From assembly GCF_019966495.1 (NCBI RefSeq), contig NZ_JAIMIA010000012.1:1-64000 (forward strand): DNA of 64,000 bases. The letters run 5' to 3'. Position numbers and translations under genes: made by a program. Origin of the DNA: Tateyamaria pelophila. Lineage in GTDB: Bacteria > Pseudomonadota > Alphaproteobacteria > Rhodobacterales > Rhodobacteraceae. Of this stretch, positions 1 to 64,000 are shown piece by piece. Position 1 is the stretch's first letter. Each line of letters starts with the position of its first letter. The notes below the pieces were generated by a model, which searched no databases, had not been told where the DNA came from, and worked only from the letters and a program-made list of their open reading frames with translations.

Positions 1-1
1 G

Positions 2-127
2 AGGCGGCTGGTCTATAAGCGGGAAGTCGCGGCCGTGACGGTCATGCAGCTTACCGAAAGTGCCGCATTGCCGTGGGTGGATCAGGCGGCGGTGGTCTTT
101 GATGAGGCCGAACAAGGTGGTGTCTGA
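2..127 (+). CDS. C-terminal fragment of an unidentified protein (cut by window edge)
   Basis: An open frame runs in from the left edge and ends at TGA 125-127. The visible 41 residues contain several charged and hydrophobic residues (ending DEAEQGGV) but no motif I recognise. No function is proposed. It could be a genuine gene tail, since the frame is open to the edge and has a reasonable composition, but chance cannot be excluded over so short a length. Confidence 0.35.
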   Translation, partial: RRLVYKREVAAVTVMQLTESAALPWVDQAAVVFDEAEQGGV

Positions 128-658
128 AGAACATTATCGGCCCATTGCCGACGTCCAACAGTGATCTTGAATGCTGCGGTGCGGCCCGTCATTCCTGCCG
201 TTCGTGCACAGCGCAGCATTTCTTCGGCTGAAACGTCGGTCTGCAGACTTTTCCGCCATTTGCTGCACATGCATCATCTCAAGTTTATAGGTGTGGCATC
301 GAGTGATGAAGGGCAGATTGCGGACTTTAGGCCAAGCCTAACCTGTTGGCTGAAGCAGCCGGTACATCCCATTACTAACTGGTACTTTACCTCCGAAGAC
401 GCCAGAATAAAGCTTGCTCAGCTTTGCCCGCAAATTGCCTGAATCAAGGGACTAGTGTCGCGCTTCGAGCTCCATGATTTTTCAGTCCAAAAATCCCGAA
501 AAAACTGCCGCCGAGACCAAAAAACCGATCAGTTCACCGACAGACAATACAACAACCGCACGACCTGCACAGATGGCTTGATCGGAGCGCAATACAGCCG
601 CAATATCCGGGAGAACGCATTCTACTTGGGGAATGTCGGGTAGAATGAGATCGCAGAA
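128..658. other. Gene-poor gap of about 530 bp
   Basis: No convincing gene is seen. A 93-codon plus-strand frame (161-442) lacks a ribosome-binding site and its residues look unconstrained until its last 20 or so, so it may be a decayed remnant. A minus-strand frame at about 472-650 reads smoothly but has no clear start. The stretch is less GC-rich than the core genes to the right of 8 kb. Confidence 0.4.
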
Positions 659-1267
659 TTGGAAACTGAACCGCCATTCGAGGTATGCAAAACGGGCTTC
701 GTTGCGCTAATCCACCAGTTGGACAGGCAAAGCCGCTCGGGCGAGAATGTGACGCTGGGTGACGCAATCGAACAGGCGGGCGTGCGGGTGCACGGGGCAG
801 CGATCTTGTTGATGGCGCTGCCTGAATCCCTCCCCCTGCCGATTCCCAGCATGGGGGCAATATTGGGCGTGCCTCTGATTGCTGTTTCAGCGCATTTAGC
901 GCTATTCGGCGAACGAGGCAATCTGCCGACCAATGCTCGCGCTCTCGTACTACCGGAGCGGATGATCGAGATGATGTCCCGCTATATGGTCAAGCCGCTT
1001 CGCTATGCCGAACGTATTAGCCGACCCAGACTACCGAGACTGGCAAGTCATGAAAGGCTCATCGGTATCGTGTGCGTGCTGATGTCGTTGTTTCTGCTAC
1101 TGCCCATCCCACTGATGAACGCTTTTCCCGCCATCGCGCTTGTGTGCCTGTCATGGGGGCTTGTGCAGGGCGACGGGCTACTAGTGGGTGTTGGGATCGT
1201 CATTTCAACAGCCGTCGTACTGAGTTTCTTGGCTATTGGTGACCGACTGGTATCGCTTGTAGGCTAG
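659..1267 (+). CDS. exoD: ExoD-family exopolysaccharide-synthesis membrane protein
   Basis: A 202-residue protein that matches the ExoD family in layout: a soluble N-terminus, the signature around ILLMALPESLPLPIPSMGA (about residues 49-68), and two or three C-terminal membrane helices (about 135-200). ExoD proteins affect exopolysaccharide production and alkali tolerance in rhizobia; the biochemical role is unclear. The start is TTG at 659, because an in-frame TAG at 641-643 leaves no upstream ATG; the ribosome-binding site is weak. The gene stands alone, with no polysaccharide genes nearby. Confidence 0.8.
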   Translation: METEPPFEVCKTGFVALIHQLDRQSRSGENVTLGDAIEQAGVRVHGAAILLMALPESLPLPIPSMGAILGVPLIAVSAHLALFGERGNLPTNARALVLPERMIEMMSRYMVKPLRYAERISRPRLPRLASHERLIGIVCVLMSLFLLLPIPLMNAFPAIALVCLSWGLVQGDGLLVGVGIVISTAVVLSFLAIGDRLVSLVG

Positions 1268-1400
1268 CTGAGAGGATGCGGGTGATGCTGCATTCGTAAC
1301 CTACGACTGCTACGGGCTCGCAGCCGCCGACCAACGCACCAGCCAGCTGACAACTTATGCGTGTGCGCTTCTGCAACCTAAGTGTCAAAAACGGTCGTTT
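1263..1400 (+). repeat. Dispersed intergenic element, copy A (post-stop position)
   Basis: This stretch begins at the stop codon of the ExoD-like gene and resembles 3931-4075, which likewise begins at a stop codon. Shared blocks are GGCTAGC at the start, a GCTaCGGGCTcGCaGCCGCC-like block in the middle, and GTGTCAaAAACGGTCGT at the end. The copies are strongly diverged. A shorter trace of the end block (GTGTCAAAAACAGTGAG) follows the PPOX gene at about 2897. Function is unknown. Confidence 0.4.
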
Positions 1401-1552
1401 TCGCCGGTGTCACAAACATATGAGTTTTGTCATTGTATTCCGATTTCTCTCGCAAACCTTTCCGAAAGACCGTCTTTCAAGGGAGCCAAGATTTGGCCGA
1501 GTGCGGGAAACCTGCTATCTTCTTGCGAAATGCTTCAGAAAGGGATACGGAT

Positions 1553-2044
1553 TTGTCATCTGGGCACACAGGCCGCTGTCTTTGCGGAAATGTTAGCTAC
1601 GATACGGGCAAAGATCCCCTTTGGGTAACGGTCTGCTACTGCCGGTTTTGCCAGCGCGCCACGGGATCGGATCGAATGATCGAGCCGATTTTCGAACGGG
1701 ACTCCTTTGCCTTCAAAGGCGGCTCTCCCACGGTTTACACCTTACCATCAGACGGGAGCGGCAAAGACATCAATGTCCATTTCTGCGAAAAATGCGGCAC
1801 TAAGCTTGCATTGACCTTCGAGCGTTGGCCGAACCGAATTGGAATCTACGTGGGCACCCTGAACGATCCGGTGTCGATTGAACCAACCAAAGAAAACAGC
1901 AAACATATCTTCGCGTCAGAAGCGCGTCCCGGGACGATTTTGCCGCCGGGTTTCAAAATCTTTGACCGTCATGCCACCGAGAATGACGGTACGCCAATTG
2001 AGCCGACAGTCCACTCAACGCCTTACGTCGTTGAGAATTGGTGA
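1553..2044 (+). CDS. GFA family zinc protein (CENP-V/GFA-like)
   Basis: A 163-residue protein of the glutathione-dependent formaldehyde-activating (GFA) family. The zinc cysteines are visible as GRCLCGNVSY near the N-terminus, CYCRFCQR about 20 residues later and HFCEKCGTKL mid-protein. I chose TTG at 1553 because AAAGGGA sits eight bases upstream and translation then starts just before the conserved CLCG. The frame is open back to ATG 1427, but that would add 42 residues with no family resemblance. GFA members bind Zn and sometimes glutathione; the substrate is not predictable. The gene stands alone between long gaps. Confidence 0.8.
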   Translation: MSSGHTGRCLCGNVSYDTGKDPLWVTVCYCRFCQRATGSDRMIEPIFERDSFAFKGGSPTVYTLPSDGSGKDINVHFCEKCGTKLALTFERWPNRIGIYVGTLNDPVSIEPTKENSKHIFASEARPGTILPPGFKIFDRHATENDGTPIEPTVHSTPYVVENW

Positions 2045-2234
2045 CATGCGTCATGTCGGATCGTATAGCGGCGTTGCGGCACATGGATGCCAATAAACCC
2101 AGAACAAACCTTCCCGGTCAAAAACTGTTGTTATGGCCGATGGCAGAAACGTATAAGTTTTGTCCAAATCAGCGCGCCGCGTGACAATTGCGCGGTAATT
2201 CAGCAAACTCGTCTTAAGATCGTAGGAGAGCTAG

Positions 2235-2864
2235 ATGCCGCTTGAACTGTCCGATCCCGTAACGAGCCAGAAAAAGCTCCGAGAGATCGTCCCGGAGTGG
2301 AAGGGCAATGCAAGCAAGAAAGACCTCGACCGCGTCAACTACGTGGCGCGGGAGTTCATTGCTCGGTCGCCTTACGTGATCATTTCCTCTGCTGGTGTTG
2401 AAGACCGTCACGACGTCTCCCCGAAAGGTGACGCGCCAGGTTTTGTGCATGTGTACGATGACAAGACTCTCCTCGTGCCTGACCGGCTGGGAAATCATCG
2501 CGTCGATACCTTTGAAAACCTCTTGATTGATGACCGGGTTGGGGTGTTGTTCCTCGTTCCCGGCCACAAGGAAACGCTACGGATCGCCGGGCGCGGACGC
2601 ATTGCCGCTGACGAAACACTGCGCGAACGCTTCGAAATCAACGGGCGGCTGCCTGACCTCGTTCTGGTGGTCGATGTGGAACAGGTCTTCATGCACTGCT
2701 CGAAGTCGTTGGTTCGCTCGAAGCTCTGGTCACCTGACACATGGGAACATGCACAGGACGCACCCAGCTTGGCTCAGTGGGTCAAATCAACCGTCGATAC
2801 TGAAGAATCTCTCGAACAAGTGCAGGGCAACCATGATCGAGATCGGGAAACACGACTGTACTGA
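2235..2864 (+). CDS. PPOX-type FMN-dependent flavoprotein (pyridoxamine 5'-phosphate oxidase family)
   Basis: A 209-residue member of the pyridoxamine-phosphate-oxidase-like fold, closest in layout to the MSMEG_1061-type subfamily. Residues consistent with the FMN-binding barrel are VIISSAGVEDRHDVSPKGD, then LLVPDRLGNHRVDTFENL, then the barrel strand VGVLFLVPG. The CSKSLVRSKLW segment near residue 155 is typical of this subfamily. ATG 2235 is preceded by a good GGAGAG site. The family includes oxidases and reductases of small molecules; no substrate can be assigned. Confidence 0.85.
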   Translation: MPLELSDPVTSQKKLREIVPEWKGNASKKDLDRVNYVAREFIARSPYVIISSAGVEDRHDVSPKGDAPGFVHVYDDKTLLVPDRLGNHRVDTFENLLIDDRVGVLFLVPGHKETLRIAGRGRIAADETLRERFEINGRLPDLVLVVDVEQVFMHCSKSLVRSKLWSPDTWEHAQDAPSLAQWVKSTVDTEESLEQVQGNHDRDRETRLY

Positions 2865-2936
2865 TCTTGGTATCAAAGGTTTGCCAAAACCTGCGTGTCA
2901 AAAACAGTGAGTTTCGATCGCTAACAGTCTTTCAAT

Positions 2937-3320
2937 CTAAGGGCGAGCGATTGCCGTTGCTTCGATGGAAAGAAGAAGCCCCATTGGCAAGTCGACGATT
3001 GGGGTCGACCGTGCGGGGGCATCTTTTGGGAAATACTCGGCGAACATGTCGTTTAGCGCTGCGCGCTCATTGGCATCGCCGAGCCAAGTGATCACTTTCA
3101 CAACGTCGCCCATCGAAGTACCCGAGCATGCCAGACAGGTCTTGAGGTTCTCGAAAGCTTGCTTGGCCTGGCTTTCAAAATCTTCGCCAGCCTTTTGCCC
3201 CGTTTGAGGAACGATGCCCGCTTGACCGGAAACGAACAAAAAGTCGCCTGCCCTGACCACTGTTGAATAGGCACCGTAGGGTGCTGGCATATCTGGATGT
3301 TCAACGATGCTTTTTTCCAA
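2937..3320 (-). CDS. ridA: RidA/YjgF family protein (enamine/imine deaminase-like)
   Basis: About 127 residues of the RidA fold: PAPYGAYSTVVRAGDFLFVSGQ near the N-terminus, QAFENLKTCLACSG in the middle, and ARSTPIVDLPMGLLLSIEATA at the end. The last block carries the conserved Arg that binds the substrate carboxylate in deaminating RidA proteins. RidA members hydrolyse reactive enamine/imine intermediates. I prefer the TTG start at 3320, which has GGAGG eight bases upstream; a GTG at 3335 would overlap that site. It is convergent with the PPOX gene and divergent from the MaoC gene. Confidence 0.85.
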   Translation of the reverse strand: MEKSIVEHPDMPAPYGAYSTVVRAGDFLFVSGQAGIVPQTGQKAGEDFESQAKQAFENLKTCLACSGTSMGDVVKVITWLGDANERAALNDMFAEYFPKDAPARSTPIVDLPMGLLLSIEATAIARP

Positions 3321-3488
3321 TGCAGGTTCCTCCACAAGGTAGATATACGATCAGCCTAGTGCCTGCACCTGTGACCGATCAACAAGAGGGTTCTTCCAAG
3401 GATGGCCCGAATGAGGGAATGTTGTAGGCAGACCTCTGCAAGGAGGCTTACTGACGAATAATCCACCGAATCCCAAAGGTCTTGGAAT

Positions 3489-3938
3489 ATGTACGGCAAA
3501 TACTTCGACGACATGTCGGTCGGCGACACTTTCGAAACAGGCGGTATCACCCTTACCGAAAGCGCCATTGTAGACTTCGCGCTGACATACGACCCGCAGC
3601 CCTTCCATATTGACAAGATGGCCGCCACAGAGTCGATCTTTGGCGATCTCATCGCGAGCGGGTTCCAAACTCTGGCTTTCACCTTCCGTCTGTTTCGGGA
3701 TACTGGCGTGCTCACCGGCACGAACCTGGGTGGACATGGCATGGACGAGTTGCGTTGGCTTGCGCCGGTCTACCCTGGCGACACGCTCCATGCACGGGTC
3801 ACGGTCGAAAAGATGACCCCGTCACGATCGAAGCCCGATCGTGGAGTGATCCGGTTCCGCTACCTAACCTACAACCAGGACGATGTCGAAGTGCTCAGTG
3901 TAATCATGGACCATGTGGTGGCACGCAGGGCAGGCTAG
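3489..3938 (+). CDS. MaoC-family (R)-specific enoyl-CoA hydratase-like protein
   Basis: A 149-residue single hot-dog domain. The hydratase motif is seen as TYDPQPFHID (about residues 35-44), giving the Asp and His that activate water in (R)-specific enoyl-CoA hydratases, and VYPGDTLHARVTV supplies the second half of the fold. A partial AAAGG site lies nine bases before ATG 3489. Such proteins hydrate enoyl-CoA or act as stand-alone dehydratases. The substrate is unknown, and no CoA genes are adjacent. Confidence 0.85.
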   Translation: MYGKYFDDMSVGDTFETGGITLTESAIVDFALTYDPQPFHIDKMAATESIFGDLIASGFQTLAFTFRLFRDTGVLTGTNLGGHGMDELRWLAPVYPGDTLHARVTVEKMTPSRSKPDRGVIRFRYLTYNQDDVEVLSVIMDHVVARRAG

Positions 3939-4075
3939 CAGCGGGCGCCTTACAGAGCCACCATACGGCTTCTGCTTCGGGCTTGCTGCCGCCATACGGC
4001 ACATCTGACGACAACCCGCTTTGGTTGCGTCAGTGCAAAACTCGTGTGTCACAAACGGTCGTATTTGGCCGAAAT
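3931..4075 (+). repeat. Dispersed intergenic element, copy B (post-stop position)
   Basis: The element begins at the stop codon of the MaoC gene and is a diverged relative of 1263-1400. Both begin GGCTAGC, both have a TGCT.CGGGCT.GC.GCCGCC block, and both end in GTGTCA.AAACGGTCGT. The end block contains an imperfect inverted repeat (AAACG-gt-CGtTTT). It may be a remnant of an ancient mobile repeat or a 3'-end structure. Confidence 0.4.
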
Positions 4076-4201
4076 TCTGTTCACAACTAAGAGGCGAGCG
4101 ACGGCCATGCACCTTGCTTGACGCTACCGACAGCGGACGAAACCGCCATTTGAACTCACATCAGAGACGACTGTTTCGGGAGTAAAACCAAATTCCGCGC
4201 C

Positions 4202-5794
4202 TCAGGCCCGCCGAGCAATCAAATCTGCAGCTTTCTCCGCAATCATGATGACAGGTGCGTTAGGGTGGCCCGTGTTCATTTGCGGCATCACAGATGCATC
4301 AGCAATGGACAGACCTTGAAGTCCGTGCACGCGCAGATCGGGTGCAACCACACAATCATCACCCTGACCCATCCTGCAAGTGCCAACCGGATGAAATGAC
4401 GTAGACGAGATTTCGCGAATAGCATCTAAAATTTCAGCATCGCTTTGACAGTCGGGGCCAGGAGATATCTCCACCGGATTCAGTTTTGCGAAGGCGTCCT
4501 GCGACACGATCTTGCGCGCTTCGCGAATAATCGCACGCATCAGGTCAATATCTGCCGGATCGCTGAGATAGCCGGGATCAATGACAGGTCTATCCAGAGG
4601 GTCAGCTGAAGTAATTGTCACCCGCCCACGGCTCCATGGGCGGGTGGGAAAGCCTGATATCGTAAATCCGTGCCGGTCCGGTGGGCGATACTCTGGCGCA
4701 CCCATGCTGATGAAGAATGGGATCATTAGCAATTCAATGTCGGGCACTTCGACATGAGGTCCTGATCTAAGAAAAGCACCGGATTCAAAGTGGTTAGTGG
4801 TCAAAGGTCCGCGGCGTTCTTCTATGTATTGGCGTTCAACTTCTGCTGTTTGCTCCGCAGTTCGGCCGTAGAAAGTTAGGGGTTGGTCGATCTCCCAGCG
4901 AGCTCGATAGTGAAAGTGGTCCTGCAAATTCTCACCCACGCCAGGCATGTCGTGTTTCACTAAAACGCCCACCTCATTTAACAGATTTGCCGGTCCAATT
5001 CCGGAAAGTTGCAGAATCTGCGGTGAGCCGATGGCTCCCGCACACAATACAGTTTCTTGCGCTGTGGCATGTTGCGTTTGCCCGCCAGCAAGATAGTTCA
5101 CACCTTCCACTCGGGTGCCCTGCAATTGCAGCGACAAAACCGTTGCACCGGTCACGACAGTTAGGTTGGATCGCTCCATCGCCGCAGCAAGATATGTTTG
5201 GGCAGTGCTACCTCTTCGGCTGTCCTGCAACGTCGCGGGAAAGTAACCGCAGCCGTCTATGTCTGTGCCATTTAAATCAGGATTGAACGGCACCTCCGCC
5301 TGCTGGCAGGCTTCGATGAATACTTCTGTCAGGGGCGACCGCTCGCCGGGCTTAGTTACTGTCAGCGGTCCGCTATATCCGTGGATCGAAGACTCTCCTT
5401 CGACCTGCCAATTCTCCGCTTTTTTGAAGTAAGGCAAGACTTCTTCCCAACCCCAACCGCTCGCGCCCATTTGTTGCCACATGTTGTAATCTGTTGGGTG
5501 CCCTCGCAAGTAGATCATGTAATTGATCGAGCCTGTGCCACCAATGCAACGTCCGCGCGGGTAAGCCATCTGTCGCCCCGAGAGCGCACCTTGAGGGGCC
5601 GTGCGAAAAGCCCAGTCAAATCGTGTGTTGGTTAGTGCGCCAAATTTGGCCGGAGTGTTGATGCGCGGGTCTTCACTGGGGCCTCCTGCTTCTAGAAGTA
5701 AAACACGGCGGTTCTTGTCCTCAGTCAGACGCGAAGCGAGCACGCAGCCAGCACTTCCTGCGCCGACCACGATCACATCAAATATGTTGGACAT
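4202..5794 (-). CDS. GMC-family FAD-dependent oxidoreductase (choline/alcohol dehydrogenase-like)
   Basis: A full-length 530-residue glucose-methanol-choline oxidoreductase. The FAD-binding GAGSAGCVLASRL is at residues 11-23, LLLEAGG follows, and GMC signatures appear as PRGRCIGGTGSINYMIYLRG and GAIGSPQILQLSGIGP. The catalytic-region HPVGTCRMG and the C-terminal NTGHPNAP (His) are both present. Start ATG 5794 has a strong AGGAGG six bases upstream. The substrate is probably an alcohol or choline-type compound; no betB or betI lies nearby, so a dedicated choline role is not supported. Confidence 0.9.
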   Translation of the reverse strand: MSNIFDVIVVGAGSAGCVLASRLTEDKNRRVLLLEAGGPSEDPRINTPAKFGALTNTRFDWAFRTAPQGALSGRQMAYPRGRCIGGTGSINYMIYLRGHPTDYNMWQQMGASGWGWEEVLPYFKKAENWQVEGESSIHGYSGPLTVTKPGERSPLTEVFIEACQQAEVPFNPDLNGTDIDGCGYFPATLQDSRRGSTAQTYLAAAMERSNLTVVTGATVLSLQLQGTRVEGVNYLAGGQTQHATAQETVLCAGAIGSPQILQLSGIGPANLLNEVGVLVKHDMPGVGENLQDHFHYRARWEIDQPLTFYGRTAEQTAEVERQYIEERRGPLTTNHFESGAFLRSGPHVEVPDIELLMIPFFISMGAPEYRPPDRHGFTISGFPTRPWSRGRVTITSADPLDRPVIDPGYLSDPADIDLMRAIIREARKIVSQDAFAKLNPVEISPGPDCQSDAEILDAIREISSTSFHPVGTCRMGQGDDCVVAPDLRVHGLQGLSIADASVMPQMNTGHPNAPVIMIAEKAADLIARRA

Positions 5795-5890
5795 GCCAAA
5801 CCTCCTGAAGGTTTACAACTGGAGGGTAGCTGAAAGTCACTTTTCATTCAATCGACGAGCCTCTGGTTCTGGACGCAATGTCTGTTCTAA

Positions 5891-5970
5891 GCTCACTGCC
5901 GACCTTCGCTGCGGTTGCACACGAAATCAACGCCGAGCCGGAAGACGAACGGTCGTAGTGCGGACACAGC
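5891..5970 (+). repeat. Intergenic dispersed repeat, copy 1
   Basis: About 80 bp beginning GCTCACTGCCGACCTTCGCT and continuing through GAAATCAACGCCGAG to AGTGCGGAC. It matches 6921-7000 closely and 7449-7480 over its first 32 bases. Copies 1 and 2 are direct repeats flanking the oxidoreductase gene at 6043-6912. Confidence 0.8.
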
Positions 5971-6042
5971 CGACCTTGGTCATCTTGCTGTTTGCGCATA
6001 GTGTCAGTGTATTCGTCTTGCATTTGCTATGGAGACTACGAA

Positions 6043-6912
6043 ATGAGCGAAGTTACAATCTTTGGGCTTGGGTTGATGGGATTGGCGATTGCCAAAGCCT
6101 ACCAAAAAGAAGGCATTCCTCTAACCGTTTGGAACCGCACAATCAAAAAAGCAGAGGCGTTGGCGGCCGAGAATGTCGCCGTCGCTCAATCGATTTCAGA
6201 CGCGATCGTTGCAAGCCCGGTTTCAATCATCTGTGTAGACGACCCCAATTCGGTTCTTACCCTTTTTGGACAAAGTCAGGTTGAGCCGCTGCTCGATGGT
6301 CGGACAATTATTCAACTCAGCACATGCCTGCCAAAACAGGTAAGAGAAGACCTAAGCTGGCTGGTTGGAAGACACGCTGACTTTCTGTACGGAGCTATTC
6401 ACTGTGGCCCTCAAGATTTGGGAACGAAAGACGGTAATATACTGATTTCCGGGCCTCCTTCTACCTACAAGCCGGTTGAAGGCCTCATTGGTCATCTGGG
6501 CGGGCAGATCAACTATCTCGGAGACGACATCGCCGCCGCGTCCACACTTGACCTGGCATGGTTGTCGACCCGTTTCGGTGAGTTCATGGGAATGCTGCAC
6601 GCTTCAAACGTTTGCCGATCGGAGGGGATTGAGCTTCAAAAATTCATTGCGATGTTTCCTGATGATGCACGCATTCAGCATCATGTCGGAACGATACGAG
6701 ATGGCACTTACGATCAAAGAACGGCCACGTTATCCGTTTGGCAGGCATCGCTCGAACTGTTGAAGCAGCAAGCTATTGACGCTGGCATAGATGCCGAGTT
6801 TCCAAACCACGTTGGAGGCCTTTTCGAGAAGGCAATCAAAGCAGGCTACGGCGAAGAACATGTTATGGCTTTGTTCAAAGTTCTGAAAGGCGATGAAGGA
6901 ACTGTCGCTTGA
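6043..6912 (+). CDS. NAD(P)-dependent oxidoreductase, imine-reductase/6-PGDH-like
   Basis: A 289-residue protein of the 6-phosphogluconate-dehydrogenase-like superfamily. The Rossmann motif GLGLMGLAIA is at residues 7-16, followed by VWNRT (NADPH-type Arg). The second half, STLDLAWLSTRFGEFMGMLH, resembles imine reductases, in which the catalytic Lys of beta-hydroxyacid dehydrogenases is absent. ATG 6043 has GGAGA ten bases upstream; earlier in-frame ATG 5992 has no site. The gene is bracketed by two direct copies of an 80-bp repeat. The substrate is unknown. Confidence 0.8.
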   Translation: MSEVTIFGLGLMGLAIAKAYQKEGIPLTVWNRTIKKAEALAAENVAVAQSISDAIVASPVSIICVDDPNSVLTLFGQSQVEPLLDGRTIIQLSTCLPKQVREDLSWLVGRHADFLYGAIHCGPQDLGTKDGNILISGPPSTYKPVEGLIGHLGGQINYLGDDIAAASTLDLAWLSTRFGEFMGMLHASNVCRSEGIELQKFIAMFPDDARIQHHVGTIRDGTYDQRTATLSVWQASLELLKQQAIDAGIDAEFPNHVGGLFEKAIKAGYGEEHVMALFKVLKGDEGTVA

Positions 6913-6920
6913 CAGTTTGG

Positions 6921-7000
6921 GCTCACTGCCGACCTTCGCTGCGCTTGCACACAAAATCAACGCCGAGTCAGGATACGAGCGGCAGCAGTGCGGACCGAGC
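6921..7000 (+). repeat. Intergenic dispersed repeat, copy 2
   Basis: The repeat begins nine bases after the oxidoreductase stop codon. It is near-identical to 5891-5970 over its first 60 bases (GCTCACTGCCGACCTTCGCT, then ACAAAATCAACGCCGAG) and then diverges with scattered matches up to AGTGCGGAC. Confidence 0.8.
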
Positions 7001-7133
7001 TGCCGTTAGGAGCGACAAGGTGAATGGCAGCTATGTGAGTCCTACGCTATAGTTGGCCGACAAAGGATAGACGGTTGCTTCGATTTCTCCGAGGTCGTAA
7101 AGCGCAACATCAGCCGGACATCTGAAATAGAAA

Positions 7134-7337
7134 ATGACAGGCACAAACATGAAAATGAAGCGGATCAAGATGTCCATCCTTTGGTACGTCCTTGCAGAGC
7201 TTTTTTTGGTGATGGCCTACACGTCAGACATTGTTGATCTTACGACGTTGATCATTCTTGCTTTGGTTTGCACGTTTAGTTGGCTTGCTCGGATCTTGAG
7301 TATCGTGTTCGGCGGTAACGTTAGCGGCGATAGTTGA
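7134..7337 (+). CDS. Possible small membrane protein, function unknown
   Basis: A 67-codon frame that would encode two hydrophobic helices (about residues 14-30 and 35-60) after a lysine-rich N-terminus. No good ribosome-binding site precedes ATG 7134; later Met codons at residues 6 and 8 are alternatives. The helical pattern favours a real inner-membrane peptide, but it resembles nothing I recognise. Confidence 0.3.
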   Translation: MTGTNMKMKRIKMSILWYVLAELFLVMAYTSDIVDLTTLIILALVCTFSWLARILSIVFGGNVSGDS

Positions 7338-7810
7338 ACCCAAACAGTGCATGTGACGCGACCCGGTTGGCCCCGCGCTATCTTCAAAAGACCACAGCGA
7401 TATTTTAAAGCCGCCTTTCGCTGCAAGTTATCAAACGGGTCACATTGGGCTCACTGCCGACCTTCGCTGCGTTTGCACGACAGAAAAAACTGGTCGATGC
7501 CCTGAGCGTCCGCTTTCTTCGAGCCGCCCTTTCGATTTCGCACTTGCAGCGAAAGTCCGCAATCCGCCCAAACCGACCGACGTAAGACCCGTCCCTTATA
7601 TTCGCATCGGATTGTGCTGTCGGTTGCACTTTCGAAAAGGGCGCTCGACCGAGAACACCAACACACTGAAAATTCAATACTTTTTGAAAGCGCCCTTCTG
7701 AAGCACTAGGGCGCTCGGTTAGAGACAAATGGCGTTCAGAGACTGATTTTGGGCATTTCACCAGTCTCCGAAGGGCGGTCGCCGCCGCTAAACCCCTTTG
7801 AAACCAAAAG
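7338..7810. other. Non-coding stretch with a truncated repeat and a long inverted repeat
   Basis: About 470 bp with no supported gene. It holds the third repeat copy (7449-7480) and an inverted repeat, AAGGGCGCT near 7635 against AGCGCCCTT near 7688. A second GGGCGCTCGGTTAG-like block lies near 7710. The composition suggests decayed sequence between the accessory stretch and tRNA-Ser. Confidence 0.4.
7449..7480 (+). repeat. Intergenic dispersed repeat, truncated copy 3
   Basis: It matches the first 32 bases of the repeats at 5891 and 6921 (GCTCACTGCCGACCTTCGCT, then GCGTTTGCAC) and then diverges into unrelated sequence. Confidence 0.7.
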
Positions 7811-7832
7811 AAAAAAGGCCCCGTTGGGGGCC
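7811..7832 (-). terminator. Rho-independent terminator of tRNA-Ser
   Basis: On the minus strand, a perfect GGCCCC-caac-GGGGCC hairpin is followed by six T. It lies 25 bp past the 3' end of the minus-strand tRNA-Ser. Confidence 0.85.
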
Positions 7833-7857
7833 TCGTATTGGGTTCGCGAATGGTTTC

Positions 7858-7947
7858 TGGCGGAGCGGAAGGGATTCGAACCCTCGAGACGGTTCCCCGC
7901 CTACACACTTTCCAGGCGTGCGCCTTCGACCACTCGGCCACCGCTCC
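7858..7947 (-). tRNA. tRNA-Ser (anticodon GGA)
   Basis: A class II tRNA of 90 nt with encoded CCA. The acceptor stem GGAGCGG pairs with CCGCTCC, the discriminator is G, the anticodon loop is CTGGAAA (GGA), a long variable arm is present, and the T-arm contains GGTTCGAATCC. Its 3' end points into the accessory stretch on the left. Confidence 0.95.
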
Positions 7948-8038
7948 GCTGACGTCTCTATGAATCTCGCGAGCAAAAGGCAAGCAGGTAGATCAGAAAC
8001 ATTTGCTCAAAGCGGAAAACAATTCGTGGCGTAAGGGT

Positions 8039-8758
8039 TCAGATGTCGAAATGAAGGTATACGCGCCGGTTCTTCCGGCCTTTCTTTTCAATCTTTCCGA
8101 GTTTCAACGCGCCTATTTCACCGGTGCGCGCCACATGCGTGCCGCCGCAAGGTTGCAGGTCGATCGTTGCGTCTCCTTCACCGATGCGCACCAGGCGAAT
8201 GCGGTCTTGTCCACGCGGTGGTTGAACGGACAGCGTCTTGACCAAGCTCGGTGTCGCGGCGAGTTCGGCGTCCGTAATCCAGCTCTCGCTGATGCGCATG
8301 TCGGCGGAAACGAGCGCATTCAAGGCTTCCTCGATCATGTCTCCCTCGGTCGGGGCGTCTTCCATGTCGAAATCAAGCCGTCCCCGCCCTGCCCCGATGG
8401 AGCCTCCCGTGACCCCATATGGCATCACCACCGACAAAAGGTGCAGCGCACTGTGCATCCGCATGTGGCCGAAGCGCCGATCCCAATCCAGCGACGTATC
8501 CACCGTCGTTCCGACAGGCGGCAGGTTGCTTGGTTCCGCGGGCACGAGAACGATCTGATCACCCTCGCCTTTCAACGTCGTGGCGATGGTCATTTCGCTG
8601 CCCGCCCAGGCAATCACGCCGCTGTCGCCGGGCTGGCCTCCGCCCGTTGGGTAAAAGATCGAACTGTCGAGAACGATGCCCCCCTCGGCGGTGTGTTCCA
8701 CGACGTCCGCAATCGCGTCCCGCATATAGGCGTCTTCGCGAAACAGCATGTTGGTCAT
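8039..8758 (-). CDS. AlaX-type alanyl-tRNA editing protein
   Basis: A 239-residue stand-alone homologue of the editing half of alanyl-tRNA synthetase. It would hydrolyse Ser- or Gly-mischarged tRNA-Ala in the cytosol. The N-terminal part has FYPTGGGQPGDSG; the zinc site is seen as MHSALHLL (HxxxH) and LQPCGGTHVA (Cys and His). The length fits the AlaX-M group. Its start overlaps the end of the upstream MscS-like gene by four bases (ATGA), so the two are probably translationally coupled. Confidence 0.9.
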   Translation of the reverse strand: MTNMLFREDAYMRDAIADVVEHTAEGGIVLDSSIFYPTGGGQPGDSGVIAWAGSEMTIATTLKGEGDQIVLVPAEPSNLPPVGTTVDTSLDWDRRFGHMRMHSALHLLSVVMPYGVTGGSIGAGRGRLDFDMEDAPTEGDMIEEALNALVSADMRISESWITDAELAATPSLVKTLSVQPPRGQDRIRLVRIGEGDATIDLQPCGGTHVARTGEIGALKLGKIEKKGRKNRRVYLHFDI

Positions 8759-11067
8759 GCAGGATCTTCCCCCCGTAACGCTTCGGGATTACGGATCCAG
8801 AGATCCCGCTGGGCGAAGGGTATCTCGATGCCTTCTTCCAGAAATCGCGCGGCAATCTGGTGGTTCATATCATTCTTGACTCGCAGCATCCAATTGACGT
8901 CCCGCAAGATCACCCGGATCTCGAAATCGAGTGAATCCGCGCCAAATCCGGCAAAGTTGATAAACGGGGGGGGATTGGCCAGCGCCATGGGATGGGCGTC
9001 AGCGATCTCTTGCAGAATTTTTTCGACGCGGTGCGTATCGGTTCCGTAGGCGACGCCCACAGGCACAATCACGCGCCCAATCGTGTTGCCGCGCGTGTAG
9101 TTGGTGACCGTGCCGCTGATCAGGTCTGCGTTTGGAACGATGACATCGGTCCGGTCAAAGGTTTCGATCCGGGTGGACCGTACCGAGATGGATTTGACAT
9201 AGCCCTGTTGACCGCCGACCTCGATCCAGTCGCCTTCGGCAATGGGGCGTTCAATCAACAGAATGATGCCGGACACGAAGTTCGACACGATGGTTTGCAG
9301 ACCGAAACCGATCCCGACCGACAAGGCCCCCGCCACGATGGCAAGGTTGGATAGATCAATACCCGCTGCGGTGATGGATACGATCGCAGCCAAGAATATC
9401 CCGACATAGCCGAGCCCTGATACGATCGCGACCTGACCGCCCGGATCTATGCCGGTCTTGGGCAAAAGGCCGGTTTTCAGGGCGGCCTGAACAGCGCGTG
9501 TCAGCATATATCCGAAGACGAAAACGGCAATCAGGATCAGAAAACTGCTTAACGAGATGGTGACGCCACCGATGCTCAATCCCGTTCGCAGTTGCTCCCA
9601 CGTTTCGGTCAGATCCGTCACGCGGGCACCCCAGACCAACGCCAGGATCGGCAAGGCGGTGAACGCCAGCGTAAATTTCAGCAATGTCGGGATCAGACTT
9701 TCAGAGGCCCCGTCCCCGGGCCTTATGATCGCATAGATTTCACCGATCAGATGTTGCAACAAGGTCAGCGTTCCGATCACACCCAAAGACAGGATTGTCG
9801 GATAGATCAGCCACCTGGACGCAGTGCCGTAGCCCAAGGCCGCCAAAAGAGGCCCCAGAAAGCCTACAACCATGACCAATCCGCTCAATACCTTGATCGC
9901 CCGATCGGCAAAGGCACCGTCGGTGGCATCATTGTCATCAGCTTTGTTTCTGCCACTCAGCAACCAGCCCAAAGACAATAGCAGACCACCCGCAATAACA
10001 ACGAGCGGGAAATTAAGAACGGCATTTGTTTCCGGACCATAGCGCTCCGCGTCTGACAGGTTATTCAAGAGCACATGCAGAGCAAACACCAAACCGAGCG
10101 CAAGGCAGTAAATCCGGCCTTGCGCATGTCGTTCCGGGCCGATTTGAAGCGGCGTAAAGATGTTGCTGGATTTCGGGAAAATGCGACTTGCCAACCAGAG
10201 GGCGAAAAACATCACCAGACCCATGATTTCCAGGGTCTCGATGAGAACGGCCCCCCGTTCACCAAACAATCCGGTCGCTCCGATGGCGCGTAGCAAGGCA
10301 AGCAATCCAAGCATGGGCAAGATGATCTGGCCCAGTGACACGATGAACCCTGTCACGGATGTCCTTGCCAGTGACGTGCCGCTCTGAATGCGGACCACCA
10401 GTTTCTCGGACCATTTGCGCGAGCGTGTCAGCAAGGTCAGGCCAACCAGCAAAAGGACAAAGATCAAGGGTAGTTTGTCTTGGAGGGCCTCACGTGAGAT
10501 TGGACTTTTGGCAGCCAGTACGGTTTCAGACCCTACAGTCAAAAGCGTGACTTGCAGCGCGCCAAGGGCGGGAAGCCAATAGGTCGGATTGACCGGCCAT
10601 GGACCCATGTTAAGGAGTTGTTCAGCCTGTCTGAGACGCAGAATATCATCGATCTCGGAGATGATTCCGTTGGCTCTGCTGAACGCTTCTTCGGCGGTCC
10701 GACGCGGTGTTGTGAGCCGCTCCATCTGCGCATTCAGCTCGGCCCGCCTATCGGCAATCTCATCGGGCTCCACTTCCCCGTCTGCCGGCGGGTCGCCGAG
10801 AGCCTGGATTTGATCGCGCAACGTGTCCAGGCGACTGTCATTGCTGCTTTGTTGCTTTTGAAATTCCAAGCGCCACTCAGCGATATCCGCCCGCAGTGCC
10901 AACAGCGCCTGATCATCGGCCTCGCCGGCCTCGACAGCGCCTTCCGACAGCGTGGCGATGTTTTCCCATGCGGTGTAATCAGGAGTGTCAGATTGCGCAG
11001 ACGCGCCTCCTCCCAAGGCGATGAGAGCAAGGATGACAAACGCGCGTTGGACCCAAACCTTCAGCAT
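8755..11067 (-). CDS. MscS-family mechanosensitive channel with DUF3772 periplasmic domain
   Basis: A 770-residue inner-membrane protein. A signal peptide (about 1-24, ending GGASAQS) precedes a coiled DUF3772-type periplasmic domain (about 30-150). About ten membrane helices follow, then the MscS pore and beta domain with GIGFGLQTIVSNFVSGIILL and EGDWIEVGGQQGYVKSISVR. MscS proteins release solutes under hypo-osmotic shock; the large N-terminus is like the MscK/MscM type. The start codon overlaps the cysK stop (TAATG), and the end overlaps alaX. Confidence 0.9.
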   Translation of the reverse strand: MLKVWVQRAFVILALIALGGGASAQSDTPDYTAWENIATLSEGAVEAGEADDQALLALRADIAEWRLEFQKQQSSNDSRLDTLRDQIQALGDPPADGEVEPDEIADRRAELNAQMERLTTPRRTAEEAFSRANGIISEIDDILRLRQAEQLLNMGPWPVNPTYWLPALGALQVTLLTVGSETVLAAKSPISREALQDKLPLIFVLLLVGLTLLTRSRKWSEKLVVRIQSGTSLARTSVTGFIVSLGQIILPMLGLLALLRAIGATGLFGERGAVLIETLEIMGLVMFFALWLASRIFPKSSNIFTPLQIGPERHAQGRIYCLALGLVFALHVLLNNLSDAERYGPETNAVLNFPLVVIAGGLLLSLGWLLSGRNKADDNDATDGAFADRAIKVLSGLVMVVGFLGPLLAALGYGTASRWLIYPTILSLGVIGTLTLLQHLIGEIYAIIRPGDGASESLIPTLLKFTLAFTALPILALVWGARVTDLTETWEQLRTGLSIGGVTISLSSFLILIAVFVFGYMLTRAVQAALKTGLLPKTGIDPGGQVAIVSGLGYVGIFLAAIVSITAAGIDLSNLAIVAGALSVGIGFGLQTIVSNFVSGIILLIERPIAEGDWIEVGGQQGYVKSISVRSTRIETFDRTDVIVPNADLISGTVTNYTRGNTIGRVIVPVGVAYGTDTHRVEKILQEIADAHPMALANPPPFINFAGFGADSLDFEIRVILRDVNWMLRVKNDMNHQIAARFLEEGIEIPFAQRDLWIRNPEALRGEDPA

Positions 11068-12101
11068 TACACGTCCTCAAAAACGCCAGGAATGCTGGAC
11101 GGCCCCTTGGTCAACCAGGCAGGAACGGGCAATCCCTTTTCTTTCAGGAAATCTGGGTTGAACAGTTTTGACTGATAGCGCGTGCCGAAATCGCACAGGA
11201 TTGTCACGATTGTATGGCCCGGCCCAAGCTCCTTTGCGAGACGGATGGCCCCGGCCACATTGACGCCGGAGGACGCGCCAAGACACAGTCCTTCGTGTTG
11301 CAGCAAGTCAAAGACAATCGGAAGCGCTTCGCTGTCGTGGATGTTGTAGCAAAAGTCCGGCTTGAACCCCTCAAGATTTGCAGTGATGCGCACCTGACCG
11401 ATACCTTCCGCGATCGACCCGCCCTCCATCGCGATCTCACCTGTGGTGTAATAGCTGTAGAGACCCGCGCCATCGGGATCGGCCAGACCGATCTTGACCC
11501 CCTTGGGTTGCAGCACTTCGGCCACGCCTGCCAGTGTCCCGCCAGAGCCCACGGCACAGATAAAGCCATCGACCCTGCCATCGGTCTGGTCCCAGATCTC
11601 CGGACCGGTGGTTTCCACATGGGCCCGCCGGTTGGCGACATTGTCGAACTGGTTGGCCCAGATGGCCCCGTTTGCTTCCGTTTTATCAAGTTCAGCGGCC
11701 AAACGTCCGGAATACCGCACAAAATTATTTGGGTTGCGATAGGGTGCCGCCGGGACCTGGATCAGTTCCGCACCTGCAAGCCGCAACATGTCCTTCTTTT
11801 CCTGGGACTGGGTCTCGGGGATCACGATCACCGTTTTGAACCCCATGGAGGCGCCGACCAAGGCCAGACCAATGCCGGTATTGCCCGCCGTGCCCTCAAC
11901 GATCGTCCCACCGGGCCGCAACGCGCCCGATGCCACCGCATCCTGAATGATCGAGAGCGCCGCACGGTCCTTGACCGACTGGCCCGGGTTCATGAATTCG
12001 GCCTTGCCCAGAATGGTGCATCCCGTCTCTTCGCTGGCCTGACGCAGCTTGATCAGGGGCGTGTTTCCAACGGCAGACGACAGGTCGGATGCGTAACGCA
12101 T
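11067..12101 (-). CDS. cysK: Cysteine synthase A (O-acetylserine sulfhydrylase)
   Basis: A 344-residue PLP enzyme making cysteine from O-acetylserine and sulfide. The PLP lysine lies in GQSVKDRAA (about residues 40-48), the substrate loop in EGTAGNTGIG, and the phosphate loop in GSGGTLAG. AAAAGGAG precedes ATG 12101. It lies downstream of trgA and trgB; in Rhodobacter sphaeroides cysK and trgAB were reported as linked tellurite-resistance determinants, so this locus probably has the same role besides cysteine synthesis. Confidence 0.93.
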   Translation of the reverse strand: MRYASDLSSAVGNTPLIKLRQASEETGCTILGKAEFMNPGQSVKDRAALSIIQDAVASGALRPGGTIVEGTAGNTGIGLALVGASMGFKTVIVIPETQSQEKKDMLRLAGAELIQVPAAPYRNPNNFVRYSGRLAAELDKTEANGAIWANQFDNVANRRAHVETTGPEIWDQTDGRVDGFICAVGSGGTLAGVAEVLQPKGVKIGLADPDGAGLYSYYTTGEIAMEGGSIAEGIGQVRITANLEGFKPDFCYNIHDSEALPIVFDLLQHEGLCLGASSGVNVAGAIRLAKELGPGHTIVTILCDFGTRYQSKLFNPDFLKEKGLPVPAWLTKGPSSIPGVFEDV

Positions 12102-12170
12102 GAGGGCACTCCTTTTGCAAACGTACAGCCGATGTATCCGCCTGTCGCGCCGACCTCAAGCGAATGCTGC

Positions 12171-13280
12171 CTAGGTTGCAGAGCGCAAACGGGCTCGGTG
12201 ATGTGCCAACCAATAGGTCAGCAAGGTCAAGGGCGCATTCCCGGTTTTTCGCGCTTCGGCCAGCGCCAGAAGGTCGGCGAAGGGCAGGATGTGCGACCGA
12301 ATATTCTCTCCCTCGTCAGGGGCACCGCCGACGCCTGTGACGTCATCGGGCAAGTCGCAAAGACCCACGAAAAGATAGAAAAAGTCGGTGGATGCCCCGG
12401 GCGAGGCATAGCATTCGCCCGCCGCCTCCAATCGGTCGAAACGCAAACTTGCTTCTTCGTGCGCTTCGCGGTGCGCGGCTTCGGCCGGTGTCTCGCCGGG
12501 GTCGATCAGGCCCGCGACGGGCTCCATGTGCCACAAGGTGCGATCGTTGCGGGCGAGCGGACCCATCCTAATCTGTTCGACCAGCAGCACGCGGTCCCGC
12601 ACGGGATCGTAAGGCAGCACAATCGCCGCGTCCGACGACACGAAGACCGCTCTTTGCAGGGGTTCCGTCATACCACCCGCAAAGGTTTCATGGCGGAGCA
12701 GAATGTCGTCGATTGCGAAAAACTTCGAATAGGGCCGTGCGCGTTCCAATATCTCGACCCGGCCATTGAGTGTACCCACCCCGTGCCTGCTGGATTGCGC
12801 GTTGATCGCCGAAAGCGCGCGGGCCCGGATCCGCTCAAACCACTGTGCCACCTGCGCGGGCGCAATCGTTCCAAAACCGTTCATGACCTCGGTCGCGGCC
12901 AGACAGGACATTTCCCCCCATTTCGCCACCCATGCCCGCAAATCCCATGGGCCATCAGGCGTCCAAGCGTCCGCGGAGGGAAAATATACCTCGGCGGTTT
13001 GACCATCTGCCAGCGTGACCGGCAATAGATCATAGTCAAACCCTGCCTCATAATAGGTCAATCGCGCTGTTTCGTCTTCTGACAGCCCGCGCACAATTAT
13101 CCCATCCGCCTGTTGATCCTGCGCCGTCACGATCATTGGAAACGGCCCCTGAGCCACAGCCATCACGGCGTGACCGGGCAGCGAAACATCCGCGATATCC
13201 AGCGAGGAAGCCGGGCGCCCGAGAACGATCTCAAGCAAAGGCAGATGCCGCAGCGTGCCATAAAAGAACATATTTATCAT
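12171..13280 (-). CDS. trgB: TrgB-like protein: gamma-glutamylcyclotransferase-like domain fused to a Nudix hydrolase
   Basis: 369 residues in two domains. The N-terminal part (FFYGTLRHL at the start) has the gamma-glutamylcyclotransferase-like fold signature YGTL. The C-terminal part has a Nudix box, GLIDPGETPAEAAHREAHEE, as in ADP-ribose pyrophosphatases. I chose ATG 13280, directly before the YGTL motif, over the long frame to 13367. The stop of trgA (13285) is four bases upstream, so the pair is one unit. TrgB was described as part of high-level tellurite resistance in R. sphaeroides; the substrate is unproven. Confidence 0.85.
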   Translation of the reverse strand: MINMFFYGTLRHLPLLEIVLGRPASSLDIADVSLPGHAVMAVAQGPFPMIVTAQDQQADGIIVRGLSEDETARLTYYEAGFDYDLLPVTLADGQTAEVYFPSADAWTPDGPWDLRAWVAKWGEMSCLAATEVMNGFGTIAPAQVAQWFERIRARALSAINAQSSRHGVGTLNGRVEILERARPYSKFFAIDDILLRHETFAGGMTEPLQRAVFVSSDAAIVLPYDPVRDRVLLVEQIRMGPLARNDRTLWHMEPVAGLIDPGETPAEAAHREAHEEASLRFDRLEAAGECYASPGASTDFFYLFVGLCDLPDDVTGVGGAPDEGENIRSHILPFADLLALAEARKTGNAPLTLLTYWLAHHRARLRSAT

Positions 13281-13284
13281 AAGT

Positions 13285-13725
13285 TTACCGCCAAGTACGT
13301 GATGCGAATTCAGCGGCCATACCAGCCACGACTCCGCCCAAAAGCAGCGTCGCCCAGAGCGGAACATTCACCAGCATCAGAGCCCATTCCGAGCCAATTT
13401 CAAATATTGCAATCAAGGCCTCAAACGGACCGTCATATCGGTTCTTCATGGCCAACCGCACCATCTCGTTGCAGGACTGGACAAACAGACCCCAAAACAC
13501 CAGAACGATGGGCGCCGTCAGACCGACATTGATCGCCGACACCATACCGCGCCCGGCGCGCGACCCAATCACCATCCAGCCCACCAAGACCCCAAGACCC
13601 ACGTTCACCTGAGTGAACCAGCCAAAGTTCTTTTCTTCCTCGAAAAGGCCCATGACCATTTCGGACACGATGAATGCCAACACGGCCATCGCCACTGCCC
13701 CGACAAGTTTGGCGGCGTTGGGCAT
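13285..13725 (-). CDS. trgA: TrgA family membrane protein (tellurite-resistance locus)
   Basis: A 146-residue protein with four predicted membrane helices (about 5-27, 37-55, 63-85 and 115-140). The pattern GLGVLVGWMVIGSRAGRG fits the TrgA family, which is found with trgB in Rhodobacteraceae. ATG 13725 follows an AAAAGGA site. It is first in a trgA-trgB-cysK-mscS-alaX series on the minus strand. Its mechanism is unknown. Confidence 0.85.
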   Translation of the reverse strand: MPNAAKLVGAVAMAVLAFIVSEMVMGLFEEEKNFGWFTQVNVGLGVLVGWMVIGSRAGRGMVSAINVGLTAPIVLVFWGLFVQSCNEMVRLAMKNRYDGPFEALIAIFEIGSEWALMLVNVPLWATLLLGGVVAGMAAEFASRTWR

Positions 13726-13753
13726 CGTCGTGGTCCTTTTGGTCAGTCCGGCG

Positions 13754-14962
13754 CTACCCGGGGCGTTTGATCGTGATCTGCGTTACGTCGCAGTTGGCAC
13801 TTTCGAAGGTTGCCGCGCAAGAGGTCAGGTAAAAATTCCACATGCGTCGAAACCGGTCGTCAAAGCCCAACTCGGCGATCTGATCCCATTTTTCATTGAA
13901 CGTTTCATGCCAGCGGCGCAGCGAAATATTATAACTTTGACCAAATTCGATGGATTTTTCCACGGCCAGACCGGCCTTGACAACTTGTGCACGCAAAACG
14001 GATGGGCACGGCAACATGCCACCGGGAAAGATGTATTTCTGAATAAAATCGACGCCGCGTTCATAAACCGACCAACGTCGGTCCGCGACCGTGATGATCT
14101 GGAGCGTCGCCGATTTGCCCGGCTTCAACCGTTCACGCACGGTTTCGAAGTAGACGGGCCAATATTTTTGGCCGACCGCCTCGAACATCTCGATGCTGGC
14201 GATGCCATCGTAAACGCCGCGCTCATCTCGGTAGTCTTGAAGCTTGAAGTCCACCATGTCGGAAAGTCCCGCATTTTCAATGCGGTCCCGGGCGTATTTA
14301 AACTGTTCTTCGCTGATGGTCAGCCCCGTCACTTTCAGCCCGCGTTCCTTGGCGGCATATTCGGCAAAGCCACCCCAGCCACAGCCGATCTCAAGGATAT
14401 GATCGCCCGGCTGCGCGCCCATCTGGTCCACCATGCTGGCATATTTCGCAATCTGGGCCGCCTCGTGGCTTTCCTGCCCTGTTTCGAACAGGGCGCTGGA
14501 ATAGGTCATCGTATCGTCCAGCCACAGGCCATAGAATTCGTTGCCCAGATCGTAATGGTAGCTGATGTTCTTGCGCGCCTGACCGCGGTGATTGCGCTGC
14601 AGCCAGAACCGGAATTTCTCGAACTCGCGCAGCAGGCCCATGCCCGGAAACCCGTCATAGAGGCTGTCATTGTCGGCGTGGGCCCAATCCATGAACGCTT
14701 GCAGATCGGGCGTGGTCCACCATTCATCAAGATAGGCGTCGCAGAAACCCAGATCGCCTTCGCGGATCAGACGGGCAAACAGATCGTCGTTGTGAATATG
14801 AACCTCGGCGACGACGCCTGGCTTCGGCCCTTCGGCGCGAAAATGGCGCCCATCCGGCAGGACAAAGTCCAACCGGCCGGTGTTCATGCGTTGCGCCATT
14901 TGAAAGACGCGCGCCATGTAGCGCGGCAGGTTTTTCTGGCCGTCAGTTGTCGTCAGGATCAT
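13754..14962 (-). CDS. cfa: Cyclopropane-fatty-acyl-phospholipid synthase family methyltransferase
   Basis: About 402 residues of SAM-dependent lipid methyltransferase. The SAM-binding motif HILEIGCGWGGFAEYAA is mid-protein, preceded by YHYDLGNEFYGLWLD, the usual CFA synthase signature. The enzyme adds a methylene bridge to unsaturated acyl chains in membrane phospholipid. Start ATG 14962 has GGGGA upstream; a GTG at 14980 is less likely. It lies just downstream of the photolyase gene. That phr-cfa order recalls the RpoE-controlled singlet-oxygen genes of R. sphaeroides. Confidence 0.9.
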   Translation of the reverse strand: MILTTTDGQKNLPRYMARVFQMAQRMNTGRLDFVLPDGRHFRAEGPKPGVVAEVHIHNDDLFARLIREGDLGFCDAYLDEWWTTPDLQAFMDWAHADNDSLYDGFPGMGLLREFEKFRFWLQRNHRGQARKNISYHYDLGNEFYGLWLDDTMTYSSALFETGQESHEAAQIAKYASMVDQMGAQPGDHILEIGCGWGGFAEYAAKERGLKVTGLTISEEQFKYARDRIENAGLSDMVDFKLQDYRDERGVYDGIASIEMFEAVGQKYWPVYFETVRERLKPGKSATLQIITVADRRWSVYERGVDFIQKYIFPGGMLPCPSVLRAQVVKAGLAVEKSIEFGQSYNISLRRWHETFNEKWDQIAELGFDDRFRRMWNFYLTSCAATFESANCDVTQITIKRPG

Positions 14963-15036
14963 ATGTGTTCCCCGTTTCACACTTTATTACGCTAGCCTGA
15001 CACATGCACGGGTGCAACGGGGCCAGCGTGTTGAAT

Positions 15037-16455
15037 TCAAAACTCTCGGTTTTCATAGGCACTTAGCGCCCGTTTGCGACCTATGTCAGCGGCCACGACA
15101 GGGTCCGGGTACGGATCATCGGGCGACAGGGCCAAATGCCGGGGGATCGCGTCAAAGAACTTGAGCGCGTCTTGATGCTTGTTGCGTCGCCCTTCGGCGA
15201 TCCAACGGCTGGCATAGTCGCGATTTTTATCGAATTTGTCCAGTTGGGTCACCGGGTTGAAGACCCGGAAATAGGGCGTCGCGTCCGGACCGGAACCCGC
15301 CGACCACTGCCAGCCCATGGCGTTGCTGGCCGGGTCCCAGTCGATCAGACACTCCTCGAACCATGCCTGCCCGATCTTCCAATGGCTCAGCAGATGTTTG
15401 GTCAGGTAACTGGCGACGATCATGCGCCCGCGGTTGTGCATGCGGCCAGTCACATACAACTCGCGCATGGCGGCATCGACAAACTGGATGCCGGTGCGCC
15501 CCATCTTCCACGCCCTCACTTCGGGCGTGGTGTCGTCCGTGTTCCAGGGAAACGCGTCCCAGTCCTCTTTCCAGTTCTGATCCAGAATGCGCGGCGTGTG
15601 GTGCATCAGGTGATAGGCAAATTCGCGCCAGACGAGCTCCTTGAGGAATGTTTCGGCCCCCGGTTTGCCTTCGGCGCGCGCGCGCATCCCCGCGTGCCAG
15701 CATTGATGCGGGCTGATTTCGCCCAAGGCGAGATTTTCTGACAAGTTCGACGTGCGATCCTGTGCAGGAATATCGCGCCCCTCGACATAAGATGCTACCT
15801 TGGTGTCGATGAAATCTGCCAGTCGTGACTGTGCCGCATCCTCGCCCAGCCGGACAAAGGGGCGCACGATCGCGGCACCCCGGTTCATCGCCGCGCCCAG
15901 ACGCCAATCGGCAATATCCTCACTGTGCGGCCATGTCTCCGGCGCAGGCAAGGCTGCGGGTACGGGCAAGGGCGCGTCGACCTCCCTGCCCTTCACCATG
16001 TTCCAGAACGGGGTGTAAACTTTGTAATATCCGCCGGTCTTTGTTTCGACCGTCCAGGGCTCGAACATCAAGTGGCCGCCAAAGCTGCGCGCCTCGATGC
16101 CCGCAGCCTTGAGGGTGGCCTTCACATCCGTATCGCGTGACACGGCTTGCGGGTCATAGGCCCTTGACCAATAAACGGCACCTGCGCCAGTTTCGCTGAT
16201 CAGGGCCTCAAGGACCTTCAGTGCGTCACCGGACCGAAACGTGAGGCGGCTGTCATGGCGTTCCAGGGTTTGCGCAAGATGTTCCGCCCCCAGTCCCCAG
16301 CGCCATTTCGGCGCTGCCCCGAGCGTCTCGACGCTGTCGTCGCGGATGACGACAGGAACAACGGGACGACCCGTCGCACAGGCCACGGTCAGAGCCGCAT
16401 GGTCGCTCAGCCGGAAATCTCGGCGATACCATAGAATGATTGGAGTGCTGCTCAC
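15037..16455 (-). CDS. phrB: Deoxyribodipyrimidine photolyase (cryptochrome/photolyase family)
   Basis: A 472-residue flavoprotein that repairs UV-induced pyrimidine dimers using light. The N-terminal antenna domain starts ILWYRRDFRLSDHAAL, and the C-terminal FAD domain has RTSNLSENLALGEISP, MHNRGRMIVASYLTKHLL and DPASNAMGWQWSAGSG, all class I signatures. The start is GTG at 16455. A TGATCC-containing promoter-like site lies about 30-55 bp upstream. Confidence 0.93.
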   Translation of the reverse strand: MSSTPIILWYRRDFRLSDHAALTVACATGRPVVPVVIRDDSVETLGAAPKWRWGLGAEHLAQTLERHDSRLTFRSGDALKVLEALISETGAGAVYWSRAYDPQAVSRDTDVKATLKAAGIEARSFGGHLMFEPWTVETKTGGYYKVYTPFWNMVKGREVDAPLPVPAALPAPETWPHSEDIADWRLGAAMNRGAAIVRPFVRLGEDAAQSRLADFIDTKVASYVEGRDIPAQDRTSNLSENLALGEISPHQCWHAGMRARAEGKPGAETFLKELVWREFAYHLMHHTPRILDQNWKEDWDAFPWNTDDTTPEVRAWKMGRTGIQFVDAAMRELYVTGRMHNRGRMIVASYLTKHLLSHWKIGQAWFEECLIDWDPASNAMGWQWSAGSGPDATPYFRVFNPVTQLDKFDKNRDYASRWIAEGRRNKHQDALKFFDAIPRHLALSPDDPYPDPVVAADIGRKRALSAYENREF

Positions 16456-16480
16456 GTCCGGCCTTTTTATGTTTTGATAA

Positions 16481-16510
16481 GGTATACGGAAAACGGACCC
16501 ATGCGGATCA
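16481..16510 (-). promoter_or_regulatory. Candidate RpoE-type promoter upstream of phrB
   Basis: On the minus strand, TGATCC is followed 17 bases later by GTATA. This resembles the -35 (TGATCC) reported for the singlet-oxygen-responsive sigma-E promoters of R. sphaeroides, where phr and cfa homologues are targets. The match rests on the -35 element; the -10 is weak evidence. Confidence 0.4.
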
Positions 16511-16532
16511 AAGCAAACTGCCTGACCTTAGG

Positions 16533-17756
16533 TCACAGCACCGCATCGAGCGCATCGAGCAGCTGTGTGACATCGTCATCGCTGGTGTAATGGGTGAAAC
16601 TAAGGCGCAAAACGCCGCGTTCCGGGTTAACGCCCATGCCCTGCAAGGCGCGCTGCGCATAGAAGTCCCCGCCCCCTGTCATGATCCCATGATCGGCCAG
16701 CGCCGCAGCCACCGGTAAAGGATCACGGCCCAGATCCAGAGCGAGTGTGGGCGCGCGCAAGGCCGCTTCCGTCGGGCCAAGAACACGCAGATCGTTGCGG
16801 TCTTTGACGGCTTCCAGCACACGGGTCAAGGCGACGGTCTCGCGGTTGCGCATCAGATCATGCACGGCCACACCGCGATTGATCGGGTCCGCGTCTCCTC
16901 CGATGTGATAGTCATAAAGCGCATCGACATAATCCGCCATTCCGGCACAAGCGGCGACTTGTGCGTGATCCGGCCCGGCCGGGGTAAAACGTTTATACAG
17001 GCTCTCGGCATTGAAAAAGTGCCCTTGATTGGGAAGCAATTCGGCCAGGGCACGCCGGACAATCATCAGCCCCTGATGCGGACCATAGGTCTTGTAGGCC
17101 GAGAACAGGTAGATGTCTGGGCCCAGCGTGCCCACATCCGGAAAGCCGTGCGGCGCATAGCTGACACCATCGACACACACAAATGCGCCCGCCGTATGGG
17201 CCAGCGCCGTGATCTCGGTCACCGGATTGATTTCGCCCACCACGTTCGAGCAGTGTGGAAAACAGACCAGACGTACGTTTTCGTCCAGCAGGTCTTCGAG
17301 TGCGGTGGGGTCCAGATGGCCTGTGCCCGGATCAACCATCCATTCGCGCACTTCGATGCCCCTGTCCGCCAACCGCCGCCAAGGGCCAGAATTTGCCTCG
17401 TGGTCCTGATTGGTGACGATGATGGCCTCGCCGGGCTGCATCATCTGCCCAAAGGCTTGCGCCAGAACGTAGGTGTTTTGCGTGGTCGACGGGCCAAAGC
17501 TGAGCTCGTCATTTTGCACACCCAGAATGGCGGCCATTCGGGTCCGCGCCTCGTCCATTTCCGCGCCGCCCAGACGACTGGCGGGGTAATCCGAATAAGG
17601 CTGTACCTTGCGTTGCGTATAAAACCGCATCAGCCTGTCGATGACGTGTTGGCAGGCATAGCTGCCACCGGCGTTCTCAAAGAACGCCTGGCCTTTCAGG
17701 GACGGCTCGGCAAAGGCGGGAAACTGTGCGCGCACGAATTCAAGGTCGAGTTTCAT
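16533..17756 (-). CDS. Class-V aminotransferase-fold PLP enzyme (cysteine-desulfurase-like)
   Basis: A 407-residue fold-type I PLP enzyme. NQDHEANSGPWRRLADRG and CVDGVSYAPHGFPD (PLP-binding Asp) are present, and the Schiff-base lysine is in FSAYKTYGPHQG. No clear desulfurase active-site cysteine loop is visible, so the reaction could be transamination, C-S lysis or another PLP chemistry. Family annotations often read 'cysteine desulfurase-like'. It lies upstream of phrB on the same strand, after a strong terminator for the BCCT gene. Confidence 0.8.
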   Translation of the reverse strand: MKLDLEFVRAQFPAFAEPSLKGQAFFENAGGSYACQHVIDRLMRFYTQRKVQPYSDYPASRLGGAEMDEARTRMAAILGVQNDELSFGPSTTQNTYVLAQAFGQMMQPGEAIIVTNQDHEANSGPWRRLADRGIEVREWMVDPGTGHLDPTALEDLLDENVRLVCFPHCSNVVGEINPVTEITALAHTAGAFVCVDGVSYAPHGFPDVGTLGPDIYLFSAYKTYGPHQGLMIVRRALAELLPNQGHFFNAESLYKRFTPAGPDHAQVAACAGMADYVDALYDYHIGGDADPINRGVAVHDLMRNRETVALTRVLEAVKDRNDLRVLGPTEAALRAPTLALDLGRDPLPVAAALADHGIMTGGGDFYAQRALQGMGVNPERGVLRLSFTHYTSDDDVTQLLDALDAVL

Positions 17757-17790
17757 GGGGACGGGCCTTTCATCTTTGCGCTTAGGATAC

Positions 17791-17822
17791 GAAAAAGGCC
17801 CCGGTGCACAAGCACCGGGGCC
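17791..17822 (-). terminator. Rho-independent terminator of the BCCT transporter gene
   Basis: On the minus strand, an 11-bp perfect GC-rich stem (GGCCCCGGTGC with GCACCGGGGCC, four-base loop) is followed by TTTTT. It lies 24 bp beyond the transporter stop codon. Confidence 0.9.
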
Positions 17823-17846
17823 CGGAAGCCATTCAGATTGGCCTGC

Positions 17847-19697
17847 TTATTCGGCAGGTGCCTCCGCCATCTCGGCAGATGTTGCAGGCACGCCTTCCTT
17901 CTCACGCTTGCCGTCGCGCCAGATCGCCTTGAGCACCGAGACGCCCATCAGGGCCATCACAACACTGAACGGCAGCGCGCCGATCACCATGGCCGTCTGG
18001 ATTGCGCCCAGACCGCCCGCGATGATCAAACCACCGACAACCAGCGCCAATGCCGCACCCCAGAACAGGATGTGGGGCCGCGCCTTTGGTCCTTCGTCGC
18101 CCGCCGCGTTGATCGTGTTGATGATCAATACCGCCGAATCCGCCGAAGTGACCAGGTAGGTCAGCAGCAGGATCACAACAATGATCGACATCAGCCACGC
18201 CAGCGTTGGTTGCAGGATCACTGCCAGCATTGCAAAGAGCTGGTCCGCCTGACCGGCACCGGTAATGGCGCCATCCGCGACCCCGTTCAGTTCCAGATCA
18301 ATGGCGGTCCCGCCCACGATCGCAAACCAGACAAAGCACATGAACGCCGGGATCACGATCGCACCCAATACATACTCACGCACTGTGCGGCCCTTGGAAA
18401 TCCGCGCCAGGAAAACGCCCACGAACGGCGCAAAAGCAATCCACCAGGCCCAGTAGAAGATCGTCCAGGCCCCCTGCCAACCCGACAGACGGCTGTCCAT
18501 TGCGGCGGCATAGGTTGCAGCGATATCCTCTTGCGACAGCGCGGCTGCCGAAGCGGGCAGTCCTTCAGCAAAGGATTGCAGCGACCCCCAGGGGCTCGTG
18601 GCCGAACCGTAGATGCTCGACAGGTCCTCGGTGGGCAGCGCCTGCACGGCGGCTGGCACAGCGGCGTTGAACGTGTCCATCGGAGTTGACGTCCAGACCG
18701 TCAGGATGTTGCCGGGGATGGAGATCAGGTAGTCCCATATCCCCAGAAACAGCGCCTGCATCCCGAAGAAGGTGGAACCAAAGATCAGGAAGAACGCGAG
18801 GATGAAAAAGCTCAGCCCCATGTTGATGTTCGAGAGCCACTTGATGCCCTTGCCCACGCCTGACAAGGCCGAAAGCGTCGAGGCACCCATGATCACAACC
18901 AGCGCCACAACGATGGCGGCGACAGAAACCTTGCTGCCGCCGTCGGCAGTGGCAGTATAAAGCCAGTCACCGAAGCCGATCCGGCTGAGACCCGCGACGA
19001 ATTGCTCAACGCCGAAACCCAGTGTCTGGCTAACACCCAGAACAGTGGCGACAACGGCCACCACGTCGACGGTATGCCCCAACGGCCCCGACAGTTTCGA
19101 CCCGAAGATCGGCACCAGCGCCGACCGGATGGTCAATGGCAAGTCACGACGGTACGAGAAATAAGCAAGACTGAGCCCAACGATGGCATAGGCCGCCCAT
19201 GCCGCAAGCCCCCAATGGGTAAAGGACCAGACATAGGCCTCGCGCACGTTGCCCGCAGAACTGCCCTCGGTCAGCCCCATGATGGTCGATGGGTTGGAAC
19301 CGAAGTGATACATCGGCTCGGCGGTGGCGAAGGTCAGCATCCCGATGCCGATCCCGGCCCCGAACATCATCGAAAACCATGAGAAATTCGAAAATTCCGG
19401 TCGATCTTCGGGATGGCCGAGTCGCAAGCGGCCCGAAGCGGGCAGCACAGCAAGCAAGAGGCAAACGGCCACGAAAAAGGCCATCACATAGACATACCAG
19501 TAATTGAATGTGGCAAGGATAAAGGTGTTGATCCCACCAAGAATAGAAGCTGCGGACTCCGGAAAGGCGACAGCCCAGATAATCAACGCGCCTACCAGCA
19601 ATTTGGCGGTCACGGTCACGTCTTTGGTGAAACCTTTGTAAAAACCACTCTTGGAGGTCTTGATGGGTAAATCCATCAATGGAGGTTCTATTGCCAT
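17847..19697 (-). CDS. BCCT family secondary transporter (betaine/choline/DMSP type)
   Basis: A 616-residue transporter with about 12 membrane helices. The BCCT signature is seen as GAGIGIGMLTFATAEPMYHF, and the helix-8 region IFYWAWWIAFAPFVGVFLAR contains the Trp cluster that forms the quaternary-ammonium-binding box. It would import glycine betaine, choline, carnitine or DMSP across the inner membrane. The adjacent acuI-dmdA genes make DMSP the attractive candidate, but sequence alone cannot separate these substrates. It is followed by a strong terminator, and 263 bp separate it from the next gene, so it probably has its own promoter. Confidence 0.88.
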   Translation of the reverse strand: MAIEPPLMDLPIKTSKSGFYKGFTKDVTVTAKLLVGALIIWAVAFPESAASILGGINTFILATFNYWYVYVMAFFVAVCLLLAVLPASGRLRLGHPEDRPEFSNFSWFSMMFGAGIGIGMLTFATAEPMYHFGSNPSTIMGLTEGSSAGNVREAYVWSFTHWGLAAWAAYAIVGLSLAYFSYRRDLPLTIRSALVPIFGSKLSGPLGHTVDVVAVVATVLGVSQTLGFGVEQFVAGLSRIGFGDWLYTATADGGSKVSVAAIVVALVVIMGASTLSALSGVGKGIKWLSNINMGLSFFILAFFLIFGSTFFGMQALFLGIWDYLISIPGNILTVWTSTPMDTFNAAVPAAVQALPTEDLSSIYGSATSPWGSLQSFAEGLPASAAALSQEDIAATYAAAMDSRLSGWQGAWTIFYWAWWIAFAPFVGVFLARISKGRTVREYVLGAIVIPAFMCFVWFAIVGGTAIDLELNGVADGAITGAGQADQLFAMLAVILQPTLAWLMSIIVVILLLTYLVTSADSAVLIINTINAAGDEGPKARPHILFWGAALALVVGGLIIAGGLGAIQTAMVIGALPFSVVMALMGVSVLKAIWRDGKREKEGVPATSAEMAEAPAE

Positions 19698-19960
19698 GTT
19701 CTATTTGTCCCCTGTTTGCGCGGACTTCTAATTGGACCGCAAACGGAGCCTAACACGATTTTCGGCTTGGGGTGAACACTCGTTGCCAAACTGTCCAATT
19801 TTTATGCAAATGGAACGTGTCGCGCGGAGCCATGTGCACCCGACAATACGCGCCTCAAAACGGTCACGGGCCTGCGGCGCGCTTTAGACTCCACTTGCCG
19901 AAATTACCCAGCTGCGCATCAGATCAGACCGGATGCCGCATGACTTGCGCCATGCGGCAT

Positions 19961-20377
19961 CTAGAGCGCTGCCGCGATGGCCGCCGCATGGCCCTTGATC
20001 GCATCCATATCCCCCATCTGACCGGCAGGCCGCATCGGCAGGCCCGCGTGGCGCGGATGAATATGGAAATGCAAGTGAAACACCTCTTGGCCCCCGGCCG
20101 TCTCGTTGAACTGCTGCAACGTGATACCGTCCGCCGCAAAGGCGACCTTCGCCGCATTCGCCACTTTCTTCACGGTCGCCATGACGGCCGCCAACTGCGC
20201 ATCCGACGCATCCAGAACGTTCCGGCAGGGCATTTTGGGGATCACGAGGCAATGACCGTCCGTGCGCGGCATGATGTCCATGAAACACAAGGTCTCATCG
20301 TCCTCATAGACCTTGAAGGACGGAATTTCGTCCCGCAGGATCTTGGCAAAGATGTTCTGGTCGTCATAGGCAGTCAT
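19961..20377 (-). CDS. HIT family nucleotide hydrolase
   Basis: A 138-residue histidine-triad protein. The catalytic triad motif is HLHFHIHPR near residues 110-118, and NIFAKILRDEIPSFKVYEDD opens the protein. HINT-type enzymes hydrolyse purine nucleotide phosphoramidates. It lies 39 bp downstream of acuI on the same strand and may be the last gene of the dmdA operon; a functional link is not evident. Confidence 0.9.
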   Translation of the reverse strand: MTAYDDQNIFAKILRDEIPSFKVYEDDETLCFMDIMPRTDGHCLVIPKMPCRNVLDASDAQLAAVMATVKKVANAAKVAFAADGITLQQFNETAGGQEVFHLHFHIHPRHAGLPMRPAGQMGDMDAIKGHAAAIAAAL

Positions 20378-20416
20378 GGCAGTCTCCGAACCGGTTCGCG
20401 GTTTTGCATAGGCGGA

Positions 20417-21403
20417 TCAGGCGTTCACGTCCACGACAACACGGCCCTTGACCTGACCTTTCAGGATATCCGCCCCCAATTGCGGCAGGTCCGAAAGGGT
20501 CGCGGGCTGTACCATCGCTTCCAGCTTGTCCATCGGCAGGTCCTTGGCGATCCGGTTCCAGGCACGGACACGGTTGTCATAGGGCTGCATCACACTGTCG
20601 ATGCCCAAAAGGTTCACACCGCGCAGCAAAAAGGGAATGACCGTGGCAGACAGGCCCGCGCCCCCTGCAAGACCAACGGCGGCAATACTTGCGCCATATT
20701 CCATCTGGCCCAACACACGGGCCAGCATCGCACCGCCCACGGCGTCCACGCACCCCCCCCAGGTCTCGCCTTCCAGCGGGCGTTTGACGGTTTCATTGAT
20801 CTCTTCGCGGGCGACAATCTGCGTCGCACCCAACGATGTCAGGTAATCCGCAGTTTCGGGACGGCCCGTCACGCCGGCCACCTTATGACCCAGATTGGCA
20901 AGAATGGCCGTCGCCACGGAACCCACACCGCCCGCAGCACCGGTGACCAGAACAGGGCCGGCCTTGAGACCGTGATCTTCCAGCGCCATGACCGCCAGCA
21001 TCGCGGTAAAGCCGGCCGTGCCCACGGCCATCGCCTGCCGGGTGTCGAGGCCCTCAGGCAGCGGCACAAGCCAGTCGGCCTTAACCCGCGCCTTTTGGGA
21101 ATAGCCACCCCAATGGGCCTCGCCGACACGCCAACCCGTCAACACGACCTTGTCCCCGGGGGCATAGCGATCATCATCGGAGGCCTCGACCGTGCCCGCG
21201 AAATCAATGCCCGGCACATGCGGATATTTGCGCACCAACCCGCCGCCCGGACCGATGCACAATCCGTCTTTGTAGTTCACAGTCGAATATTCAACCGCAA
21301 CAGTCACCTCACCAGAGGGCAGATCGTCCAGTGACAACTGCTGCACCGCAGCCGATGTCTTGCCGCTCTCTTCGTCCTTGTTCACCACCAACGCATCAAA
21401 CAT
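20417..21403 (-). CDS. acuI: Acryloyl-CoA reductase (NADPH), AcuI/YhdH type
   Basis: A 328-residue medium-chain dehydrogenase/reductase of the AcuI group, which reduces toxic acryloyl-CoA to propionyl-CoA. Features are YSTVNYKDGLCIGPGGGLVR near the N-terminus, GIDFAGTVE, and the NADPH-binding GAAGGVGSVATAILANLGH. ATG 21403 is chosen because GGAG sits six bases ahead; an ATG at 21415 overlaps that site. It lies directly downstream of dmdA, as in Ruegeria pomeroyi, where acuI and dmdA are cotranscribed. A GC-rich hairpin separates the two genes here. Confidence 0.93.
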   Translation of the reverse strand: MFDALVVNKDEESGKTSAAVQQLSLDDLPSGEVTVAVEYSTVNYKDGLCIGPGGGLVRKYPHVPGIDFAGTVEASDDDRYAPGDKVVLTGWRVGEAHWGGYSQKARVKADWLVPLPEGLDTRQAMAVGTAGFTAMLAVMALEDHGLKAGPVLVTGAAGGVGSVATAILANLGHKVAGVTGRPETADYLTSLGATQIVAREEINETVKRPLEGETWGGCVDAVGGAMLARVLGQMEYGASIAAVGLAGGAGLSATVIPFLLRGVNLLGIDSVMQPYDNRVRAWNRIAKDLPMDKLEAMVQPATLSDLPQLGADILKGQVKGRVVVDVNA

Positions 21404-21460
21404 CTCATTCTCCATTCCGGGGACAGATCCCCTGCTTCATCTTGCATATTAAACTCCGGG

Positions 21461-21480
21461 GTCCGGGGGCTGGCCCCCGG
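21461..21480 (-). terminator. GC-rich hairpin between dmdA and acuI (attenuator or partial terminator)
   Basis: A CCGGGGG-ctgg-CCCCCGG stem-loop lies just past the dmdA stop codon, without a following T-run. It may stabilise the dmdA message or reduce read-through to acuI rather than fully terminate. A similar GGGGGCCGGCCCCC block lies near 56795, upstream of the sufE terminator. Confidence 0.45.
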
Positions 21481-21488
21481 TCCGGACC

Positions 21489-22595
21489 TTACAACCAGAA
21501 CGCCGCTTGCACAGTGGCGCCGCGCAAGCCGTCCCGGGTCTCAACTTCCAGACGCGTCCCTGGGTCCCAATGAGTCATCCGGACCATACCGATCGACACG
21601 TTTGTGGCAAAGTCCGGGGACCACGCCGCCGAGGTGACCTGCCCTACGCGCTTTCCGTCGGCGAAAACCGGCCAGGGCCTGTCGCAGCCCGACACAGGGT
21701 CCCCATCGATCGCGATCGGGCGGATCTGTTGCACGGGGCCTTCCTTCGACACCCGCAGCAATGCATCTCGCCCGATACAGCCGATCGCCGTTCGGGTATC
21801 GCAAAACCGGCCCAACCCGCATTCATGGGGCGTGTTGTCGTCCGTCATGTCATTGCCATAGGACAAAAGGCCGGCCTCGACCCGTTCAATCGCATTGGGG
21901 CATCCCGCCCGGACGTTCAGATCTTGGCCAGCCGCGAAAAGTGCGTTCCACAACGGCATCCCGATATCCGTTCCGTCCACGTAGATCTCAAAGCCGCCCT
22001 GCTTTGAATAGCCCGAGCGCGCAATCGCCAGATCACGACCTTCGAACTGAAACATGTCAAAGCGGAAGAACCGGATATCCCGGACGCGGTCTCCAAACAC
22101 GCGGGCCATCAGATCATCCGATTTCGGGCCCTGAATGGCCAGCGGGCTGATATCGGGCTCGTCCACAAGCACATCCAGGCGGTAACCGTTGGCAATGCCC
22201 TTGACCCAGAGCAGCAAGTCGCTGTCGGCAATGGAAATCCACCACCGGTCCTCGGCCAGCTTGACCGCGACCGGATCGTTCAACATCCCGCCGGTTTCAT
22301 CGACGATGGGCACGTAATAGCACTGCCCGGGCAGCATCCGGCGCAAGTCACGCGGCGTCAGCATCTGCATGAGGCGGCCCGCATCCGGGCCGCGCAGTTC
22401 CACCTGACGCTCGACAGCGACATCCCACACCTGCACGTGATCCTTGAGGTGGCGATAATCGGCCTCGACACTTTCGAACATCGTCGGCAACAGCATCCTG
22501 TTGTAGACGGTATAGGCTTTGACACCTGCCGCCTCGACCCCGTCAGAAAACGGGGTGCGCCGCAACCGGCGCGAAGGGGAAATCACGGCCATCAT
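21489..22595 (-). CDS. dmdA: Dimethylsulfoniopropionate demethylase
   Basis: A 368-residue aminomethyltransferase (GcvT)-like enzyme that moves a methyl group from DMSP to tetrahydrofolate, giving methylmercaptopropionate. It follows known DmdA closely: ESVEADYRHLKDHVQVWDVA, PGQCYYVPIVDETGGMLNDP, WWISIADSDL, SGYSKQGGFEIYVDGT and GCPNAIERVEAGLLSYGND. The last block sets DmdA apart from GcvT. Its ATG overlaps the DinB stop (ATGA). It is part of a minus-strand series DUF2182, DUF1326, DinB, dmdA, acuI. Confidence 0.95.
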   Translation of the reverse strand: MMAVISPSRRLRRTPFSDGVEAAGVKAYTVYNRMLLPTMFESVEADYRHLKDHVQVWDVAVERQVELRGPDAGRLMQMLTPRDLRRMLPGQCYYVPIVDETGGMLNDPVAVKLAEDRWWISIADSDLLLWVKGIANGYRLDVLVDEPDISPLAIQGPKSDDLMARVFGDRVRDIRFFRFDMFQFEGRDLAIARSGYSKQGGFEIYVDGTDIGMPLWNALFAAGQDLNVRAGCPNAIERVEAGLLSYGNDMTDDNTPHECGLGRFCDTRTAIGCIGRDALLRVSKEGPVQQIRPIAIDGDPVSGCDRPWPVFADGKRVGQVTSAAWSPDFATNVSIGMVRMTHWDPGTRLEVETRDGLRGATVQAAFWL

Positions 22596-23098
22596 TCGTC
22601 CTCGGACATAAAGATCAGGTCACTGACCGGTGCGGTCAGTCCAGCGGCGGTCATCATGGCGTGCACCTGGCCGCGATGATGGGTCTGATGGTTGAACAAC
22701 TGTGCCACACACAGGGCACGCGGCCGTTTAAGGTCCCGCTTCAATGTCCCGGAATACCACGTTAAATCCCCAGTCAGATCAAGAGTCCGAACAGTGTCAG
22801 CCCACATGCGGATCGCCCCGTCCAGACGAAATCTCTCCGCACTCCAAACCGCGTAAGTGGGGGTAAAATTCAAATGGTCCGATCCCGGTTCAGGTGCCGC
22901 GACGCGCGGCTCGAACCGGCTCATCCAAAGCGTGTCACCCCATAGCAGATGATTGAGCGTTTGCAGGATTGAGCCAAAGAAGGCGCCACGGTCTTCGCGC
23001 AGCACGTCTTCGGGCACCTCCTTGAGAACCGCCATCAACTGACGGTTCTGCCAGGCATTGTAGCGGGCCATGGTTTGCACATAACCCGCCTCTATCAT
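22592..23098 (-). CDS. DinB family putative metal-dependent enzyme
   Basis: A 168-residue DinB-like four-helix protein. The three metal-ligand histidines expected of the family are seen in TLNHLLWGD and in NHQTHHRGQVH. DinB-fold proteins include thiol-dependent (mycothiol or bacillithiol) transferases, so a thiol-linked reaction is possible. I chose ATG 23098, 28 bp after the DUF1326 stop, and the gene overlaps dmdA by four bases. Its job in a DMSP operon is unknown. Confidence 0.85.
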   Translation of the reverse strand: MIEAGYVQTMARYNAWQNRQLMAVLKEVPEDVLREDRGAFFGSILQTLNHLLWGDTLWMSRFEPRVAAPEPGSDHLNFTPTYAVWSAERFRLDGAIRMWADTVRTLDLTGDLTWYSGTLKRDLKRPRALCVAQLFNHQTHHRGQVHAMMTAAGLTAPVSDLIFMSEDE

Positions 23099-23126
23099 GA
23101 TCCGCACTCCGGTCCGGTTCGGAACA

Positions 23127-23837
23127 TCACGGCTTGGGACCTTTCCAGTCGATCGCACAGATTTCAGCGGACTTGCCGCCAAAGTCCCAGATGCGGCCAT
23201 AGTCGCGCACTTTGGATTTTACACCGCGCGCCGCGATGATGTCAGGCCCCATCCAGTATTTGGAGTTGGTCACCATCACAGGATGATCCGGGTTACCGCC
23301 GTCGATCATCTCGATCTCGCCCTGAATCTTGCGCCCGATGTAAAGCCCGCGTTTTTTGCCATCGCGAACGATATCCACTTTTTCGCGTTCGGCACCGACG
23401 ATGTCGCTGACCAGCATGTTGAACAGGCCGGTGGTGCCCCCGGCCGATCCGGAGAAGATTTGCAGGATGCCGTTGTAAGCTTTGCCGCTGGCGCGTTCAT
23501 CCACATAGGCGGCCACTTTCCAGCCGCCCTCGCCCATGCGGCCCGGGATTTCCACCATCAGACCGACGTTCAGGCCAGACAGGCTCTCGCCTTCGTAATG
23601 GCCATCGTCGATTGCGATCGCCATCCACGCATAACAGTGCCCTTCCGTCGGCGGATGTGCGCCAAGGCTGACCACACAGGGACAAAACACAGTGCATGAA
23701 CAGTTCAAAAACAACTCGCCCTTGATCGCCCAGTCTGTCGGGTGCATCTGCCGGCGTCCCGAACTGCTGGGCATCCGGCTGTCGATCCGCTGACTGATTG
23801 GCAACTTATCCGCGTCTTTACGTTTCTGAACGGCCAT
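23127..23837 (-). CDS. DUF1326 family cysteine-rich protein
   Basis: A 236-residue protein with the DUF1326 hallmark NCSCTVFCPCVVS near residues 56-68, a four-cysteine cluster suited to binding a soft metal such as copper. Later blocks are GHCYAWMAIAIDDGHY and the C-terminal SAEICAIDWKGPKP. No membrane helix or signal peptide is seen, so it is probably cytosolic. ATG 23837 has GGAGG just upstream, inside the end of the DUF2182 gene (2-bp gap), so the two are coupled. Not experimentally characterised, to my knowledge. Confidence 0.85.
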   Translation of the reverse strand: MAVQKRKDADKLPISQRIDSRMPSSSGRRQMHPTDWAIKGELFLNCSCTVFCPCVVSLGAHPPTEGHCYAWMAIAIDDGHYEGESLSGLNVGLMVEIPGRMGEGGWKVAAYVDERASGKAYNGILQIFSGSAGGTTGLFNMLVSDIVGAEREKVDIVRDGKKRGLYIGRKIQGEIEMIDGGNPDHPVMVTNSKYWMGPDIIAARGVKSKVRDYGRIWDFGGKSAEICAIDWKGPKP

Positions 23838-23839
23838 CG

Positions 23840-24628
23840 TTACATTCCTCCGATAAAGGGCCAGACCAACATGGCGAGGCCGGAGATGATCAGGATCACC
23901 CCCATAGGTTTGGTTACAGCATGCCCGATCTGGGGCAGTTTTTCGAGCACCATGAACAGTGTCGCCAGCCCCATCCAGGCCAGGTTCATCACGCCGCCCA
24001 CAAATCCCAGCGCCATGAAGCCCCAGCAACAGCCCACGCAAAATGCGCCAAGGCCCAGTCCCATACGCACCCCTCCGGCAAAGCCGGTGCGCCAGTGGCC
24101 CAGAAAATAGATCATCGGGCTATGGCAAACGCCGTGGCACATTTCCTTGGTGCGGCTGAACTGAAACCCACCAACCGCCAACAGCAAAAGACCTGCGAAG
24201 ACATTGGACTTGGGAATGCCCAGCATGTCGATCACACCGCCATAAAGCAGCGCCAGTTGCGCGCCCGTGATCAGCGCCGCAAAGGCGACCCAGACGATCA
24301 GGTAGCCGGAGATGACGCCGAGCCACCCGGCGCGGGTGCCGTCCGCTGATATCATCAGGTCTTCGTAGCTGCGCAATGTCGGCACCAGTGTCGGCAGCAT
24401 CATCGCCGCCATCATGATCGCCCACATCCAGAACAGCGGCCCGAAATTCGCCATCGGCATATACATTGGCATGCGCGGGTCCATGGCGGCCATAGCTGCG
24501 CCCATCTCTCCCGGACGGCCGAGCAGATCCACATCCATATCCATCGCCATGGAATACATCACCCACCACGCCACGAGGATCAGGCCGAAAAAGCCCAGCC
24601 AAAGTGTGCTGCGAACAAGATGCGGCAT
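23840..24628 (-). CDS. DUF2182 family integral membrane protein (putative metal-binding)
   Basis: A 262-residue protein with about six to seven membrane helices. It is rich in Met in its first loop (MYSMAMDMDV, then MPMYMPMANF) and has two Cys/His clusters: KEMCHGVCHSP and GAFCVGCCWG. This is the COG5486 predicted metal-binding family. Met- and Cys-rich loops recall copper transport proteins. It is first in the minus-strand dmdA series and is divergent from the GntR and methanethiol oxidase genes, which suggests a part in maturing or supplying that copper enzyme. Confidence 0.85.
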   Translation of the reverse strand: MPHLVRSTLWLGFFGLILVAWWVMYSMAMDMDVDLLGRPGEMGAAMAAMDPRMPMYMPMANFGPLFWMWAIMMAAMMLPTLVPTLRSYEDLMISADGTRAGWLGVISGYLIVWVAFAALITGAQLALLYGGVIDMLGIPKSNVFAGLLLLAVGGFQFSRTKEMCHGVCHSPMIYFLGHWRTGFAGGVRMGLGLGAFCVGCCWGFMALGFVGGVMNLAWMGLATLFMVLEKLPQIGHAVTKPMGVILIISGLAMLVWPFIGGM

Positions 24629-24673
24629 GTACCCTCCCTGGCGATGCGGCGACTCAATGCTTGCCAGATTAAA

Positions 24674-24697
24674 TGTCAGACATTAATATGTAAGACA
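24674..24697. promoter_or_regulatory. Paired GntR-type operator in the divergent promoter
   Basis: Two palindromic half-turn-spaced sites lie in the 70-bp gap: TGTCAGACA (24674-24682, perfect) and TGTAAGACA (24689-24697). Their centres are 15 bp apart. TGTnnnACA-like palindromes are typical of FadR-subfamily GntR operators. A related half-site, TTTCAGACA, lies upstream of the methanethiol oxidase gene near 25497. Confidence 0.55.
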
Positions 24698-24698
24698 A

Positions 24699-25487
24699 AT
24701 GAAAATTGATCCAGACAGCACCGCCGACTTCTCAGCCCAGATTGCGCAGGCCATCCGGGATGCCATTGTAAGTGGCGATCTGATCGTGGATCAACGCCTG
24801 CCCTCCGAGGCGGAATTGGCTGATCAGTTCGCGGTGTCCCGGCCCACGGTGCGCGAGGCCCTCAAGCGTCTGGCGGCGCAATCGCTGATCCGCACCCAGC
24901 GTGGTGCCACGGGCGGCGCCTTTGTAAACCGCCTCCGGTTCGAAGAGGCCTATGACCAACAAGTCACCACATCGACCCTGCTGCTGAGCATGAATTCCGT
25001 AAGCTTCGATGTCGCGTGCGAAGCGCGCTATGCGCTCGAACGCGCGTGTGGCCCCCTCGCCGCACAGCGGCGCACGCCGGATCAGCTGGCCACCATGCGC
25101 GCCGAAATTCACCGCCAGTCCCAACCGGGCCTCACCGACGAGGCATTCTGCGCTTCGGACGTCACATTGCACCGGGCGCTGGTCGACGGGGCCGGCAACA
25201 AGGTGCTAAGCTACCAACTGGCCGGAGCCGTTGAGGCGATGCACCCCTTGATGAACATGATCACCTTCACCGCCCGCTCACGCGAACGCATCGTGGCGCT
25301 GCACACCGCGCTTGCAGATGCCCTTGAGGCACAAGATGCAGCGACGGTCGATCAAACACTGGTCGAACTGGAATCGTATACGAGAGAATTGGCGCACAGT
25401 GTCGTGACTGCCCGCGCCCACCAAAAAACAAAAAACGACCCGAACCGCAGAAAACGGACGGAACCCAAGGAGAGCAGATCCGCCTGA
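24699..25487 (+). CDS. GntR/FadR family transcriptional regulator (FCD domain)
   Basis: 262 residues: an N-terminal winged helix (about 15-80) with RLPSEAELADQFAVSRPTVREAL, and a C-terminal all-helical FCD ligand domain with Asp/His metal-site residues (DVTLHRAL, then AGAVEAMHPL). The C-terminus carries a basic, asparagine-rich tail. No Shine-Dalgarno sequence is seen before ATG 24699, and the second operator ends two bases before it, so the message may be leaderless and autorepressed. It probably controls both the DUF2182-dmdA series and the methanethiol oxidase genes; the ligand is unknown. Confidence 0.85.
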   Translation: MKIDPDSTADFSAQIAQAIRDAIVSGDLIVDQRLPSEAELADQFAVSRPTVREALKRLAAQSLIRTQRGATGGAFVNRLRFEEAYDQQVTTSTLLLSMNSVSFDVACEARYALERACGPLAAQRRTPDQLATMRAEIHRQSQPGLTDEAFCASDVTLHRALVDGAGNKVLSYQLAGAVEAMHPLMNMITFTARSRERIVALHTALADALEAQDAATVDQTLVELESYTRELAHSVVTARAHQKTKNDPNRRKRTEPKESRSA

Positions 25488-25556
25488 TCCCTCACTTTCA
25501 GACATATATTTCGAGGGGCATGGCACCACTATTCATCACACGTCAGGGAGGACGCT

Positions 25557-26957
25557 ATGAATTTGAGACCAGATCCAACATTTCACGCCACACCAAAGCT
25601 GGCGATGGAAGCCCCGGTAGAAAAGCTGGCGTTTACGCTGATGCTCAGCCCCGATGGCACAAAACCCGACGGACTTGCCGTAGTCGACGTGGACCCCACC
25701 AGCAAGACGTACAGCCAGATCGTGCATTCGCTTTTCGTGCCGAATCTGGGCGACGAGTTTCACCATTTCGGCTGGAATGCCTGTTCCTCCGCCCTGTCCC
25801 CGCTGACGGGTCACGCCTTTCTGGAACGGCGCTATCTGATCATCCCCGGCATCCGGTCCTCGCGCATCTACATCATCGATGTCAAAGAACCGCTGAAGGC
25901 GAAAATCCACAAGATCATCGAACCCGAGGAACTGTTCGCCAAGACCGGCTATTCGCGCCCGCATACCATCCACTGCGGCCCCGAAGGCATCTATGTCTCG
26001 ACGCTTGGCGGCGGCGGCGAGGACGGCACTGACGGACCTCCCGGTATCTTCATCATGGATTGCGAGACCTTCGACATCCTTGGTCGCTATGAAATGGATC
26101 GTGGCATTCAGGACAAACACTATGACTTCTGGTGGAACCTGCCCCGCGATTACATGGTCAGCAGCGAATGGGGCCTGCCGCCACAGTTTGAAAACGGTGT
26201 CGTTGCCGAAGACTTGCTGAGCAACAAATACGGCCACACCATCCACTTCTGGGACCTGCGCGCGCGCAAGGTGGTCAAGTCGCTGGACCTTGGCGAAAAC
26301 CACCAGATGGCGCTGGAAATCCGGCCTGCACATGACCCGGTCAAGGAATACGGGTTCTGCGGCGTGGTGGTCGACACCACCAACCTGCAAGGCGCGATCT
26401 TCACCTGGTGGAAGGACGAAAATGGCGAGTGGCAGGCCAAAAAGACGATCACGATCGATCCCGTCCCAGCCGATGCCGACGACCTGCCCGACCTGCTGAA
26501 AGGGTTCGGCGCCGTGCCACCACTGGTGACGGATATCGACCTGAGCATGGACGACAAGTACCTCTATGTCGCGTGCTGGGGTCTGGGGGAGATGCATCAA
26601 TATGATGTGTCCGACCCGATGAACCCGGTTCTGGCGGGCAAGGTCGAGATCGGCGGTATCGTCAACAAGACCAAGCACCCCAACGGCAAGGCGTTCGGCT
26701 ATGGCCCGCAAATGGTCGAGATCAGCCGCGATGGCAAGCGGGTCTACTGGACCAACTCGCTCTATTCCACTTGGGATGACCAGTTCTATCCTGGCGAACG
26801 GGGGGCCGCGATGGTCATGGCCAATGTGGGCGAAAACGGCGGCATCACGCTGGACGAGAATTTCTGGACGGAATTCCCCGAAGGCTACCGAAGCCACCAG
26901 ATCCGGCTTGAGGGCGGCGACTGTTCGACGGACAGTTTCTGCTATCCGTCGGTCTAA
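25557..26957 (+). CDS. mtoX: Methanethiol oxidase, SBP56/SELENBP1 family
   Basis: A 466-residue selenium-binding-protein-56 family enzyme, copper-dependent in characterised bacterial MtoX. It oxidises methanethiol to formaldehyde, sulfide and hydrogen peroxide. Family blocks are FHHFGWNACSSALSPL (the conserved Cys region), GIRSSRIYIIDVKEP, RPHTIHCGPEGIYVSTLGG, DFWWNLPRDYMVSSEWG and RVYWTNSLYSTWDDQFYP. AGGGAGGA precedes ATG 25557. No signal peptide is visible, although the Hyphomicrobium enzyme is periplasmic. It follows the GntR gene by 69 bp. Confidence 0.9.
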   Translation: MNLRPDPTFHATPKLAMEAPVEKLAFTLMLSPDGTKPDGLAVVDVDPTSKTYSQIVHSLFVPNLGDEFHHFGWNACSSALSPLTGHAFLERRYLIIPGIRSSRIYIIDVKEPLKAKIHKIIEPEELFAKTGYSRPHTIHCGPEGIYVSTLGGGGEDGTDGPPGIFIMDCETFDILGRYEMDRGIQDKHYDFWWNLPRDYMVSSEWGLPPQFENGVVAEDLLSNKYGHTIHFWDLRARKVVKSLDLGENHQMALEIRPAHDPVKEYGFCGVVVDTTNLQGAIFTWWKDENGEWQAKKTITIDPVPADADDLPDLLKGFGAVPPLVTDIDLSMDDKYLYVACWGLGEMHQYDVSDPMNPVLAGKVEIGGIVNKTKHPNGKAFGYGPQMVEISRDGKRVYWTNSLYSTWDDQFYPGERGAAMVMANVGENGGITLDENFWTEFPEGYRSHQIRLEGGDCSTDSFCYPSV

Positions 26958-26960
26958 GGC

Positions 26961-27614
26961 GTGGACCTCACGACAGCGGCGGGCCTCTGGCTCGCCGTCA
27001 TTGTGTCCGGGCTCTATCACGGGCTGAACCCCGGCATGGGCTGGCCGCTGGCTGTGTCGTCGGCGCTGTTCGAGCGACGACGCTCGGCCCTGTGGCCGGC
27101 ACTTGGTGCTTTGTCCGTCGGCCATTTCGTGGCGATGCTGGGCATTCTGCTCCCATTTTCGATGATGACGCTGTTGATCGACAACCAACGCGAAATACGG
27201 ATCGGTGCCGGCCTCGTTGTTATTGCCATGGGCTTGTATCTGGCCATCACGCGGCGCCACCCCCGCTTTCTGGCGCGCATTCCGCCACACAAGCTGGGAC
27301 TGTGGTCTTTTCTTGTGGCCTTGGCGCATGGCGCGGCCCTGATGCTGGTCCCGATCTATCTGGGACTATGTGCACTCGAAGAGCTTGACACCGGCCACCG
27401 CGCCGCAAGCGCGCTGATGACGACCACAGCGCTGGCGCTGGCCGTCGCGATTCTGCATACCGTCGCCATGATGGGGTCAGGTGGCGCAATGGCCTATGCG
27501 GTTCACCGTTGGCTGGGTCTCCAGTTCCTGAGCAAAGGCTGGTTCGATCTGGAGTTGCTGTGGGCCGTCAGTTTGATTGCCGTCGGTGGCATTGGGCTCT
27601 GGACGGCGATTTGA
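26961..27614 (+). CDS. Small polytopic membrane protein, possibly metal-transport related
   Basis: A 217-residue protein with about six to seven membrane helices, starting at GTG 26961, three bases after the mtoX stop, so the two are probably cotranscribed. The first helix contains SGLYHGLNPGMGWPLAVSS, reminiscent of the HxxxPxH-type motif of NicO/UreH-like metal permeases but lacking their second His. Another His-bearing helix is AHGAALMLVPIYLG. I do not recognise the exact family. Position next to mtoX suggests a metal or cofactor role; this is inference. Confidence 0.75.
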   Translation: MDLTTAAGLWLAVIVSGLYHGLNPGMGWPLAVSSALFERRRSALWPALGALSVGHFVAMLGILLPFSMMTLLIDNQREIRIGAGLVVIAMGLYLAITRRHPRFLARIPPHKLGLWSFLVALAHGAALMLVPIYLGLCALEELDTGHRAASALMTTTALALAVAILHTVAMMGSGGAMAYAVHRWLGLQFLSKGWFDLELLWAVSLIAVGGIGLWTAI

Positions 27615-27818
27615 AGACATGAAGGCAGTTCGGTGTTGGCCGCACGACAGTGCGGACCGGGGCGGATGCCAAGTCGAACCCTCGTGCGCCTGTTTCGGAC
27701 GGAAACCGCCCACCCTTGCCCGCACGTGATCCGCAAAACAGTCTTTGCCCACGCATGGAAGAATATTGTAATCTCACTCATAGAGACAGCCATCATGGCG
27801 TCACAGAAAGGTCGGGAC

Positions 27819-28499
27819 GTGACAGTTAAAATTATTCTCATCGCCGGATTGCTTGCAATCGCCCAGGGTGCCGCCGCAGAAAACCTGTTTGGCCGGATCA
27901 AAGAGGGTGCATCCGATCTCGCAACCGGGACAAGCAATGTGGTCAAGGGCGTCGCCAAAAGTGTCGACGAGTCGATCGATTCGACCGAGGAGCTTCTGTC
28001 AAATGAAGAGACCCCGGAACTGACCCGTCAACGCCTGGATGACCATACAGCCGAAACACTCGCGCGGTTGTTCGACGAAGAGCCCGACGCGTTTGGACTG
28101 TTCGAGCGCAGCGTCGGATATGCCGTGTTTGACACGCGGCGTCTCGGCGTGATCGGCATTACGGGAGGGTTCGGCCGCGGAGTGGCCGTCTCCAGAGAAA
28201 CGGGCGAGCGGACGTACATGCAGATGGGAACCGGCGGCGTCAACCTGAGTTTCGGCATTGGCGGGTTTGACCGACAGATCGTCATCCTGTTCGAGGATCC
28301 GTATAAATTCCATATGTTCAGTACCGGCGGTTACGACGCAACAGCGGACGCCGGTGCCATGATGGGCGATGACAAAGTTGAAGAAACCGTGCGGTTTATT
28401 GACGGCAGATCGATTTTTGTTCTGACGAAAAAAGGCTGGAAGGTCAGCGCGACGGCGACGGGCACAAAATACTGGGTGGATGACAAGCTGAACTTCTGA
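27819..28499 (+). CDS. Secreted SYLF (Ysc84-like) lipid-binding domain protein
   Basis: A 226-residue exported protein with signal peptide MTVKIILIAGLLAIAQGAAA and a SYLF domain over most of the rest, with GYAVFDTRRLGVIGITGGFG and GVNLSFGIGGFDRQIVILF. SYLF domains bind phosphoinositides in eukaryotes; bacterial members are mostly uncharacterised. I chose GTG 27819 because AAGG lies eight bases upstream and the signal peptide is then clean; ATG 27795 is the alternative. Confidence 0.8.
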   Translation: MTVKIILIAGLLAIAQGAAAENLFGRIKEGASDLATGTSNVVKGVAKSVDESIDSTEELLSNEETPELTRQRLDDHTAETLARLFDEEPDAFGLFERSVGYAVFDTRRLGVIGITGGFGRGVAVSRETGERTYMQMGTGGVNLSFGIGGFDRQIVILFEDPYKFHMFSTGGYDATADAGAMMGDDKVEETVRFIDGRSIFVLTKKGWKVSATATGTKYWVDDKLNF

Positions 28500-28570
28500 G
28501 CTGTCGCGCGTTCCGCGACACTCCCTGCCCGTTTGGCCAATACAGCTTGATCACTCATTCCTGAGGAATA

Positions 28571-28605
28571 AAAGACACCGCACCCAATCGGAGCACGGTG
28601 TCTTT
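28571..28605. terminator. Bidirectional terminator between converging genes
   Basis: A 10-bp perfect stem, AAAGACACCG with CGGTGTCTTT and a 15-nt loop, lies between the SYLF gene (ends 28499, plus) and the hydrolase gene (ends 28618, minus). The stem supplies short T-runs on both strands. Confidence 0.75.
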
Positions 28606-28617
28606 GCCTGCCAGCGA

Positions 28618-29505
28618 TCAGCTCAGATGCGTCTCGAAATGCGCCAACGTCCGCTGCCACGCCAGTTCCGCAGCTTCCGGGTCATAACGCGGCGTCGTAT
28701 CGTTGTGGAACCCGTGCGGCGCACCCGCATAGAAATGCGTTTCATAGGTTTTGTCGTTGGCCTTCAAAGCAGCCTCGTATGCTGGCCATCCCGCATTGAT
28801 GCGCTCGTCCAACTCTCCGTAATGGATCAGCAAGGGCGCCTGAATGGACGGCACATCCTCTGCCGCAGCCTGGCGGCCATAAAACGGAACCGATGCGGCC
28901 ATCTCGGGATACGCCACGGCCAACGCATTGCACACCCCGCCACCATAGCAGAATCCGACCGCACCGACCTTGCCGGTAGATCCGTCGTGACTCATAAGGT
29001 ATTCAAAACCGGCAAAGAAATCCTGCATCAGCTTGGTACTGTCCAACTGCTTTTGCATGGTGCGCCCGTCATCATCATTCCCCGGATATCCGCCCAATGG
29101 GCTCAACCCATCCGGACCAAGCGCCAAATATCCTGCCTTGGCCGTCCGGCGCACCACATCTTCGATGTAGGGGTTCAACCCCCGGTTCTCATGTACCACA
29201 AGAACGGCAGGCAATTTGCTGGTTGCACCTGCCGGTTTGGCCATCAATCCGCTTATTTCTCCATGGCCGTCAGGGCTCTGATAAGTGACGCGCATCGTTT
29301 CAATCGACGGATCATCCGGCGCGACCTGCTCGGCCAGCGCATAGTTCGGTTGCAGGCTTTCAAGCACCGCTGTCGCCGTCACACCGGCAGCCACATATTT
29401 TGCAGCGCCACGCAAAAAATCACGTTTGCTCATTTCGCCATGCACATAGCCGTCATACAGGGCCAGAATATGGGGATCAAAATCCTTGGCGGTCTTCCGT
29501 TTCAT
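28618..29505 (-). CDS. Dienelactone hydrolase family protein, exported
   Basis: About 295 residues of alpha/beta hydrolase. An N-terminal segment has a twin-arginine-like SKRDFLRGAAKYVAAG, suggesting Tat or Sec export. The catalytic triad is seen as GFCYGGGVC (nucleophile Cys), ELDERI (Asp) and APHGFHN (His). ATG 29505 has AGGAGA six bases upstream; a GTG at 29511 directly abuts that site and is less likely. The physiological ester or lactone is unknown. Confidence 0.88.
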   Translation of the reverse strand: MKRKTAKDFDPHILALYDGYVHGEMSKRDFLRGAAKYVAAGVTATAVLESLQPNYALAEQVAPDDPSIETMRVTYQSPDGHGEISGLMAKPAGATSKLPAVLVVHENRGLNPYIEDVVRRTAKAGYLALGPDGLSPLGGYPGNDDDGRTMQKQLDSTKLMQDFFAGFEYLMSHDGSTGKVGAVGFCYGGGVCNALAVAYPEMAASVPFYGRQAAAEDVPSIQAPLLIHYGELDERINAGWPAYEAALKANDKTYETHFYAGAPHGFHNDTTPRYDPEAAELAWQRTLAHFETHLS

Positions 29506-29603
29506 TCTCACTCTCCTGATTTTCTATCGGTGAACCTAGCATCGCTGCAGATCAAAACCACCAGAACATTGGACAAGATGGCATTGCGTGCTACCTCGGC
29601 GGC

Positions 29604-29954
29604 ATGGTTGATCTTCTGAATATTCTGGCTTCACTGTTGACGATCGCGTTTGGCTTGTTTGGCCTTGTCGCACCGCGATACACCGCAGCGACCCTTGATC
29701 TGGCGCCCACGACCAGCACGATGGGACTGAGCGAAATGCGGGCGTCCGTCGGCGGTTTGTTCGTGGTCACAGGCATCGCAGCCATATGGATCAATGCCCC
29801 TTTGGCCTATGCGATGATCGGCTTCGCCTTTTCCGGTGCGGCGCTTGGCAGGCTTCTCTCGCTCATCTTCGACAAACCGCCTCTGCGCAAGGTCCTCGTG
29901 TTTGGCGGGGTCGAGATCGCGTTGGCAGCCTGGTTTTTGGCGGCCAATCTTTGA
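29604..29954 (+). CDS. DUF4345-like small membrane protein
   Basis: A 116-residue protein with four hydrophobic helices, matching the DUF4345-type layout: FGLVAPRYTAATLDLAP, then EMRASVGGLFVVTG, then KVLVFGGVEIALAAWFLAA. Function unknown. The start has no strong ribosome-binding site. It is divergent from the hydrolase gene. Confidence 0.7.
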   Translation: MVDLLNILASLLTIAFGLFGLVAPRYTAATLDLAPTTSTMGLSEMRASVGGLFVVTGIAAIWINAPLAYAMIGFAFSGAALGRLLSLIFDKPPLRKVLVFGGVEIALAAWFLAANL

Positions 29955-30111
29955 ACGGCGACGAATTATCGATGTCACAGGCTAGAAAACCACAAAGCTT
30001 ATTTTTTACAACGCGTTACAGATTATAGCTAAGCGATTTTGCCGTCTTCTCTGTTCAAAATAAATCCCCGCCGGAGGCTCCCACAGATTGCATCGCGCGC
30101 AGCATTGGCCT

Positions 30112-30434
30112 ATATATCACTTGTCCTTCGGGACTATGGACATAAACGCGCTCGTAATAAGCGGATCGGACCCGGGGGCGGTACCCGGCGACTCCACCAA
30201 ACATCCTTCATTTGAGGATTATGGGGTCGAAACAGGATCGACGGACGTCTAAAGGGGTTTGCTTTGTCTCGGCTGTCTGCCACCGTTACCGGCGAAACTT
30301 GTACAATTGCAAATGACAATCGTGCTCCGGCAATGGCAGTTGCAGCGTAAGCTGTAAATGTCGCCGAAACTTAAGTCCTTGCGCCTAGCAGTGTAAGGCG
30401 GGGTTCGCAGGCACCTGGCAACAGAAGCCTGCAC
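30112..30434 (+). ncRNA. ssrA: Two-piece, circularly permuted tmRNA (alphaproteobacterial ssrA)
   Basis: The acceptor piece comes first, with a T-arm-like block and a CGACTCC-ACCA 3' end at 30199. After a 23-bp spacer the coding piece begins GGGGTCGAAACAGGATCGAC at 30223. CGACTCC pairs with GGGGTCG (one G-U) to form the tRNA-like acceptor stem. The tag frame at 30309-30350 encodes ANDNRAPAMAVAA then TAA. tmRNA frees stalled ribosomes and marks the peptide for ClpXP; an sspB gene lies 2 kb away. Outer ends are approximate. Confidence 0.93.
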
Positions 30435-30486
30435 TTTACTCCCGCACGTAAATTTTTCTCAGAACAGGCTGGCTCGCTGTCGATGA

Positions 30487-30960
30487 CTGCGGAAGTCCGG
30501 ATCTATACCTTCTGCGCCCCACAACGTCGCAACGCTGCAAGGCTGCTATGACGAGCTTCGGACGAAGGGTGATTTGCGCGCCATTCCGAAGTTTCTGGCC
30601 CCGGACGTGCGTACGCGTGGCATCATTGGCGATATGCCTTTTGCCGCCGAGGATATGGCGGATCTGATGACTATTATCCGCTAAAAACTGGGGTCGATCA
30701 CGGTGACCCTGCACATCACGCTGGAACAGGATGCATGGTTCTCCGCTCTGGTTGAGGTCGGAAGTCACGCCTTTGGAAGTGGTAATTCGGTTCAAGTTTT
30801 CCCGCAGGTCATCGCGCGCTTTGACGACGACAGGATGGTTGAAATCTATAGTGGTGGGGACTCCCTCATGTTATTCGAGCAACCGGGGACTTTTGCCTGA
30901 AAACGCGATGGCCTTCATGCTCAGCGGAACGCGCCTGCGCTATGCGCTTGACCTGGGTTG
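30487..30960 (+). pseudogene. Broken SnoaL/NTF2-like polyketide-cyclase-type gene
   Basis: One frame reads through YDELRTKGDLRAIPKFLAPD, DMPFAAEDMADLMTIIR, then TAA at 30682, then continues in the same frame with KLGSITVTLHITLEQDAWFS and HAFGSGNSVQVFPQVIARFD. Near 30885 the family-like C-terminus moves to another frame (GLLPENAMAFMLSGTRLRY), indicating a frameshift. No start codon is found after TGA 30484. The residues remain clean, so inactivation looks recent. A sequencing error is an alternative for one lesion but not for all. Confidence 0.75.
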
Positions 30961-31171
30961 CGGGCATCGCTAGCCCTATCCGGGGCCGACGCGACTGCCC
31001 GGACAGGCTTTCGAAATGCAGGAATATGGACTGCTCTTTACCCAAGTTCGCACCCTTTCTCAGGACCGAAGGATGCTGAAATGATCTGGGATTTTCAATT
31101 TTGCCCAATGGCTTGCTGCCCTTGATTGACACCGCTCCAGCACCTCGGACTGCCAGCCGGAAGCAGGCCCT

Positions 31172-32419
31172 ATGAGCCCTGGTTGGCGCGAAATGACGCG
31201 GGTCTTCGGACGGATTGGTATTTTGTCCTTTGGCGGGCCCGCCGCGCAGATCGCCTTGATGCATGACGCCCTGGTGTCTCGTCACAAATGGCTGAGCGAG
31301 CAGGAATATCTGCGCGCACTCTCGCTCTGCATGCTGTTGCCCGGACCTGAGGCGATGCAACTGGCCACCTATGCGGGCTGGCGTTTGCGCGGTGTGCCGG
31401 GCGGGCTGTTGGCGGGCTTGCTCTTTGTGGTGCCGGGCGCGCTGATCATTTTCGCACTGGCCTCGGGATATGTGCATTATGGGTCTCTGCCGCTGGTGCA
31501 GGCGGCCTTTCTGGGGATCAAGGTAACTGTCATCGTCATCGTCCTGCAAGCCCTGCTGCGTCTCGGACAAAGGGCCCTGACCGGGTATGCGGCATGGATA
31601 CTGGCCGGTCTGGCCTTTGCGGGGCTGTTCGTCTTTGGCCTGCCCTTTCCGCTGATCGTGATTGCAGCGGGGCTGTTTGGCTATCTGACGGCCACAGGCG
31701 AAGGCGCCCCTGCTCCGCCACCGACCAAGGCCAACACGCCGCGTACCGTGGCACTCTGGTCTGTCTTGTGGGCAGCGCCCTTGGTTTTGCTGTGGATCAT
31801 GGGGCAAGACTTCCTGCTGCAAATGGGCCTGTTCTTTTCCAAACTGGCGGTCGTGACCTTTGGCGGAGCTTACGCAGTGCTGGCCTACATGACGCAGGAG
31901 GTCGTTCAGAATTATGGCTGGATCACCACGGGCCAGATGATCGATGCACTCGGGCTGGCGGAAACAACGCCCGGCCCTTTGATTCTGGTGACGCAGTTCG
32001 TCGCCTTGCTGGCTGGCGCTGCGCATGGTGGGTTCGGCATGGCGCTCCAGGCAGGTTTGCTCGCATTATGGGTCACGTTCACGCCATGCTTTTTGTGGAT
32101 CTTTACCGCCGGACCGTATCTTGATCACATCGCCGCGCGGCCGCGGCTGTCGGCTGCCTTGCGCGCGATCACATCCGCTGTGGTTGGCGTAATCCTCAAT
32201 CTGTCGGTCTGGTTCGCGTTGCATGTGCTGTTTACAGAGGTCGGCCAGGTTGGCGCGCTGGCCCTGCCCCGACCGGATTTTGGCACACTTGATTCATGGG
32301 CGCTTGCGCTGACCGGACTGGCTTTGTTGCTTATGCTGTGGCTTCGGCTTCATTTGTTGCCAACGCTGGCAATCATGGCGGCAACGGGTTGCACTTTGGC
32401 CTTGCTTGGTTTCAGTTAG
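31172..32419 (+). CDS. chrA: Chromate transporter, ChrA/CHR family (two-domain)
   Basis: A 415-residue membrane protein with two CHR repeats. Repeat one has ILSFGGPAAQIALMHDALV and LSLCMLLPGPEAMQLATYAG; repeat two has AVVTFGGAYAVLAYMTQE and ALGLAETTPGPLILVTQFVA. The FGG and PGP motifs in both halves define the family. It would export chromate from the cytoplasm using the proton gradient. An AGG lies five bases before ATG 31172. It stands alone. Confidence 0.92.
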   Translation: MSPGWREMTRVFGRIGILSFGGPAAQIALMHDALVSRHKWLSEQEYLRALSLCMLLPGPEAMQLATYAGWRLRGVPGGLLAGLLFVVPGALIIFALASGYVHYGSLPLVQAAFLGIKVTVIVIVLQALLRLGQRALTGYAAWILAGLAFAGLFVFGLPFPLIVIAAGLFGYLTATGEGAPAPPPTKANTPRTVALWSVLWAAPLVLLWIMGQDFLLQMGLFFSKLAVVTFGGAYAVLAYMTQEVVQNYGWITTGQMIDALGLAETTPGPLILVTQFVALLAGAAHGGFGMALQAGLLALWVTFTPCFLWIFTAGPYLDHIAARPRLSAALRAITSAVVGVILNLSVWFALHVLFTEVGQVGALALPRPDFGTLDSWALALTGLALLLMLWLRLHLLPTLAIMAATGCTLALLGFS

Positions 32420-32495
32420 GCATACCGATTTGCGAACCCCTCTTTCCTTGGCTGCAAAATAGGATAATGTGGGTACAACTTCTGCGAGGGCTACG

Positions 32496-33005
32496 ATGAG
32501 CCGGAACATTGATTACGGCAACCTGATGCATGAGGCCATGCGTGGCCTTATTCGGAAAGTTTTGACCGACGTGTCGGAGAACGGACTGCCCGGCGCACAC
32601 CACTTTTTTATCACCTTCGACACCAGCCATCCTGATGCGGAACTGGCCGATTGGCTGTCAGACCGTTATCCCGGAGAGATGACAGTCGTGATGCAGCACT
32701 GGTATGACAAGCTGGAAGTGACCGAAGACGGGTTTTCGGTAACGCTGAACTTTGGTGACGCACCAGAGCCACTTTATGTGCCTTATGACGCCATCAAGAC
32801 CTTCGTGGATCCATCCGTGGAATTCGGCCTCAGGTTTGAAACGCAGGAGGATCACAGCGAAGATGAAGCGGATGATACCGCGTCAAAACCGGAAATGCTG
32901 CCCGCTACAGCGGCATCAAAGCCGCCCAAAACCGACAAGAAACCGAAGCAGGACAAGGCCGCCAAGCCCGCGGATGTCGTTTCACTGGATAGTTTTCGCA
33001 AGTAG
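32496..33005 (+). CDS. sspB: SspB-type ClpXP adaptor
   Basis: A 169-residue protein of the alphaproteobacterial SspB family, which tethers ssrA-tagged peptides to ClpX. The folded part (about 1-115) includes GAHHFFITFDTSHPDAELAD and MQHWYDKLEVTEDGFSVTL. An acidic then Lys/Pro-rich linker leads to the C-terminal ClpX-binding tail VVSLDSFRK. ATG 32496 has GCGAGGG upstream. Its closeness to ssrA fits the shared pathway. Confidence 0.92.
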   Translation: MSRNIDYGNLMHEAMRGLIRKVLTDVSENGLPGAHHFFITFDTSHPDAELADWLSDRYPGEMTVVMQHWYDKLEVTEDGFSVTLNFGDAPEPLYVPYDAIKTFVDPSVEFGLRFETQEDHSEDEADDTASKPEMLPATAASKPPKTDKKPKQDKAAKPADVVSLDSFRK

Positions 33006-33053
33006 ATTCGCCGGACAATTGGCCCCCTTGCGCTGCGTGTCGACGCTAAGACC

Positions 33054-33617
33054 TTACTGTCTGGTCAGGAACGTCTCGACCGCGCGCTGAATTTCACCGT
33101 CACTGATCGCCTGGAACCGCAATTGCAGCCCGCCCTCGACCACGGTCCTGTCATATTGTTGCAGGCTGTAGCCGCCGTCTTCGCCCACGAAAAGCGAGTA
33201 GACGGTCAATGTGTCGCCATCCACACGTGACCAGACATAGGGCTCACCCTTCATCGGATTCAATTGAACTTCGTGGCCGAACACATTCTTGCGCATGGCG
33301 GCCGCGAATACGGCTTCGCGATCACTCGGCACGAAATCAATCTCATATGATTTCTCCTTGCGGGACCCATCCGGGCGCAGACTGATCGACGTCCATTTTA
33401 CGCGAAACCCCTCTTTGGTCTCGGATATCACAACGCTCATGTCGCGCGGGGTTTTCGTGCCGTCCAACGATGTCACTTCGGCAGAGCCTGTATACGTGCC
33501 CACAAACTTCGCAAAATCCGCGCGAACGCCAGTCGCAAAAGCCATCAGCAGCGCCACAAGGCCCAAAACTCCCACAATGCGCGATGCAACCGGGGTGAGC
33601 ATTCGAAACGGTGTCAT
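33054..33617 (-). CDS. Exported protein of unknown function
   Basis: A 187-residue protein. The first 30 residues form a signal peptide or anchor (RIVGVLGLVALLMAFATGVRA). The mature part looks like a beta-rich domain (FAKFVGTYTGSAEV, EGFRVKWTSISLRPDG). I prefer ATG 33617 with GGAG upstream over the longer frame to 33698. It is convergent with sspB. I do not recognise the family. Confidence 0.7.
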   Translation of the reverse strand: MTPFRMLTPVASRIVGVLGLVALLMAFATGVRADFAKFVGTYTGSAEVTSLDGTKTPRDMSVVISETKEGFRVKWTSISLRPDGSRKEKSYEIDFVPSDREAVFAAAMRKNVFGHEVQLNPMKGEPYVWSRVDGDTLTVYSLFVGEDGGYSLQQYDRTVVEGGLQLRFQAISDGEIQRAVETFLTRQ

Positions 33618-33801
33618 GTAAAAAGCTCCACTGCCTGGGCAAAATGCCATGGGAATAATATAGGGCGAAGCTGCGCCCGTTGCACCAATGGAATGCATTT
33701 ATTGCTCGGCTTCAAGCGCATAGGGCGCGTCACCACGCTTGTCTGCGCTCCGTCCGCCCGGTAAACGCAAACCATACCGCATTGCAATCAGGAGCCGCCT
33801 C

Positions 33802-35193
33802 ATGGCTGACACCCGCACAGAAACCGACAGTTTTGGTCCCCTTGAGGTCCCTTCAGGCAAATACTGGGGCGCGCAAACGCAGCGCTCCATCCTGAATTTC
33901 CCCATCGGCTGGGAGAAACAGCCCATTGCCATCGTCCGCGCGCTTGGCGTGATCAAGAAAGCCTGCGCCATGCAGAACAAGGCGCAAGGTGGCTTGGACC
34001 CGCGTTTGGCAGACGCCATCATCGAAGCAGCAGGTGAAGTGATCGACGGGAAATTCGACGACAATTTTCCTCTGGTCGTCTGGCAGACCGGATCCGGGAC
34101 GCAGTCCAACATGAACGCCAACGAGGTGATTGCAAACCGGGCAATCGAACTGCTCGGCGGCGTGATCGGGTCCAAGGATCCCGTGCACCCCAACGATCAC
34201 TGCAACATGGGCCAGTCGTCAAATGACACATTTCCGACCGCGATGCATATCTCCACGGCGATGATGGCGCGCGACGTGTTGTTGCCGGGCCTGGAAAAGC
34301 TGCACGCGGCCCTGCAGGCGAAGGTCGAGGCCTTTGACGGCATCATCAAGATCGGGCGCACACATACGCAGGACGCAACGCCCCTGACCCTCAGCCAGGA
34401 GTTTTCGGGCTACACCCATCAGGTCGCCATGGGCATTCAGCGTGTGAAAGATGCGCTGGGTCGGATATATGAGCTGGCGCAAGGTGGCACCGCCGTTGGC
34501 ACGGGGTTGAACACCAAACAAGGCTGGGCCGAGGCCGTTGCCGCGCATATGGCCGATATCACCAACTTGCCCTTCGTGACCGCCCCCAACAAATTCGAAG
34601 CGCTGGCCGCACATGATGCGATGGTCGAAATGTCCGGTGCGTTGAAAACCGTGGCGGCATCGCTGTTCAAGATCGCGAATGATATTCGCCTGCTCGGCTC
34701 CGGCCCGCGCTGCGGTTTGGGCGAGTTGGTCCTGCCTGAAAACGAGCCTGGTTCGTCGATCATGCCCGGCAAGGTGAACCCGACGCAATGCGAGGCGCTG
34801 ACGCAGGTGTGCATCCACGTTATGGGCAATGATGCCGCCGTGGGGTTTGCCGGCTCGCAAGGTCATTTTGAACTGAACGTCTACAAGCCCATGATGGCGT
34901 ATAATGTGCTGCAGTCGATGCAATTGCTCGGGGATGCCTCCTCGGCCTTTACCGACAACCTGGTCGACGGGCTGCAAGCGGACGAGATACGAATCGAGAA
35001 ACTGATGCGCGAGTCGCTGATGCTGGTGACCGCACTGGCCCCGGAGATCGGCTATGACAATGCGACCAAGGTCGCCAAAACCGCGCATAAAAACGGCACG
35101 ACCCTTCTGGAAGAAGCCATTGCATTGGGATTTGTCGATGAAGAGACGTTCAATCGCGTGGTCCGGCCCGAAAACATGATCGGACCAAAATGA
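33802..35193 (+). CDS. fumC: Class II fumarate hydratase
   Basis: A 463-residue fumarase of the TCA cycle (fumarate to malate), iron-independent. Signatures are [39 protein letters not shown], and the family motif [13 protein letters not shown] carrying the catalytic Ser loop. ATG 33802 has AGGAG seven bases upstream. The stop overlaps the next small gene by four bases (ATGA). Confidence 0.95.
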
Positions 35194-35387
35194 GCACCCC
35201 CATCAACCTGAACAAAGTGCGCAAAGCCCGCGCCCGTGCCGAGAAATCGGTGCGGGGCGATGCCAATGCACTGACCTTCGGGTTGACCAAGGCACAGCGC
35301 GAAACCGTGAAAAAGGAGAATTCACGGCTTGCGCGCCTTCTGGACGAAAAAGTCCTTGGAAAGGATGCCAATGGCAAAAAGCCATAA
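35190..35387 (+). CDS. DUF4169 family small protein
   Basis: A 65-residue, very basic protein ([18 protein letters not shown], then [16 protein letters not shown]) typical of DUF4169, which is often found directly after fumC in Rhodobacteraceae. It is translationally coupled to fumC. Function unknown; the charge suggests nucleic acid or ribosome contact, as speculation. Confidence 0.85.
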
Positions 35388-35586
35388 ACTGTGACGCGGC
35401 TGTATTGAGGGAAAGCCAAGTTATGACCCGAACGCCGGACCGTAGCCTCAAAGAGCGCAACAACGGATGCGCATTGCACGCGTTTAAAACCTATTGTGGT
35501 ATGAACGCGTGGTACTTGGCATGTCGAATATCTACAGCTGAAAAGGCCAGGTCCCTCGATCCGGTGCGCCATGTTTGGGCCAAGTC

Positions 35587-35817
35587 GTGAGCATAGGGCC
35601 GCAAAAACACTCTCTGACGCTCAAGGGGCACCGGACCAGCGTTACGCTGGAACCCGAATTCTGGAATGCCTTCCGGGAGATTGCGGCGCAAGATGGCAAA
35701 CCAATCAATGCCTTGGCGAGCGAAATTGATGCTATGCGCGGCGCGGATGTCGGGTTGGCCTCCGCGATACGGGTTTTTGTCTTGGCGCGATTTCGTGACG
35801 GCTTTAGCGATCGTTAA
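35587..35817 (+). CDS. Ribbon-helix-helix domain protein
   Basis: About 76 residues with the pattern KHSLTLKGHRTSVTLEPEFW (beta strand) followed by two helices (NAFREIAAQDGKPINALASE, then VGLASAIRVFVLARF). This matches the small RHH proteins common in Alphaproteobacteria that may act as DNA-binding regulators. GTG 35587 is preferred by analogy; TTG 35575 is possible. It is the second of three consecutive short plus-strand genes. Confidence 0.75.
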   Translation: MSIGPQKHSLTLKGHRTSVTLEPEFWNAFREIAAQDGKPINALASEIDAMRGADVGLASAIRVFVLARFRDGFSDR

Positions 35818-35832
35818 CCAAGTGCGGACATC

Positions 35833-36078
35833 ATGCAAATCATGTCATTATCCACAAAACCTACCCCATTGAGTCCGCAAGGATACCTTCTGGATATCTT
35901 CAGCTCAAAAGCCGCGCGCGAGGGCGCCGTGATCCGGCGCAAATCGCGCGATATCGACCGCTATATTGGCCGAGATGTATTTGTATCAGAGTTGCACCGT
36001 CGAGGTTACCGCGCCGTCGAAAACGCTGGTCAGATCATTATTTTTTGCAATGCCGAGCCGGTGCGACCGTTGATATAA
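35833..36078 (+). CDS. Small conserved-looking protein, function unknown
   Basis: 81 residues: GYLLDIFSSKAAREGAVIRR, then DIDRYIGRDVFVSELHRRGY, then AVENAGQIIIFCNAEP. The regular alternation and the position 15 bp after the RHH gene support a real gene. No catalytic motif is seen. Its stop codon abuts the first four-hairpin repeat. Confidence 0.65.
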   Translation: MQIMSLSTKPTPLSPQGYLLDIFSSKAAREGAVIRRKSRDIDRYIGRDVFVSELHRRGYRAVENAGQIIIFCNAEPVRPLI

Positions 36079-36193
36079 CCGGAGACCGACACGGTCTCCG
36101 GCTGTTTTCCGACACGGAAAACGAAACGCTTCAAATGTTGCACGCCAAATGGAAACCGCGTCGGTTTCCAGCCGGTTTCTGTGTCAGAAACCG
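36079..36193 (+). repeat. Four-hairpin repeat element, copy A
   Basis: Four consecutive stem-loops: 36079-36101 (CCGGAGACC-gacac-GGTCTCCGG), 36104-36122 (GTTTTCC-gacac-GGAAAAC), 36150-36170 (TGGAAACC-gcgtc-GGTTTCCA) and 36173-36193 (CGGTTTCT-gtgtc-AGAAACCG). All loops are five bases, and loops of the first pair (GACAC) are complementary to that of the last (GTGTC). It ends one base before the aldolase stop codon. The second copy is at 39792-39908. Confidence 0.85.
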
Positions 36194-36194
36194 A

Positions 36195-37088
36195 TCACGC
36201 CACGGAAGCGCGAAAAATCTTGTCTATGTTGCTCCCCAAGGCCGCATTGAAGCCTGCGTCGCTCATGTCCTTTTGCAAGCCCTCTGTCAGAGCTCGGCTG
36301 AAACTCGCGATCATTTTGTGGTTCTGCGCGAGCCGAGCACTGGCATCATCCGTTGAGTATCCGCCGGACAAGGCAACGACACGCAAGATACGAGGGTGGT
36401 CTGCCAACGCATCATAGAGACCTGGCTGATCCGGCAGTGTCAGCTTCAGCATCACCTCTTGTCCATCTTCCAGGCCTTCCGTGTGCCGCATCAGGGACTG
36501 TGCCAGCATCGCCTCAGCCTCCGCCTTGGTTTCAGAGTGGATATTCACCTCAGGTTCGATGATGGGCACCATGCCTGCGGCCAACACCTCGCGCGCCACG
36601 TCGAACTGGTTTGCGACAATCGCCTCGATCCCGTCTGCATTGGCGCCATGCACGACCGACCGTTCTTTTGTGCCGTAGACGCCCATTTCCTTGGCCGCTG
36701 CCAGCGTATCGGCCAAACCCGGAATCGGTTTGAGCAGTTGGACGTTGTTGGCCTCATCCTCCAACCCCTTGTCAATTTTCAGAAATGGTACGACCGACCG
36801 TACGTTCCACAGATAGGCAGGCACAGATTGCCCGTCGATCATTTCTTTGAGCGTCTTTTCAAACAGGATCGCCCCAATCACCTTGTCGCTTGTAAAATCA
36901 GGGCTCAGGATGATGCGCGCACGCATGCGCTGAATTTCGGCGAACATCTCTTCTTCGCTGTCGTACTCACCCGCGTCCACGCCATACAGTGCGAGGGCTT
37001 TCGGCGTCGACCCGCCCGACTGGTCCAATGCGGCAATAAAGCCTGCGCCTGCCTCCATCTGGGCACGCATTTTCGCAAAATCACTCAT
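36195..37088 (-). CDS. fbaB: Class I fructose-bisphosphate aldolase
   Basis: A 297-residue Schiff-base aldolase interconverting fructose-1,6-bisphosphate with two triose phosphates. Family blocks are AGFIAALDQSGGSTPKALAL near the N-terminus, PFLKIDKGL, GMVPIIEPEV, and HPRILRVVALSGGYSTDDA. The Lys expected to form the Schiff base lies in the EVMLKLTLP strand. ATG 37088 has AGAGGAA six bases upstream. The stop codon sits against the four-hairpin repeat. Confidence 0.92.
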   Translation of the reverse strand: MSDFAKMRAQMEAGAGFIAALDQSGGSTPKALALYGVDAGEYDSEEEMFAEIQRMRARIILSPDFTSDKVIGAILFEKTLKEMIDGQSVPAYLWNVRSVVPFLKIDKGLEDEANNVQLLKPIPGLADTLAAAKEMGVYGTKERSVVHGANADGIEAIVANQFDVAREVLAAGMVPIIEPEVNIHSETKAEAEAMLAQSLMRHTEGLEDGQEVMLKLTLPDQPGLYDALADHPRILRVVALSGGYSTDDASARLAQNHKMIASFSRALTEGLQKDMSDAGFNAALGSNIDKIFRASVA

Positions 37089-37176
37089 AGAAATTCCTCT
37101 GGGCACGTTGGTTGCATTGCGCCTAGACGTATCCCAATCTGCGTGTTCGTGTAATCCCGCGCATGTGTGGTTAGCG

Positions 37177-38520
37177 CTACCGTTTGCGCAATTTCAACCA
37201 GATGCCCTCTTTCGCACGTACAGTGAGGTGCGCAACGGGCACCGGATCACGCCCCGAGACAGGTTCGACCGCGACATCTCGCAACAATCGGGCAAGAATC
37301 AGCGGCCCTTCTACCATTGCAAAACCGGCCCCTGTGCAGACCCGAGCGCCTGCCGAAAACGGAATGAACGCATCGCGCTGGCAAGATTTGCCATTCTCAG
37401 TCTGCCACCGTCCCGGGTCAAAATCATCCGGCCGCTCCCACAGCCGTTCGTGGCGATGCAAGTGCCATGGGCTAATCACAATCTGGCTGCCCTTTGGAAT
37501 CCAACGATCACGGAATTTCTCGGGGCATGACGTTTCACGCACCATCATTGGCACGGGCGGATACAGACGCAAAGTCTCGCGAAACACATCCCGGGTGATG
37601 GGCAATTTGGCCATGACAGAGAAATCACAAACCGTCAGCGCCTGAGCTTCAGCTGCCACCTTCCCCTGCCAGGCGGGATAAAGCGCCATCAAATACAGCG
37701 CCCAAGCCAGCGCAGAGGCGCTGGTTTCATGTCCGGCAAGAAAAAAGATCGCAACCTGATCCACCATTTCCTCTGGCGAAAAGGTCTGTCCTGTGTCCGG
37801 GTCAGGCGTAGTCATGATCTTGGTCGCCAAATCATTCGGCGCAATACCCGCCGCGATCTCGCCCGCGCGACGGTCCACGAGTTGCGCAATGAGGCTCCGG
37901 ATCTTCGCCGCACTTGCCCTTGTATCGTTTCGAAACAAGCGGGGCATCCACAACGGCATCGGCAGGAAGGCCGCAAGGTTCAGGATCGGCTGGCTGCGTT
38001 GATAGGCGCGAAATTCATGGAACACTTGTCCGGCCAGCGCATCTTCGATCGGTATGGAAAAGAGCGTGCGAAAGATGACATCCGCTGCCGCATGGCTCGT
38101 CTGCGCCTCGATTTCCGTTATCCCTTCAGGCAAGCGGGCCGCCGCTGCCTCCGACGCGTCCCACATGGCAGGAAACGTCTCGCGCAGCCGTCCGCCTTCG
38201 AAAGCCGGATCAATGATCCGCCGCTGTCGCCGCCAGGTTTCCCCATTGGTCAGGAACACGGAGTTTCCCAGCAAGGGGCGCAGTCCCTCGCCAATGCGAT
38301 CAGATTTGGGAAAATCCTCCGGCCGATCCTTCAGGACGATTTTGATCAGGTCGGGCTGATTGATGAGGTAACTGCGAAAGAACGGCGTGCGAAACTCTGC
38401 CATCCAGGCGCGGTACAGTCGCGCGGGTTGTGCCGACAAGATATCGCGCCGAAAGAGCTTCATGTACCGCCAGAGCGACACGTGATCCGGCCGGCTTGGC
38501 GGTTTGGGAGGCTTGATCAT
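37177..38520 (-). CDS. Cytochrome P450
   Basis: A 447-residue P450 with all core motifs: the I-helix AGHETSASALAW (oxygen activation), ETLRLYPP (ExxR), and the heme loop FSAGARVCTGAGFA with the axial Cys. There is no membrane anchor, so it is soluble and would need separate ferredoxin partners, which are not in the window. It resembles bacterial fatty-acid or xenobiotic P450s; the substrate is unknown. Its start overlaps the upstream gene by four bases, implying a two-gene operon. Confidence 0.92.
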   Translation of the reverse strand: MIKPPKPPSRPDHVSLWRYMKLFRRDILSAQPARLYRAWMAEFRTPFFRSYLINQPDLIKIVLKDRPEDFPKSDRIGEGLRPLLGNSVFLTNGETWRRQRRIIDPAFEGGRLRETFPAMWDASEAAAARLPEGITEIEAQTSHAAADVIFRTLFSIPIEDALAGQVFHEFRAYQRSQPILNLAAFLPMPLWMPRLFRNDTRASAAKIRSLIAQLVDRRAGEIAAGIAPNDLATKIMTTPDPDTGQTFSPEEMVDQVAIFFLAGHETSASALAWALYLMALYPAWQGKVAAEAQALTVCDFSVMAKLPITRDVFRETLRLYPPVPMMVRETSCPEKFRDRWIPKGSQIVISPWHLHRHERLWERPDDFDPGRWQTENGKSCQRDAFIPFSAGARVCTGAGFAMVEGPLILARLLRDVAVEPVSGRDPVPVAHLTVRAKEGIWLKLRKR

Positions 38521-39740
38521 GCAGCGACAGACGTAAATTTCGACACGGTATGATCAATGCGCGATCTGGACGGGGGGCGATCTGCATAGCGTTCCGCCAG
38601 TGTCAGCGGACCGGATGTGATCTGAAAGTAATCGTAATCCTTGGGTCTGTCGAAAGCACAAAGATATTGAAAATGCAGGCGAAAAAACCGCCAGCGTAAC
38701 GCAGCCCATCGTTCTGGGCTGAGCGATTGGGTAAAGGCCGCGGAAAAGACGAGCGGCCATTTCTTGTCCGCAGGGGCAACGCCCGAAACGGACACAGGAT
38801 CACATAACGCAAAGGCGCATCCATCTCCGGGTGCGGTGACATCGACCCAGGTCAGTTCCGACCGCGCTGAAAGATATTGCAAATCAGCTCTCAGCCGATA
38901 TGCGTGCGGCAGAAATGACACCATCGGAACCACCTGCCCCAAGGTTAGAAAGGCCAGCGCGGGACCATCTTTACGCACCCGGCCGGCGCGGATCAGGTCT
39001 GCAAGGATCGAGACGGCCAGATGGGCACCCGATGAATGCCCCACAACAAGCACTTCGTCCACATCCGAGGTCAAAGCCTCTGCAATGCTATCCTGAAATG
39101 TTTTCATGCGCGCCTCAAGCAGGGCCGGGTTGGCCCCTCGCGAGGCCGCAGAATAGGCGTAGTCGTGCATGAGGTAATAGGCAAAGACCTTTCCATCCTT
39201 GGCCTTGAACCAGCGCAGCAGAGCAACGAAAGCGCCAAAGCCGACAAGTACACCGACCCACGCGCCGACAGTGCCCATAACAGATGCACCCAAGCGCCAC
39301 AGTACCGCCCAGACAGCCAGCGCGCATAACAGCTGCGCCAGCAACATGGCAACCGGATAGAGGGCGGCGATCACCGGTCCCTTCCGCAGCCGCATGAGCC
39401 GCCCGAGCGCACCGCAACTGATATAGATCCAAGCCGTGCGCACCAGTTGCAGGTACGTACCCGGAATAGAGGCCGCCATGCTGTCGCGCACAATGTCGGA
39501 CCAGACCAGCACCTCGAAATCCGCATGAACTTTTGTGTCGTCGATCTCTGCCTCCACTTGCCAGCCGTAATGCGCTGACCTTTCCCCAGGGTTCAGGACA
39601 AGGTGGTAACCCGAAATCTCCGCTTGCGCCTTGCCTTCCTTTCGGTAAAGCTCGCGGTAGCGGCGTGGAGGAATGGGATCATATCCTGGGATGTAAAATA
39701 CCCGGCGACGGGACACGGCGGTGGGATGCGGACGGCTCAT
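38517..39740 (-). CDS. Membrane protein with alpha/beta-hydrolase-like domain
   Basis: 407 residues. The N-terminus has RRRVFYIPGYDPIPPRRYRE, mid-protein has two to three membrane helices (about 120-180), and the C-terminal half has VDEVLVVGHSSGAHLAVSIL, a GxSxG nucleophile elbow. A lipase or esterase fold is likely. It is upstream of, and overlaps, the P450 gene, so the products may act on the same hydrophobic substrate. I do not recognise a named family. Confidence 0.75.
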   Translation of the reverse strand: MSRPHPTAVSRRRVFYIPGYDPIPPRRYRELYRKEGKAQAEISGYHLVLNPGERSAHYGWQVEAEIDDTKVHADFEVLVWSDIVRDSMAASIPGTYLQLVRTAWIYISCGALGRLMRLRKGPVIAALYPVAMLLAQLLCALAVWAVLWRLGASVMGTVGAWVGVLVGFGAFVALLRWFKAKDGKVFAYYLMHDYAYSAASRGANPALLEARMKTFQDSIAEALTSDVDEVLVVGHSSGAHLAVSILADLIRAGRVRKDGPALAFLTLGQVVPMVSFLPHAYRLRADLQYLSARSELTWVDVTAPGDGCAFALCDPVSVSGVAPADKKWPLVFSAAFTQSLSPERWAALRWRFFRLHFQYLCAFDRPKDYDYFQITSGPLTLAERYADRPPSRSRIDHTVSKFTSVAA

Positions 39741-39791
39741 GGATGCACCTCGTTTGATGCGACCCTAGCGCTTTTCTTTGACCAAAGTAAG

Positions 39792-39908
39792 GCCGAGACC
39801 GACACGGTCTCCGGCTGTTTTCCGAAGCGGAAAAAAACATCAGAGGGTCGATGTTGCAAGAAATTGGAAACCGTGTCGGTTTCCAGCCGGTCTCTGCGTC
39901 AGAGACCG
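39792..39908 (+). repeat. Four-hairpin repeat element, copy B
   Basis: Same order and orientation as copy A. The stems are GAGACC-gacac-GGTCTC, TTTTCC-gaagc-GGAAAA, TGGAAACC-gtgtc-GGTTTCCA and CGGTCTCT-gcgtc-AGAGACCG. In hairpin 4, T-A in copy A is replaced by C-G on both arms, a compensating change. The element ends seven bases before the ccdA stop codon, so both copies sit at the 3' end of a minus-strand gene. Confidence 0.85.
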
Positions 39909-39915
39909 TCCCGTC

Positions 39916-40668
39916 CTAACCCAAAGTCGCAAGAGCAGGAAAATTCTCGAGCAGCCAGAAGGAAAAACGTGTGAACAGCCCAAGCAGCATTGCGGCACCT
40001 ACAAAAACCAGCAACGCCCCCATGACCTTTTCGATAGCGCCCATGTGCGGCTTTAGACGGTTCATGACGCCAATTGCCCGGCTCATGAACATCGCGGCCA
40101 GCAGGAACGGGATGCCTAGCCCCAATGCGTAGATCCCCAACAGGAATGTGCCGCGTGTAACCGACGCCTCGGAGGCGGCCAGGGTCAGGATCGCACCGAG
40201 CTGTGGACCAATACAAGGCGTCCAACCGAAGGCGAAGGCAAGACCCAGAACATAAGCTCCAAAGGATGATCCGCCCTGATCCCCTGCATCCATCCGCGCT
40301 TCGCGATCCAGAAAGCCGATGCGAAAAACGCCCAGAAAATGCAAGCCGAACACGATGATGACGGCGCCGGAAATCTGCGAAAAGAGCACCTGGTTTTGCA
40401 GGAAAAACGCACCGAAAGCCGACGCCGCAAAGCCAAGGAAAATGAATACTGTCGAAAGGCCCAACACGAAAAACAGTGCCGTGATCGTGGCCTTGTTGCG
40501 CCCTGATCGCCCAACGGACATCTCGCTTACGGTCATCCCCGACATATACGCCAGATAGGGCGGGACGATGGGCAAAACACAGGGGCTGAGAAAGCTGATG
40601 ATCCCCGCAAACAAGGCGATGCTCATAGCCGGAATCAGGCTGGCGTCGATGATGTCAATTCCAAACAT
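39916..40668 (-). CDS. ccdA: CcdA-type cytochrome c biogenesis / thiol-reductant membrane protein
   Basis: A 250-residue protein with six membrane helices of the DsbD/CcdA family. The two redox cysteines are in FLSPCVLPIVPPYLAYMSG and FGWTPCIGPQLGAIL. It carries electrons from cytosolic thioredoxin to periplasmic thiol proteins for cytochrome c maturation. It is divergent from tusA. Confidence 0.92.
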   Translation of the reverse strand: MFGIDIIDASLIPAMSIALFAGIISFLSPCVLPIVPPYLAYMSGMTVSEMSVGRSGRNKATITALFFVLGLSTVFIFLGFAASAFGAFFLQNQVLFSQISGAVIIVFGLHFLGVFRIGFLDREARMDAGDQGGSSFGAYVLGLAFAFGWTPCIGPQLGAILTLAASEASVTRGTFLLGIYALGLGIPFLLAAMFMSRAIGVMNRLKPHMGAIEKVMGALLVFVGAAMLLGLFTRFSFWLLENFPALATLG

Positions 40669-40761
40669 GATATCGGCCTATCGCATCATTGCTTGCCCGT
40701 CACCTCTGCTTCGGTCACATGTCTGTGGACAGATTGAAACATCACGCCTAACTGGTCAGAC

Positions 40762-40989
40762 ATGGATGATAGAAACACACTCGATGCCGTGGGCTTGCTG
40801 TGCCCCCTGCCCGTTCTCAAAGCACGCAAACGTCTGCAATCGCTCAAGACTGGCGAGGACCTGACCGTTCTGGCCGATGATCCCGCCGCAGTGATCGACG
40901 TGCCGCATTTTTGCGCGGAGGCCGGGCACGTTCTGGTGTCGACTGACCTCGACGGCCCTGTTCAGACATATGTGATCCGCAAAGGATAA
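40762..40989 (+). CDS. tusA: TusA-family sulfurtransferase
   Basis: A 75-residue protein with the TusA/SirA signature LLCPLPVLKARKRL (Cys-Pro-x-Pro) near residues 13-26. It carries persulfide sulfur for tRNA thiolation, Moco or sulfur oxidation. It stands alone, followed by a bidirectional terminator shared with rne. Confidence 0.92.
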   Translation: MDDRNTLDAVGLLCPLPVLKARKRLQSLKTGEDLTVLADDPAAVIDVPHFCAEAGHVLVSTDLDGPVQTYVIRKG

Positions 40990-41016
40990 AGGGCGCGCCC
41001 CTCGGCACGCCCTTTT
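40988..41016. terminator. Bidirectional terminator between tusA and rne
   Basis: An AAAGGGCG...CGCCCTTT stem, extended by one mismatch and one pair, with an approximately 9-nt loop. TTTT follows on the plus strand and TTTA on the minus strand. It lies between the stops of two converging genes. Confidence 0.85.
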
Positions 41017-41019
41017 GAT

Positions 41020-43875
41020 CTATTTGCCCAGCGACCACCAGCCGCGCTTTTTGGGTTTGGCTGGTTCCTCAGGCGCATCTGAGACAGGCTCCGGTATCGG
41101 ATCTGGCGCAACGCGCTCTGGAACCGCTTCCACTTCAGAAGGCGTTGCTTCTGCTGTCACTGGGTCCGACGCGTCTTCGGCAACGACAACCGGCTCGGAC
41201 ACAGGCGGTTCCGGCACGACAACAGGCTCCGGCGCAGTCGAGGAGACCTCTTGATCAGGCGCCTGATCTGCAACCTGTTCCGAAGTGATCGTTGCGCTGG
41301 CCTCTGCTTCGGCTGCCGCCGCTTTTGCCTTCGCACTCTTGCGCGTCCGCGAGGCCCGCGGTTTGGGCGTCGGCTTTTCGGAAACCTCGTCTGATTTGGC
41401 GTCGTCAGACACCGCCTCATCCTCGGTCGGCGCCTCGGCTTTGTCGGCCTTCGCCGCACGCGCCTTTGACGGGGACTTGCTCGAACCGCGGCTGGAACTG
41501 CGAGTCCGCGTTGGCGTCTTCTTGGCCGGCGTCGCATCCGCTGATACCTCGTCCGATGCAGTCGCACCGTCCGCTTCAGTCGCAGGTTCCGACGCGGCCT
41601 CTTTCACCGGAGCGTCACCTTGCGCTGCTGCTTCGCCATCGGCTGCATCGGCATCAGAGCCTTCCGTTGCTTCCGTCTCATCATTCTCGGCAGAGGATGA
41701 TTTGCCACGGCTCCGCCGACGCCGACGCCGTCTGCGCTTGGGCTTGGCTTCGCCATCCTCTGGCGTGGTTGTTTCGGCTTCGGCCTCGACGATGGGTGCC
41801 TCTTCGACCTCGGCCTCCCCTTCATCAATCTCATCCATGATCGAGGTATCAACAGACACTACCGTCGCGGATGCGACCGGAACCACGCGGGTCGCCGTTT
41901 TGAATTTCTCAAGCGAAAAGTCGGGGCTCACCAGATGCGGCTCCCCTTCGATCCGGACCGACAGGCCATAGCGGGCTTCAATATGGGCGATGTGCTCGCG
42001 CTTTTGGTTCATCAGGAAGTTGGCAATGCCAACCGGAGCCTTGATCAACACCTCGCGCGACCGGCGACGGGTGCCTTCTTCTTCGATCTGGCGCAAAATC
42101 GACAGGGCGAGATTGTCGTCCGAGCGGATCAGACCGGTACCGTGACACGCCTGACAGGGCTGCGTCGTGGCCTCAATCATACCGGGGCGCAGACGCTGGC
42201 GGCTCATCTCCATCAGGCCAAAGCCCGAAATCCGGCCGACCTGAATGCGCGCACGGTCGGTCTTGAGCTTATCCTTCATCCGCTTTTCGACGGCGGCGTT
42301 GTTGCGACGTTCGTCCATGTCGATGAAGTCGATCACGATCAGGCCGGCAAGATCCCGCAGACGCAATTGGCGCGCCACTTCGTCGGCGGCCTCCAGATTG
42401 GTCTTGGTCGCGGTTTCCTCGATCGAGCCTTCCTTGGTCGACCGACCCGAGTTCACGTCGATGGCTACAAGCGCCTCGGTGATGCCGATCACGATATAGC
42501 CACCGGATTTCAGCTGAACCGTCGGGTTGAACATGCCCCCCAGATAGGTTTCAACCTGATAGCGGGCAAAAAGCGGCAGGCTTTCCGTATAAAGTTTCAC
42601 GTTCTTGGCGTGGGACGGCATGATCATTTTCATGAAGTCCTTGGCAATGCGGTAGCCGCGCTCGCCTTCAACGAACACTTCGTCGATATCGCGGTTATAG
42701 AGATCGCGGATCGAACGTTTGATCAGGTCGCCTTCTTCATAGATTTTCGCGGGCGCAATGGATTCCAGTGTCAGCTTGCGGATCTGTTCCCAAAGACGGA
42801 AGAGATATTCATAGTCGCGCTTAATCTCGGCCTTGGTGCGTTGGGCACCGGCCGTGCGCACGATCAGGCCCGCCCCGAGTGGCACGTCGATTTCGTTTGC
42901 GATTTCCTTGAGTTTCTTGCGGTCCGCGGCGTTGGTGATCTTGCGGCTGATACCGCCGCCACGGGCCGTGTTGGGCATCAAAACGCAGTAGCGACCCGCC
43001 AGCGAGAGATATGTGGTCAGGGCCGCACCCTTGTTGCCGCGCTCTTCCTTGACGACCTGCACCAACAGGATCTGACGGACCTTGATGACTTCCTGGATCT
43101 TGTAGCGACGCGGGCGCGGCTTGCGCACGGGACGAATGTCTTCGCTATCATCTTCGTCCGCGACAGATTCGATCGTCTCGTCCTTGGCAGATGCATCCGC
43201 TTTTTTGGCGACGTCGTCGTCCTCATCCGAAGGATCGGTGTCGTCCTCGACGCTTTCTTCGCTCGTGTTGGACGTGGCGGAATCCGTGCCCTCAGCTTCA
43301 GGCGTTTCGGTCTCGTCGCTATCGCTATCGGATACGTCTTCTTCCCCAGCCGCCGGCGTTTCGACGGGCGTTTCCTTAACGGTCTCCATAGGAGACGTGC
43401 CCTCGGTGTCGTCAAACGCATCCGCGGCGTCGAGGTCTATTGTCTCCATCCCGTCAATCTCAGTGGATGTCGTGGCATCATCGGATTTTATCGCGGCCGC
43501 CTTCGACTTCGATTTCGAGGAAGAGCGGCGGCGTGACGAAGGTTTGGCTTTTTCTTCGTCCTCATCGCGCGATTTCTGCGCCTCGGCATAGGCCCGTTCT
43601 TCGGCCATCAGCGCTTCGCGGTCCGCGACTGGAATCTGGTAATAATCCGGATGAATTTCCGAGAACGCAAGGAAACCATGGCGGTTTCCACCATAGTCCA
43701 CAAAGGCCGCCTGAAGCGACGGCTCGACCCGTGTTATTTTTGCGAGATAGATGTTGCCAGCAAGCTGGCGTCTGTTTTCAGACTCAAAGTCGAACTCCTC
43801 AACCTTGTTTCCGTCCACCACCACGACGCGGGTTTCTTCCGCGTGGGTGGCATCGATAAGCATTTTCTTAGCCAT
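41020..43875 (-). CDS. rne: Ribonuclease E/G
   Basis: A 951-residue endoribonuclease, the core of the RNA degradosome. The S1 domain begins GNIYLAKITRVEPSLQAAFV (about 39) but is interrupted by an acidic, low-complexity insertion (about 85-255) before resuming at RQILLVQVVKEERGNKGAAL. The catalytic aspartates are in AIDVNSGRST and VIDFIDMDERRNN, and the Zn-link is in CQACHGTG. After about residue 660 the C-terminal half is disordered, with Arg-rich stretches (RRRRRRRRSRGK) and Ala/Glu repeats, ending KKRGWWSLGK. These parts probably bind RNA and degradosome partners. Confidence 0.95.
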   Translation of the reverse strand: MAKKMLIDATHAEETRVVVVDGNKVEEFDFESENRRQLAGNIYLAKITRVEPSLQAAFVDYGGNRHGFLAFSEIHPDYYQIPVADREALMAEERAYAEAQKSRDEDEEKAKPSSRRRSSSKSKSKAAAIKSDDATTSTEIDGMETIDLDAADAFDDTEGTSPMETVKETPVETPAAGEEDVSDSDSDETETPEAEGTDSATSNTSEESVEDDTDPSDEDDDVAKKADASAKDETIESVADEDDSEDIRPVRKPRPRRYKIQEVIKVRQILLVQVVKEERGNKGAALTTYLSLAGRYCVLMPNTARGGGISRKITNAADRKKLKEIANEIDVPLGAGLIVRTAGAQRTKAEIKRDYEYLFRLWEQIRKLTLESIAPAKIYEEGDLIKRSIRDLYNRDIDEVFVEGERGYRIAKDFMKMIMPSHAKNVKLYTESLPLFARYQVETYLGGMFNPTVQLKSGGYIVIGITEALVAIDVNSGRSTKEGSIEETATKTNLEAADEVARQLRLRDLAGLIVIDFIDMDERRNNAAVEKRMKDKLKTDRARIQVGRISGFGLMEMSRQRLRPGMIEATTQPCQACHGTGLIRSDDNLALSILRQIEEEGTRRRSREVLIKAPVGIANFLMNQKREHIAHIEARYGLSVRIEGEPHLVSPDFSLEKFKTATRVVPVASATVVSVDTSIMDEIDEGEAEVEEAPIVEAEAETTTPEDGEAKPKRRRRRRRRSRGKSSSAENDETEATEGSDADAADGEAAAQGDAPVKEAASEPATEADGATASDEVSADATPAKKTPTRTRSSSRGSSKSPSKARAAKADKAEAPTEDEAVSDDAKSDEVSEKPTPKPRASRTRKSAKAKAAAAEAEASATITSEQVADQAPDQEVSSTAPEPVVVPEPPVSEPVVVAEDASDPVTAEATPSEVEAVPERVAPDPIPEPVSDAPEEPAKPKKRGWWSLGK

Positions 43876-44285
43876 AGTCTTTCACTGCACGACGGCGCCT
43901 CTGCCCCACCCGGGGGCGCGGCAGATTTGGGATCGTGTCTATTTCGGGCGATGTGGGACGCGCGGCAGTGTGGGCCGGTTTCGGCCCCTGCGGGATGGTT
44001 TAGTGCATCGACGCGCGTCATCGCGGTTCTTCTCCGACACGTACGCCTCGTATGGGGCGTCGTATCCGTTCATAAGCTGCACCAGACCTCGGCCTGCGTC
44101 AGCATCTCTCGGCCGTTTCCGGCCCAATCGGTCTGTGAGAGGACTTGCGGGCAGTGCCCAGCAGTTTCCGCTCGACAGCGAATCTCGTTATGCGGGAAAC
44201 GTTCATCACGTTTTGGCCCGTCGGTTTAGATAAAGCCAATGTTGGTCCAATGACAATGGGCAATTACACATCAGCTCTTTTGCAG
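43876..44285 (-). other. 410-bp rne leader / gap
   Basis: No gene is seen. It would hold the promoter and 5' leader of rne. In other bacteria RNase E controls its own message through a long structured leader, so such a role is plausible. An ACGCC...GGCGT inverted repeat near 44045-44070 is the only structure I can point to. Confidence 0.35.
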
Positions 44286-44960
44286 TCATTTTTGACTTGC
44301 CCCAAAGCCGCCAAGATAGGCAACGGCCTGCCATAAATCGGATGCGATGTATTGCCCCAGGTCCGGCAAGGCGACGTGCGGTGATCGGATATCAGGAATC
44401 TGGGCGGCCCGACACCCGGCTTTCACGGCTGCGGTGATGCCGGGATCGCTGTCCTCAAACGCTGCGCAACGGGTCGGATCGACGCCCAGGGCTGCCGCCA
44501 TTTCCAGATAGGGCGCCGGGTCAGGCTTGACCGCCGACACTTCGTCGCCGCCCCTGATCTGCTCAAAAAAATGCAGTAACCCTGCCACCTCAAGGTGTTC
44601 TCGCGCGCGATGCCCGTGCGTCGAGGTCACGACACCCATGCGGTGCCCTGCCTGCGCCAGTTTCTCCAGCGTGTCGCGCACGGTTGGTTTGGGCTTCACA
44701 TTCACGGCCAGATCCGCCCGGACTGCGGCGTGCCAGTCTTCGTTAAACGATACGGCATGGTCATGCGAGCCGAGGTATGCGGTCAGCTTGTGCAAGGCCT
44801 TGGCCCCGCTGGTGCCGGACATTGTCATGAAAAACGCAGAGATGTCGCTCGGGTCCCGCCCCGTGGGTGCCAGCAAGTCAATCGCTTGCTGCAAATAGAC
44901 CCGCTCGCTGTCCAGCAGCAGGCCGTCCATATCAAACAGAAAGGCGTCAGGGATATTCAT
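44286..44960 (-). CDS. HAD-superfamily phosphatase (beta-phosphoglucomutase-like)
   Basis: A 224-residue HAD hydrolase. The nucleophile motif DAFLFDMDGLLLDSE is at the N-terminus, VVTSTHGHR gives motif II, and AVKPDPAPYLEMAAALGV with AFEDSDPGITAAV give motifs III and IV. The cap domain type suggests sugar phosphates or small phosphorylated metabolites. ATG 44960 with GGAG upstream is preferred over the longer frame to 45002. Confidence 0.88.
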   Translation of the reverse strand: MNIPDAFLFDMDGLLLDSERVYLQQAIDLLAPTGRDPSDISAFFMTMSGTSGAKALHKLTAYLGSHDHAVSFNEDWHAAVRADLAVNVKPKPTVRDTLEKLAQAGHRMGVVTSTHGHRAREHLEVAGLLHFFEQIRGGDEVSAVKPDPAPYLEMAAALGVDPTRCAAFEDSDPGITAAVKAGCRAAQIPDIRSPHVALPDLGQYIASDLWQAVAYLGGFGASQK

Positions 44961-45366
44961 CGTCAAGCTCCAGCCCGGTCCGGGTCGGAGCACTTCTGGC
45001 ACGAATGACGCCCGGCTGAAACCATGTATCGCACCCTGACCGCTTTATGAGAGACCGACGCGCCGACGCGGCGAAACAGTGTCGATGATGATGGGTCATG
45101 TCAGTAAATTATTCATTGTTATCAAACCGCAGGGCGCTGTCGTTCAACCAAGATCCACGGCACGACGTTTTGAAGCTGCCAACAGCTCAGGCACCTCACA
45201 TCGAGCATCAGGCGGTTACGCCAAGCGCGTCACGTTCTTCGCAAACGGTCGGAGGGGGGCAGTCCCGCCTATGTCGATAGAATGCGCGTACCTGCCCAAT
45301 ATCAAGTCGGCTTGAGCGGCGCGGGCTGACCTGTCGCCCTTCCCCGCCGATCGCGCCGCGTTGGTC
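44961..45366. other. Gap of about 400 bp, nothing recognised
   Basis: The gap lies between the HAD phosphatase gene start and the dctD stop. A 78-codon plus-strand frame (45079-45315) has no ribosome-binding site or family resemblance, so I do not call a gene. No RNA structure stands out. Confidence 0.4.
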
Positions 45367-46701
45367 TCAGAGGTAATCGGACCTTTGCAGGCTGTATTTG
45401 GCCATCTTCTCGTTCAACGTCCGGCGTGGCAGGCAAAGCTCCTCCATCACGCTCGAGATTGAGCCTTTGTGACGCCGCATCGTGTTGTCGATCAGCATCC
45501 GCTCGAACGCTTCGACATATTCTTTCAGCGGCTTGCCTTCGGTCGTCATCACCGGCTGCATTTCTTCGTGATCGTTCATCAGGAGCGACGCGATCGAACC
45601 CGTGCCGCGGCGGGCCTGCAACACGGCGCGTTCCGCAATATTGATCAACTGGCGCACGTTCCCTGGCCATGGGGCCTGCAACAGTTGGGCCGCCTCCTGT
45701 GCGGAGACTTTGGGCGCATCGCAGCCGTATTCTTCGGCGAACTGATCGCTGAGGCGGGTAAACAGGGTCAGGATGTCCTCGCCCCGCTGGCGCAAGGGGG
45801 GAACAGTGATTTTCAGCGCGGCCAGTCGATAAAACAGGTCCGGGCGCAGCGCGTCCTCGGAGGTCCGTCCGGCTTCCTGCATATTGCAGATCCCGACGAT
45901 GCGGGTCTCGGCCGGGGTCCCCTGCTCGTTGATGACGGAGAGCAGGCGCGCCTGAAGTCCTTCGCTGAGCGCCTCGATATCCTCGAGCACAAGCGTGCCG
46001 CCGCGCGCCTCTTCGACGGCTGGCAATTGCGCGTCTTCGGGCAGCATCGGGCCGAAGAGACGCTTTCCAAGCGCGGTCTCTTCCCAGGCAGAACAGCTGA
46101 CCAACACGAATTTCTTGCCCGCCCGGCTGCCAACGGCGTGCAGCGCATGCGCCACCAAGGTCTTGCCTGTGCCGGTCTCCCCTTCGATCAGCACATGGCC
46201 ATCGGCCTGCCCCAGATCCAGGATATCTTCGCGCAGCCGGTCCATGACGGGCGAATTGCCGATCAGCTTTTTCATCAACTGACCGCCATCACTCAACTCG
46301 CGCCGAAGGGCGCGGTTGTCCATCGTCAGACGCCGTGCGCCAGTCGCCTTTTTGGCCAGTTCCGACATGCGATCCGGGTTGAAGGGCTTTTCAAGGAAAT
46401 CGAAGGCGCCGACCCGCATCGCCTCAACGGCCATGGGCACATCACCGTGGCCCGTGATCATGATCACGGGAAGCGCGCTGTCGTTCCCCATCAGCTTCTT
46501 GAGGAACTGCATGCCGTCCATGCCGGGCATCTTGATGTCGGAAATGACGATGCCGGGGTAGTCCGGACCCAACGCCTTGAGCGCGTCTTCGGCGCTGGCA
46601 AAGGTTTCGGTGTCGTACCCCGACAGGGCCAACCACTGACTGATGGATTGGCGCATGTCCTGTTCGTCATCGACGATCGCAATCTTCATGGCTTGGGTCA
46701 T
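45367..46701 (-). CDS. dctD: DctD-like response regulator lacking the sigma-54 contact motif
   Basis: 444 residues: receiver domain (about 1-120, phospho-Asp in IVISDIKMPGMDG), AAA+ domain (about 140-370) and Fis-type helix-turn-helix (about 405-440). Walker A (GETGTGKTLVAHALH) and the LRPDLFYRLAAL region are intact. GAFTGA is missing: LFG is followed directly by PMLPEDAQLPAVEEARGG, and Walker B reads LVLEDIE instead of FLDEI. It therefore probably does not work by the usual sigma-54 mechanism. It is 15 bp downstream of dctB. Confidence 0.88.
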   Translation of the reverse strand: MTQAMKIAIVDDEQDMRQSISQWLALSGYDTETFASAEDALKALGPDYPGIVISDIKMPGMDGMQFLKKLMGNDSALPVIMITGHGDVPMAVEAMRVGAFDFLEKPFNPDRMSELAKKATGARRLTMDNRALRRELSDGGQLMKKLIGNSPVMDRLREDILDLGQADGHVLIEGETGTGKTLVAHALHAVGSRAGKKFVLVSCSAWEETALGKRLFGPMLPEDAQLPAVEEARGGTLVLEDIEALSEGLQARLLSVINEQGTPAETRIVGICNMQEAGRTSEDALRPDLFYRLAALKITVPPLRQRGEDILTLFTRLSDQFAEEYGCDAPKVSAQEAAQLLQAPWPGNVRQLINIAERAVLQARRGTGSIASLLMNDHEEMQPVMTTEGKPLKEYVEAFERMLIDNTMRRHKGSISSVMEELCLPRRTLNEKMAKYSLQRSDYL

Positions 46702-46716
46702 TGATGTTCTCCCGGC

Positions 46717-48510
46717 TTATTCCGCCGCTTCAATTTTGCTGTAGGTGTCCGCATCCCCGGTCAGGATGGGGAGCTGCATTTCAAATACGGCCCCGCCTGC
46801 CTGTCCGTTTCGCGCGGTGAGCCGTCCGCCCAAATCGTTGACAATGCCGGAGGAGATGGCAAGCCCCAGACCAACGCCGTCACCCGGCTGCTTGGTGGTG
46901 TAGAACGGCTCAAAAAGCTCATCCAGATCGGCAATCCCGGGTCCGTTGTCACGCACCGTCAGCGTCACCGTCTCCCCAACGGAAAGGATGATATCGACCT
47001 GCGGCTCTCGTTCAGATTTGGTGGCGTCGATGGCATTGCGCAAGAGGTTCACCATCACTTGTTCAATTCTGAGCCGGTCGCCCATGACCATGGCCGGGTC
47101 CGGGGGCAGCACGCGGTTGATCAGAACCCGCCGCTGGCGCAGCTGCGGCTCCATCATCGACAAGCTCGATGCCAGCGCGTCGCCCATGTTTACAGGGCTC
47201 AACGCGTCCTGACCCTTGCGGGCGTAGGACTTCAGCTGGCGGGTGATCGCCCCCATCCGTTCGATCAGATCATCGATCCGGCCAAAGCTCACGATCGCCT
47301 CTTCGGGTCGGTTGCGACGCAGCAGGAGCCGTGCCCCCGCCAGATAGGTTTTCATCGCGGCCAGCGGCTGGTTCAGCTCGTGACTGACAGCTGCGGACAT
47401 CTCTCCCAGAGCGGCCAATTTCGACGACTGTTCAAGGGTTTGCTCTGCGACGGCGAGGTCTTCCTGCACCCGTTTGCGTTCGGCGATTTCTCGCTGCAAC
47501 TGGGCATTCAGATGGCGAAGCTCTGCCGACTCGCGCGCAAAGAGCGCCAGCCGCAACGCCGAACGACGGCTGAGCGCATAGAACGCCAGCGCAAGCAGGA
47601 GCGCGAATCCCATGATCTCAAGCGCCAGAACGCCGTTCACCTTCTCGCGCACCGACGCGTAGGTGGTAAAGGACGCCATCCGCCATCCGCGAAACGGGAT
47701 CCGGGTTTCAAGGCGCATCACGCCTTCGCCTTGCAGATAGGCGTCGGGCGGCAAGGCGGTCCAGTCCGCGGTGGCACGAATGGCCCGTTCAATGGCGCTT
47801 TGCGGGGTTTGACGCATGAGAGCCGCTTCTTCGGTCAACCCGCGCCAGCGTGGCTCGGTCGCCAGAACAATCTGACCGGAACTGTCCGTCACGAGCACAG
47901 CCGCGGAAATACCCGCCCAGGCCCGTTCAAACTTTTGCAGATCAACCTCGACGACAATCACGCCTAACGTGTCGCTCCCCGACGTCACCCGGCGCGAATA
48001 GGTGAACGTGAAGCCCCCTGCCTCGCGCGGCGCGACAGTAAAGAGCGTGTCCAACGCGCGCAGCGCATCGATGAAATAAGGCTCCGAGCGATGGGTGGAT
48101 CCCAGCACATTCCGGTCGGTCGCGGCCACTGCCCGCCCGTCCCGGTCGAGCAGCATCAGGTTTGCAGCACCAATCTCTTCGACGAAGGAAATCAGCCGCT
48201 GCGAGGATAGCTGGTAATCTGCGGAATTCAGCGCGCCGATCAGCGACGGATCACGCGCCAGCAGTTGCGGCACGATCGCACTGCGGCGCAATTCACTCAA
48301 CAGGTTGCCCGAATAAAGCGCCAGACGCAGTTCAGCCCGGTTGCGCGTTGTTTCGGTAAAGCGATCAGTCAGCAGCCGGTTGGTCATCACCACCGTCACC
48401 ACGGCAACAATGGTCAAGATCCCCAACGCGAGACGCACGCGCCACCCGATGGTTCGGGTCGTTTCCGAAGCGCGTCGTTGTGCCGGTTTCACTGCCATGC
48501 GCGCAAGCAT
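46717..48510 (-). CDS. dctB: DctB-like C4-dicarboxylate sensor histidine kinase
   Basis: About 597 residues. Two membrane helices (about 20-43 and 300-322) bracket a periplasmic dCache-type sensor domain. A coiled-coil follows (LRHLNAQLQREIAERKRVQE), then HisKA with SHELNQPLAAMKTYLAGA (phospho-His) and HATPase with LLRNAIDATKSE, DNGPGI and GVGLGLAISSG. It would sense succinate or malate and phosphorylate DctD. Start choice is uncertain: ATG 48510, ATG 48498 or TTG 48534. No dctPQM transporter lies in the window. Confidence 0.88.
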   Translation of the reverse strand: MLARMAVKPAQRRASETTRTIGWRVRLALGILTIVAVVTVVMTNRLLTDRFTETTRNRAELRLALYSGNLLSELRRSAIVPQLLARDPSLIGALNSADYQLSSQRLISFVEEIGAANLMLLDRDGRAVAATDRNVLGSTHRSEPYFIDALRALDTLFTVAPREAGGFTFTYSRRVTSGSDTLGVIVVEVDLQKFERAWAGISAAVLVTDSSGQIVLATEPRWRGLTEEAALMRQTPQSAIERAIRATADWTALPPDAYLQGEGVMRLETRIPFRGWRMASFTTYASVREKVNGVLALEIMGFALLLALAFYALSRRSALRLALFARESAELRHLNAQLQREIAERKRVQEDLAVAEQTLEQSSKLAALGEMSAAVSHELNQPLAAMKTYLAGARLLLRRNRPEEAIVSFGRIDDLIERMGAITRQLKSYARKGQDALSPVNMGDALASSLSMMEPQLRQRRVLINRVLPPDPAMVMGDRLRIEQVMVNLLRNAIDATKSEREPQVDIILSVGETVTLTVRDNGPGIADLDELFEPFYTTKQPGDGVGLGLAISSGIVNDLGGRLTARNGQAGGAVFEMQLPILTGDADTYSKIEAAE

Positions 48511-48535
48511 AGGGCGCAGGCGCGCACCGCTCAAG

Positions 48536-49204
48536 TCATACCGTTGTCAACTGGCCCGCAATTGCGCGAAAGAGCGCCTGCCCGTCCGTGCCGCCGTGGC
48601 CAGTATCCGCCGCCCGTTCCGGATGCGGCATCATCCCAAGGACGCGGCGGTTGGAGGACAGGATCCCCGCGATATCGCGCAGTGACCCGTTCGGATTGTC
48701 CGTGTAGGAAAACGCAACCCGGTCCTCACCGATCAAAGTCTCCAGCGTGGTCTGATCGGCAAAGTAATTGCCATCATGATGCGCAATCGGAATGTCGATC
48801 ACGTCGCCTGCGGTGTACCCTTCGGTATAGATCGACTGCGCGGTTTCAACCTTAAGGCCAATCGTCTTGCAGATGTATTTCAGGCCTGCGTTGCGCAACA
48901 GCGCACCCGGCAGGATGCCCGTTTCGGTCAACACCTGAAACCCGTTGCAAATGCCCAGAACGTAACCGCCCCGGTCCGCATGCGCCTTGACGGACTGACA
49001 GATCGGTGAATTGGCCGCGATTGCGCCGCAGCGCAGGTAATCGCCAAAGGAGAACCCGCCCGGTACACCCACGATGTCGACACCGTCCGGCAGGCTGGTG
49101 TCCTTGTGCCAGACCATGGTGACATCCGCACCCGCCGCCCGGAAGGCGACGGCCAGATCCCGGTCACAGTTCGAGCCGGGAAAAACGACGACAGCCGCGC
49201 GCAT
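48536..49204 (-). CDS. purQ: FGAM synthase glutaminase subunit PurQ
   Basis: A 222-residue class I glutamine amidotransferase giving ammonia to PurL in step four of purine synthesis. The nucleophile is in [20 protein letters not shown], and the His/Glu pair is in [10 protein letters not shown]. The start shares one base with the purS stop (TGATG), so the two are coupled. Confidence 0.95.
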
Positions 49205-49434
49205 CAGGCCATCTCCACCCGGTAGGATTCAATCACCGTGTTGGCCAACAGCTTTTCGCACATGGCTGTCACATCGGCTTCGCTTGTGCCCTCGGCCAGA
49301 TCAAGTTCGATCACCTTGCCCTGACGCACGCCGTTGACGCCATCAAAGCCCAAAGCCCCCAGAGCATGGCGCACCGCTTCACCTTGCGGATCCAGCACAC
49401 CAGTCTTCAGCATCACATGTACGGTCGCCTTCAT
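49204..49434 (-). CDS. purS: FGAM synthase subunit PurS
   Basis: A 76-residue PurS, the small structural subunit of the PurLQS complex. Features are [20 protein letters not shown] at the start and [11 protein letters not shown] in the middle. ATG 49434 is chosen because the upstream frame extension lacks family sequence. Confidence 0.93.
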
Positions 49435-49491
49435 GTCTTGCCCTTCGTTTTTCCAAAAATAGTCGATTTGCCCGCGCAGAGACGCCAAGCC

Positions 49492-50253
49492 TCAGTTGAT
49501 GAGCGTCGGTTTCGTCACGGGAGGCGTGTTCTTGGGCAACACGCCCAAACGGCGCGCCACTTCCGTGTAGGCATCCGTCAGGCTGCCCAGATCACGGCGG
49601 AACACGTCCTTGTCGAGTTTTTGACCGGTTTCGATATCCCACAAACGGCAACTGTCCGGGCTGATTTCGTCCGCGATGATCAGGCGCATGAAATCGCCGT
49701 CATAAACGCGGCCAATCTCGATCTTGAAGTCCACCAGACGAATTCCAACCGCCAGCATCACGCCGGACAGGAAGTCGTTTACGCGCAGTGCGAGGCTCAG
49801 GATATCGTCCATGTCCTGCTGGCTGGCCCAGCCAAAGGCTGCGATATGTTCCTCAGTGACCAGCGGATCGCCCAGCTTGTCATCCTTGTAACAGTATTCG
49901 ACGATGGGGCGCGGCAACTGTGTACCTTCCTCGATCCCGAGGCGCGTGCTCATCGTGCCCGCCGCATAGTTGCGCACGATCACTTCCAGCGGAATGATCT
50001 CGCAGGAGCGCACCAGTTGCTCGCGCATGTTGAGGCTTTTGATGAAATGTGTCGGCACGCCGATCTGGCCGAGACCGGTCATGAAAAACTCGCTCAGGCG
50101 GTTGTTGAGAACACCCTTGCCTTCGATCACGTCTTTCTTCTGCGCGTTGAAGGCGGTGGCGTCATCTTTGAAATACTGGACGATGGTGCCCGGCTCGGGT
50201 CCTTCATAGAGGATCTTGGCCTTACCTTCATAAATCTTTTTGCGTCGCGCCAT
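49492..50253 (-). CDS. purC: SAICAR synthase
   Basis: A 253-residue phosphoribosylaminoimidazole-succinocarboxamide synthase. Signatures are [39 protein letters not shown] and [10 protein letters not shown] followed by [19 protein letters not shown] 50253 has AAAGGA five bases upstream. It heads a minus-strand series purC-purS-purQ-dctB-dctD. Confidence 0.95.
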
Positions 50254-50402
50254 GGGCGTCCTTTCGCTGCTGGCGGGCTGCGAGTCTGCCCGACCTGTGG
50301 CCCTCTTAAGCAATCAGAGGATATGCCGCAAGCAAAGGGGTTGTACACAAGCGGCTCCCCCCGCATATCTTACACGAAAGACACCTGCAGGAGATTTTGC
50401 CG

Positions 50403-50720
50403 ATGAGCACCTTTGACGACCGTGAAAACGCTTTTGAGAACAAGTTCGCACATGATGCGGAAATGCAGTTCAAGGCGGATGCCCGCCGCAACAAACTGCT
50501 CGGTCTCTGGGCCGCAGAGCTTATGGGCAAATCTGCCGAAGACGCTGCAGACTACGCCAAGGAAGTCGTGAAATCCGATTTCGAAGAAGCGGGGCACGAA
50601 GATGTCTATCGCAAAGTGTCGGGCGATCTCGGTGATCTGGCTTCCGAGGCCACCATTCGCGCGAAAATGGCTGAATTGATGGCCCAGGCGAAGGCTCAAC
50701 TGATGTCAGAACTTAAATAA
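50403..50720 (+). CDS. DUF1476 protein, F1-ATPase zeta-subunit-like inhibitor
   Basis: A 105-residue helical protein (FDDRENAFENKFAHDAEMQF at the start) of the DUF1476 family. In Paracoccus denitrificans this family is the zeta subunit, a natural inhibitor of F1FO ATP hydrolysis. ATG 50403 is used. A strong terminator follows. Confidence 0.88.
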   Translation: MSTFDDRENAFENKFAHDAEMQFKADARRNKLLGLWAAELMGKSAEDAADYAKEVVKSDFEEAGHEDVYRKVSGDLGDLASEATIRAKMAELMAQAKAQLMSELK

Positions 50721-50755
50721 AACAAAGCGTTACCACCTTCTCATAATGTGATTCC

Positions 50756-50791
50756 GGCGCGTGAAACCACTTTTGGTTTTGCGCGCTTTTT
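50756..50791 (+). terminator. Rho-independent terminator of the zeta-subunit gene
   Basis: A long stem (GCGCG and AAACCA arms pairing with TGGTTT and CGCGC, with a small internal mismatch) is followed by TTTTT on the plus strand, 36 bp after the stop. Confidence 0.8.
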
Positions 50792-50888
50792 ATGTTTATC
50801 TCCTGCATTTCAGCGATCTGATTAAGCTTTGGATCATCCGGTGCCGCTATGTTCCAAATCGAAATACAAGGTATCGGGGCGGGTGATC

Positions 50889-52769
50889 ATGGGCCAGGTG
50901 GCAGCATCGACGGTCATGCAATATGTTATTCGTTTTGGCGTGCCACTGCTCATTCTGGCAGTTTGCCTGGGGCTTTTGTCGCAAGAGTTTTCGACCGCTG
51001 AACTTGCCAATCTGCCCGGTCATTTGCGCGACATTACCGCGCTGCAATGGGCAATGGCGGGTGGTCTGACACTGGCGAGTTTTTGGGCTGTCGGCCAATA
51101 CGATGCGCTGGCACACCGGGCGCTGGGCACAGGAATCAGTGCGCGACACGCGCGCCTGACGGGCACCATCGGGATCGCGTTGGGTCAAACACTGGGTTTC
51201 GGGCTGTTGACCGGGGCGCTGGCGCGCTGGCGCATGTTGCCCGGTCTGAGCGCTGCGTGCGCTTTGCGCCTGTCGACGTATGTGTCCCTCAGTTTCATCA
51301 TGGCTTGGGTCGTTGTGACGTCTTTGGTCTGCATCGTCCTGCCCGCTCCCAACTGGACGATGTGGCCCGCCTTGTCGGGCGTGATCGTCGCAGCGCTTTC
51401 GCTCTGGTTTCTGTTTCGCAGGCCCGTCCTGCACTGGCGTGGTCACACCTTGCCGATGCCAAGCCTGACCCTGACGGCAGCGTTTGTCTTTTGGGCCGCG
51501 TTGGATACCACCTTCGCGTCTGCGGCATTCTTTGTTTTCGTGCCCGATCCCGACCTGCAATTTGCGACATTCCTGCCGCTGTTCCTGGTTGCTTTGGGGG
51601 CAGCACTTGTGTCGAACACGCCAGGCGGCATCGGCCCCTTCGAACTGATATTGCTCACGGCGTTGCCGCAGGCCGCGCCGGAGGCCGTGATGACGTCCAT
51701 CATCGCATACCGGCTAGTTTATTATGCGCTGCCAGCCGGGATCGCGATGCTGGCGCTGTTGCGCCCCTTTGCCTTGCCACGTGTGCGCCTGTCATTTGCA
51801 ACCGGGGATCACCGGATCGGCCCGCGCAGCGAAGTCGGCGCAGTCCTGCAAAACGGCGGCTTCGTTCATCGCGATCAGGGCAGCAGTCTGGCCCTCTGGC
51901 CGACGGGACAAACCGTGACGCTGTTTGCGGACCCCGTGCAGGGGACGACAGACATGGCACTGGCCCAACTGACGACCTGCGCGCGGGCGGCTGTCAAATT
52001 CTCCTTTATCTACAAATGCGGCGGCCCGATGGCCGCAACGGCGCGCAAGGCCGGTTGGTCCGTGATCCACATGGCTGACGACGCCATCATTGATCTCGCG
52101 ACCTATGATCATGCGCTCCCGTCCAGACGCACATTGAGGCGAAAACTGCGCGCCAGAGAAAAGGCAGGGGTCCGGATCGTCTGTGACACAACAAGGTTTT
52201 ACGCCGAGATGGCAGATGTAGACGCTGCGTGGCAAGAGATGCATGGCACAGCACGGGGCGGCAGCATGGGGCGACTGTCTGCGCCGTATATCCAAGATCA
52301 GTGGGTCGCCTGCGCCTATCACGACAACGCTCTGGTCGCGTTCATCACCGTGCATGTGGGCCATGATGACTGGTGTCTCGACATTATGCGGCACGTAAAA
52401 GATGTTCCCGAAGGTACGATGCACGGCCTCGTCGACGCCGCCATATTGGCTGCCCGAGACGCGGGCATAGATCAGTTTTGTCTCGCGGCGACACCTGCCT
52501 GTCCGAACCCTAAAAGCGCGCTCTGGCGCTGGGTCGCGCGTCAAGCGGTGGCGCGCAGCGGTGGTCCGGGATTGCGTCAATTCAAATCCGCTTTTGCGCC
52601 ACGGTGGTCTGCACGTTACGCCGCCGCTCCGAACCATATTCAGTTGGCCCTCGGCCTTGCTGACCTCACTCAGGAAATCCTTGATCCAATCCCTTTGACG
52701 CAGCATGAATCAAACCAACCTCATTATGTTGATGAAGATTATGAAGTGGATTCACAGCGCTGCGCATGA
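50889..52769 (+). CDS. MprF-like membrane protein with DUF2156 aminoacyl-lipid synthase domain
   Basis: About 626 residues. Roughly eight membrane helices in the first half resemble the flippase part of MprF (NTPGGIGPFELILLTALPQA). The second half is a DUF2156/GNAT-like domain (RRTLRRKLRAREKAGVRIVC, GRLSAPYIQDQW) that in MprF moves an amino acid from aminoacyl-tRNA to phosphatidylglycerol. ATG 50889 with a G-rich site upstream is chosen; TTG 50829 is possible. The transferred residue cannot be predicted. Confidence 0.85.
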   Translation: MGQVAASTVMQYVIRFGVPLLILAVCLGLLSQEFSTAELANLPGHLRDITALQWAMAGGLTLASFWAVGQYDALAHRALGTGISARHARLTGTIGIALGQTLGFGLLTGALARWRMLPGLSAACALRLSTYVSLSFIMAWVVVTSLVCIVLPAPNWTMWPALSGVIVAALSLWFLFRRPVLHWRGHTLPMPSLTLTAAFVFWAALDTTFASAAFFVFVPDPDLQFATFLPLFLVALGAALVSNTPGGIGPFELILLTALPQAAPEAVMTSIIAYRLVYYALPAGIAMLALLRPFALPRVRLSFATGDHRIGPRSEVGAVLQNGGFVHRDQGSSLALWPTGQTVTLFADPVQGTTDMALAQLTTCARAAVKFSFIYKCGGPMAATARKAGWSVIHMADDAIIDLATYDHALPSRRTLRRKLRAREKAGVRIVCDTTRFYAEMADVDAAWQEMHGTARGGSMGRLSAPYIQDQWVACAYHDNALVAFITVHVGHDDWCLDIMRHVKDVPEGTMHGLVDAAILAARDAGIDQFCLAATPACPNPKSALWRWVARQAVARSGGPGLRQFKSAFAPRWSARYAAAPNHIQLALGLADLTQEILDPIPLTQHESNQPHYVDEDYEVDSQRCA

Positions 52770-52809
52770 CAGTGCAACCCAACCGGTTTTCATCAAAGGT
52801 GACATCTCA

Positions 52810-53829
52810 ATGCCCGATCTTTTGACCCTTATGCTTGCGCAAAAGGGAACTTTGCTGGCGGACGGTGCCACGGGGACGAACCTGTTCAACATGGGCCTCA
52901 TGTCCGGCGATGCACCCGAGATGTGGAACGAGGAACACCCCGAGAAGATTGCCGCCCTGTACAAGGGTGCCGTGGACGCGGGCAGCGATATCTTTCTGAC
53001 AAATTCATTCGGTGCAAATGCCTCGCGGCTCAAATTGCACGATGCAGGCCACCGCGCCTTTGAGCTCAGCAAGATTGCCGCGGAGATTGGTCGCGAGGTT
53101 GCGGACGCCGCGGGCAGCACCGTCATCGTCGCAGGCTCGGTCGGACCCACCGGTGAAATCATGGAACCCGTCGGCACGCTGAAGCATGCGGATGCTGTCG
53201 AGATGTTTCACGAAACGGCCGCAGGTCTCAAAGCCGGAGGAGCCGATATCGCCTGGCTCGAGACAATATCGGCCGCCGAAGAATTCCGCGCCGCGGCCGA
53301 AGGCTTTGCTCTGGCCGACATGGCTTGGGTCGGCACCATGAGTTTTGACACCGCCGGGCGCACCATGATGGGCGTCACCAGCAAAGACATGGCAGCCCTC
53401 GTGGCCAGCCTGCCGAACCCGCCAGTCGCTTTCGGCGCCAATTGCGGCACCGGTGCATCGGACCTGCTGCGCACAGTGCAGGGATTCGTCGCCACCGGCA
53501 CCGAGATCCCGATTGTTGCCAAGGGCAACGCTGGAATCCCGAAATACCATGACGGGCACATTCATTACGACGGCACGCCGGAACTGATGGCTGACTACGC
53601 CGCTTTGGCCCGTGACAGCGGCGCGACCATCATCGGCGGATGCTGCGGCACGATGCCTGATCACCTGCGCCTGATGCGCGAAGCATTGGATACGCGTCCC
53701 AGGCAATCCGCCCCGACGCTGGATGCAATCGTATCTGCCCTGGGGCCGTTTTCATCGGACAGCGATGGCACGGATGGCGGCGGTCCACCCGCACGGCGCA
53801 AACGCGGTGGTCGATCGCGCGCCGCCTAG
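52810..53829 (+). CDS. bmt: Homocysteine S-methyltransferase domain protein (split methionine synthase / betaine-type)
   Basis: A 339-residue zinc homocysteine methyltransferase barrel. The start is LLADGATGTNLFNMGL, and the zinc cysteines are in AFGANCGTGASD and IIGGCCGTMPDH. It matches the homocysteine-binding module of MetH. A corrinoid protein and a DUF1638 protein lie close by, the arrangement recorded for the split methionine synthase of Phaeobacter inhibens. A basic tail (PARRKRGGRSRAA) follows. ATG 52810 has AAAGGTGA upstream. Its last four bases overlap the converging radical-SAM gene. Confidence 0.88.
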   Translation: MPDLLTLMLAQKGTLLADGATGTNLFNMGLMSGDAPEMWNEEHPEKIAALYKGAVDAGSDIFLTNSFGANASRLKLHDAGHRAFELSKIAAEIGREVADAAGSTVIVAGSVGPTGEIMEPVGTLKHADAVEMFHETAAGLKAGGADIAWLETISAAEEFRAAAEGFALADMAWVGTMSFDTAGRTMMGVTSKDMAALVASLPNPPVAFGANCGTGASDLLRTVQGFVATGTEIPIVAKGNAGIPKYHDGHIHYDGTPELMADYAALARDSGATIIGGCCGTMPDHLRLMREALDTRPRQSAPTLDAIVSALGPFSSDSDGTDGGGPPARRKRGGRSRAA

Positions 53830-54902
53830 AACAAGTCCAGTTGCGCCGAGGGCTTGCGCGGGGGCACAAACAGGTCGCACCTCATCGACGGTGCCTTTTC
53901 CTTCAATCTCAATCGCTTTGTCGCGACTTCAAAACGTCGCTGAATGATCTCGGCATAGGGCCCCTCCCCGCGCATGCGCCGCCCCCAGCGCGAATCGTAG
54001 TCTTGTCCGCCATGCATTTCGCGCAGCCGCGCCATAATGCGGCCCGCGCGGTCCGGGTAATTGACGTGCAACCACTCCTGCACCAGCGGTGACACTTCGC
54101 GCGGCAAGCGCAACATGATCCAACTGGCGCTGCAGGCGCCAGCCTCCTTGCCCGCCGCCAAAATCGATTCGAGTTCCGGGTCAGTCAGCGCCGGTATCAT
54201 GGGCGACGCCATGACGCGCACCGGCACGCGTGCCTGCGTCAACCTTTGGACCATCTGCAACCGGCGTGCCGGGGCTGGCGCGCGCGGCTCCATCAGCCGC
54301 AACAGCTTTGGATCAAGGGTCGTGATGGAGATGCCCACGCGCACCAGATCACGCTGCGCCATACGGCTCAGAATGTCCAAATCCCGCTCGATCAAAGTCC
54401 CCTTCGTCACGATGGCAATCGGGTGGCCACACGCTTCGAGCACTTCAAGGCAGCGGCGCATGATCTGATGCGCGCGCTCGATCGGCTGATACGGGTCGGT
54501 GTTGGTGCCAATCGCGATGGGCGCGACGCGATAGGATCCGCGCGCCAACTCTGCGCGCAACACCTCCGGCGCATCCGGACGCGCAATCAAACGCGTCTCG
54601 AAATCCAATCCCGGCGAAAGACCAAGATAAGCGTGGCTGGGTCGGGCAAAACAATAGACGCAGCCATGTTCGCACCCACGATAGGGATTGATGGACCGGT
54701 CAAATGGCAAATCCGGCGACCGGTTGTAAGAAATCAAACTGCGCGGCCGTTCCAGCGCCACTTCAGTGCGCAAAACCGGTAGATCATCTTCCTCCTCCCA
54801 GCCATCCGCTTCGGCATGGCGTGTCACGGGCTCAAAGCGGTTCACGCTGTTTGAGAGCGCGCCGCGCCCTTTGGGCACTGTTGTTTGCAAATCATGGCTC
54901 AT
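53826..54902 (-). CDS. PA0069-family radical SAM protein
   Basis: A 358-residue radical-SAM protein with cluster motif RGCEHGCVYCFARP (CxxxCxxC) near residue 80. It belongs to the SplB-like PA0069 family, whose substrate is not known to me. The C-terminus has the conserved LRLKEKAPSMRCDLFVPPR block. It is convergent with bmt and divergent from the corrinoid gene, so it sits inside the methionine-synthase gene group. ATG 54902 is chosen; no strong ribosome-binding site is seen. Confidence 0.88.
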   Translation of the reverse strand: MSHDLQTTVPKGRGALSNSVNRFEPVTRHAEADGWEEEDDLPVLRTEVALERPRSLISYNRSPDLPFDRSINPYRGCEHGCVYCFARPSHAYLGLSPGLDFETRLIARPDAPEVLRAELARGSYRVAPIAIGTNTDPYQPIERAHQIMRRCLEVLEACGHPIAIVTKGTLIERDLDILSRMAQRDLVRVGISITTLDPKLLRLMEPRAPAPARRLQMVQRLTQARVPVRVMASPMIPALTDPELESILAAGKEAGACSASWIMLRLPREVSPLVQEWLHVNYPDRAGRIMARLREMHGGQDYDSRWGRRMRGEGPYAEIIQRRFEVATKRLRLKEKAPSMRCDLFVPPRKPSAQLDLF

Positions 54903-55105
54903 GTGAAATTTATAGAACATAACAAGAACTTTAGCCAGAAAAGAGTTGTAAATCAGACCCACCATCCGGCACAAGTGAGACGAAAGGCGCACGCAGGTCG
55001 CGCACAGTGCGGACGATGTCGTAATTTGGAAAGTGCACCTGCGACATTCCGGACGATAAGCAGATCACAGGCCAGGTCCGCGCACCTGCACTCAGAGGTA
55101 AGCCC

Positions 55106-55804
55106 ATGTCAGAAGAAGACGATATCATCCTCTCCGAGCTCGACGATGAAGAGCTCGTGCAGCAGATGTTTGATGACCTTTACGACGGTCTCAAGGAAGA
55201 GATCGAAGAAGGGGTCAACATCCTGCTGGAACGTGGATGGGCCCCCTATGATATTCTGACCAAGGCCCTTGTGGGCGGCATGACGATCGTGGGGGCTGAT
55301 TTTCGCGACGGGATCCTGTTCGTCCCCGAAGTCCTGCTCGCAGCCAATGCGATGAAGGGCGGCATGTTCATCCTCAAGCCGCTTCTGGCCGAAACCGGCG
55401 CGCCACGGGTCGGCAAGATGGTGATCGGCACCGTCAAAGGCGACATCCACGATATCGGCAAGAACCTTGTGGCGATGATGATGGAAGGGGCCGGTTTCGA
55501 GGTTGTTGATCTGGGCATCAACAATCCGGTTGAAAACTACCTGGAAGCAATGGAAGCAGAAGGGCCGGACATCGTTGGCATGTCCGCTTTGCTGACCACA
55601 ACGATGCCTTACATGAAGGTTGTGATCGATACGATGGTCGAGAAGGGCATTCGAGACGATTATATCGTTCTGGTCGGCGGCGCCCCCTTGAACGAAGAGT
55701 TCGGCAAAGCCATCGGTGCAGATGCCTATTGCCGGGATGCGGCAGTCGCAGTCGAAACGGCAAAGGAATTTGTTGCACGCAAACATAACCAGATGAGCGC
55801 CTGA
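55106..55804 (+). CDS. Corrinoid (B12)-binding methyl-carrier protein
   Basis: 232 residues. A helical cap (about 1-90) with LVGGMTIVGADFRDGILFVP precedes a B12 domain with the axial-His motif VKGDIHDIGKNLVAMM (DxHxxG), followed by GMSALLTTTMPYM and VLVGGAPLNEEF. It is of the MtbC/MetH-module type, carrying methyl groups on cobalt. Between bmt and DUF1638 it fits the cobalamin part of a split methionine synthase; the tetrahydrofolate module is not in the window. The next gene starts about 300 bp on, in a gap with no other gene. Confidence 0.92.
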   Translation: MSEEDDIILSELDDEELVQQMFDDLYDGLKEEIEEGVNILLERGWAPYDILTKALVGGMTIVGADFRDGILFVPEVLLAANAMKGGMFILKPLLAETGAPRVGKMVIGTVKGDIHDIGKNLVAMMMEGAGFEVVDLGINNPVENYLEAMEAEGPDIVGMSALLTTTMPYMKVVIDTMVEKGIRDDYIVLVGGAPLNEEFGKAIGADAYCRDAAVAVETAKEFVARKHNQMSA

Positions 55805-56101
55805 TCGAATTGCCGGGCGCATCCAATGCATTGGCTTGCTTCTGACGCCAGAGGCTGGAGCATTACCTCGCAGCCAATTGCGCTTGTTTCAAGATGAGTA
55901 CCCGTGTTCAGGCACGCTTGCCTCTTTATACTGTGCCTGAATAGACGGCAAAGCGTGGCGGATGATCCTATTCTCGAGTATGATGGGTCGGGGATCGCCT
56001 GCGGCACAGGGAAGCAAGCGCAAGACGCCCGGGTTCAGAAGAGGATTGATAGATGCTGAGCGCAGGGCAGACCATGCCGACGTCGAAACCATTGGTTCCC
56101 C

Positions 56102-56737
56102 ATGTCAATTCCAGATGATCATACCCTGACCGAGACAGGCGTAACCGCGTCCGGCCGTGGACGCATCCTCTTGATTGCCTGTGGTGCACTTGCCCGCGAA
56201 ATTCTCGACCTCAAAGCAGCGAACGGATGGCAGCATATGGACCTGACTTGCCTGCCGGCCCAATTGCACCTCTACCCTGACAAGATAACACAAGCGGTGC
56301 GCAATTCAGTCGCCAAACACCGTACGGCTTATGAAAGCATCTTCGTGGTCTATGCGGATTGCGGCACGGGAGGGCACTTGCAAGCCGCATGCAAAGACAT
56401 GGGAGTGGAGATGGTTTCAGGACCGCACTGCTACAGCTTTTTCGAGGGAAATGAAAAGTTTGCGAAGCAAAGCGAAAGTGAAATAACAACATTTTATCTG
56501 ACGGATTTCCTCGTGCGCCAGTTCGATGCCTTCATTGTCAAACCCATGGGGCTGGATCGGCACCCGGAATTGCGGGATATGTATTTTGGAAATTACGAAA
56601 AACTGGTGTACCAAGCTCAAACGGAAGATCCGAGCCTGACAAAAAAAGCGCAGGCCGCGGCACAGAGACTGGGACTGAAATTTGAACGGCGCTTTACAGG
56701 TTACGGCGATCTCCAAACGGCACTTGATACTCTATAG
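56102..56737 (+). CDS. DUF1638 protein, associated with split methionine synthase
   Basis: A 211-residue DUF1638 protein: LLIACGALAREILDLKAANG at the start, VVYADCGTGGHLQAACKDMG in the middle (two Cys), and PHCYSFFEGNEKF. Its conserved cysteines could bind a metal or thiol. By gene-fitness work in Phaeobacter, DUF1638 is tied to methionine synthesis alongside the corrinoid protein (from memory). Mechanism unknown. Confidence 0.85.
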   Translation: MSIPDDHTLTETGVTASGRGRILLIACGALAREILDLKAANGWQHMDLTCLPAQLHLYPDKITQAVRNSVAKHRTAYESIFVVYADCGTGGHLQAACKDMGVEMVSGPHCYSFFEGNEKFAKQSESEITTFYLTDFLVRQFDAFIVKPMGLDRHPELRDMYFGNYEKLVYQAQTEDPSLTKKAQAAAQRLGLKFERRFTGYGDLQTALDTL

Positions 56738-56812
56738 TCCCGCAGGTCCCCTTCTCTGTTCCCAAAAATCCCGGGGGAGTCGCGCCAGCGACGGGGGCCG
56801 GCCCCCAGCCCA

Positions 56813-56832
56813 GAAAATTCGTACGAATTTTC
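56813..56832 (-). terminator. Palindromic terminator after sufE
   Basis: A perfect 20-bp palindrome, GAAAATTCGTACGAATTTTC, lies directly past the sufE TAA. It gives a T-run on either strand and may also serve the converging DUF1638 gene. A GGGGGCCGGCCCCC block lies just beyond it. Confidence 0.8.
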
Positions 56833-57237
56833 TTATCCCGCTGCGACCAGGCGAATCCGTTCGATCATTGCGCGCAGACCATTGGACCTCTGGGCGGACA
56901 AATGATCGTTGAGACCTAACCGCGCCATCTCCGCACGCGCATCCACTCGCAGAACCTCCTCGGTGGACAGACCATTATAGAGTTGTCGCAACAGCGCAAT
57001 CAGCCCTTTCACGATCATGGCATCGCTGTCACCTTCAAAATGAAACCGGTCATTCTCGATGACCGGATGCAGCCAGACTTGACTGGCGCAGCCATCGACC
57101 TTGGTGGCAGGTACTTTCAGAGCATCCGGCAGAGGCTCCATCGACTTGCCTTGCTCGATGACGTACCGATAGCGATCTTCCCAATCCTCCAGGAATTCAA
57201 AATCCTCGACGATCTCTTCGAATGCTGCGCTTGCCAT
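56833..57237 (-). CDS. sufE: SufE family Fe-S cluster assembly protein
   Basis: A 134-residue SufE that accepts persulfide sulfur from SufS. The acceptor cysteine is in KVDGCASQVWL near residue 51. ATG 57237 is the natural start for the family; the longer frame to 57318 adds unrelated sequence. No other suf genes are nearby. Confidence 0.93.
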   Translation of the reverse strand: MASAAFEEIVEDFEFLEDWEDRYRYVIEQGKSMEPLPDALKVPATKVDGCASQVWLHPVIENDRFHFEGDSDAMIVKGLIALLRQLYNGLSTEEVLRVDARAEMARLGLNDHLSAQRSNGLRAMIERIRLVAAG

Positions 57238-57370
57238 GGGTGCCTCGCTTTGAACCGTATGATGTTGACCTAGGCGGGCAAGGGCCAAAGGTCCAGTCAT
57301 AGAATGGGCGCTTTTCAACCTCCCTACGATCCGCTACCACATACGTCAAAGCAGACGAAGCAGGCGAACC

Positions 57371-57892
57371 ATGCGCATTCTGACCACATCCCTTCTTGTT
57401 GCGACCCTCGGACTGACGGCGTGCAACAGCCGGATCAATCCGGTAAACTGGGGCAGTGGCAACCAGGCTGTTTCAACGTCGCAAACTGCACCTGAAGAGA
57501 TCAACCCACTCATCCCGGAGAACCCTAGACGTAACATCCTGAGCAGTCTGACAAATCCGGACGTCGAGTATTTGGGAACACCGATCGAACAAGTCACGGA
57601 AGTGGTTGTCGAATCCGTACCAGGTGGTGCGATCCTCGTCGCCACAGGTGTCTCCAGCATACAAGGCATCTATGATGTGCGACTGACCCCCTCCAACATT
57701 GATGCCGTGGCCGAAGACGGGGTTCTGACCTTCAGGCTCGAAGGCATCTACCCCGAAGGCGCACCGCGCGGCGGTCCGGAAAGGCTTCGCACCGTCAATG
57801 TTGGTGTCAAGCTCACCGACAATCAATTGGCGGATACGAGGGTGATACGGGTCGAGGCACGTCAAAACGCCCAGACCACAAGGCGTCGCTAG
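57371..57892 (+). CDS. Lipoprotein of unknown function
   Basis: A 173-residue protein with signal peptide and lipobox LGLTACNS (Cys 18), so it is membrane anchored. The mature part has beta-strand-like segments (TEVVVESVPGGAILVATGVS) and a basic end (NAQTTRRR). It is convergent with rnd, with a gap of three bases. I do not recognise the family. Confidence 0.8.
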   Translation: MRILTTSLLVATLGLTACNSRINPVNWGSGNQAVSTSQTAPEEINPLIPENPRRNILSSLTNPDVEYLGTPIEQVTEVVVESVPGGAILVATGVSSIQGIYDVRLTPSNIDAVAEDGVLTFRLEGIYPEGAPRGGPERLRTVNVGVKLTDNQLADTRVIRVEARQNAQTTRRR

Positions 57893-57895
57893 GCC

Positions 57896-59056
57896 CTAGT
57901 CGAGCGGGATGATGCGCACATCTGCGCCCTGAGCCGTCAACGCCACGCGTCCTTCACACAAACGGAGCGCGTCCTGCCCAAACACTTCGGCCCGCCATCC
58001 GCTCAGCGCGGGAACATCGCGCATCCCTGCCGCAATGGCATCCAGATCCGCAGCAGACGCAATCAGTTTCGCCGCCACCCCTGCACTCTCCGTCTTGGCC
58101 TTCAAAAGCACCCTCAAGAGATCGGCCAGAGCCGGGTTCACCTGCATTTTCTCTCGGCTTCGATCGGGTTTCGGCATCGCATTCGGCGCCATGTCGATGC
58201 CACGGGTCACAGCCGCAAGAATGCCGTCCGCAATCTCGCCTTTGCGTGCCTCGCGCAACAGCAGGCGTGACCGGCCGAGATCCTCATAGGACTGCGGCTT
58301 GTTACTGGCCAACTCCACCAACGCGTCGTCTTTGCACACGCGGTTGCGCGGAATATTCTTGCGCTGTGCATAGGTCTCGCGGAAGGCGGCCAGTTCCTGA
58401 ACGATCGCGAGAAATTTCGACGACGAAGTGCGCGTTTTGACCCGCTTCCAAGCTTGGTCGGGGGCGACGATATAGGTTTGCGGCGACAAAAGCACCTGCA
58501 ACTCTTCGTGCACCCAACGTGCGCGTCCCGTTTCCTCAAGCTTGGCCGACAGGAATTCATAGATCTGCCGCAAATGGGTGACGTCCGCGATCGCATAAGC
58601 CTTTTGCGCATCCGTCAGCGGTCGCCGTGACCAATCGGTAAAACGCGAGGATTTGTCCACGCCTTCACGTGTAATCTTGCGTACCAGAGTCTCATAGCCG
58701 ACCTGCTCGCCAAACCCACAAACCATCGCCGCAACCTGCGTGTCAAAAAGCGGTTCCGGAAACACTTCGGCATCGACATAGAAAATCTCGAGATCCTGAC
58801 GGGCGGCATGGAACACTTTCACCACCGACGTGTCGCGAAAGAGGTCATAGAGCGGCTCAAGCGACAGCCCCCCGGCCAATGGATCGACCAGAACCGCATT
58901 TTCATCCGTGGTGCCCGGCATTGCCAACTGGATCAGACACAATTTGGAATAATAGGTCCGTTCCCGCAAGAATTCCGTATCAACAGTCACATAGGGATGG
59001 GATTTGGCTTCTTCGCAGAAGGCGGCCAACGCGTCGGTCGTCGTGATGGTTTTCAT
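57896..59056 (-). CDS. rnd: Ribonuclease D
   Basis: A 386-residue DEDDy 3'-5' exoribonuclease involved in tRNA maturation. Exonuclease motifs: VTVDTEFLRE (Asp and Glu), KVFHAARQDLEIF, and YAIADVTHLRQIYEFL (Tyr and Asp). An HRDC domain follows (KFLAIVQELAAFRETYAQRK). ATG 59056 begins MKTITTTDAL. Confidence 0.94.
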   Translation of the reverse strand: MKTITTTDALAAFCEEAKSHPYVTVDTEFLRERTYYSKLCLIQLAMPGTTDENAVLVDPLAGGLSLEPLYDLFRDTSVVKVFHAARQDLEIFYVDAEVFPEPLFDTQVAAMVCGFGEQVGYETLVRKITREGVDKSSRFTDWSRRPLTDAQKAYAIADVTHLRQIYEFLSAKLEETGRARWVHEELQVLLSPQTYIVAPDQAWKRVKTRTSSSKFLAIVQELAAFRETYAQRKNIPRNRVCKDDALVELASNKPQSYEDLGRSRLLLREARKGEIADGILAAVTRGIDMAPNAMPKPDRSREKMQVNPALADLLRVLLKAKTESAGVAAKLIASAADLDAIAAGMRDVPALSGWRAEVFGQDALRLCEGRVALTAQGADVRIIPLD

Positions 59057-59131
59057 ATGCGGCTTCTTGTTGTTGTTCTGGTTTGCACTGCATCGGGTCG
59101 CATGGCGTCTACACCAATCCCGGGCCAGTGA

Positions 59132-59722
59132 CTAGAGTGTGACGATACGCGTATCCCCCGCCGCAAAGCGGCGCAATACGGCGGGATAGAGGCGGTGTTC
59201 CTGTTCGAGGACACGCTCCGCCAGCGTGTCCGGCGTGTCATCCGGCAGAACTGGCACACGTGCCTGACCAAGGATCGGCCCATCGTCCAGCGCGGGTGTG
59301 ACCAGATGCACCGTGCAGCCGTGCTCCGTGTCTCCCGCTTTCAATGCGCGGGCATGTGTATGCAATCCTTTGTAAAGCGGCAACAGCGACGGATGAATGT
59401 TCAGCATCCGGCCCGACCAAGGGGTCACGAAACCGGCTGTCAAAACCCGCATGAAGCCCGCCAGACACAGAATGTCGGGCGCGTGCGGGGCAAGTGCAGC
59501 GGTGATCGCGGCCTCGAACCCGGCACGGTCTTCACCAAAGGGCCGGTGATCGATCACTTCGGTCGCGATGCCATGCGCCTTGGCCCAGGCGATCCCCCCT
59601 GATCCCGCATTGTTCGAGACGACCACAGCCGGGCGCGCCGCATGATCGTCAACCATATCCTCGACCAGAGCCCGCATGTTCGAACCGCCGCCAGAGACAA
59701 AGATGCCGACCCGTTTATGCAC
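59132..59722 (-). CDS. purN: Phosphoribosylglycinamide formyltransferase
   Basis: A 196-residue GAR transformylase using 10-formyl-THF. Signatures are VGIFVSGGGSNMRALVE, FMRVLTAGFV, MLNIHPSLLPLYKGLHTH (catalytic Asn and His) and HLVTPALDDGPI (Asp). The start is GTG 59722, immediately after the purM stop with no gap, so the pair is one operon. Confidence 0.95.
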   Translation of the reverse strand: MHKRVGIFVSGGGSNMRALVEDMVDDHAARPAVVVSNNAGSGGIAWAKAHGIATEVIDHRPFGEDRAGFEAAITAALAPHAPDILCLAGFMRVLTAGFVTPWSGRMLNIHPSLLPLYKGLHTHARALKAGDTEHGCTVHLVTPALDDGPILGQARVPVLPDDTPDTLAERVLEQEHRLYPAVLRRFAAGDTRIVTL

Positions 59723-60766
59723 TTAGAGCGCCCCGGCGTAACGCACGCCTTCGCCTGCCGTCACGCGCCCGATCCGGGTCACGATCTGGCCTTCGCCGAC
59801 CAGTGCCGCGGTCACGTCGGCCTCGGCCTCGACGCTGACAACGACGACCATGCCAATGCCCGCGTTGAACGTCTTGAGCATTTCGGCCTCGGCCATGCCG
59901 CCCTGCGCCATCAGCCACTTGAACACCGGCGGCAAATCCCAGCTGTTCAGGTCAACATCCGCGCCCAGACCGTCGGGGAATACACGTGGCAGGTTTTCGG
60001 TGAGTCCGCCGCCGGTGATGTGGGCAAAGCCGTGCACGCCCCCTGCCCCGATGGCGGCCAGCGCTGCTTTTACGTAGAGCCGTGTAGGGGTCAAAAGGGC
60101 CGCTCCCAGCGTCCCTTCGCCCCATGGGCAGGCATCTTGCCATCCAAGGCCCGACGCGTCCACGATACGCCGCACCAGCGAATAGCCGTTGGAATGCACG
60201 CCATCCGAGGCCAATCCCAAAAGCACATCACTCTCCGCCACGCCTGCGGGCAGTGCGGTGCCCCGTTCCATCGCGCCAACAGAAAAACCTGCCAGATCAA
60301 AATCACCTGCCGGATACATGCCGGGCATTTCCGCCGTCTCGCCGCCGATCAGCGCACAGCCCGACGCGGCGCAGCCTTTGGCAATGCCTTCGATGATGCG
60401 CGTCGCCTGATCCAATTCCAGCTTGCCCGTGGCGAAATAGTCAAGGAAAAACAGAGGTTCTGCGCCCTGACACACCAGATCGTTGACGCACATGGCCACC
60501 AGATCGATGCCAACACCGTCGACGTTGCCGGTATCGATAGCAATACGCAACTTGGTGCCCACACCGTCCGTGGCCGCCACCAGAACCGGATCGACAAAGC
60601 CCGCAGCCTTTAGGTCAAAAAGTCCCCCAAAGCCACCCAGACCAGATGCAACACCGGGCCGCTTGGTCGCCGCAGCCGCGGGCTTGATCCGATCCACCAG
60701 CGCGTTGCCTGCATCGATATCCACGCCCGCCTGCGCATAGGTCATACCGTTCTTGCCAGCTGTCAT
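59723..60766 (-). CDS. purM: Phosphoribosylformylglycinamidine cyclo-ligase (AIR synthase)
   Basis: A 347-residue PurM. Motifs are [19 protein letters not shown] at the start, [49 protein letters not shown] and [19 protein letters not shown]. It forms 5-aminoimidazole ribotide. ATG 60766 is chosen on family length. It is followed by purN; purS, purQ and purC lie 10 kb to the left on the same strand. Confidence 0.95.
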
Positions 60767-60868
60767 ATCTGCCCCCGCAATTGATTGCGCATCTGCTAGA
60801 CCATTGGCCGCATGCGTGCAACGCGTCTTGACGATCCTTGCGCGCGCGCATAGCAATCACGTCATGGC

Positions 60869-60945
60869 GGGCCTGTAGCTCAATTGGTTAGAGCAGAGCG
60901 CTCATAACGCTTTGGTTGCGGGTTCAAGTCCTGCCGGGCCTACCA
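60869..60945 (+). tRNA. tRNA with anticodon CAU, probably tRNA-Ile2 (lysidine-modified)
   Basis: A 77-nt cloverleaf with encoded CCA. Acceptor GGGCCTG pairs with CGGGCCT, the anticodon loop is CTCATAA, and the T-arm is GGGTTCAAGTCC. Pairs C4-G69 and C5-G68 are those TilS recognises on tRNA-Ile2 rather than on elongator Met, so the AUA-reading Ile2 is more likely than Met. Confidence 0.85.
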
Positions 60946-61303
60946 TCCCCCCGCCCATACGCATTGGGATCAATCCCCTAAGCCTTTGCGCTGCGTTTAA
61001 GTCATCGACTCTACAGGCTGAAAGCCTCGCCAAGTCGTTCTCGGAGTTCCGAGGGTATCCAAGCAAAATATGAATGGAAAAAGGGATATCCAAGCGATGC
61101 GAAACTCAGCGCTGTTATCCTGTAGCAAAAATAGTCCAGATCTTCGACGGTGATGGATCCCGACTGAAAATCTGACCAAGCGGATGAAAACTTTGGAGGT
61201 TGCCGTTCAAAGGTGCTGCAAAGCAATTAGGGTATCGCCTCCCCTGGCATTCCAAGAAGCCGAGAGCACATGTAACGCCCGGCGCAAAACCGAGATCCAG
61301 GAG
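60946..61303. other. Gap after the tRNA gene with one doubtful small frame
   Basis: The gap contains a minus-strand frame at 61011-61226 (TTG start, 71 codons), with residues such as TVEDLDYFCYRITALSFASL that look protein-like. It lacks a well-placed ribosome-binding site and a recognised family. I leave it as a possible small gene. Nothing else is seen. Confidence 0.3.
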
Positions 61304-62797
61304 CTAAGGTCTGAGCCGCCGCCGCTTGATGAAGGGAAGTTGCGTGACACACATGAAGACGAGCGCGCAGGTCAAGACGAATGATATGGGATGGCTCAAC
61401 AGATCATAGAAAAACGCCCAGACGTTTTCCTGTGCACCGATCATGGCGCGGCGGTAATTTGCATCGATCATCGGCCCCAAGATGACGCCGAGGATGATCG
61501 GGCCAACCTGAAAGCCGTACCGTTTCAGAAAATACCCGATCACACCAAACGCCAACGCCCATGCAATGTGAACGGGATTGTTCTGGATCGCGTAAGCGCC
61601 GACTGCGGACAGGATAATGATCAGCGGAATCAGAATCGCGCGCGGACATTCCACAACCTTGGTGAAAATGCGAATCCCCGTCAGCCCGAAAACGAGCAGG
61701 AACAGGTTCGCCAGCGTCAGGTTTCCTACGATAAACCAGAACAGATGCGGCGTGTCCGTCAGCAAGAGCGGTCCGGGTTTGAGGCCGTGAATATAAAGTG
61801 CACCGATGATGATCGCGGTTACCGCATCACCGGGAATACCAAGCGTGAGCATGGGGACGAAAGCCCCTCCAACCGCGGCGTTGTTCGCCGTCTCGGGTGC
61901 GATCAGCCCCTCTTTGGCACCTTCGCCAAAGGGGACTTCGGGATCTTTGGTGCTGCGCTTGGCCTGATCGTATGCCATCAGTGCCGCGATATCGCCCCCC
62001 GTGCCGGGCAGCGCGCCGATGATCGTGCCCAGCCCCGCAGATTTCAGACCCAGACCCAGATAGCGACGGACATCGGACCAGGCTGGCACGATCCGCGCGA
62101 CCTTTTGCTTGATCGGCGCGACATGGAGGTGCTCAAGCTGGGCCAGCGCTTCTGCAACGCCGAAAAAACCGATCATGGCGACGACAAACGGCACACCGCC
62201 CATGAGGTTGATGGAACCATAGGTAAAGCGGGTTTCTGCGGTCATCGGGTCAAGACCGATCATGCCGATCATGACACCAAGCGCGCCGGCGAATGCTCCC
62301 TTGGCAAAGCTTTCCCCGGACAGCGTGCCGACCAGAAGGATGCCGATGATACCCAGAAGCATGTATTCGCGTGACGTGAACTTGATCGCGAAATCGGCGA
62401 TCAAGGGAGCCGCCACTGCCAGCGCCAGAACCCCGATCAGACCGCCGATCACCGACATGACAGTCGACAGGCCGATCGCCTCCCCCGCCAGCCCCTTTTG
62501 CGCAAGCGGGTAGCCGTCGATCGCCGTGGCGATGGCGCTTGGGGCACCGGGGATGTTGAGCAGGATGGCCGTACGCGCACCGCCATAGACCCCGCCGACA
62601 TAGACCCCCGCAATCAGCGCCAGCGCTTCGTTGACCTCCCACTTGAAGGTGAACGAAATCAGGATCGACGCCGCCATGGTCACCGACAAGCCCGGAATGG
62701 CGCCGATATAAATGCCTGCAAAAGTGCCAAGCGCTGTCAACATCAACAGGTACGGGTCGAGCCAGGACGTTGCGAAAAAGCCGAGCGTCTCGATCAT
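61304..62797 (-). CDS. tctA: Tripartite tricarboxylate transporter large permease, TctA
   Basis: A 497-residue TctA subunit with about 12 membrane helices. Family blocks are FAGIYIGAIPGLSVTMAASI, GGVYGGARTAILLNIPGAPS and IGALPGTGGDIAALMAYDQA, followed by EGAKEGLIAPETANNAAVGG and MLTLGIPGDAVTAIII. With TctB and the binding protein TctC it imports citrate or related carboxylates. ATG 62797 overlaps the tctB stop by four bases. Confidence 0.94.
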   Translation of the reverse strand: MIETLGFFATSWLDPYLLMLTALGTFAGIYIGAIPGLSVTMAASILISFTFKWEVNEALALIAGVYVGGVYGGARTAILLNIPGAPSAIATAIDGYPLAQKGLAGEAIGLSTVMSVIGGLIGVLALAVAAPLIADFAIKFTSREYMLLGIIGILLVGTLSGESFAKGAFAGALGVMIGMIGLDPMTAETRFTYGSINLMGGVPFVVAMIGFFGVAEALAQLEHLHVAPIKQKVARIVPAWSDVRRYLGLGLKSAGLGTIIGALPGTGGDIAALMAYDQAKRSTKDPEVPFGEGAKEGLIAPETANNAAVGGAFVPMLTLGIPGDAVTAIIIGALYIHGLKPGPLLLTDTPHLFWFIVGNLTLANLFLLVFGLTGIRIFTKVVECPRAILIPLIIILSAVGAYAIQNNPVHIAWALAFGVIGYFLKRYGFQVGPIILGVILGPMIDANYRRAMIGAQENVWAFFYDLLSHPISFVLTCALVFMCVTQLPFIKRRRLRP

Positions 62798-63270
62798 TGC
62801 CACAGGCTCCCCGTGGGCAGAACGACTTTGAAGACAACCCGGAACAGCAGGTAAATCGACCCGGTGGAGAGTATGGATATAAGCAGCGCCCAGATCGGCC
62901 CTTTGTCCCAAAGCGCCCAGATGGCAACAAAGAGCAGGCCGAAGGAGGCCGGAATGAACCCGACGGAGGGGATCACCGCAACGTAGGCCGCCACCAAGCC
63001 CGTAAACAGGACCACGCGCAGCGGAAACAAATAGGCGATCAAACCCGTGACGCCGCTTCGGGTGGCGCGGGGCTTGCGCAGCGTGTCGCCGAGGATCACG
63101 AGGCTTGTCACGATCATCACACCCGACGCCAGCATGGGCATGATGCCGCCGGTTGCCAGCCCCCTGAAGCCGGAAATCCCATAGGATTCCCAGAACGCGT
63201 AACCGGCGAACACCACCAGAAGAAGCGCAAAAAGCCGTTCTCCCGGCCGCAGGGTCTCAGGTGTTTTCAT
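62794..63270 (-). CDS. tctB: Tripartite tricarboxylate transporter small permease, TctB
   Basis: A 158-residue protein with four membrane helices and the TctB layout (GERLFALLLVVFAGYAFWES at the start, PSVGFIPASFGLLFVAIWAL late). It partners TctA in the membrane. A 9-bp hairpin lies between the tctC stop and this start. Confidence 0.9.
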   Translation of the reverse strand: MKTPETLRPGERLFALLLVVFAGYAFWESYGISGFRGLATGGIMPMLASGVMIVTSLVILGDTLRKPRATRSGVTGLIAYLFPLRVVLFTGLVAAYVAVIPSVGFIPASFGLLFVAIWALWDKGPIWALLISILSTGSIYLLFRVVFKVVLPTGSLWQ

Positions 63271-63284
63271 GTAAAACCTTGATG

Positions 63285-63312
63285 CCGACCCGCTGGACTA
63301 TAAGCGGGTCGG
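63285..63312 (-). terminator. Hairpin between tctC and tctB (probable attenuator)
   Basis: A perfect 9-bp stem, CCGACCCGC with GCGGGTCGG and a 10-nt loop, lies 9 bp after the tctC stop. No T-run follows. Such hairpins often keep the binding-protein message more abundant than the permease message. Confidence 0.6.
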
Positions 63313-63321
63313 TCTATTGGG

Positions 63322-64000
63322 TCAGGGGCGCGCGATGCCCAATTCTTCGGGGCTGACCTTGGCGGCACCGGTATCCTGAAGCGCCCAAACCGTGACTTGC
63401 TGCCATTTCGCAAGGAAATCGACAGCTTCCTGACCGCTCATGTTCATGACCACGTTGCCGCGATTTGCCATGAGCTCCAGAAAGGTCTCATTTGTTGCAG
63501 CTGTCGCAAAAACCTCGGTCAGCGTGGCTTTGACATCATCGGGCACCTCCGAGCGCACGAAAACCCCATAGAATGGACCCCAAGGCAGGAACCTGTCCAT
63601 GTCCGGGAGTCTATCGGTGATGGCGGGAACATCGGGCAAGGTGTCGACCGGCTCCGGGTTCACCACGGCCAATGCACGCATCGTACCCGCCTTGATTTGC
63701 TCGGCCGCCGCCGAGATGCCGGAGGGCATGAAGTCAACCTCGCCGCCCAGCATCGCCGTCAGCCCCGGACCTTCACCGTCGAACGGAATCGCGGTGACAT
63801 TGAAATCCGTGGCGTTCGAGATCAGCGCAGCAATCGTCGATGGCAGGCCACCCGGACCGGTTGATCCCATTTTGATGGCACCCGGATTGGCGGAAATATC
63901 ATCCAGCAGCGCGCTGAGCGTTTGGTATTTGGAGTCCGCAGGCACCGCAATGACGGCCACGCCCCGGCCAAGAATATTGATCGGATACATATCGTTGTAG
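63322..64000 (-). CDS. tctC: Tripartite tricarboxylate transporter substrate-binding protein, TctC (partial)
   Basis: The C-terminal 226 residues of a periplasmic TctC/BugD-type binding protein; the N-terminus lies beyond the right edge. Family blocks are IKMGSTGPGGLPSTIAALIS, then VTAIPFDGEGPGLTAMLGGE (ligand helix), and VPAITDRLPDMDRFLPWGPF. It delivers the carboxylate to TctA/TctB. Confidence 0.92.
   Translation of the reverse strand, partial: YNDMYPINILGRGVAVIAVPADSKYQTLSALLDDISANPGAIKMGSTGPGGLPSTIAALISNATDFNVTAIPFDGEGPGLTAMLGGEVDFMPSGISAAAEQIKAGTMRALAVVNPEPVDTLPDVPAITDRLPDMDRFLPWGPFYGVFVRSEVPDDVKATLTEVFATAATNETFLELMANRGNVVMNMSGQEAVDFLAKWQQVTVWALQDTGAAKVSPEELGIARP

Follow-up and report, generated by a model that had tools for sequence, protein, structure and literature searches.

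The PpoB2-DUF1326 pair of a DMSP-demethylation operon in Tateyamaria pelophila and its relation to a neighboring SBP56 methanethiol oxidase

Genes for a DUF2182 protein and a DUF1326 protein lie close to an SBP56 gene, of the methanethiol oxidase family, in the 64,000-nucleotide stretch of Tateyamaria pelophila DNA analyzed here (the window). A preliminary description of this DNA took the two proteins for a copper-supply module of the oxidase that replaces SCO1/SenC and MauG, the helpers encoded with mtoX in Hyphomicrobium. Does the pair serve the oxidase, or does it belong with the genes on its other side? These encode a DinB-family protein, DmdA, and AcuI, and they had been left unconnected to the pair in that description. 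DMSP demethylation is a main route of marine sulfur.

The PpoB2-DUF1326 pair and its operon

The DUF2182 protein (23840..24628, (-) strand, 262 amino acids; COG5486) is a membrane protein and a candidate copper-transfer protein. It matches Pfam PF09948 with 200 bits (E 4e-59, cut-off 28.7) over profile positions 1-187 of 188, and the current Pfam title of this family is PpoB2, 'Copper chaperone'. Across 36 PpoB2 proteins, residues C164, C168, C197, C200, C201, M68, M72, M76, and M77 are invariant. Other details described earlier have a narrower reach: the N-terminal Met-rich loop is well kept in close relatives only and is largely missing from the GntR-linked sister clade, CHGVCH has its His residues in some clades only and reads CLxxCR in others, and of the two clusters assigned to membrane helices C197-C201 lies inside a hydrophobic peak, whereas C164 and C168 lie outside. 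By sequence, neither PpoB2 nor DUF1326 has a close relative in the PDB, and the names DUF2182 and DUF1326 gave no match in the open-access literature. Genetic evidence from Marinomonas mediterranea indicates that its PpoB2, the only family member tested, is specific in its copper transfer: the tyrosinase PpoB1 receives the metal and another copper oxidase does not, so that the copper goes to an enzyme and not into detoxification (PMC2855505). This provides a genetic precedent, not cited previously, for reading DUF2182 proteins as metal-handling. The operon of PpoB1 and PpoB2 resembles that of the window in having a PF09948 membrane protein with conserved Met and Cys beside metabolic genes, but the window operon has DMSP genes and DUF1326 and no tyrosinase.

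The DUF1326 protein (23127..23837, (-) strand, 236 amino acids) matches PF07040 with 158.9 bits (E 2e-46, cut-off 25) and has a Cys cluster. This cluster, of the form CxCxxxCPC and accompanied by C68, reads CSCTVFCPC here, as had been described, and residues C46, C48, C52, P53, C54, and C68 are invariant among 27 DUF1326 proteins. The predicted structure (pLDDT 85.5) matched acetoacetate decarboxylase in Foldseek (E 1.3e-5), and the VIA comparison with the acetoacetate decarboxylase family gave a Z of ∼11 over 150-162 residues, well above the unrelated entries. As modeled, DUF1326 has an acetoacetate-decarboxylase-like barrel, which is a statement about its fold and not about its function. Only 2 nt separate the stop codon of PpoB2 (23842-23840) from the ATG of DUF1326 (23837); the two genes do not overlap, but the short distance makes the translational coupling suggested earlier plausible. 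In the L083 and L157 loci of Tateyamaria sp. Alg231-49, an insertion of ∼3 kb separates PpoB2 from the divergent GntR gene, and DUF1326 is 69% identical compared with 84-86% for its neighbors, which suggests a gene replacement.

Three further (-)-strand genes complete the operon. The third gene encodes a DinB-family protein (22592..23098; PF05163, 74 bits), for which we inferred the start, the mechanical open reading frame beginning at 23200. The gene for the DMSP demethylase DmdA (21489..22595; NF009133, 693 bits, cut-off 410) has a 4-nt overlap with the DinB stop, and the last gene encodes an AcuI-like acrylyl-CoA reductase (20417..21415) that scored 443 bits against TIGR02823 (cut-off 297) and 408 bits against the AcuI model NF051456, just below the cut-off of 440. 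With DmdA scoring higher than the equivalog threshold and an AcuI-like gene behind it, the cluster qualifies as a DMSP-demethylase operon. To judge by their families, none of the DmdA, AcuI, and DinB proteins is a copper enzyme, and we know of no copper enzyme in the operon.

In a survey of 149 Rhodobacteraceae genomes, one per genus and some of them incomplete, PpoB2 was present in 82 genera and DUF1326 in 79, all of which also have PpoB2, and DmdA exceeded its cut-off in 64. Where a genome contained both DmdA and PpoB2, dmdA was located 0.7-2.3 kb downstream of PpoB2 on the same strand in 48 of 53 cases. The pair and an orthologue of the GntR regulator were constant in 21 PpoB2 loci (20 read with their flanks, plus the window), and these loci also contained an AcuI-like gene (21/21), DmdA (19/21), and DinB (15/21). 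In genomes without DmdA (L277-L280), AcuI is still found after PpoB2-DUF1326. PpoB2 is missing from 11 of the 64 DmdA genomes, and in Leisingera sp. ANG-M7 (L257) the GntR gene is directly divergent from dmdA-acuI with neither PpoB2 nor DUF1326 between them, so demethylation can do without the pair. We recognized no copper enzyme among the recurring neighbors of PpoB2 pairs that are unlinked to dmdA.

The dmdA-acuI order is that of the roseobacter operon of Ruegeria pomeroyi DSS-3, where the GntR orthologue also stands beside dmdA-acuI as in the Leisingera locus. The window differs in having PpoB2, DUF1326, and, as is often the case, DinB between the regulator and dmdA. Co-induction of dmdA-acuI by acrylate or DMSP has been reported (PMC3338564), and the portions of open-access text available to us, that paper included, contain no mention of PpoB2, DUF1326, or DinB as members of the operon.

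The SBP56 oxidase and its partner ORF5

The pair had been described as divergent from mtoX. The divergent gene is in fact that of a GntR/FCD-family regulator (24699..25487, (+) strand; PF00392 and PF07729), and the SBP56 gene (25557..26957, (+) strand, 466 amino acids; PF05694, 574 bits) follows it. Nor did the enzyme prove to be an MtoX of the Hyphomicrobium type. It scored 120 bits against the NCBIfam MtoX model (NF052453, cut-off 650), its N terminus, which starts MNLRPDPTFHATPK, is not signal-like, and it carries the 'cluster 1' motifs GWNACS, HTIHC, and GGDCS with C76, C140, and C456 (motif definition in PMC10936201). Judged from these features, it is a cluster-1 methanethiol oxidase rather than a periplasmic enzyme. 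Three groups of SBP56 proteins were found in the survey, and that of the window is characterized by scores of ∼575 bits, the cluster-1 motifs, and Cys at 76/140/456. The putative copper-ligand His residues of SBP56 are conserved, which is in keeping with a dedicated copper delivery to the enzyme.

The cluster-1 enzymes RdMTO and RlMTO of the Rhodobacteraceae share the three motifs, and the Cys numbering of the window protein is that of RlMTO. When RlMTO was expressed in E. coli, with the MTO gene as the only one named for the plasmid, it consumed methanethiol (PMC10936201). The activity of this enzyme in E. coli counts against dedicated delivery by the pair. In comparison, the assignment of the window enzyme comes from its sequence, and ORF5, the gene behind it, is not considered in the part of that work available to us. 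The operons of mtoX with SCO1/senC and mauG in Hyphomicrobium sp. VS and R. pomeroyi (SPOA0268-0272) likewise have an SBP56 oxidase with a copper-handling family nearby, but the window has a cluster-1 SBP56 with no signal-like N terminus, ORF5 instead of SCO1/MauG, and a GntR instead of an IclR regulator. Neither SCO1/SenC nor MauG was present among the neighbors identified from 17.8 to 29.5 kb, where SBP56 is followed by ORF5 and then by a SYLF-like protein.

ORF5 (26961..27614, (+) strand, 217 amino acids) lies directly behind SBP56 and encodes a membrane protein. A scan with the SBP56 protein of the window yielded 80 named loci spread over many genera, with Marinobacter, Geminicoccaceae, and a symbiont of the Chromatiales among them, and ORF5 was directly downstream of SBP56 in all 80; besides ORF5, no neighbor recurred widely. 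In a profile search ORF5 was detected in 34 of the 149 genera, in each beside SBP56 and never elsewhere, and in the one genome with window-type SBP56 that gave no ORF5 match (G056) the gene is cut by a contig edge. Residues H20, P24, M26, W28, H55, H123, M128, and H166 are invariant and N23 and H100 nearly so, with the invariant His and Met located in or near the predicted helices (model pLDDT 82). No credible Pfam family was obtained for any of 58 members, and the model gave no significant Foldseek match; in a LysE/CcdA-like fold comparison, the best match of the same size was to CcdA, a weak one (Z of 6.5, r.m.s.d. of 4.5, 180 residues). On this sequence evidence ORF5 is an obligate partner of the window-type SBP56 class and a membrane protein without a described family.

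We tentatively raise the possibility that ORF5 is a permease of approximately six helices and supplies the cytosolic oxidase with imported copper or another metal, or else transports its sulfur substrate or product. Metal supply would fit the strict pairing, the invariant His and Met, and the weak likeness to CcdA, and an SBP56 protein without a signal-like N terminus would need its metal in the cytosol. However, the lack of Pfam and Foldseek matches speaks against this, as does the activity in E. coli of a cluster-1 enzyme with no added partner reported (PMC10936201), and the transport of sulfur compounds would fit the same pattern.

Co-occurrence with SBP56 and a shared promoter site

Genome-wide co-occurrence with SBP56 had been proposed as a check on the copper-supply reading. 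Across the 149 genera, PpoB2 was indeed associated with window-type SBP56 (odds ratio of 5.3), but DmdA is associated with both, and with DmdA status held constant the association was no longer significant. The odds ratio was 1.84 (95% CI 0.49-7.85) within DmdA-positive and 1.58 (0.22-10.1) within DmdA-negative genomes, with a Mantel-Haenszel p of 0.13, in a stratified test that has wide intervals and statistics that ignore kinship. We therefore rejected the raw ratio as proof of copper supply, although intervals of this width could still hide a weak specific link. Dedicated delivery to SBP56 is also favored by the presence of PpoB2 in 14 of 19 genomes with class A/B SBP56 in a phylum survey, by a very divergent PpoB2 (26% identity; L282, G136:C5) without DUF1326 that follows a class-A SBP56 at a distance of ∼0.7 kb and shares its strand, and by the pair adjoining SBP56 in 18 of 20 congeneric genomes, which is explicable by descent. 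Against it, the pair is found within 8 kb of SBP56 in just 8 of the 80 named loci, the genome contains no SBP56 for 16 of the 48 dmdA-linked pairs, and six genomes, including the complete G003 and G038, have window-type SBP56 without PpoB2-DUF1326. In G066, dmdA, SBP56, and ORF5 stand in a row in a genome without the pair. The linkage to dmdA in 48 of 53 genomes, the pairs without SBP56, the SBP56 genes without the pair, and the conditional test lead us to conclude, from gene content and order, that PpoB2-DUF1326 is a regular component of the roseobacter operon for DMSP demethylation and not a dedicated helper of the neighboring oxidase.

The genome of T. pelophila contains a second SBP56, of class A, on another contig (C278; L284, 1540..8607). 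An IclR-type regulator is encoded divergently from it, and the genes behind it encode an enoyl-CoA hydratase and an acyl-CoA ligase as well as a DmdA-like protein that reached 376 bits (cut-off 410); together they form a second demethylase-like cluster.

The GntR orthologue adjoins the pair in loci both with and without SBP56. The divergent GntR/PpoB2 promoter contains two tandem palindromes, TGTCTGACA and TGTCTTACA (24671..24699, no strand assigned), which are a candidate operator for GntR and follow the pattern TGTC-N-(G/T)ACA, conserved across loci. A weight matrix was built from the GntR/PpoB2 promoters alone and then applied upstream of SBP56. Of 72 loci unlinked to the pair, 18 had the same site at 73-120 bp ahead of SBP56, with scores of 17-29 compared with a background 99th percentile of 9.2 and a clear gap to the other loci. 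As these come mainly from relatives of Roseobacter, Roseovarius, Yoonia, Marimonas, and Litoreibacter, the 18 sites do not represent 18 independent events. The site is less frequent when each genus is represented once (2 of 32 window-type SBP56). All 18 genomes carry a true orthologue of the GntR protein elsewhere (71-80%), and in the 17 for which its locus was retrieved it stands beside PpoB2-DUF1326 with the site (17/17). No GntR-type gene is present within the SBP56 flanks in 13 of the 18; in the other 5 a GntR paralogue is nearby and could be the actual binder.

The inclusion of class-A SBP56 in the same regulon was considered and rejected, the site being found in 1 of 23 only. Several class-A SBP56 genes (e.g. 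L013, L016, and L018) have a related element, CTTCTGTCCGACAATTT, in their upstream regions at a distance of ∼120 bp, possibly the site of a different regulator. A genome-wide GntR regulon in T. pelophila was likewise rejected; the strict pattern gave seven matches, equal to the reversed control count. Three of them overlap in the window cluster, the only meaningful one, and the other four, without evident DMSP context, are at chance level. The name 'DmdR' is present in the open-access literature in unrelated uses only.

Within the window there is no palindromic site between GntR and SBP56, which makes joint transcription of GntR with SBP56-ORF5 probable. Linkage of SBP56-ORF5 to dmdA takes three forms: after GntR, in Tateyamaria and some Ruegeria; after acuI, in Pacificoceanicola onchidii (L065, 3335..10056), with the arrangement GntR / PpoB2-DUF1326-dmdA-acuI-SBP56-ORF5; and directly after dmdA, in G066. 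Together with the shared promoter site, these linkages support a link, at the level of the pathway, between the SBP56 unit and the operon of the pair. Because the pathway releases methanethiol, the substrate of SBP56, SBP56-ORF5 has probably become attached to the operon or its regulator several times. A more elaborate arrangement, in which ORF5 founds a new transporter family importing copper for cytosolic SBP56 only, PpoB2-DUF1326 serves the rest of the DMSP-demethylation regulon, and one GntR controls both, seems to us doubtful.

A proposed copper-handling role for the pair

In the explanation that we favor, and consider probable, PpoB2 and DUF1326 form a copper-handling accessory to the PpoB2-DUF1326-(DinB)-dmdA-acuI operon, and SBP56-ORF5 is a separate unit attached to this operon or its regulator on several occasions. 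The operon would be read divergently from its GntR regulator, PpoB2 may move Cu(I) at the membrane using its invariant Met and Cys as ligands, and DUF1326 may receive or hold the Cu(I) through its Cys cluster. While thiols are being made by the pathway, this copper could serve the metal balance of the cytosol or supply copper enzymes, and SBP56 would be perhaps one copper client where present but not the reason for the existence of the pair. Copper handling by PpoB2-DUF1326 is plausible given the PpoB2 precedent and the conservation of Cys and Met. Counting against the explanation as a whole is the fold of DUF1326, which resembles acetoacetate decarboxylase and not a known copper chaperone. 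So do the operon's lack of any known copper enzyme, the DmdA genomes and the Leisingera locus without the pair, the GntR paralogue near 5 of the 18 SBP56 sites, and the low frequency of the site in the one-per-genus set. The metal-handling part of the preliminary description thus survives in this explanation, but its dedication to MtoX does not.

Alternatively, the pair could bind or export Cu(I) as a protection against copper-thiol or electrophile stress arising from the operon (methanethiol and acryloyl-CoA), without delivery to any enzyme. The pair persists beside AcuI, the enzyme that disposes of toxic acryloyl-CoA, also in genomes that lack DmdA, and this would suit protection, as would the usual presence of a DinB-family protein in the operon and the many pairs in genomes without SBP56. 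No sequence feature here separates protection from delivery, but the sole tested relative of PpoB2 supplies an enzyme with copper (PMC2855505), and we regard protection as unlikely. Least probable is the dedicated delivery of copper to SBP56 by PpoB2 and DUF1326 in place of SCO1 and MauG, which has a parallel in the enzyme-specific copper transfer of Marinomonas (PMC2855505) but is not supported here, the constant partners of the pair being GntR, DmdA, and AcuI and not SBP56.

If a pair of the copper-chaperone type regularly belongs to the dmdA operon, as in the explanation favored above, DMSP demethylation would be tied to copper supply, a connection that is testable in culturable roseobacters. 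ORF5, for its part, is an undescribed obligate membrane partner for cytosolic methanethiol oxidases.
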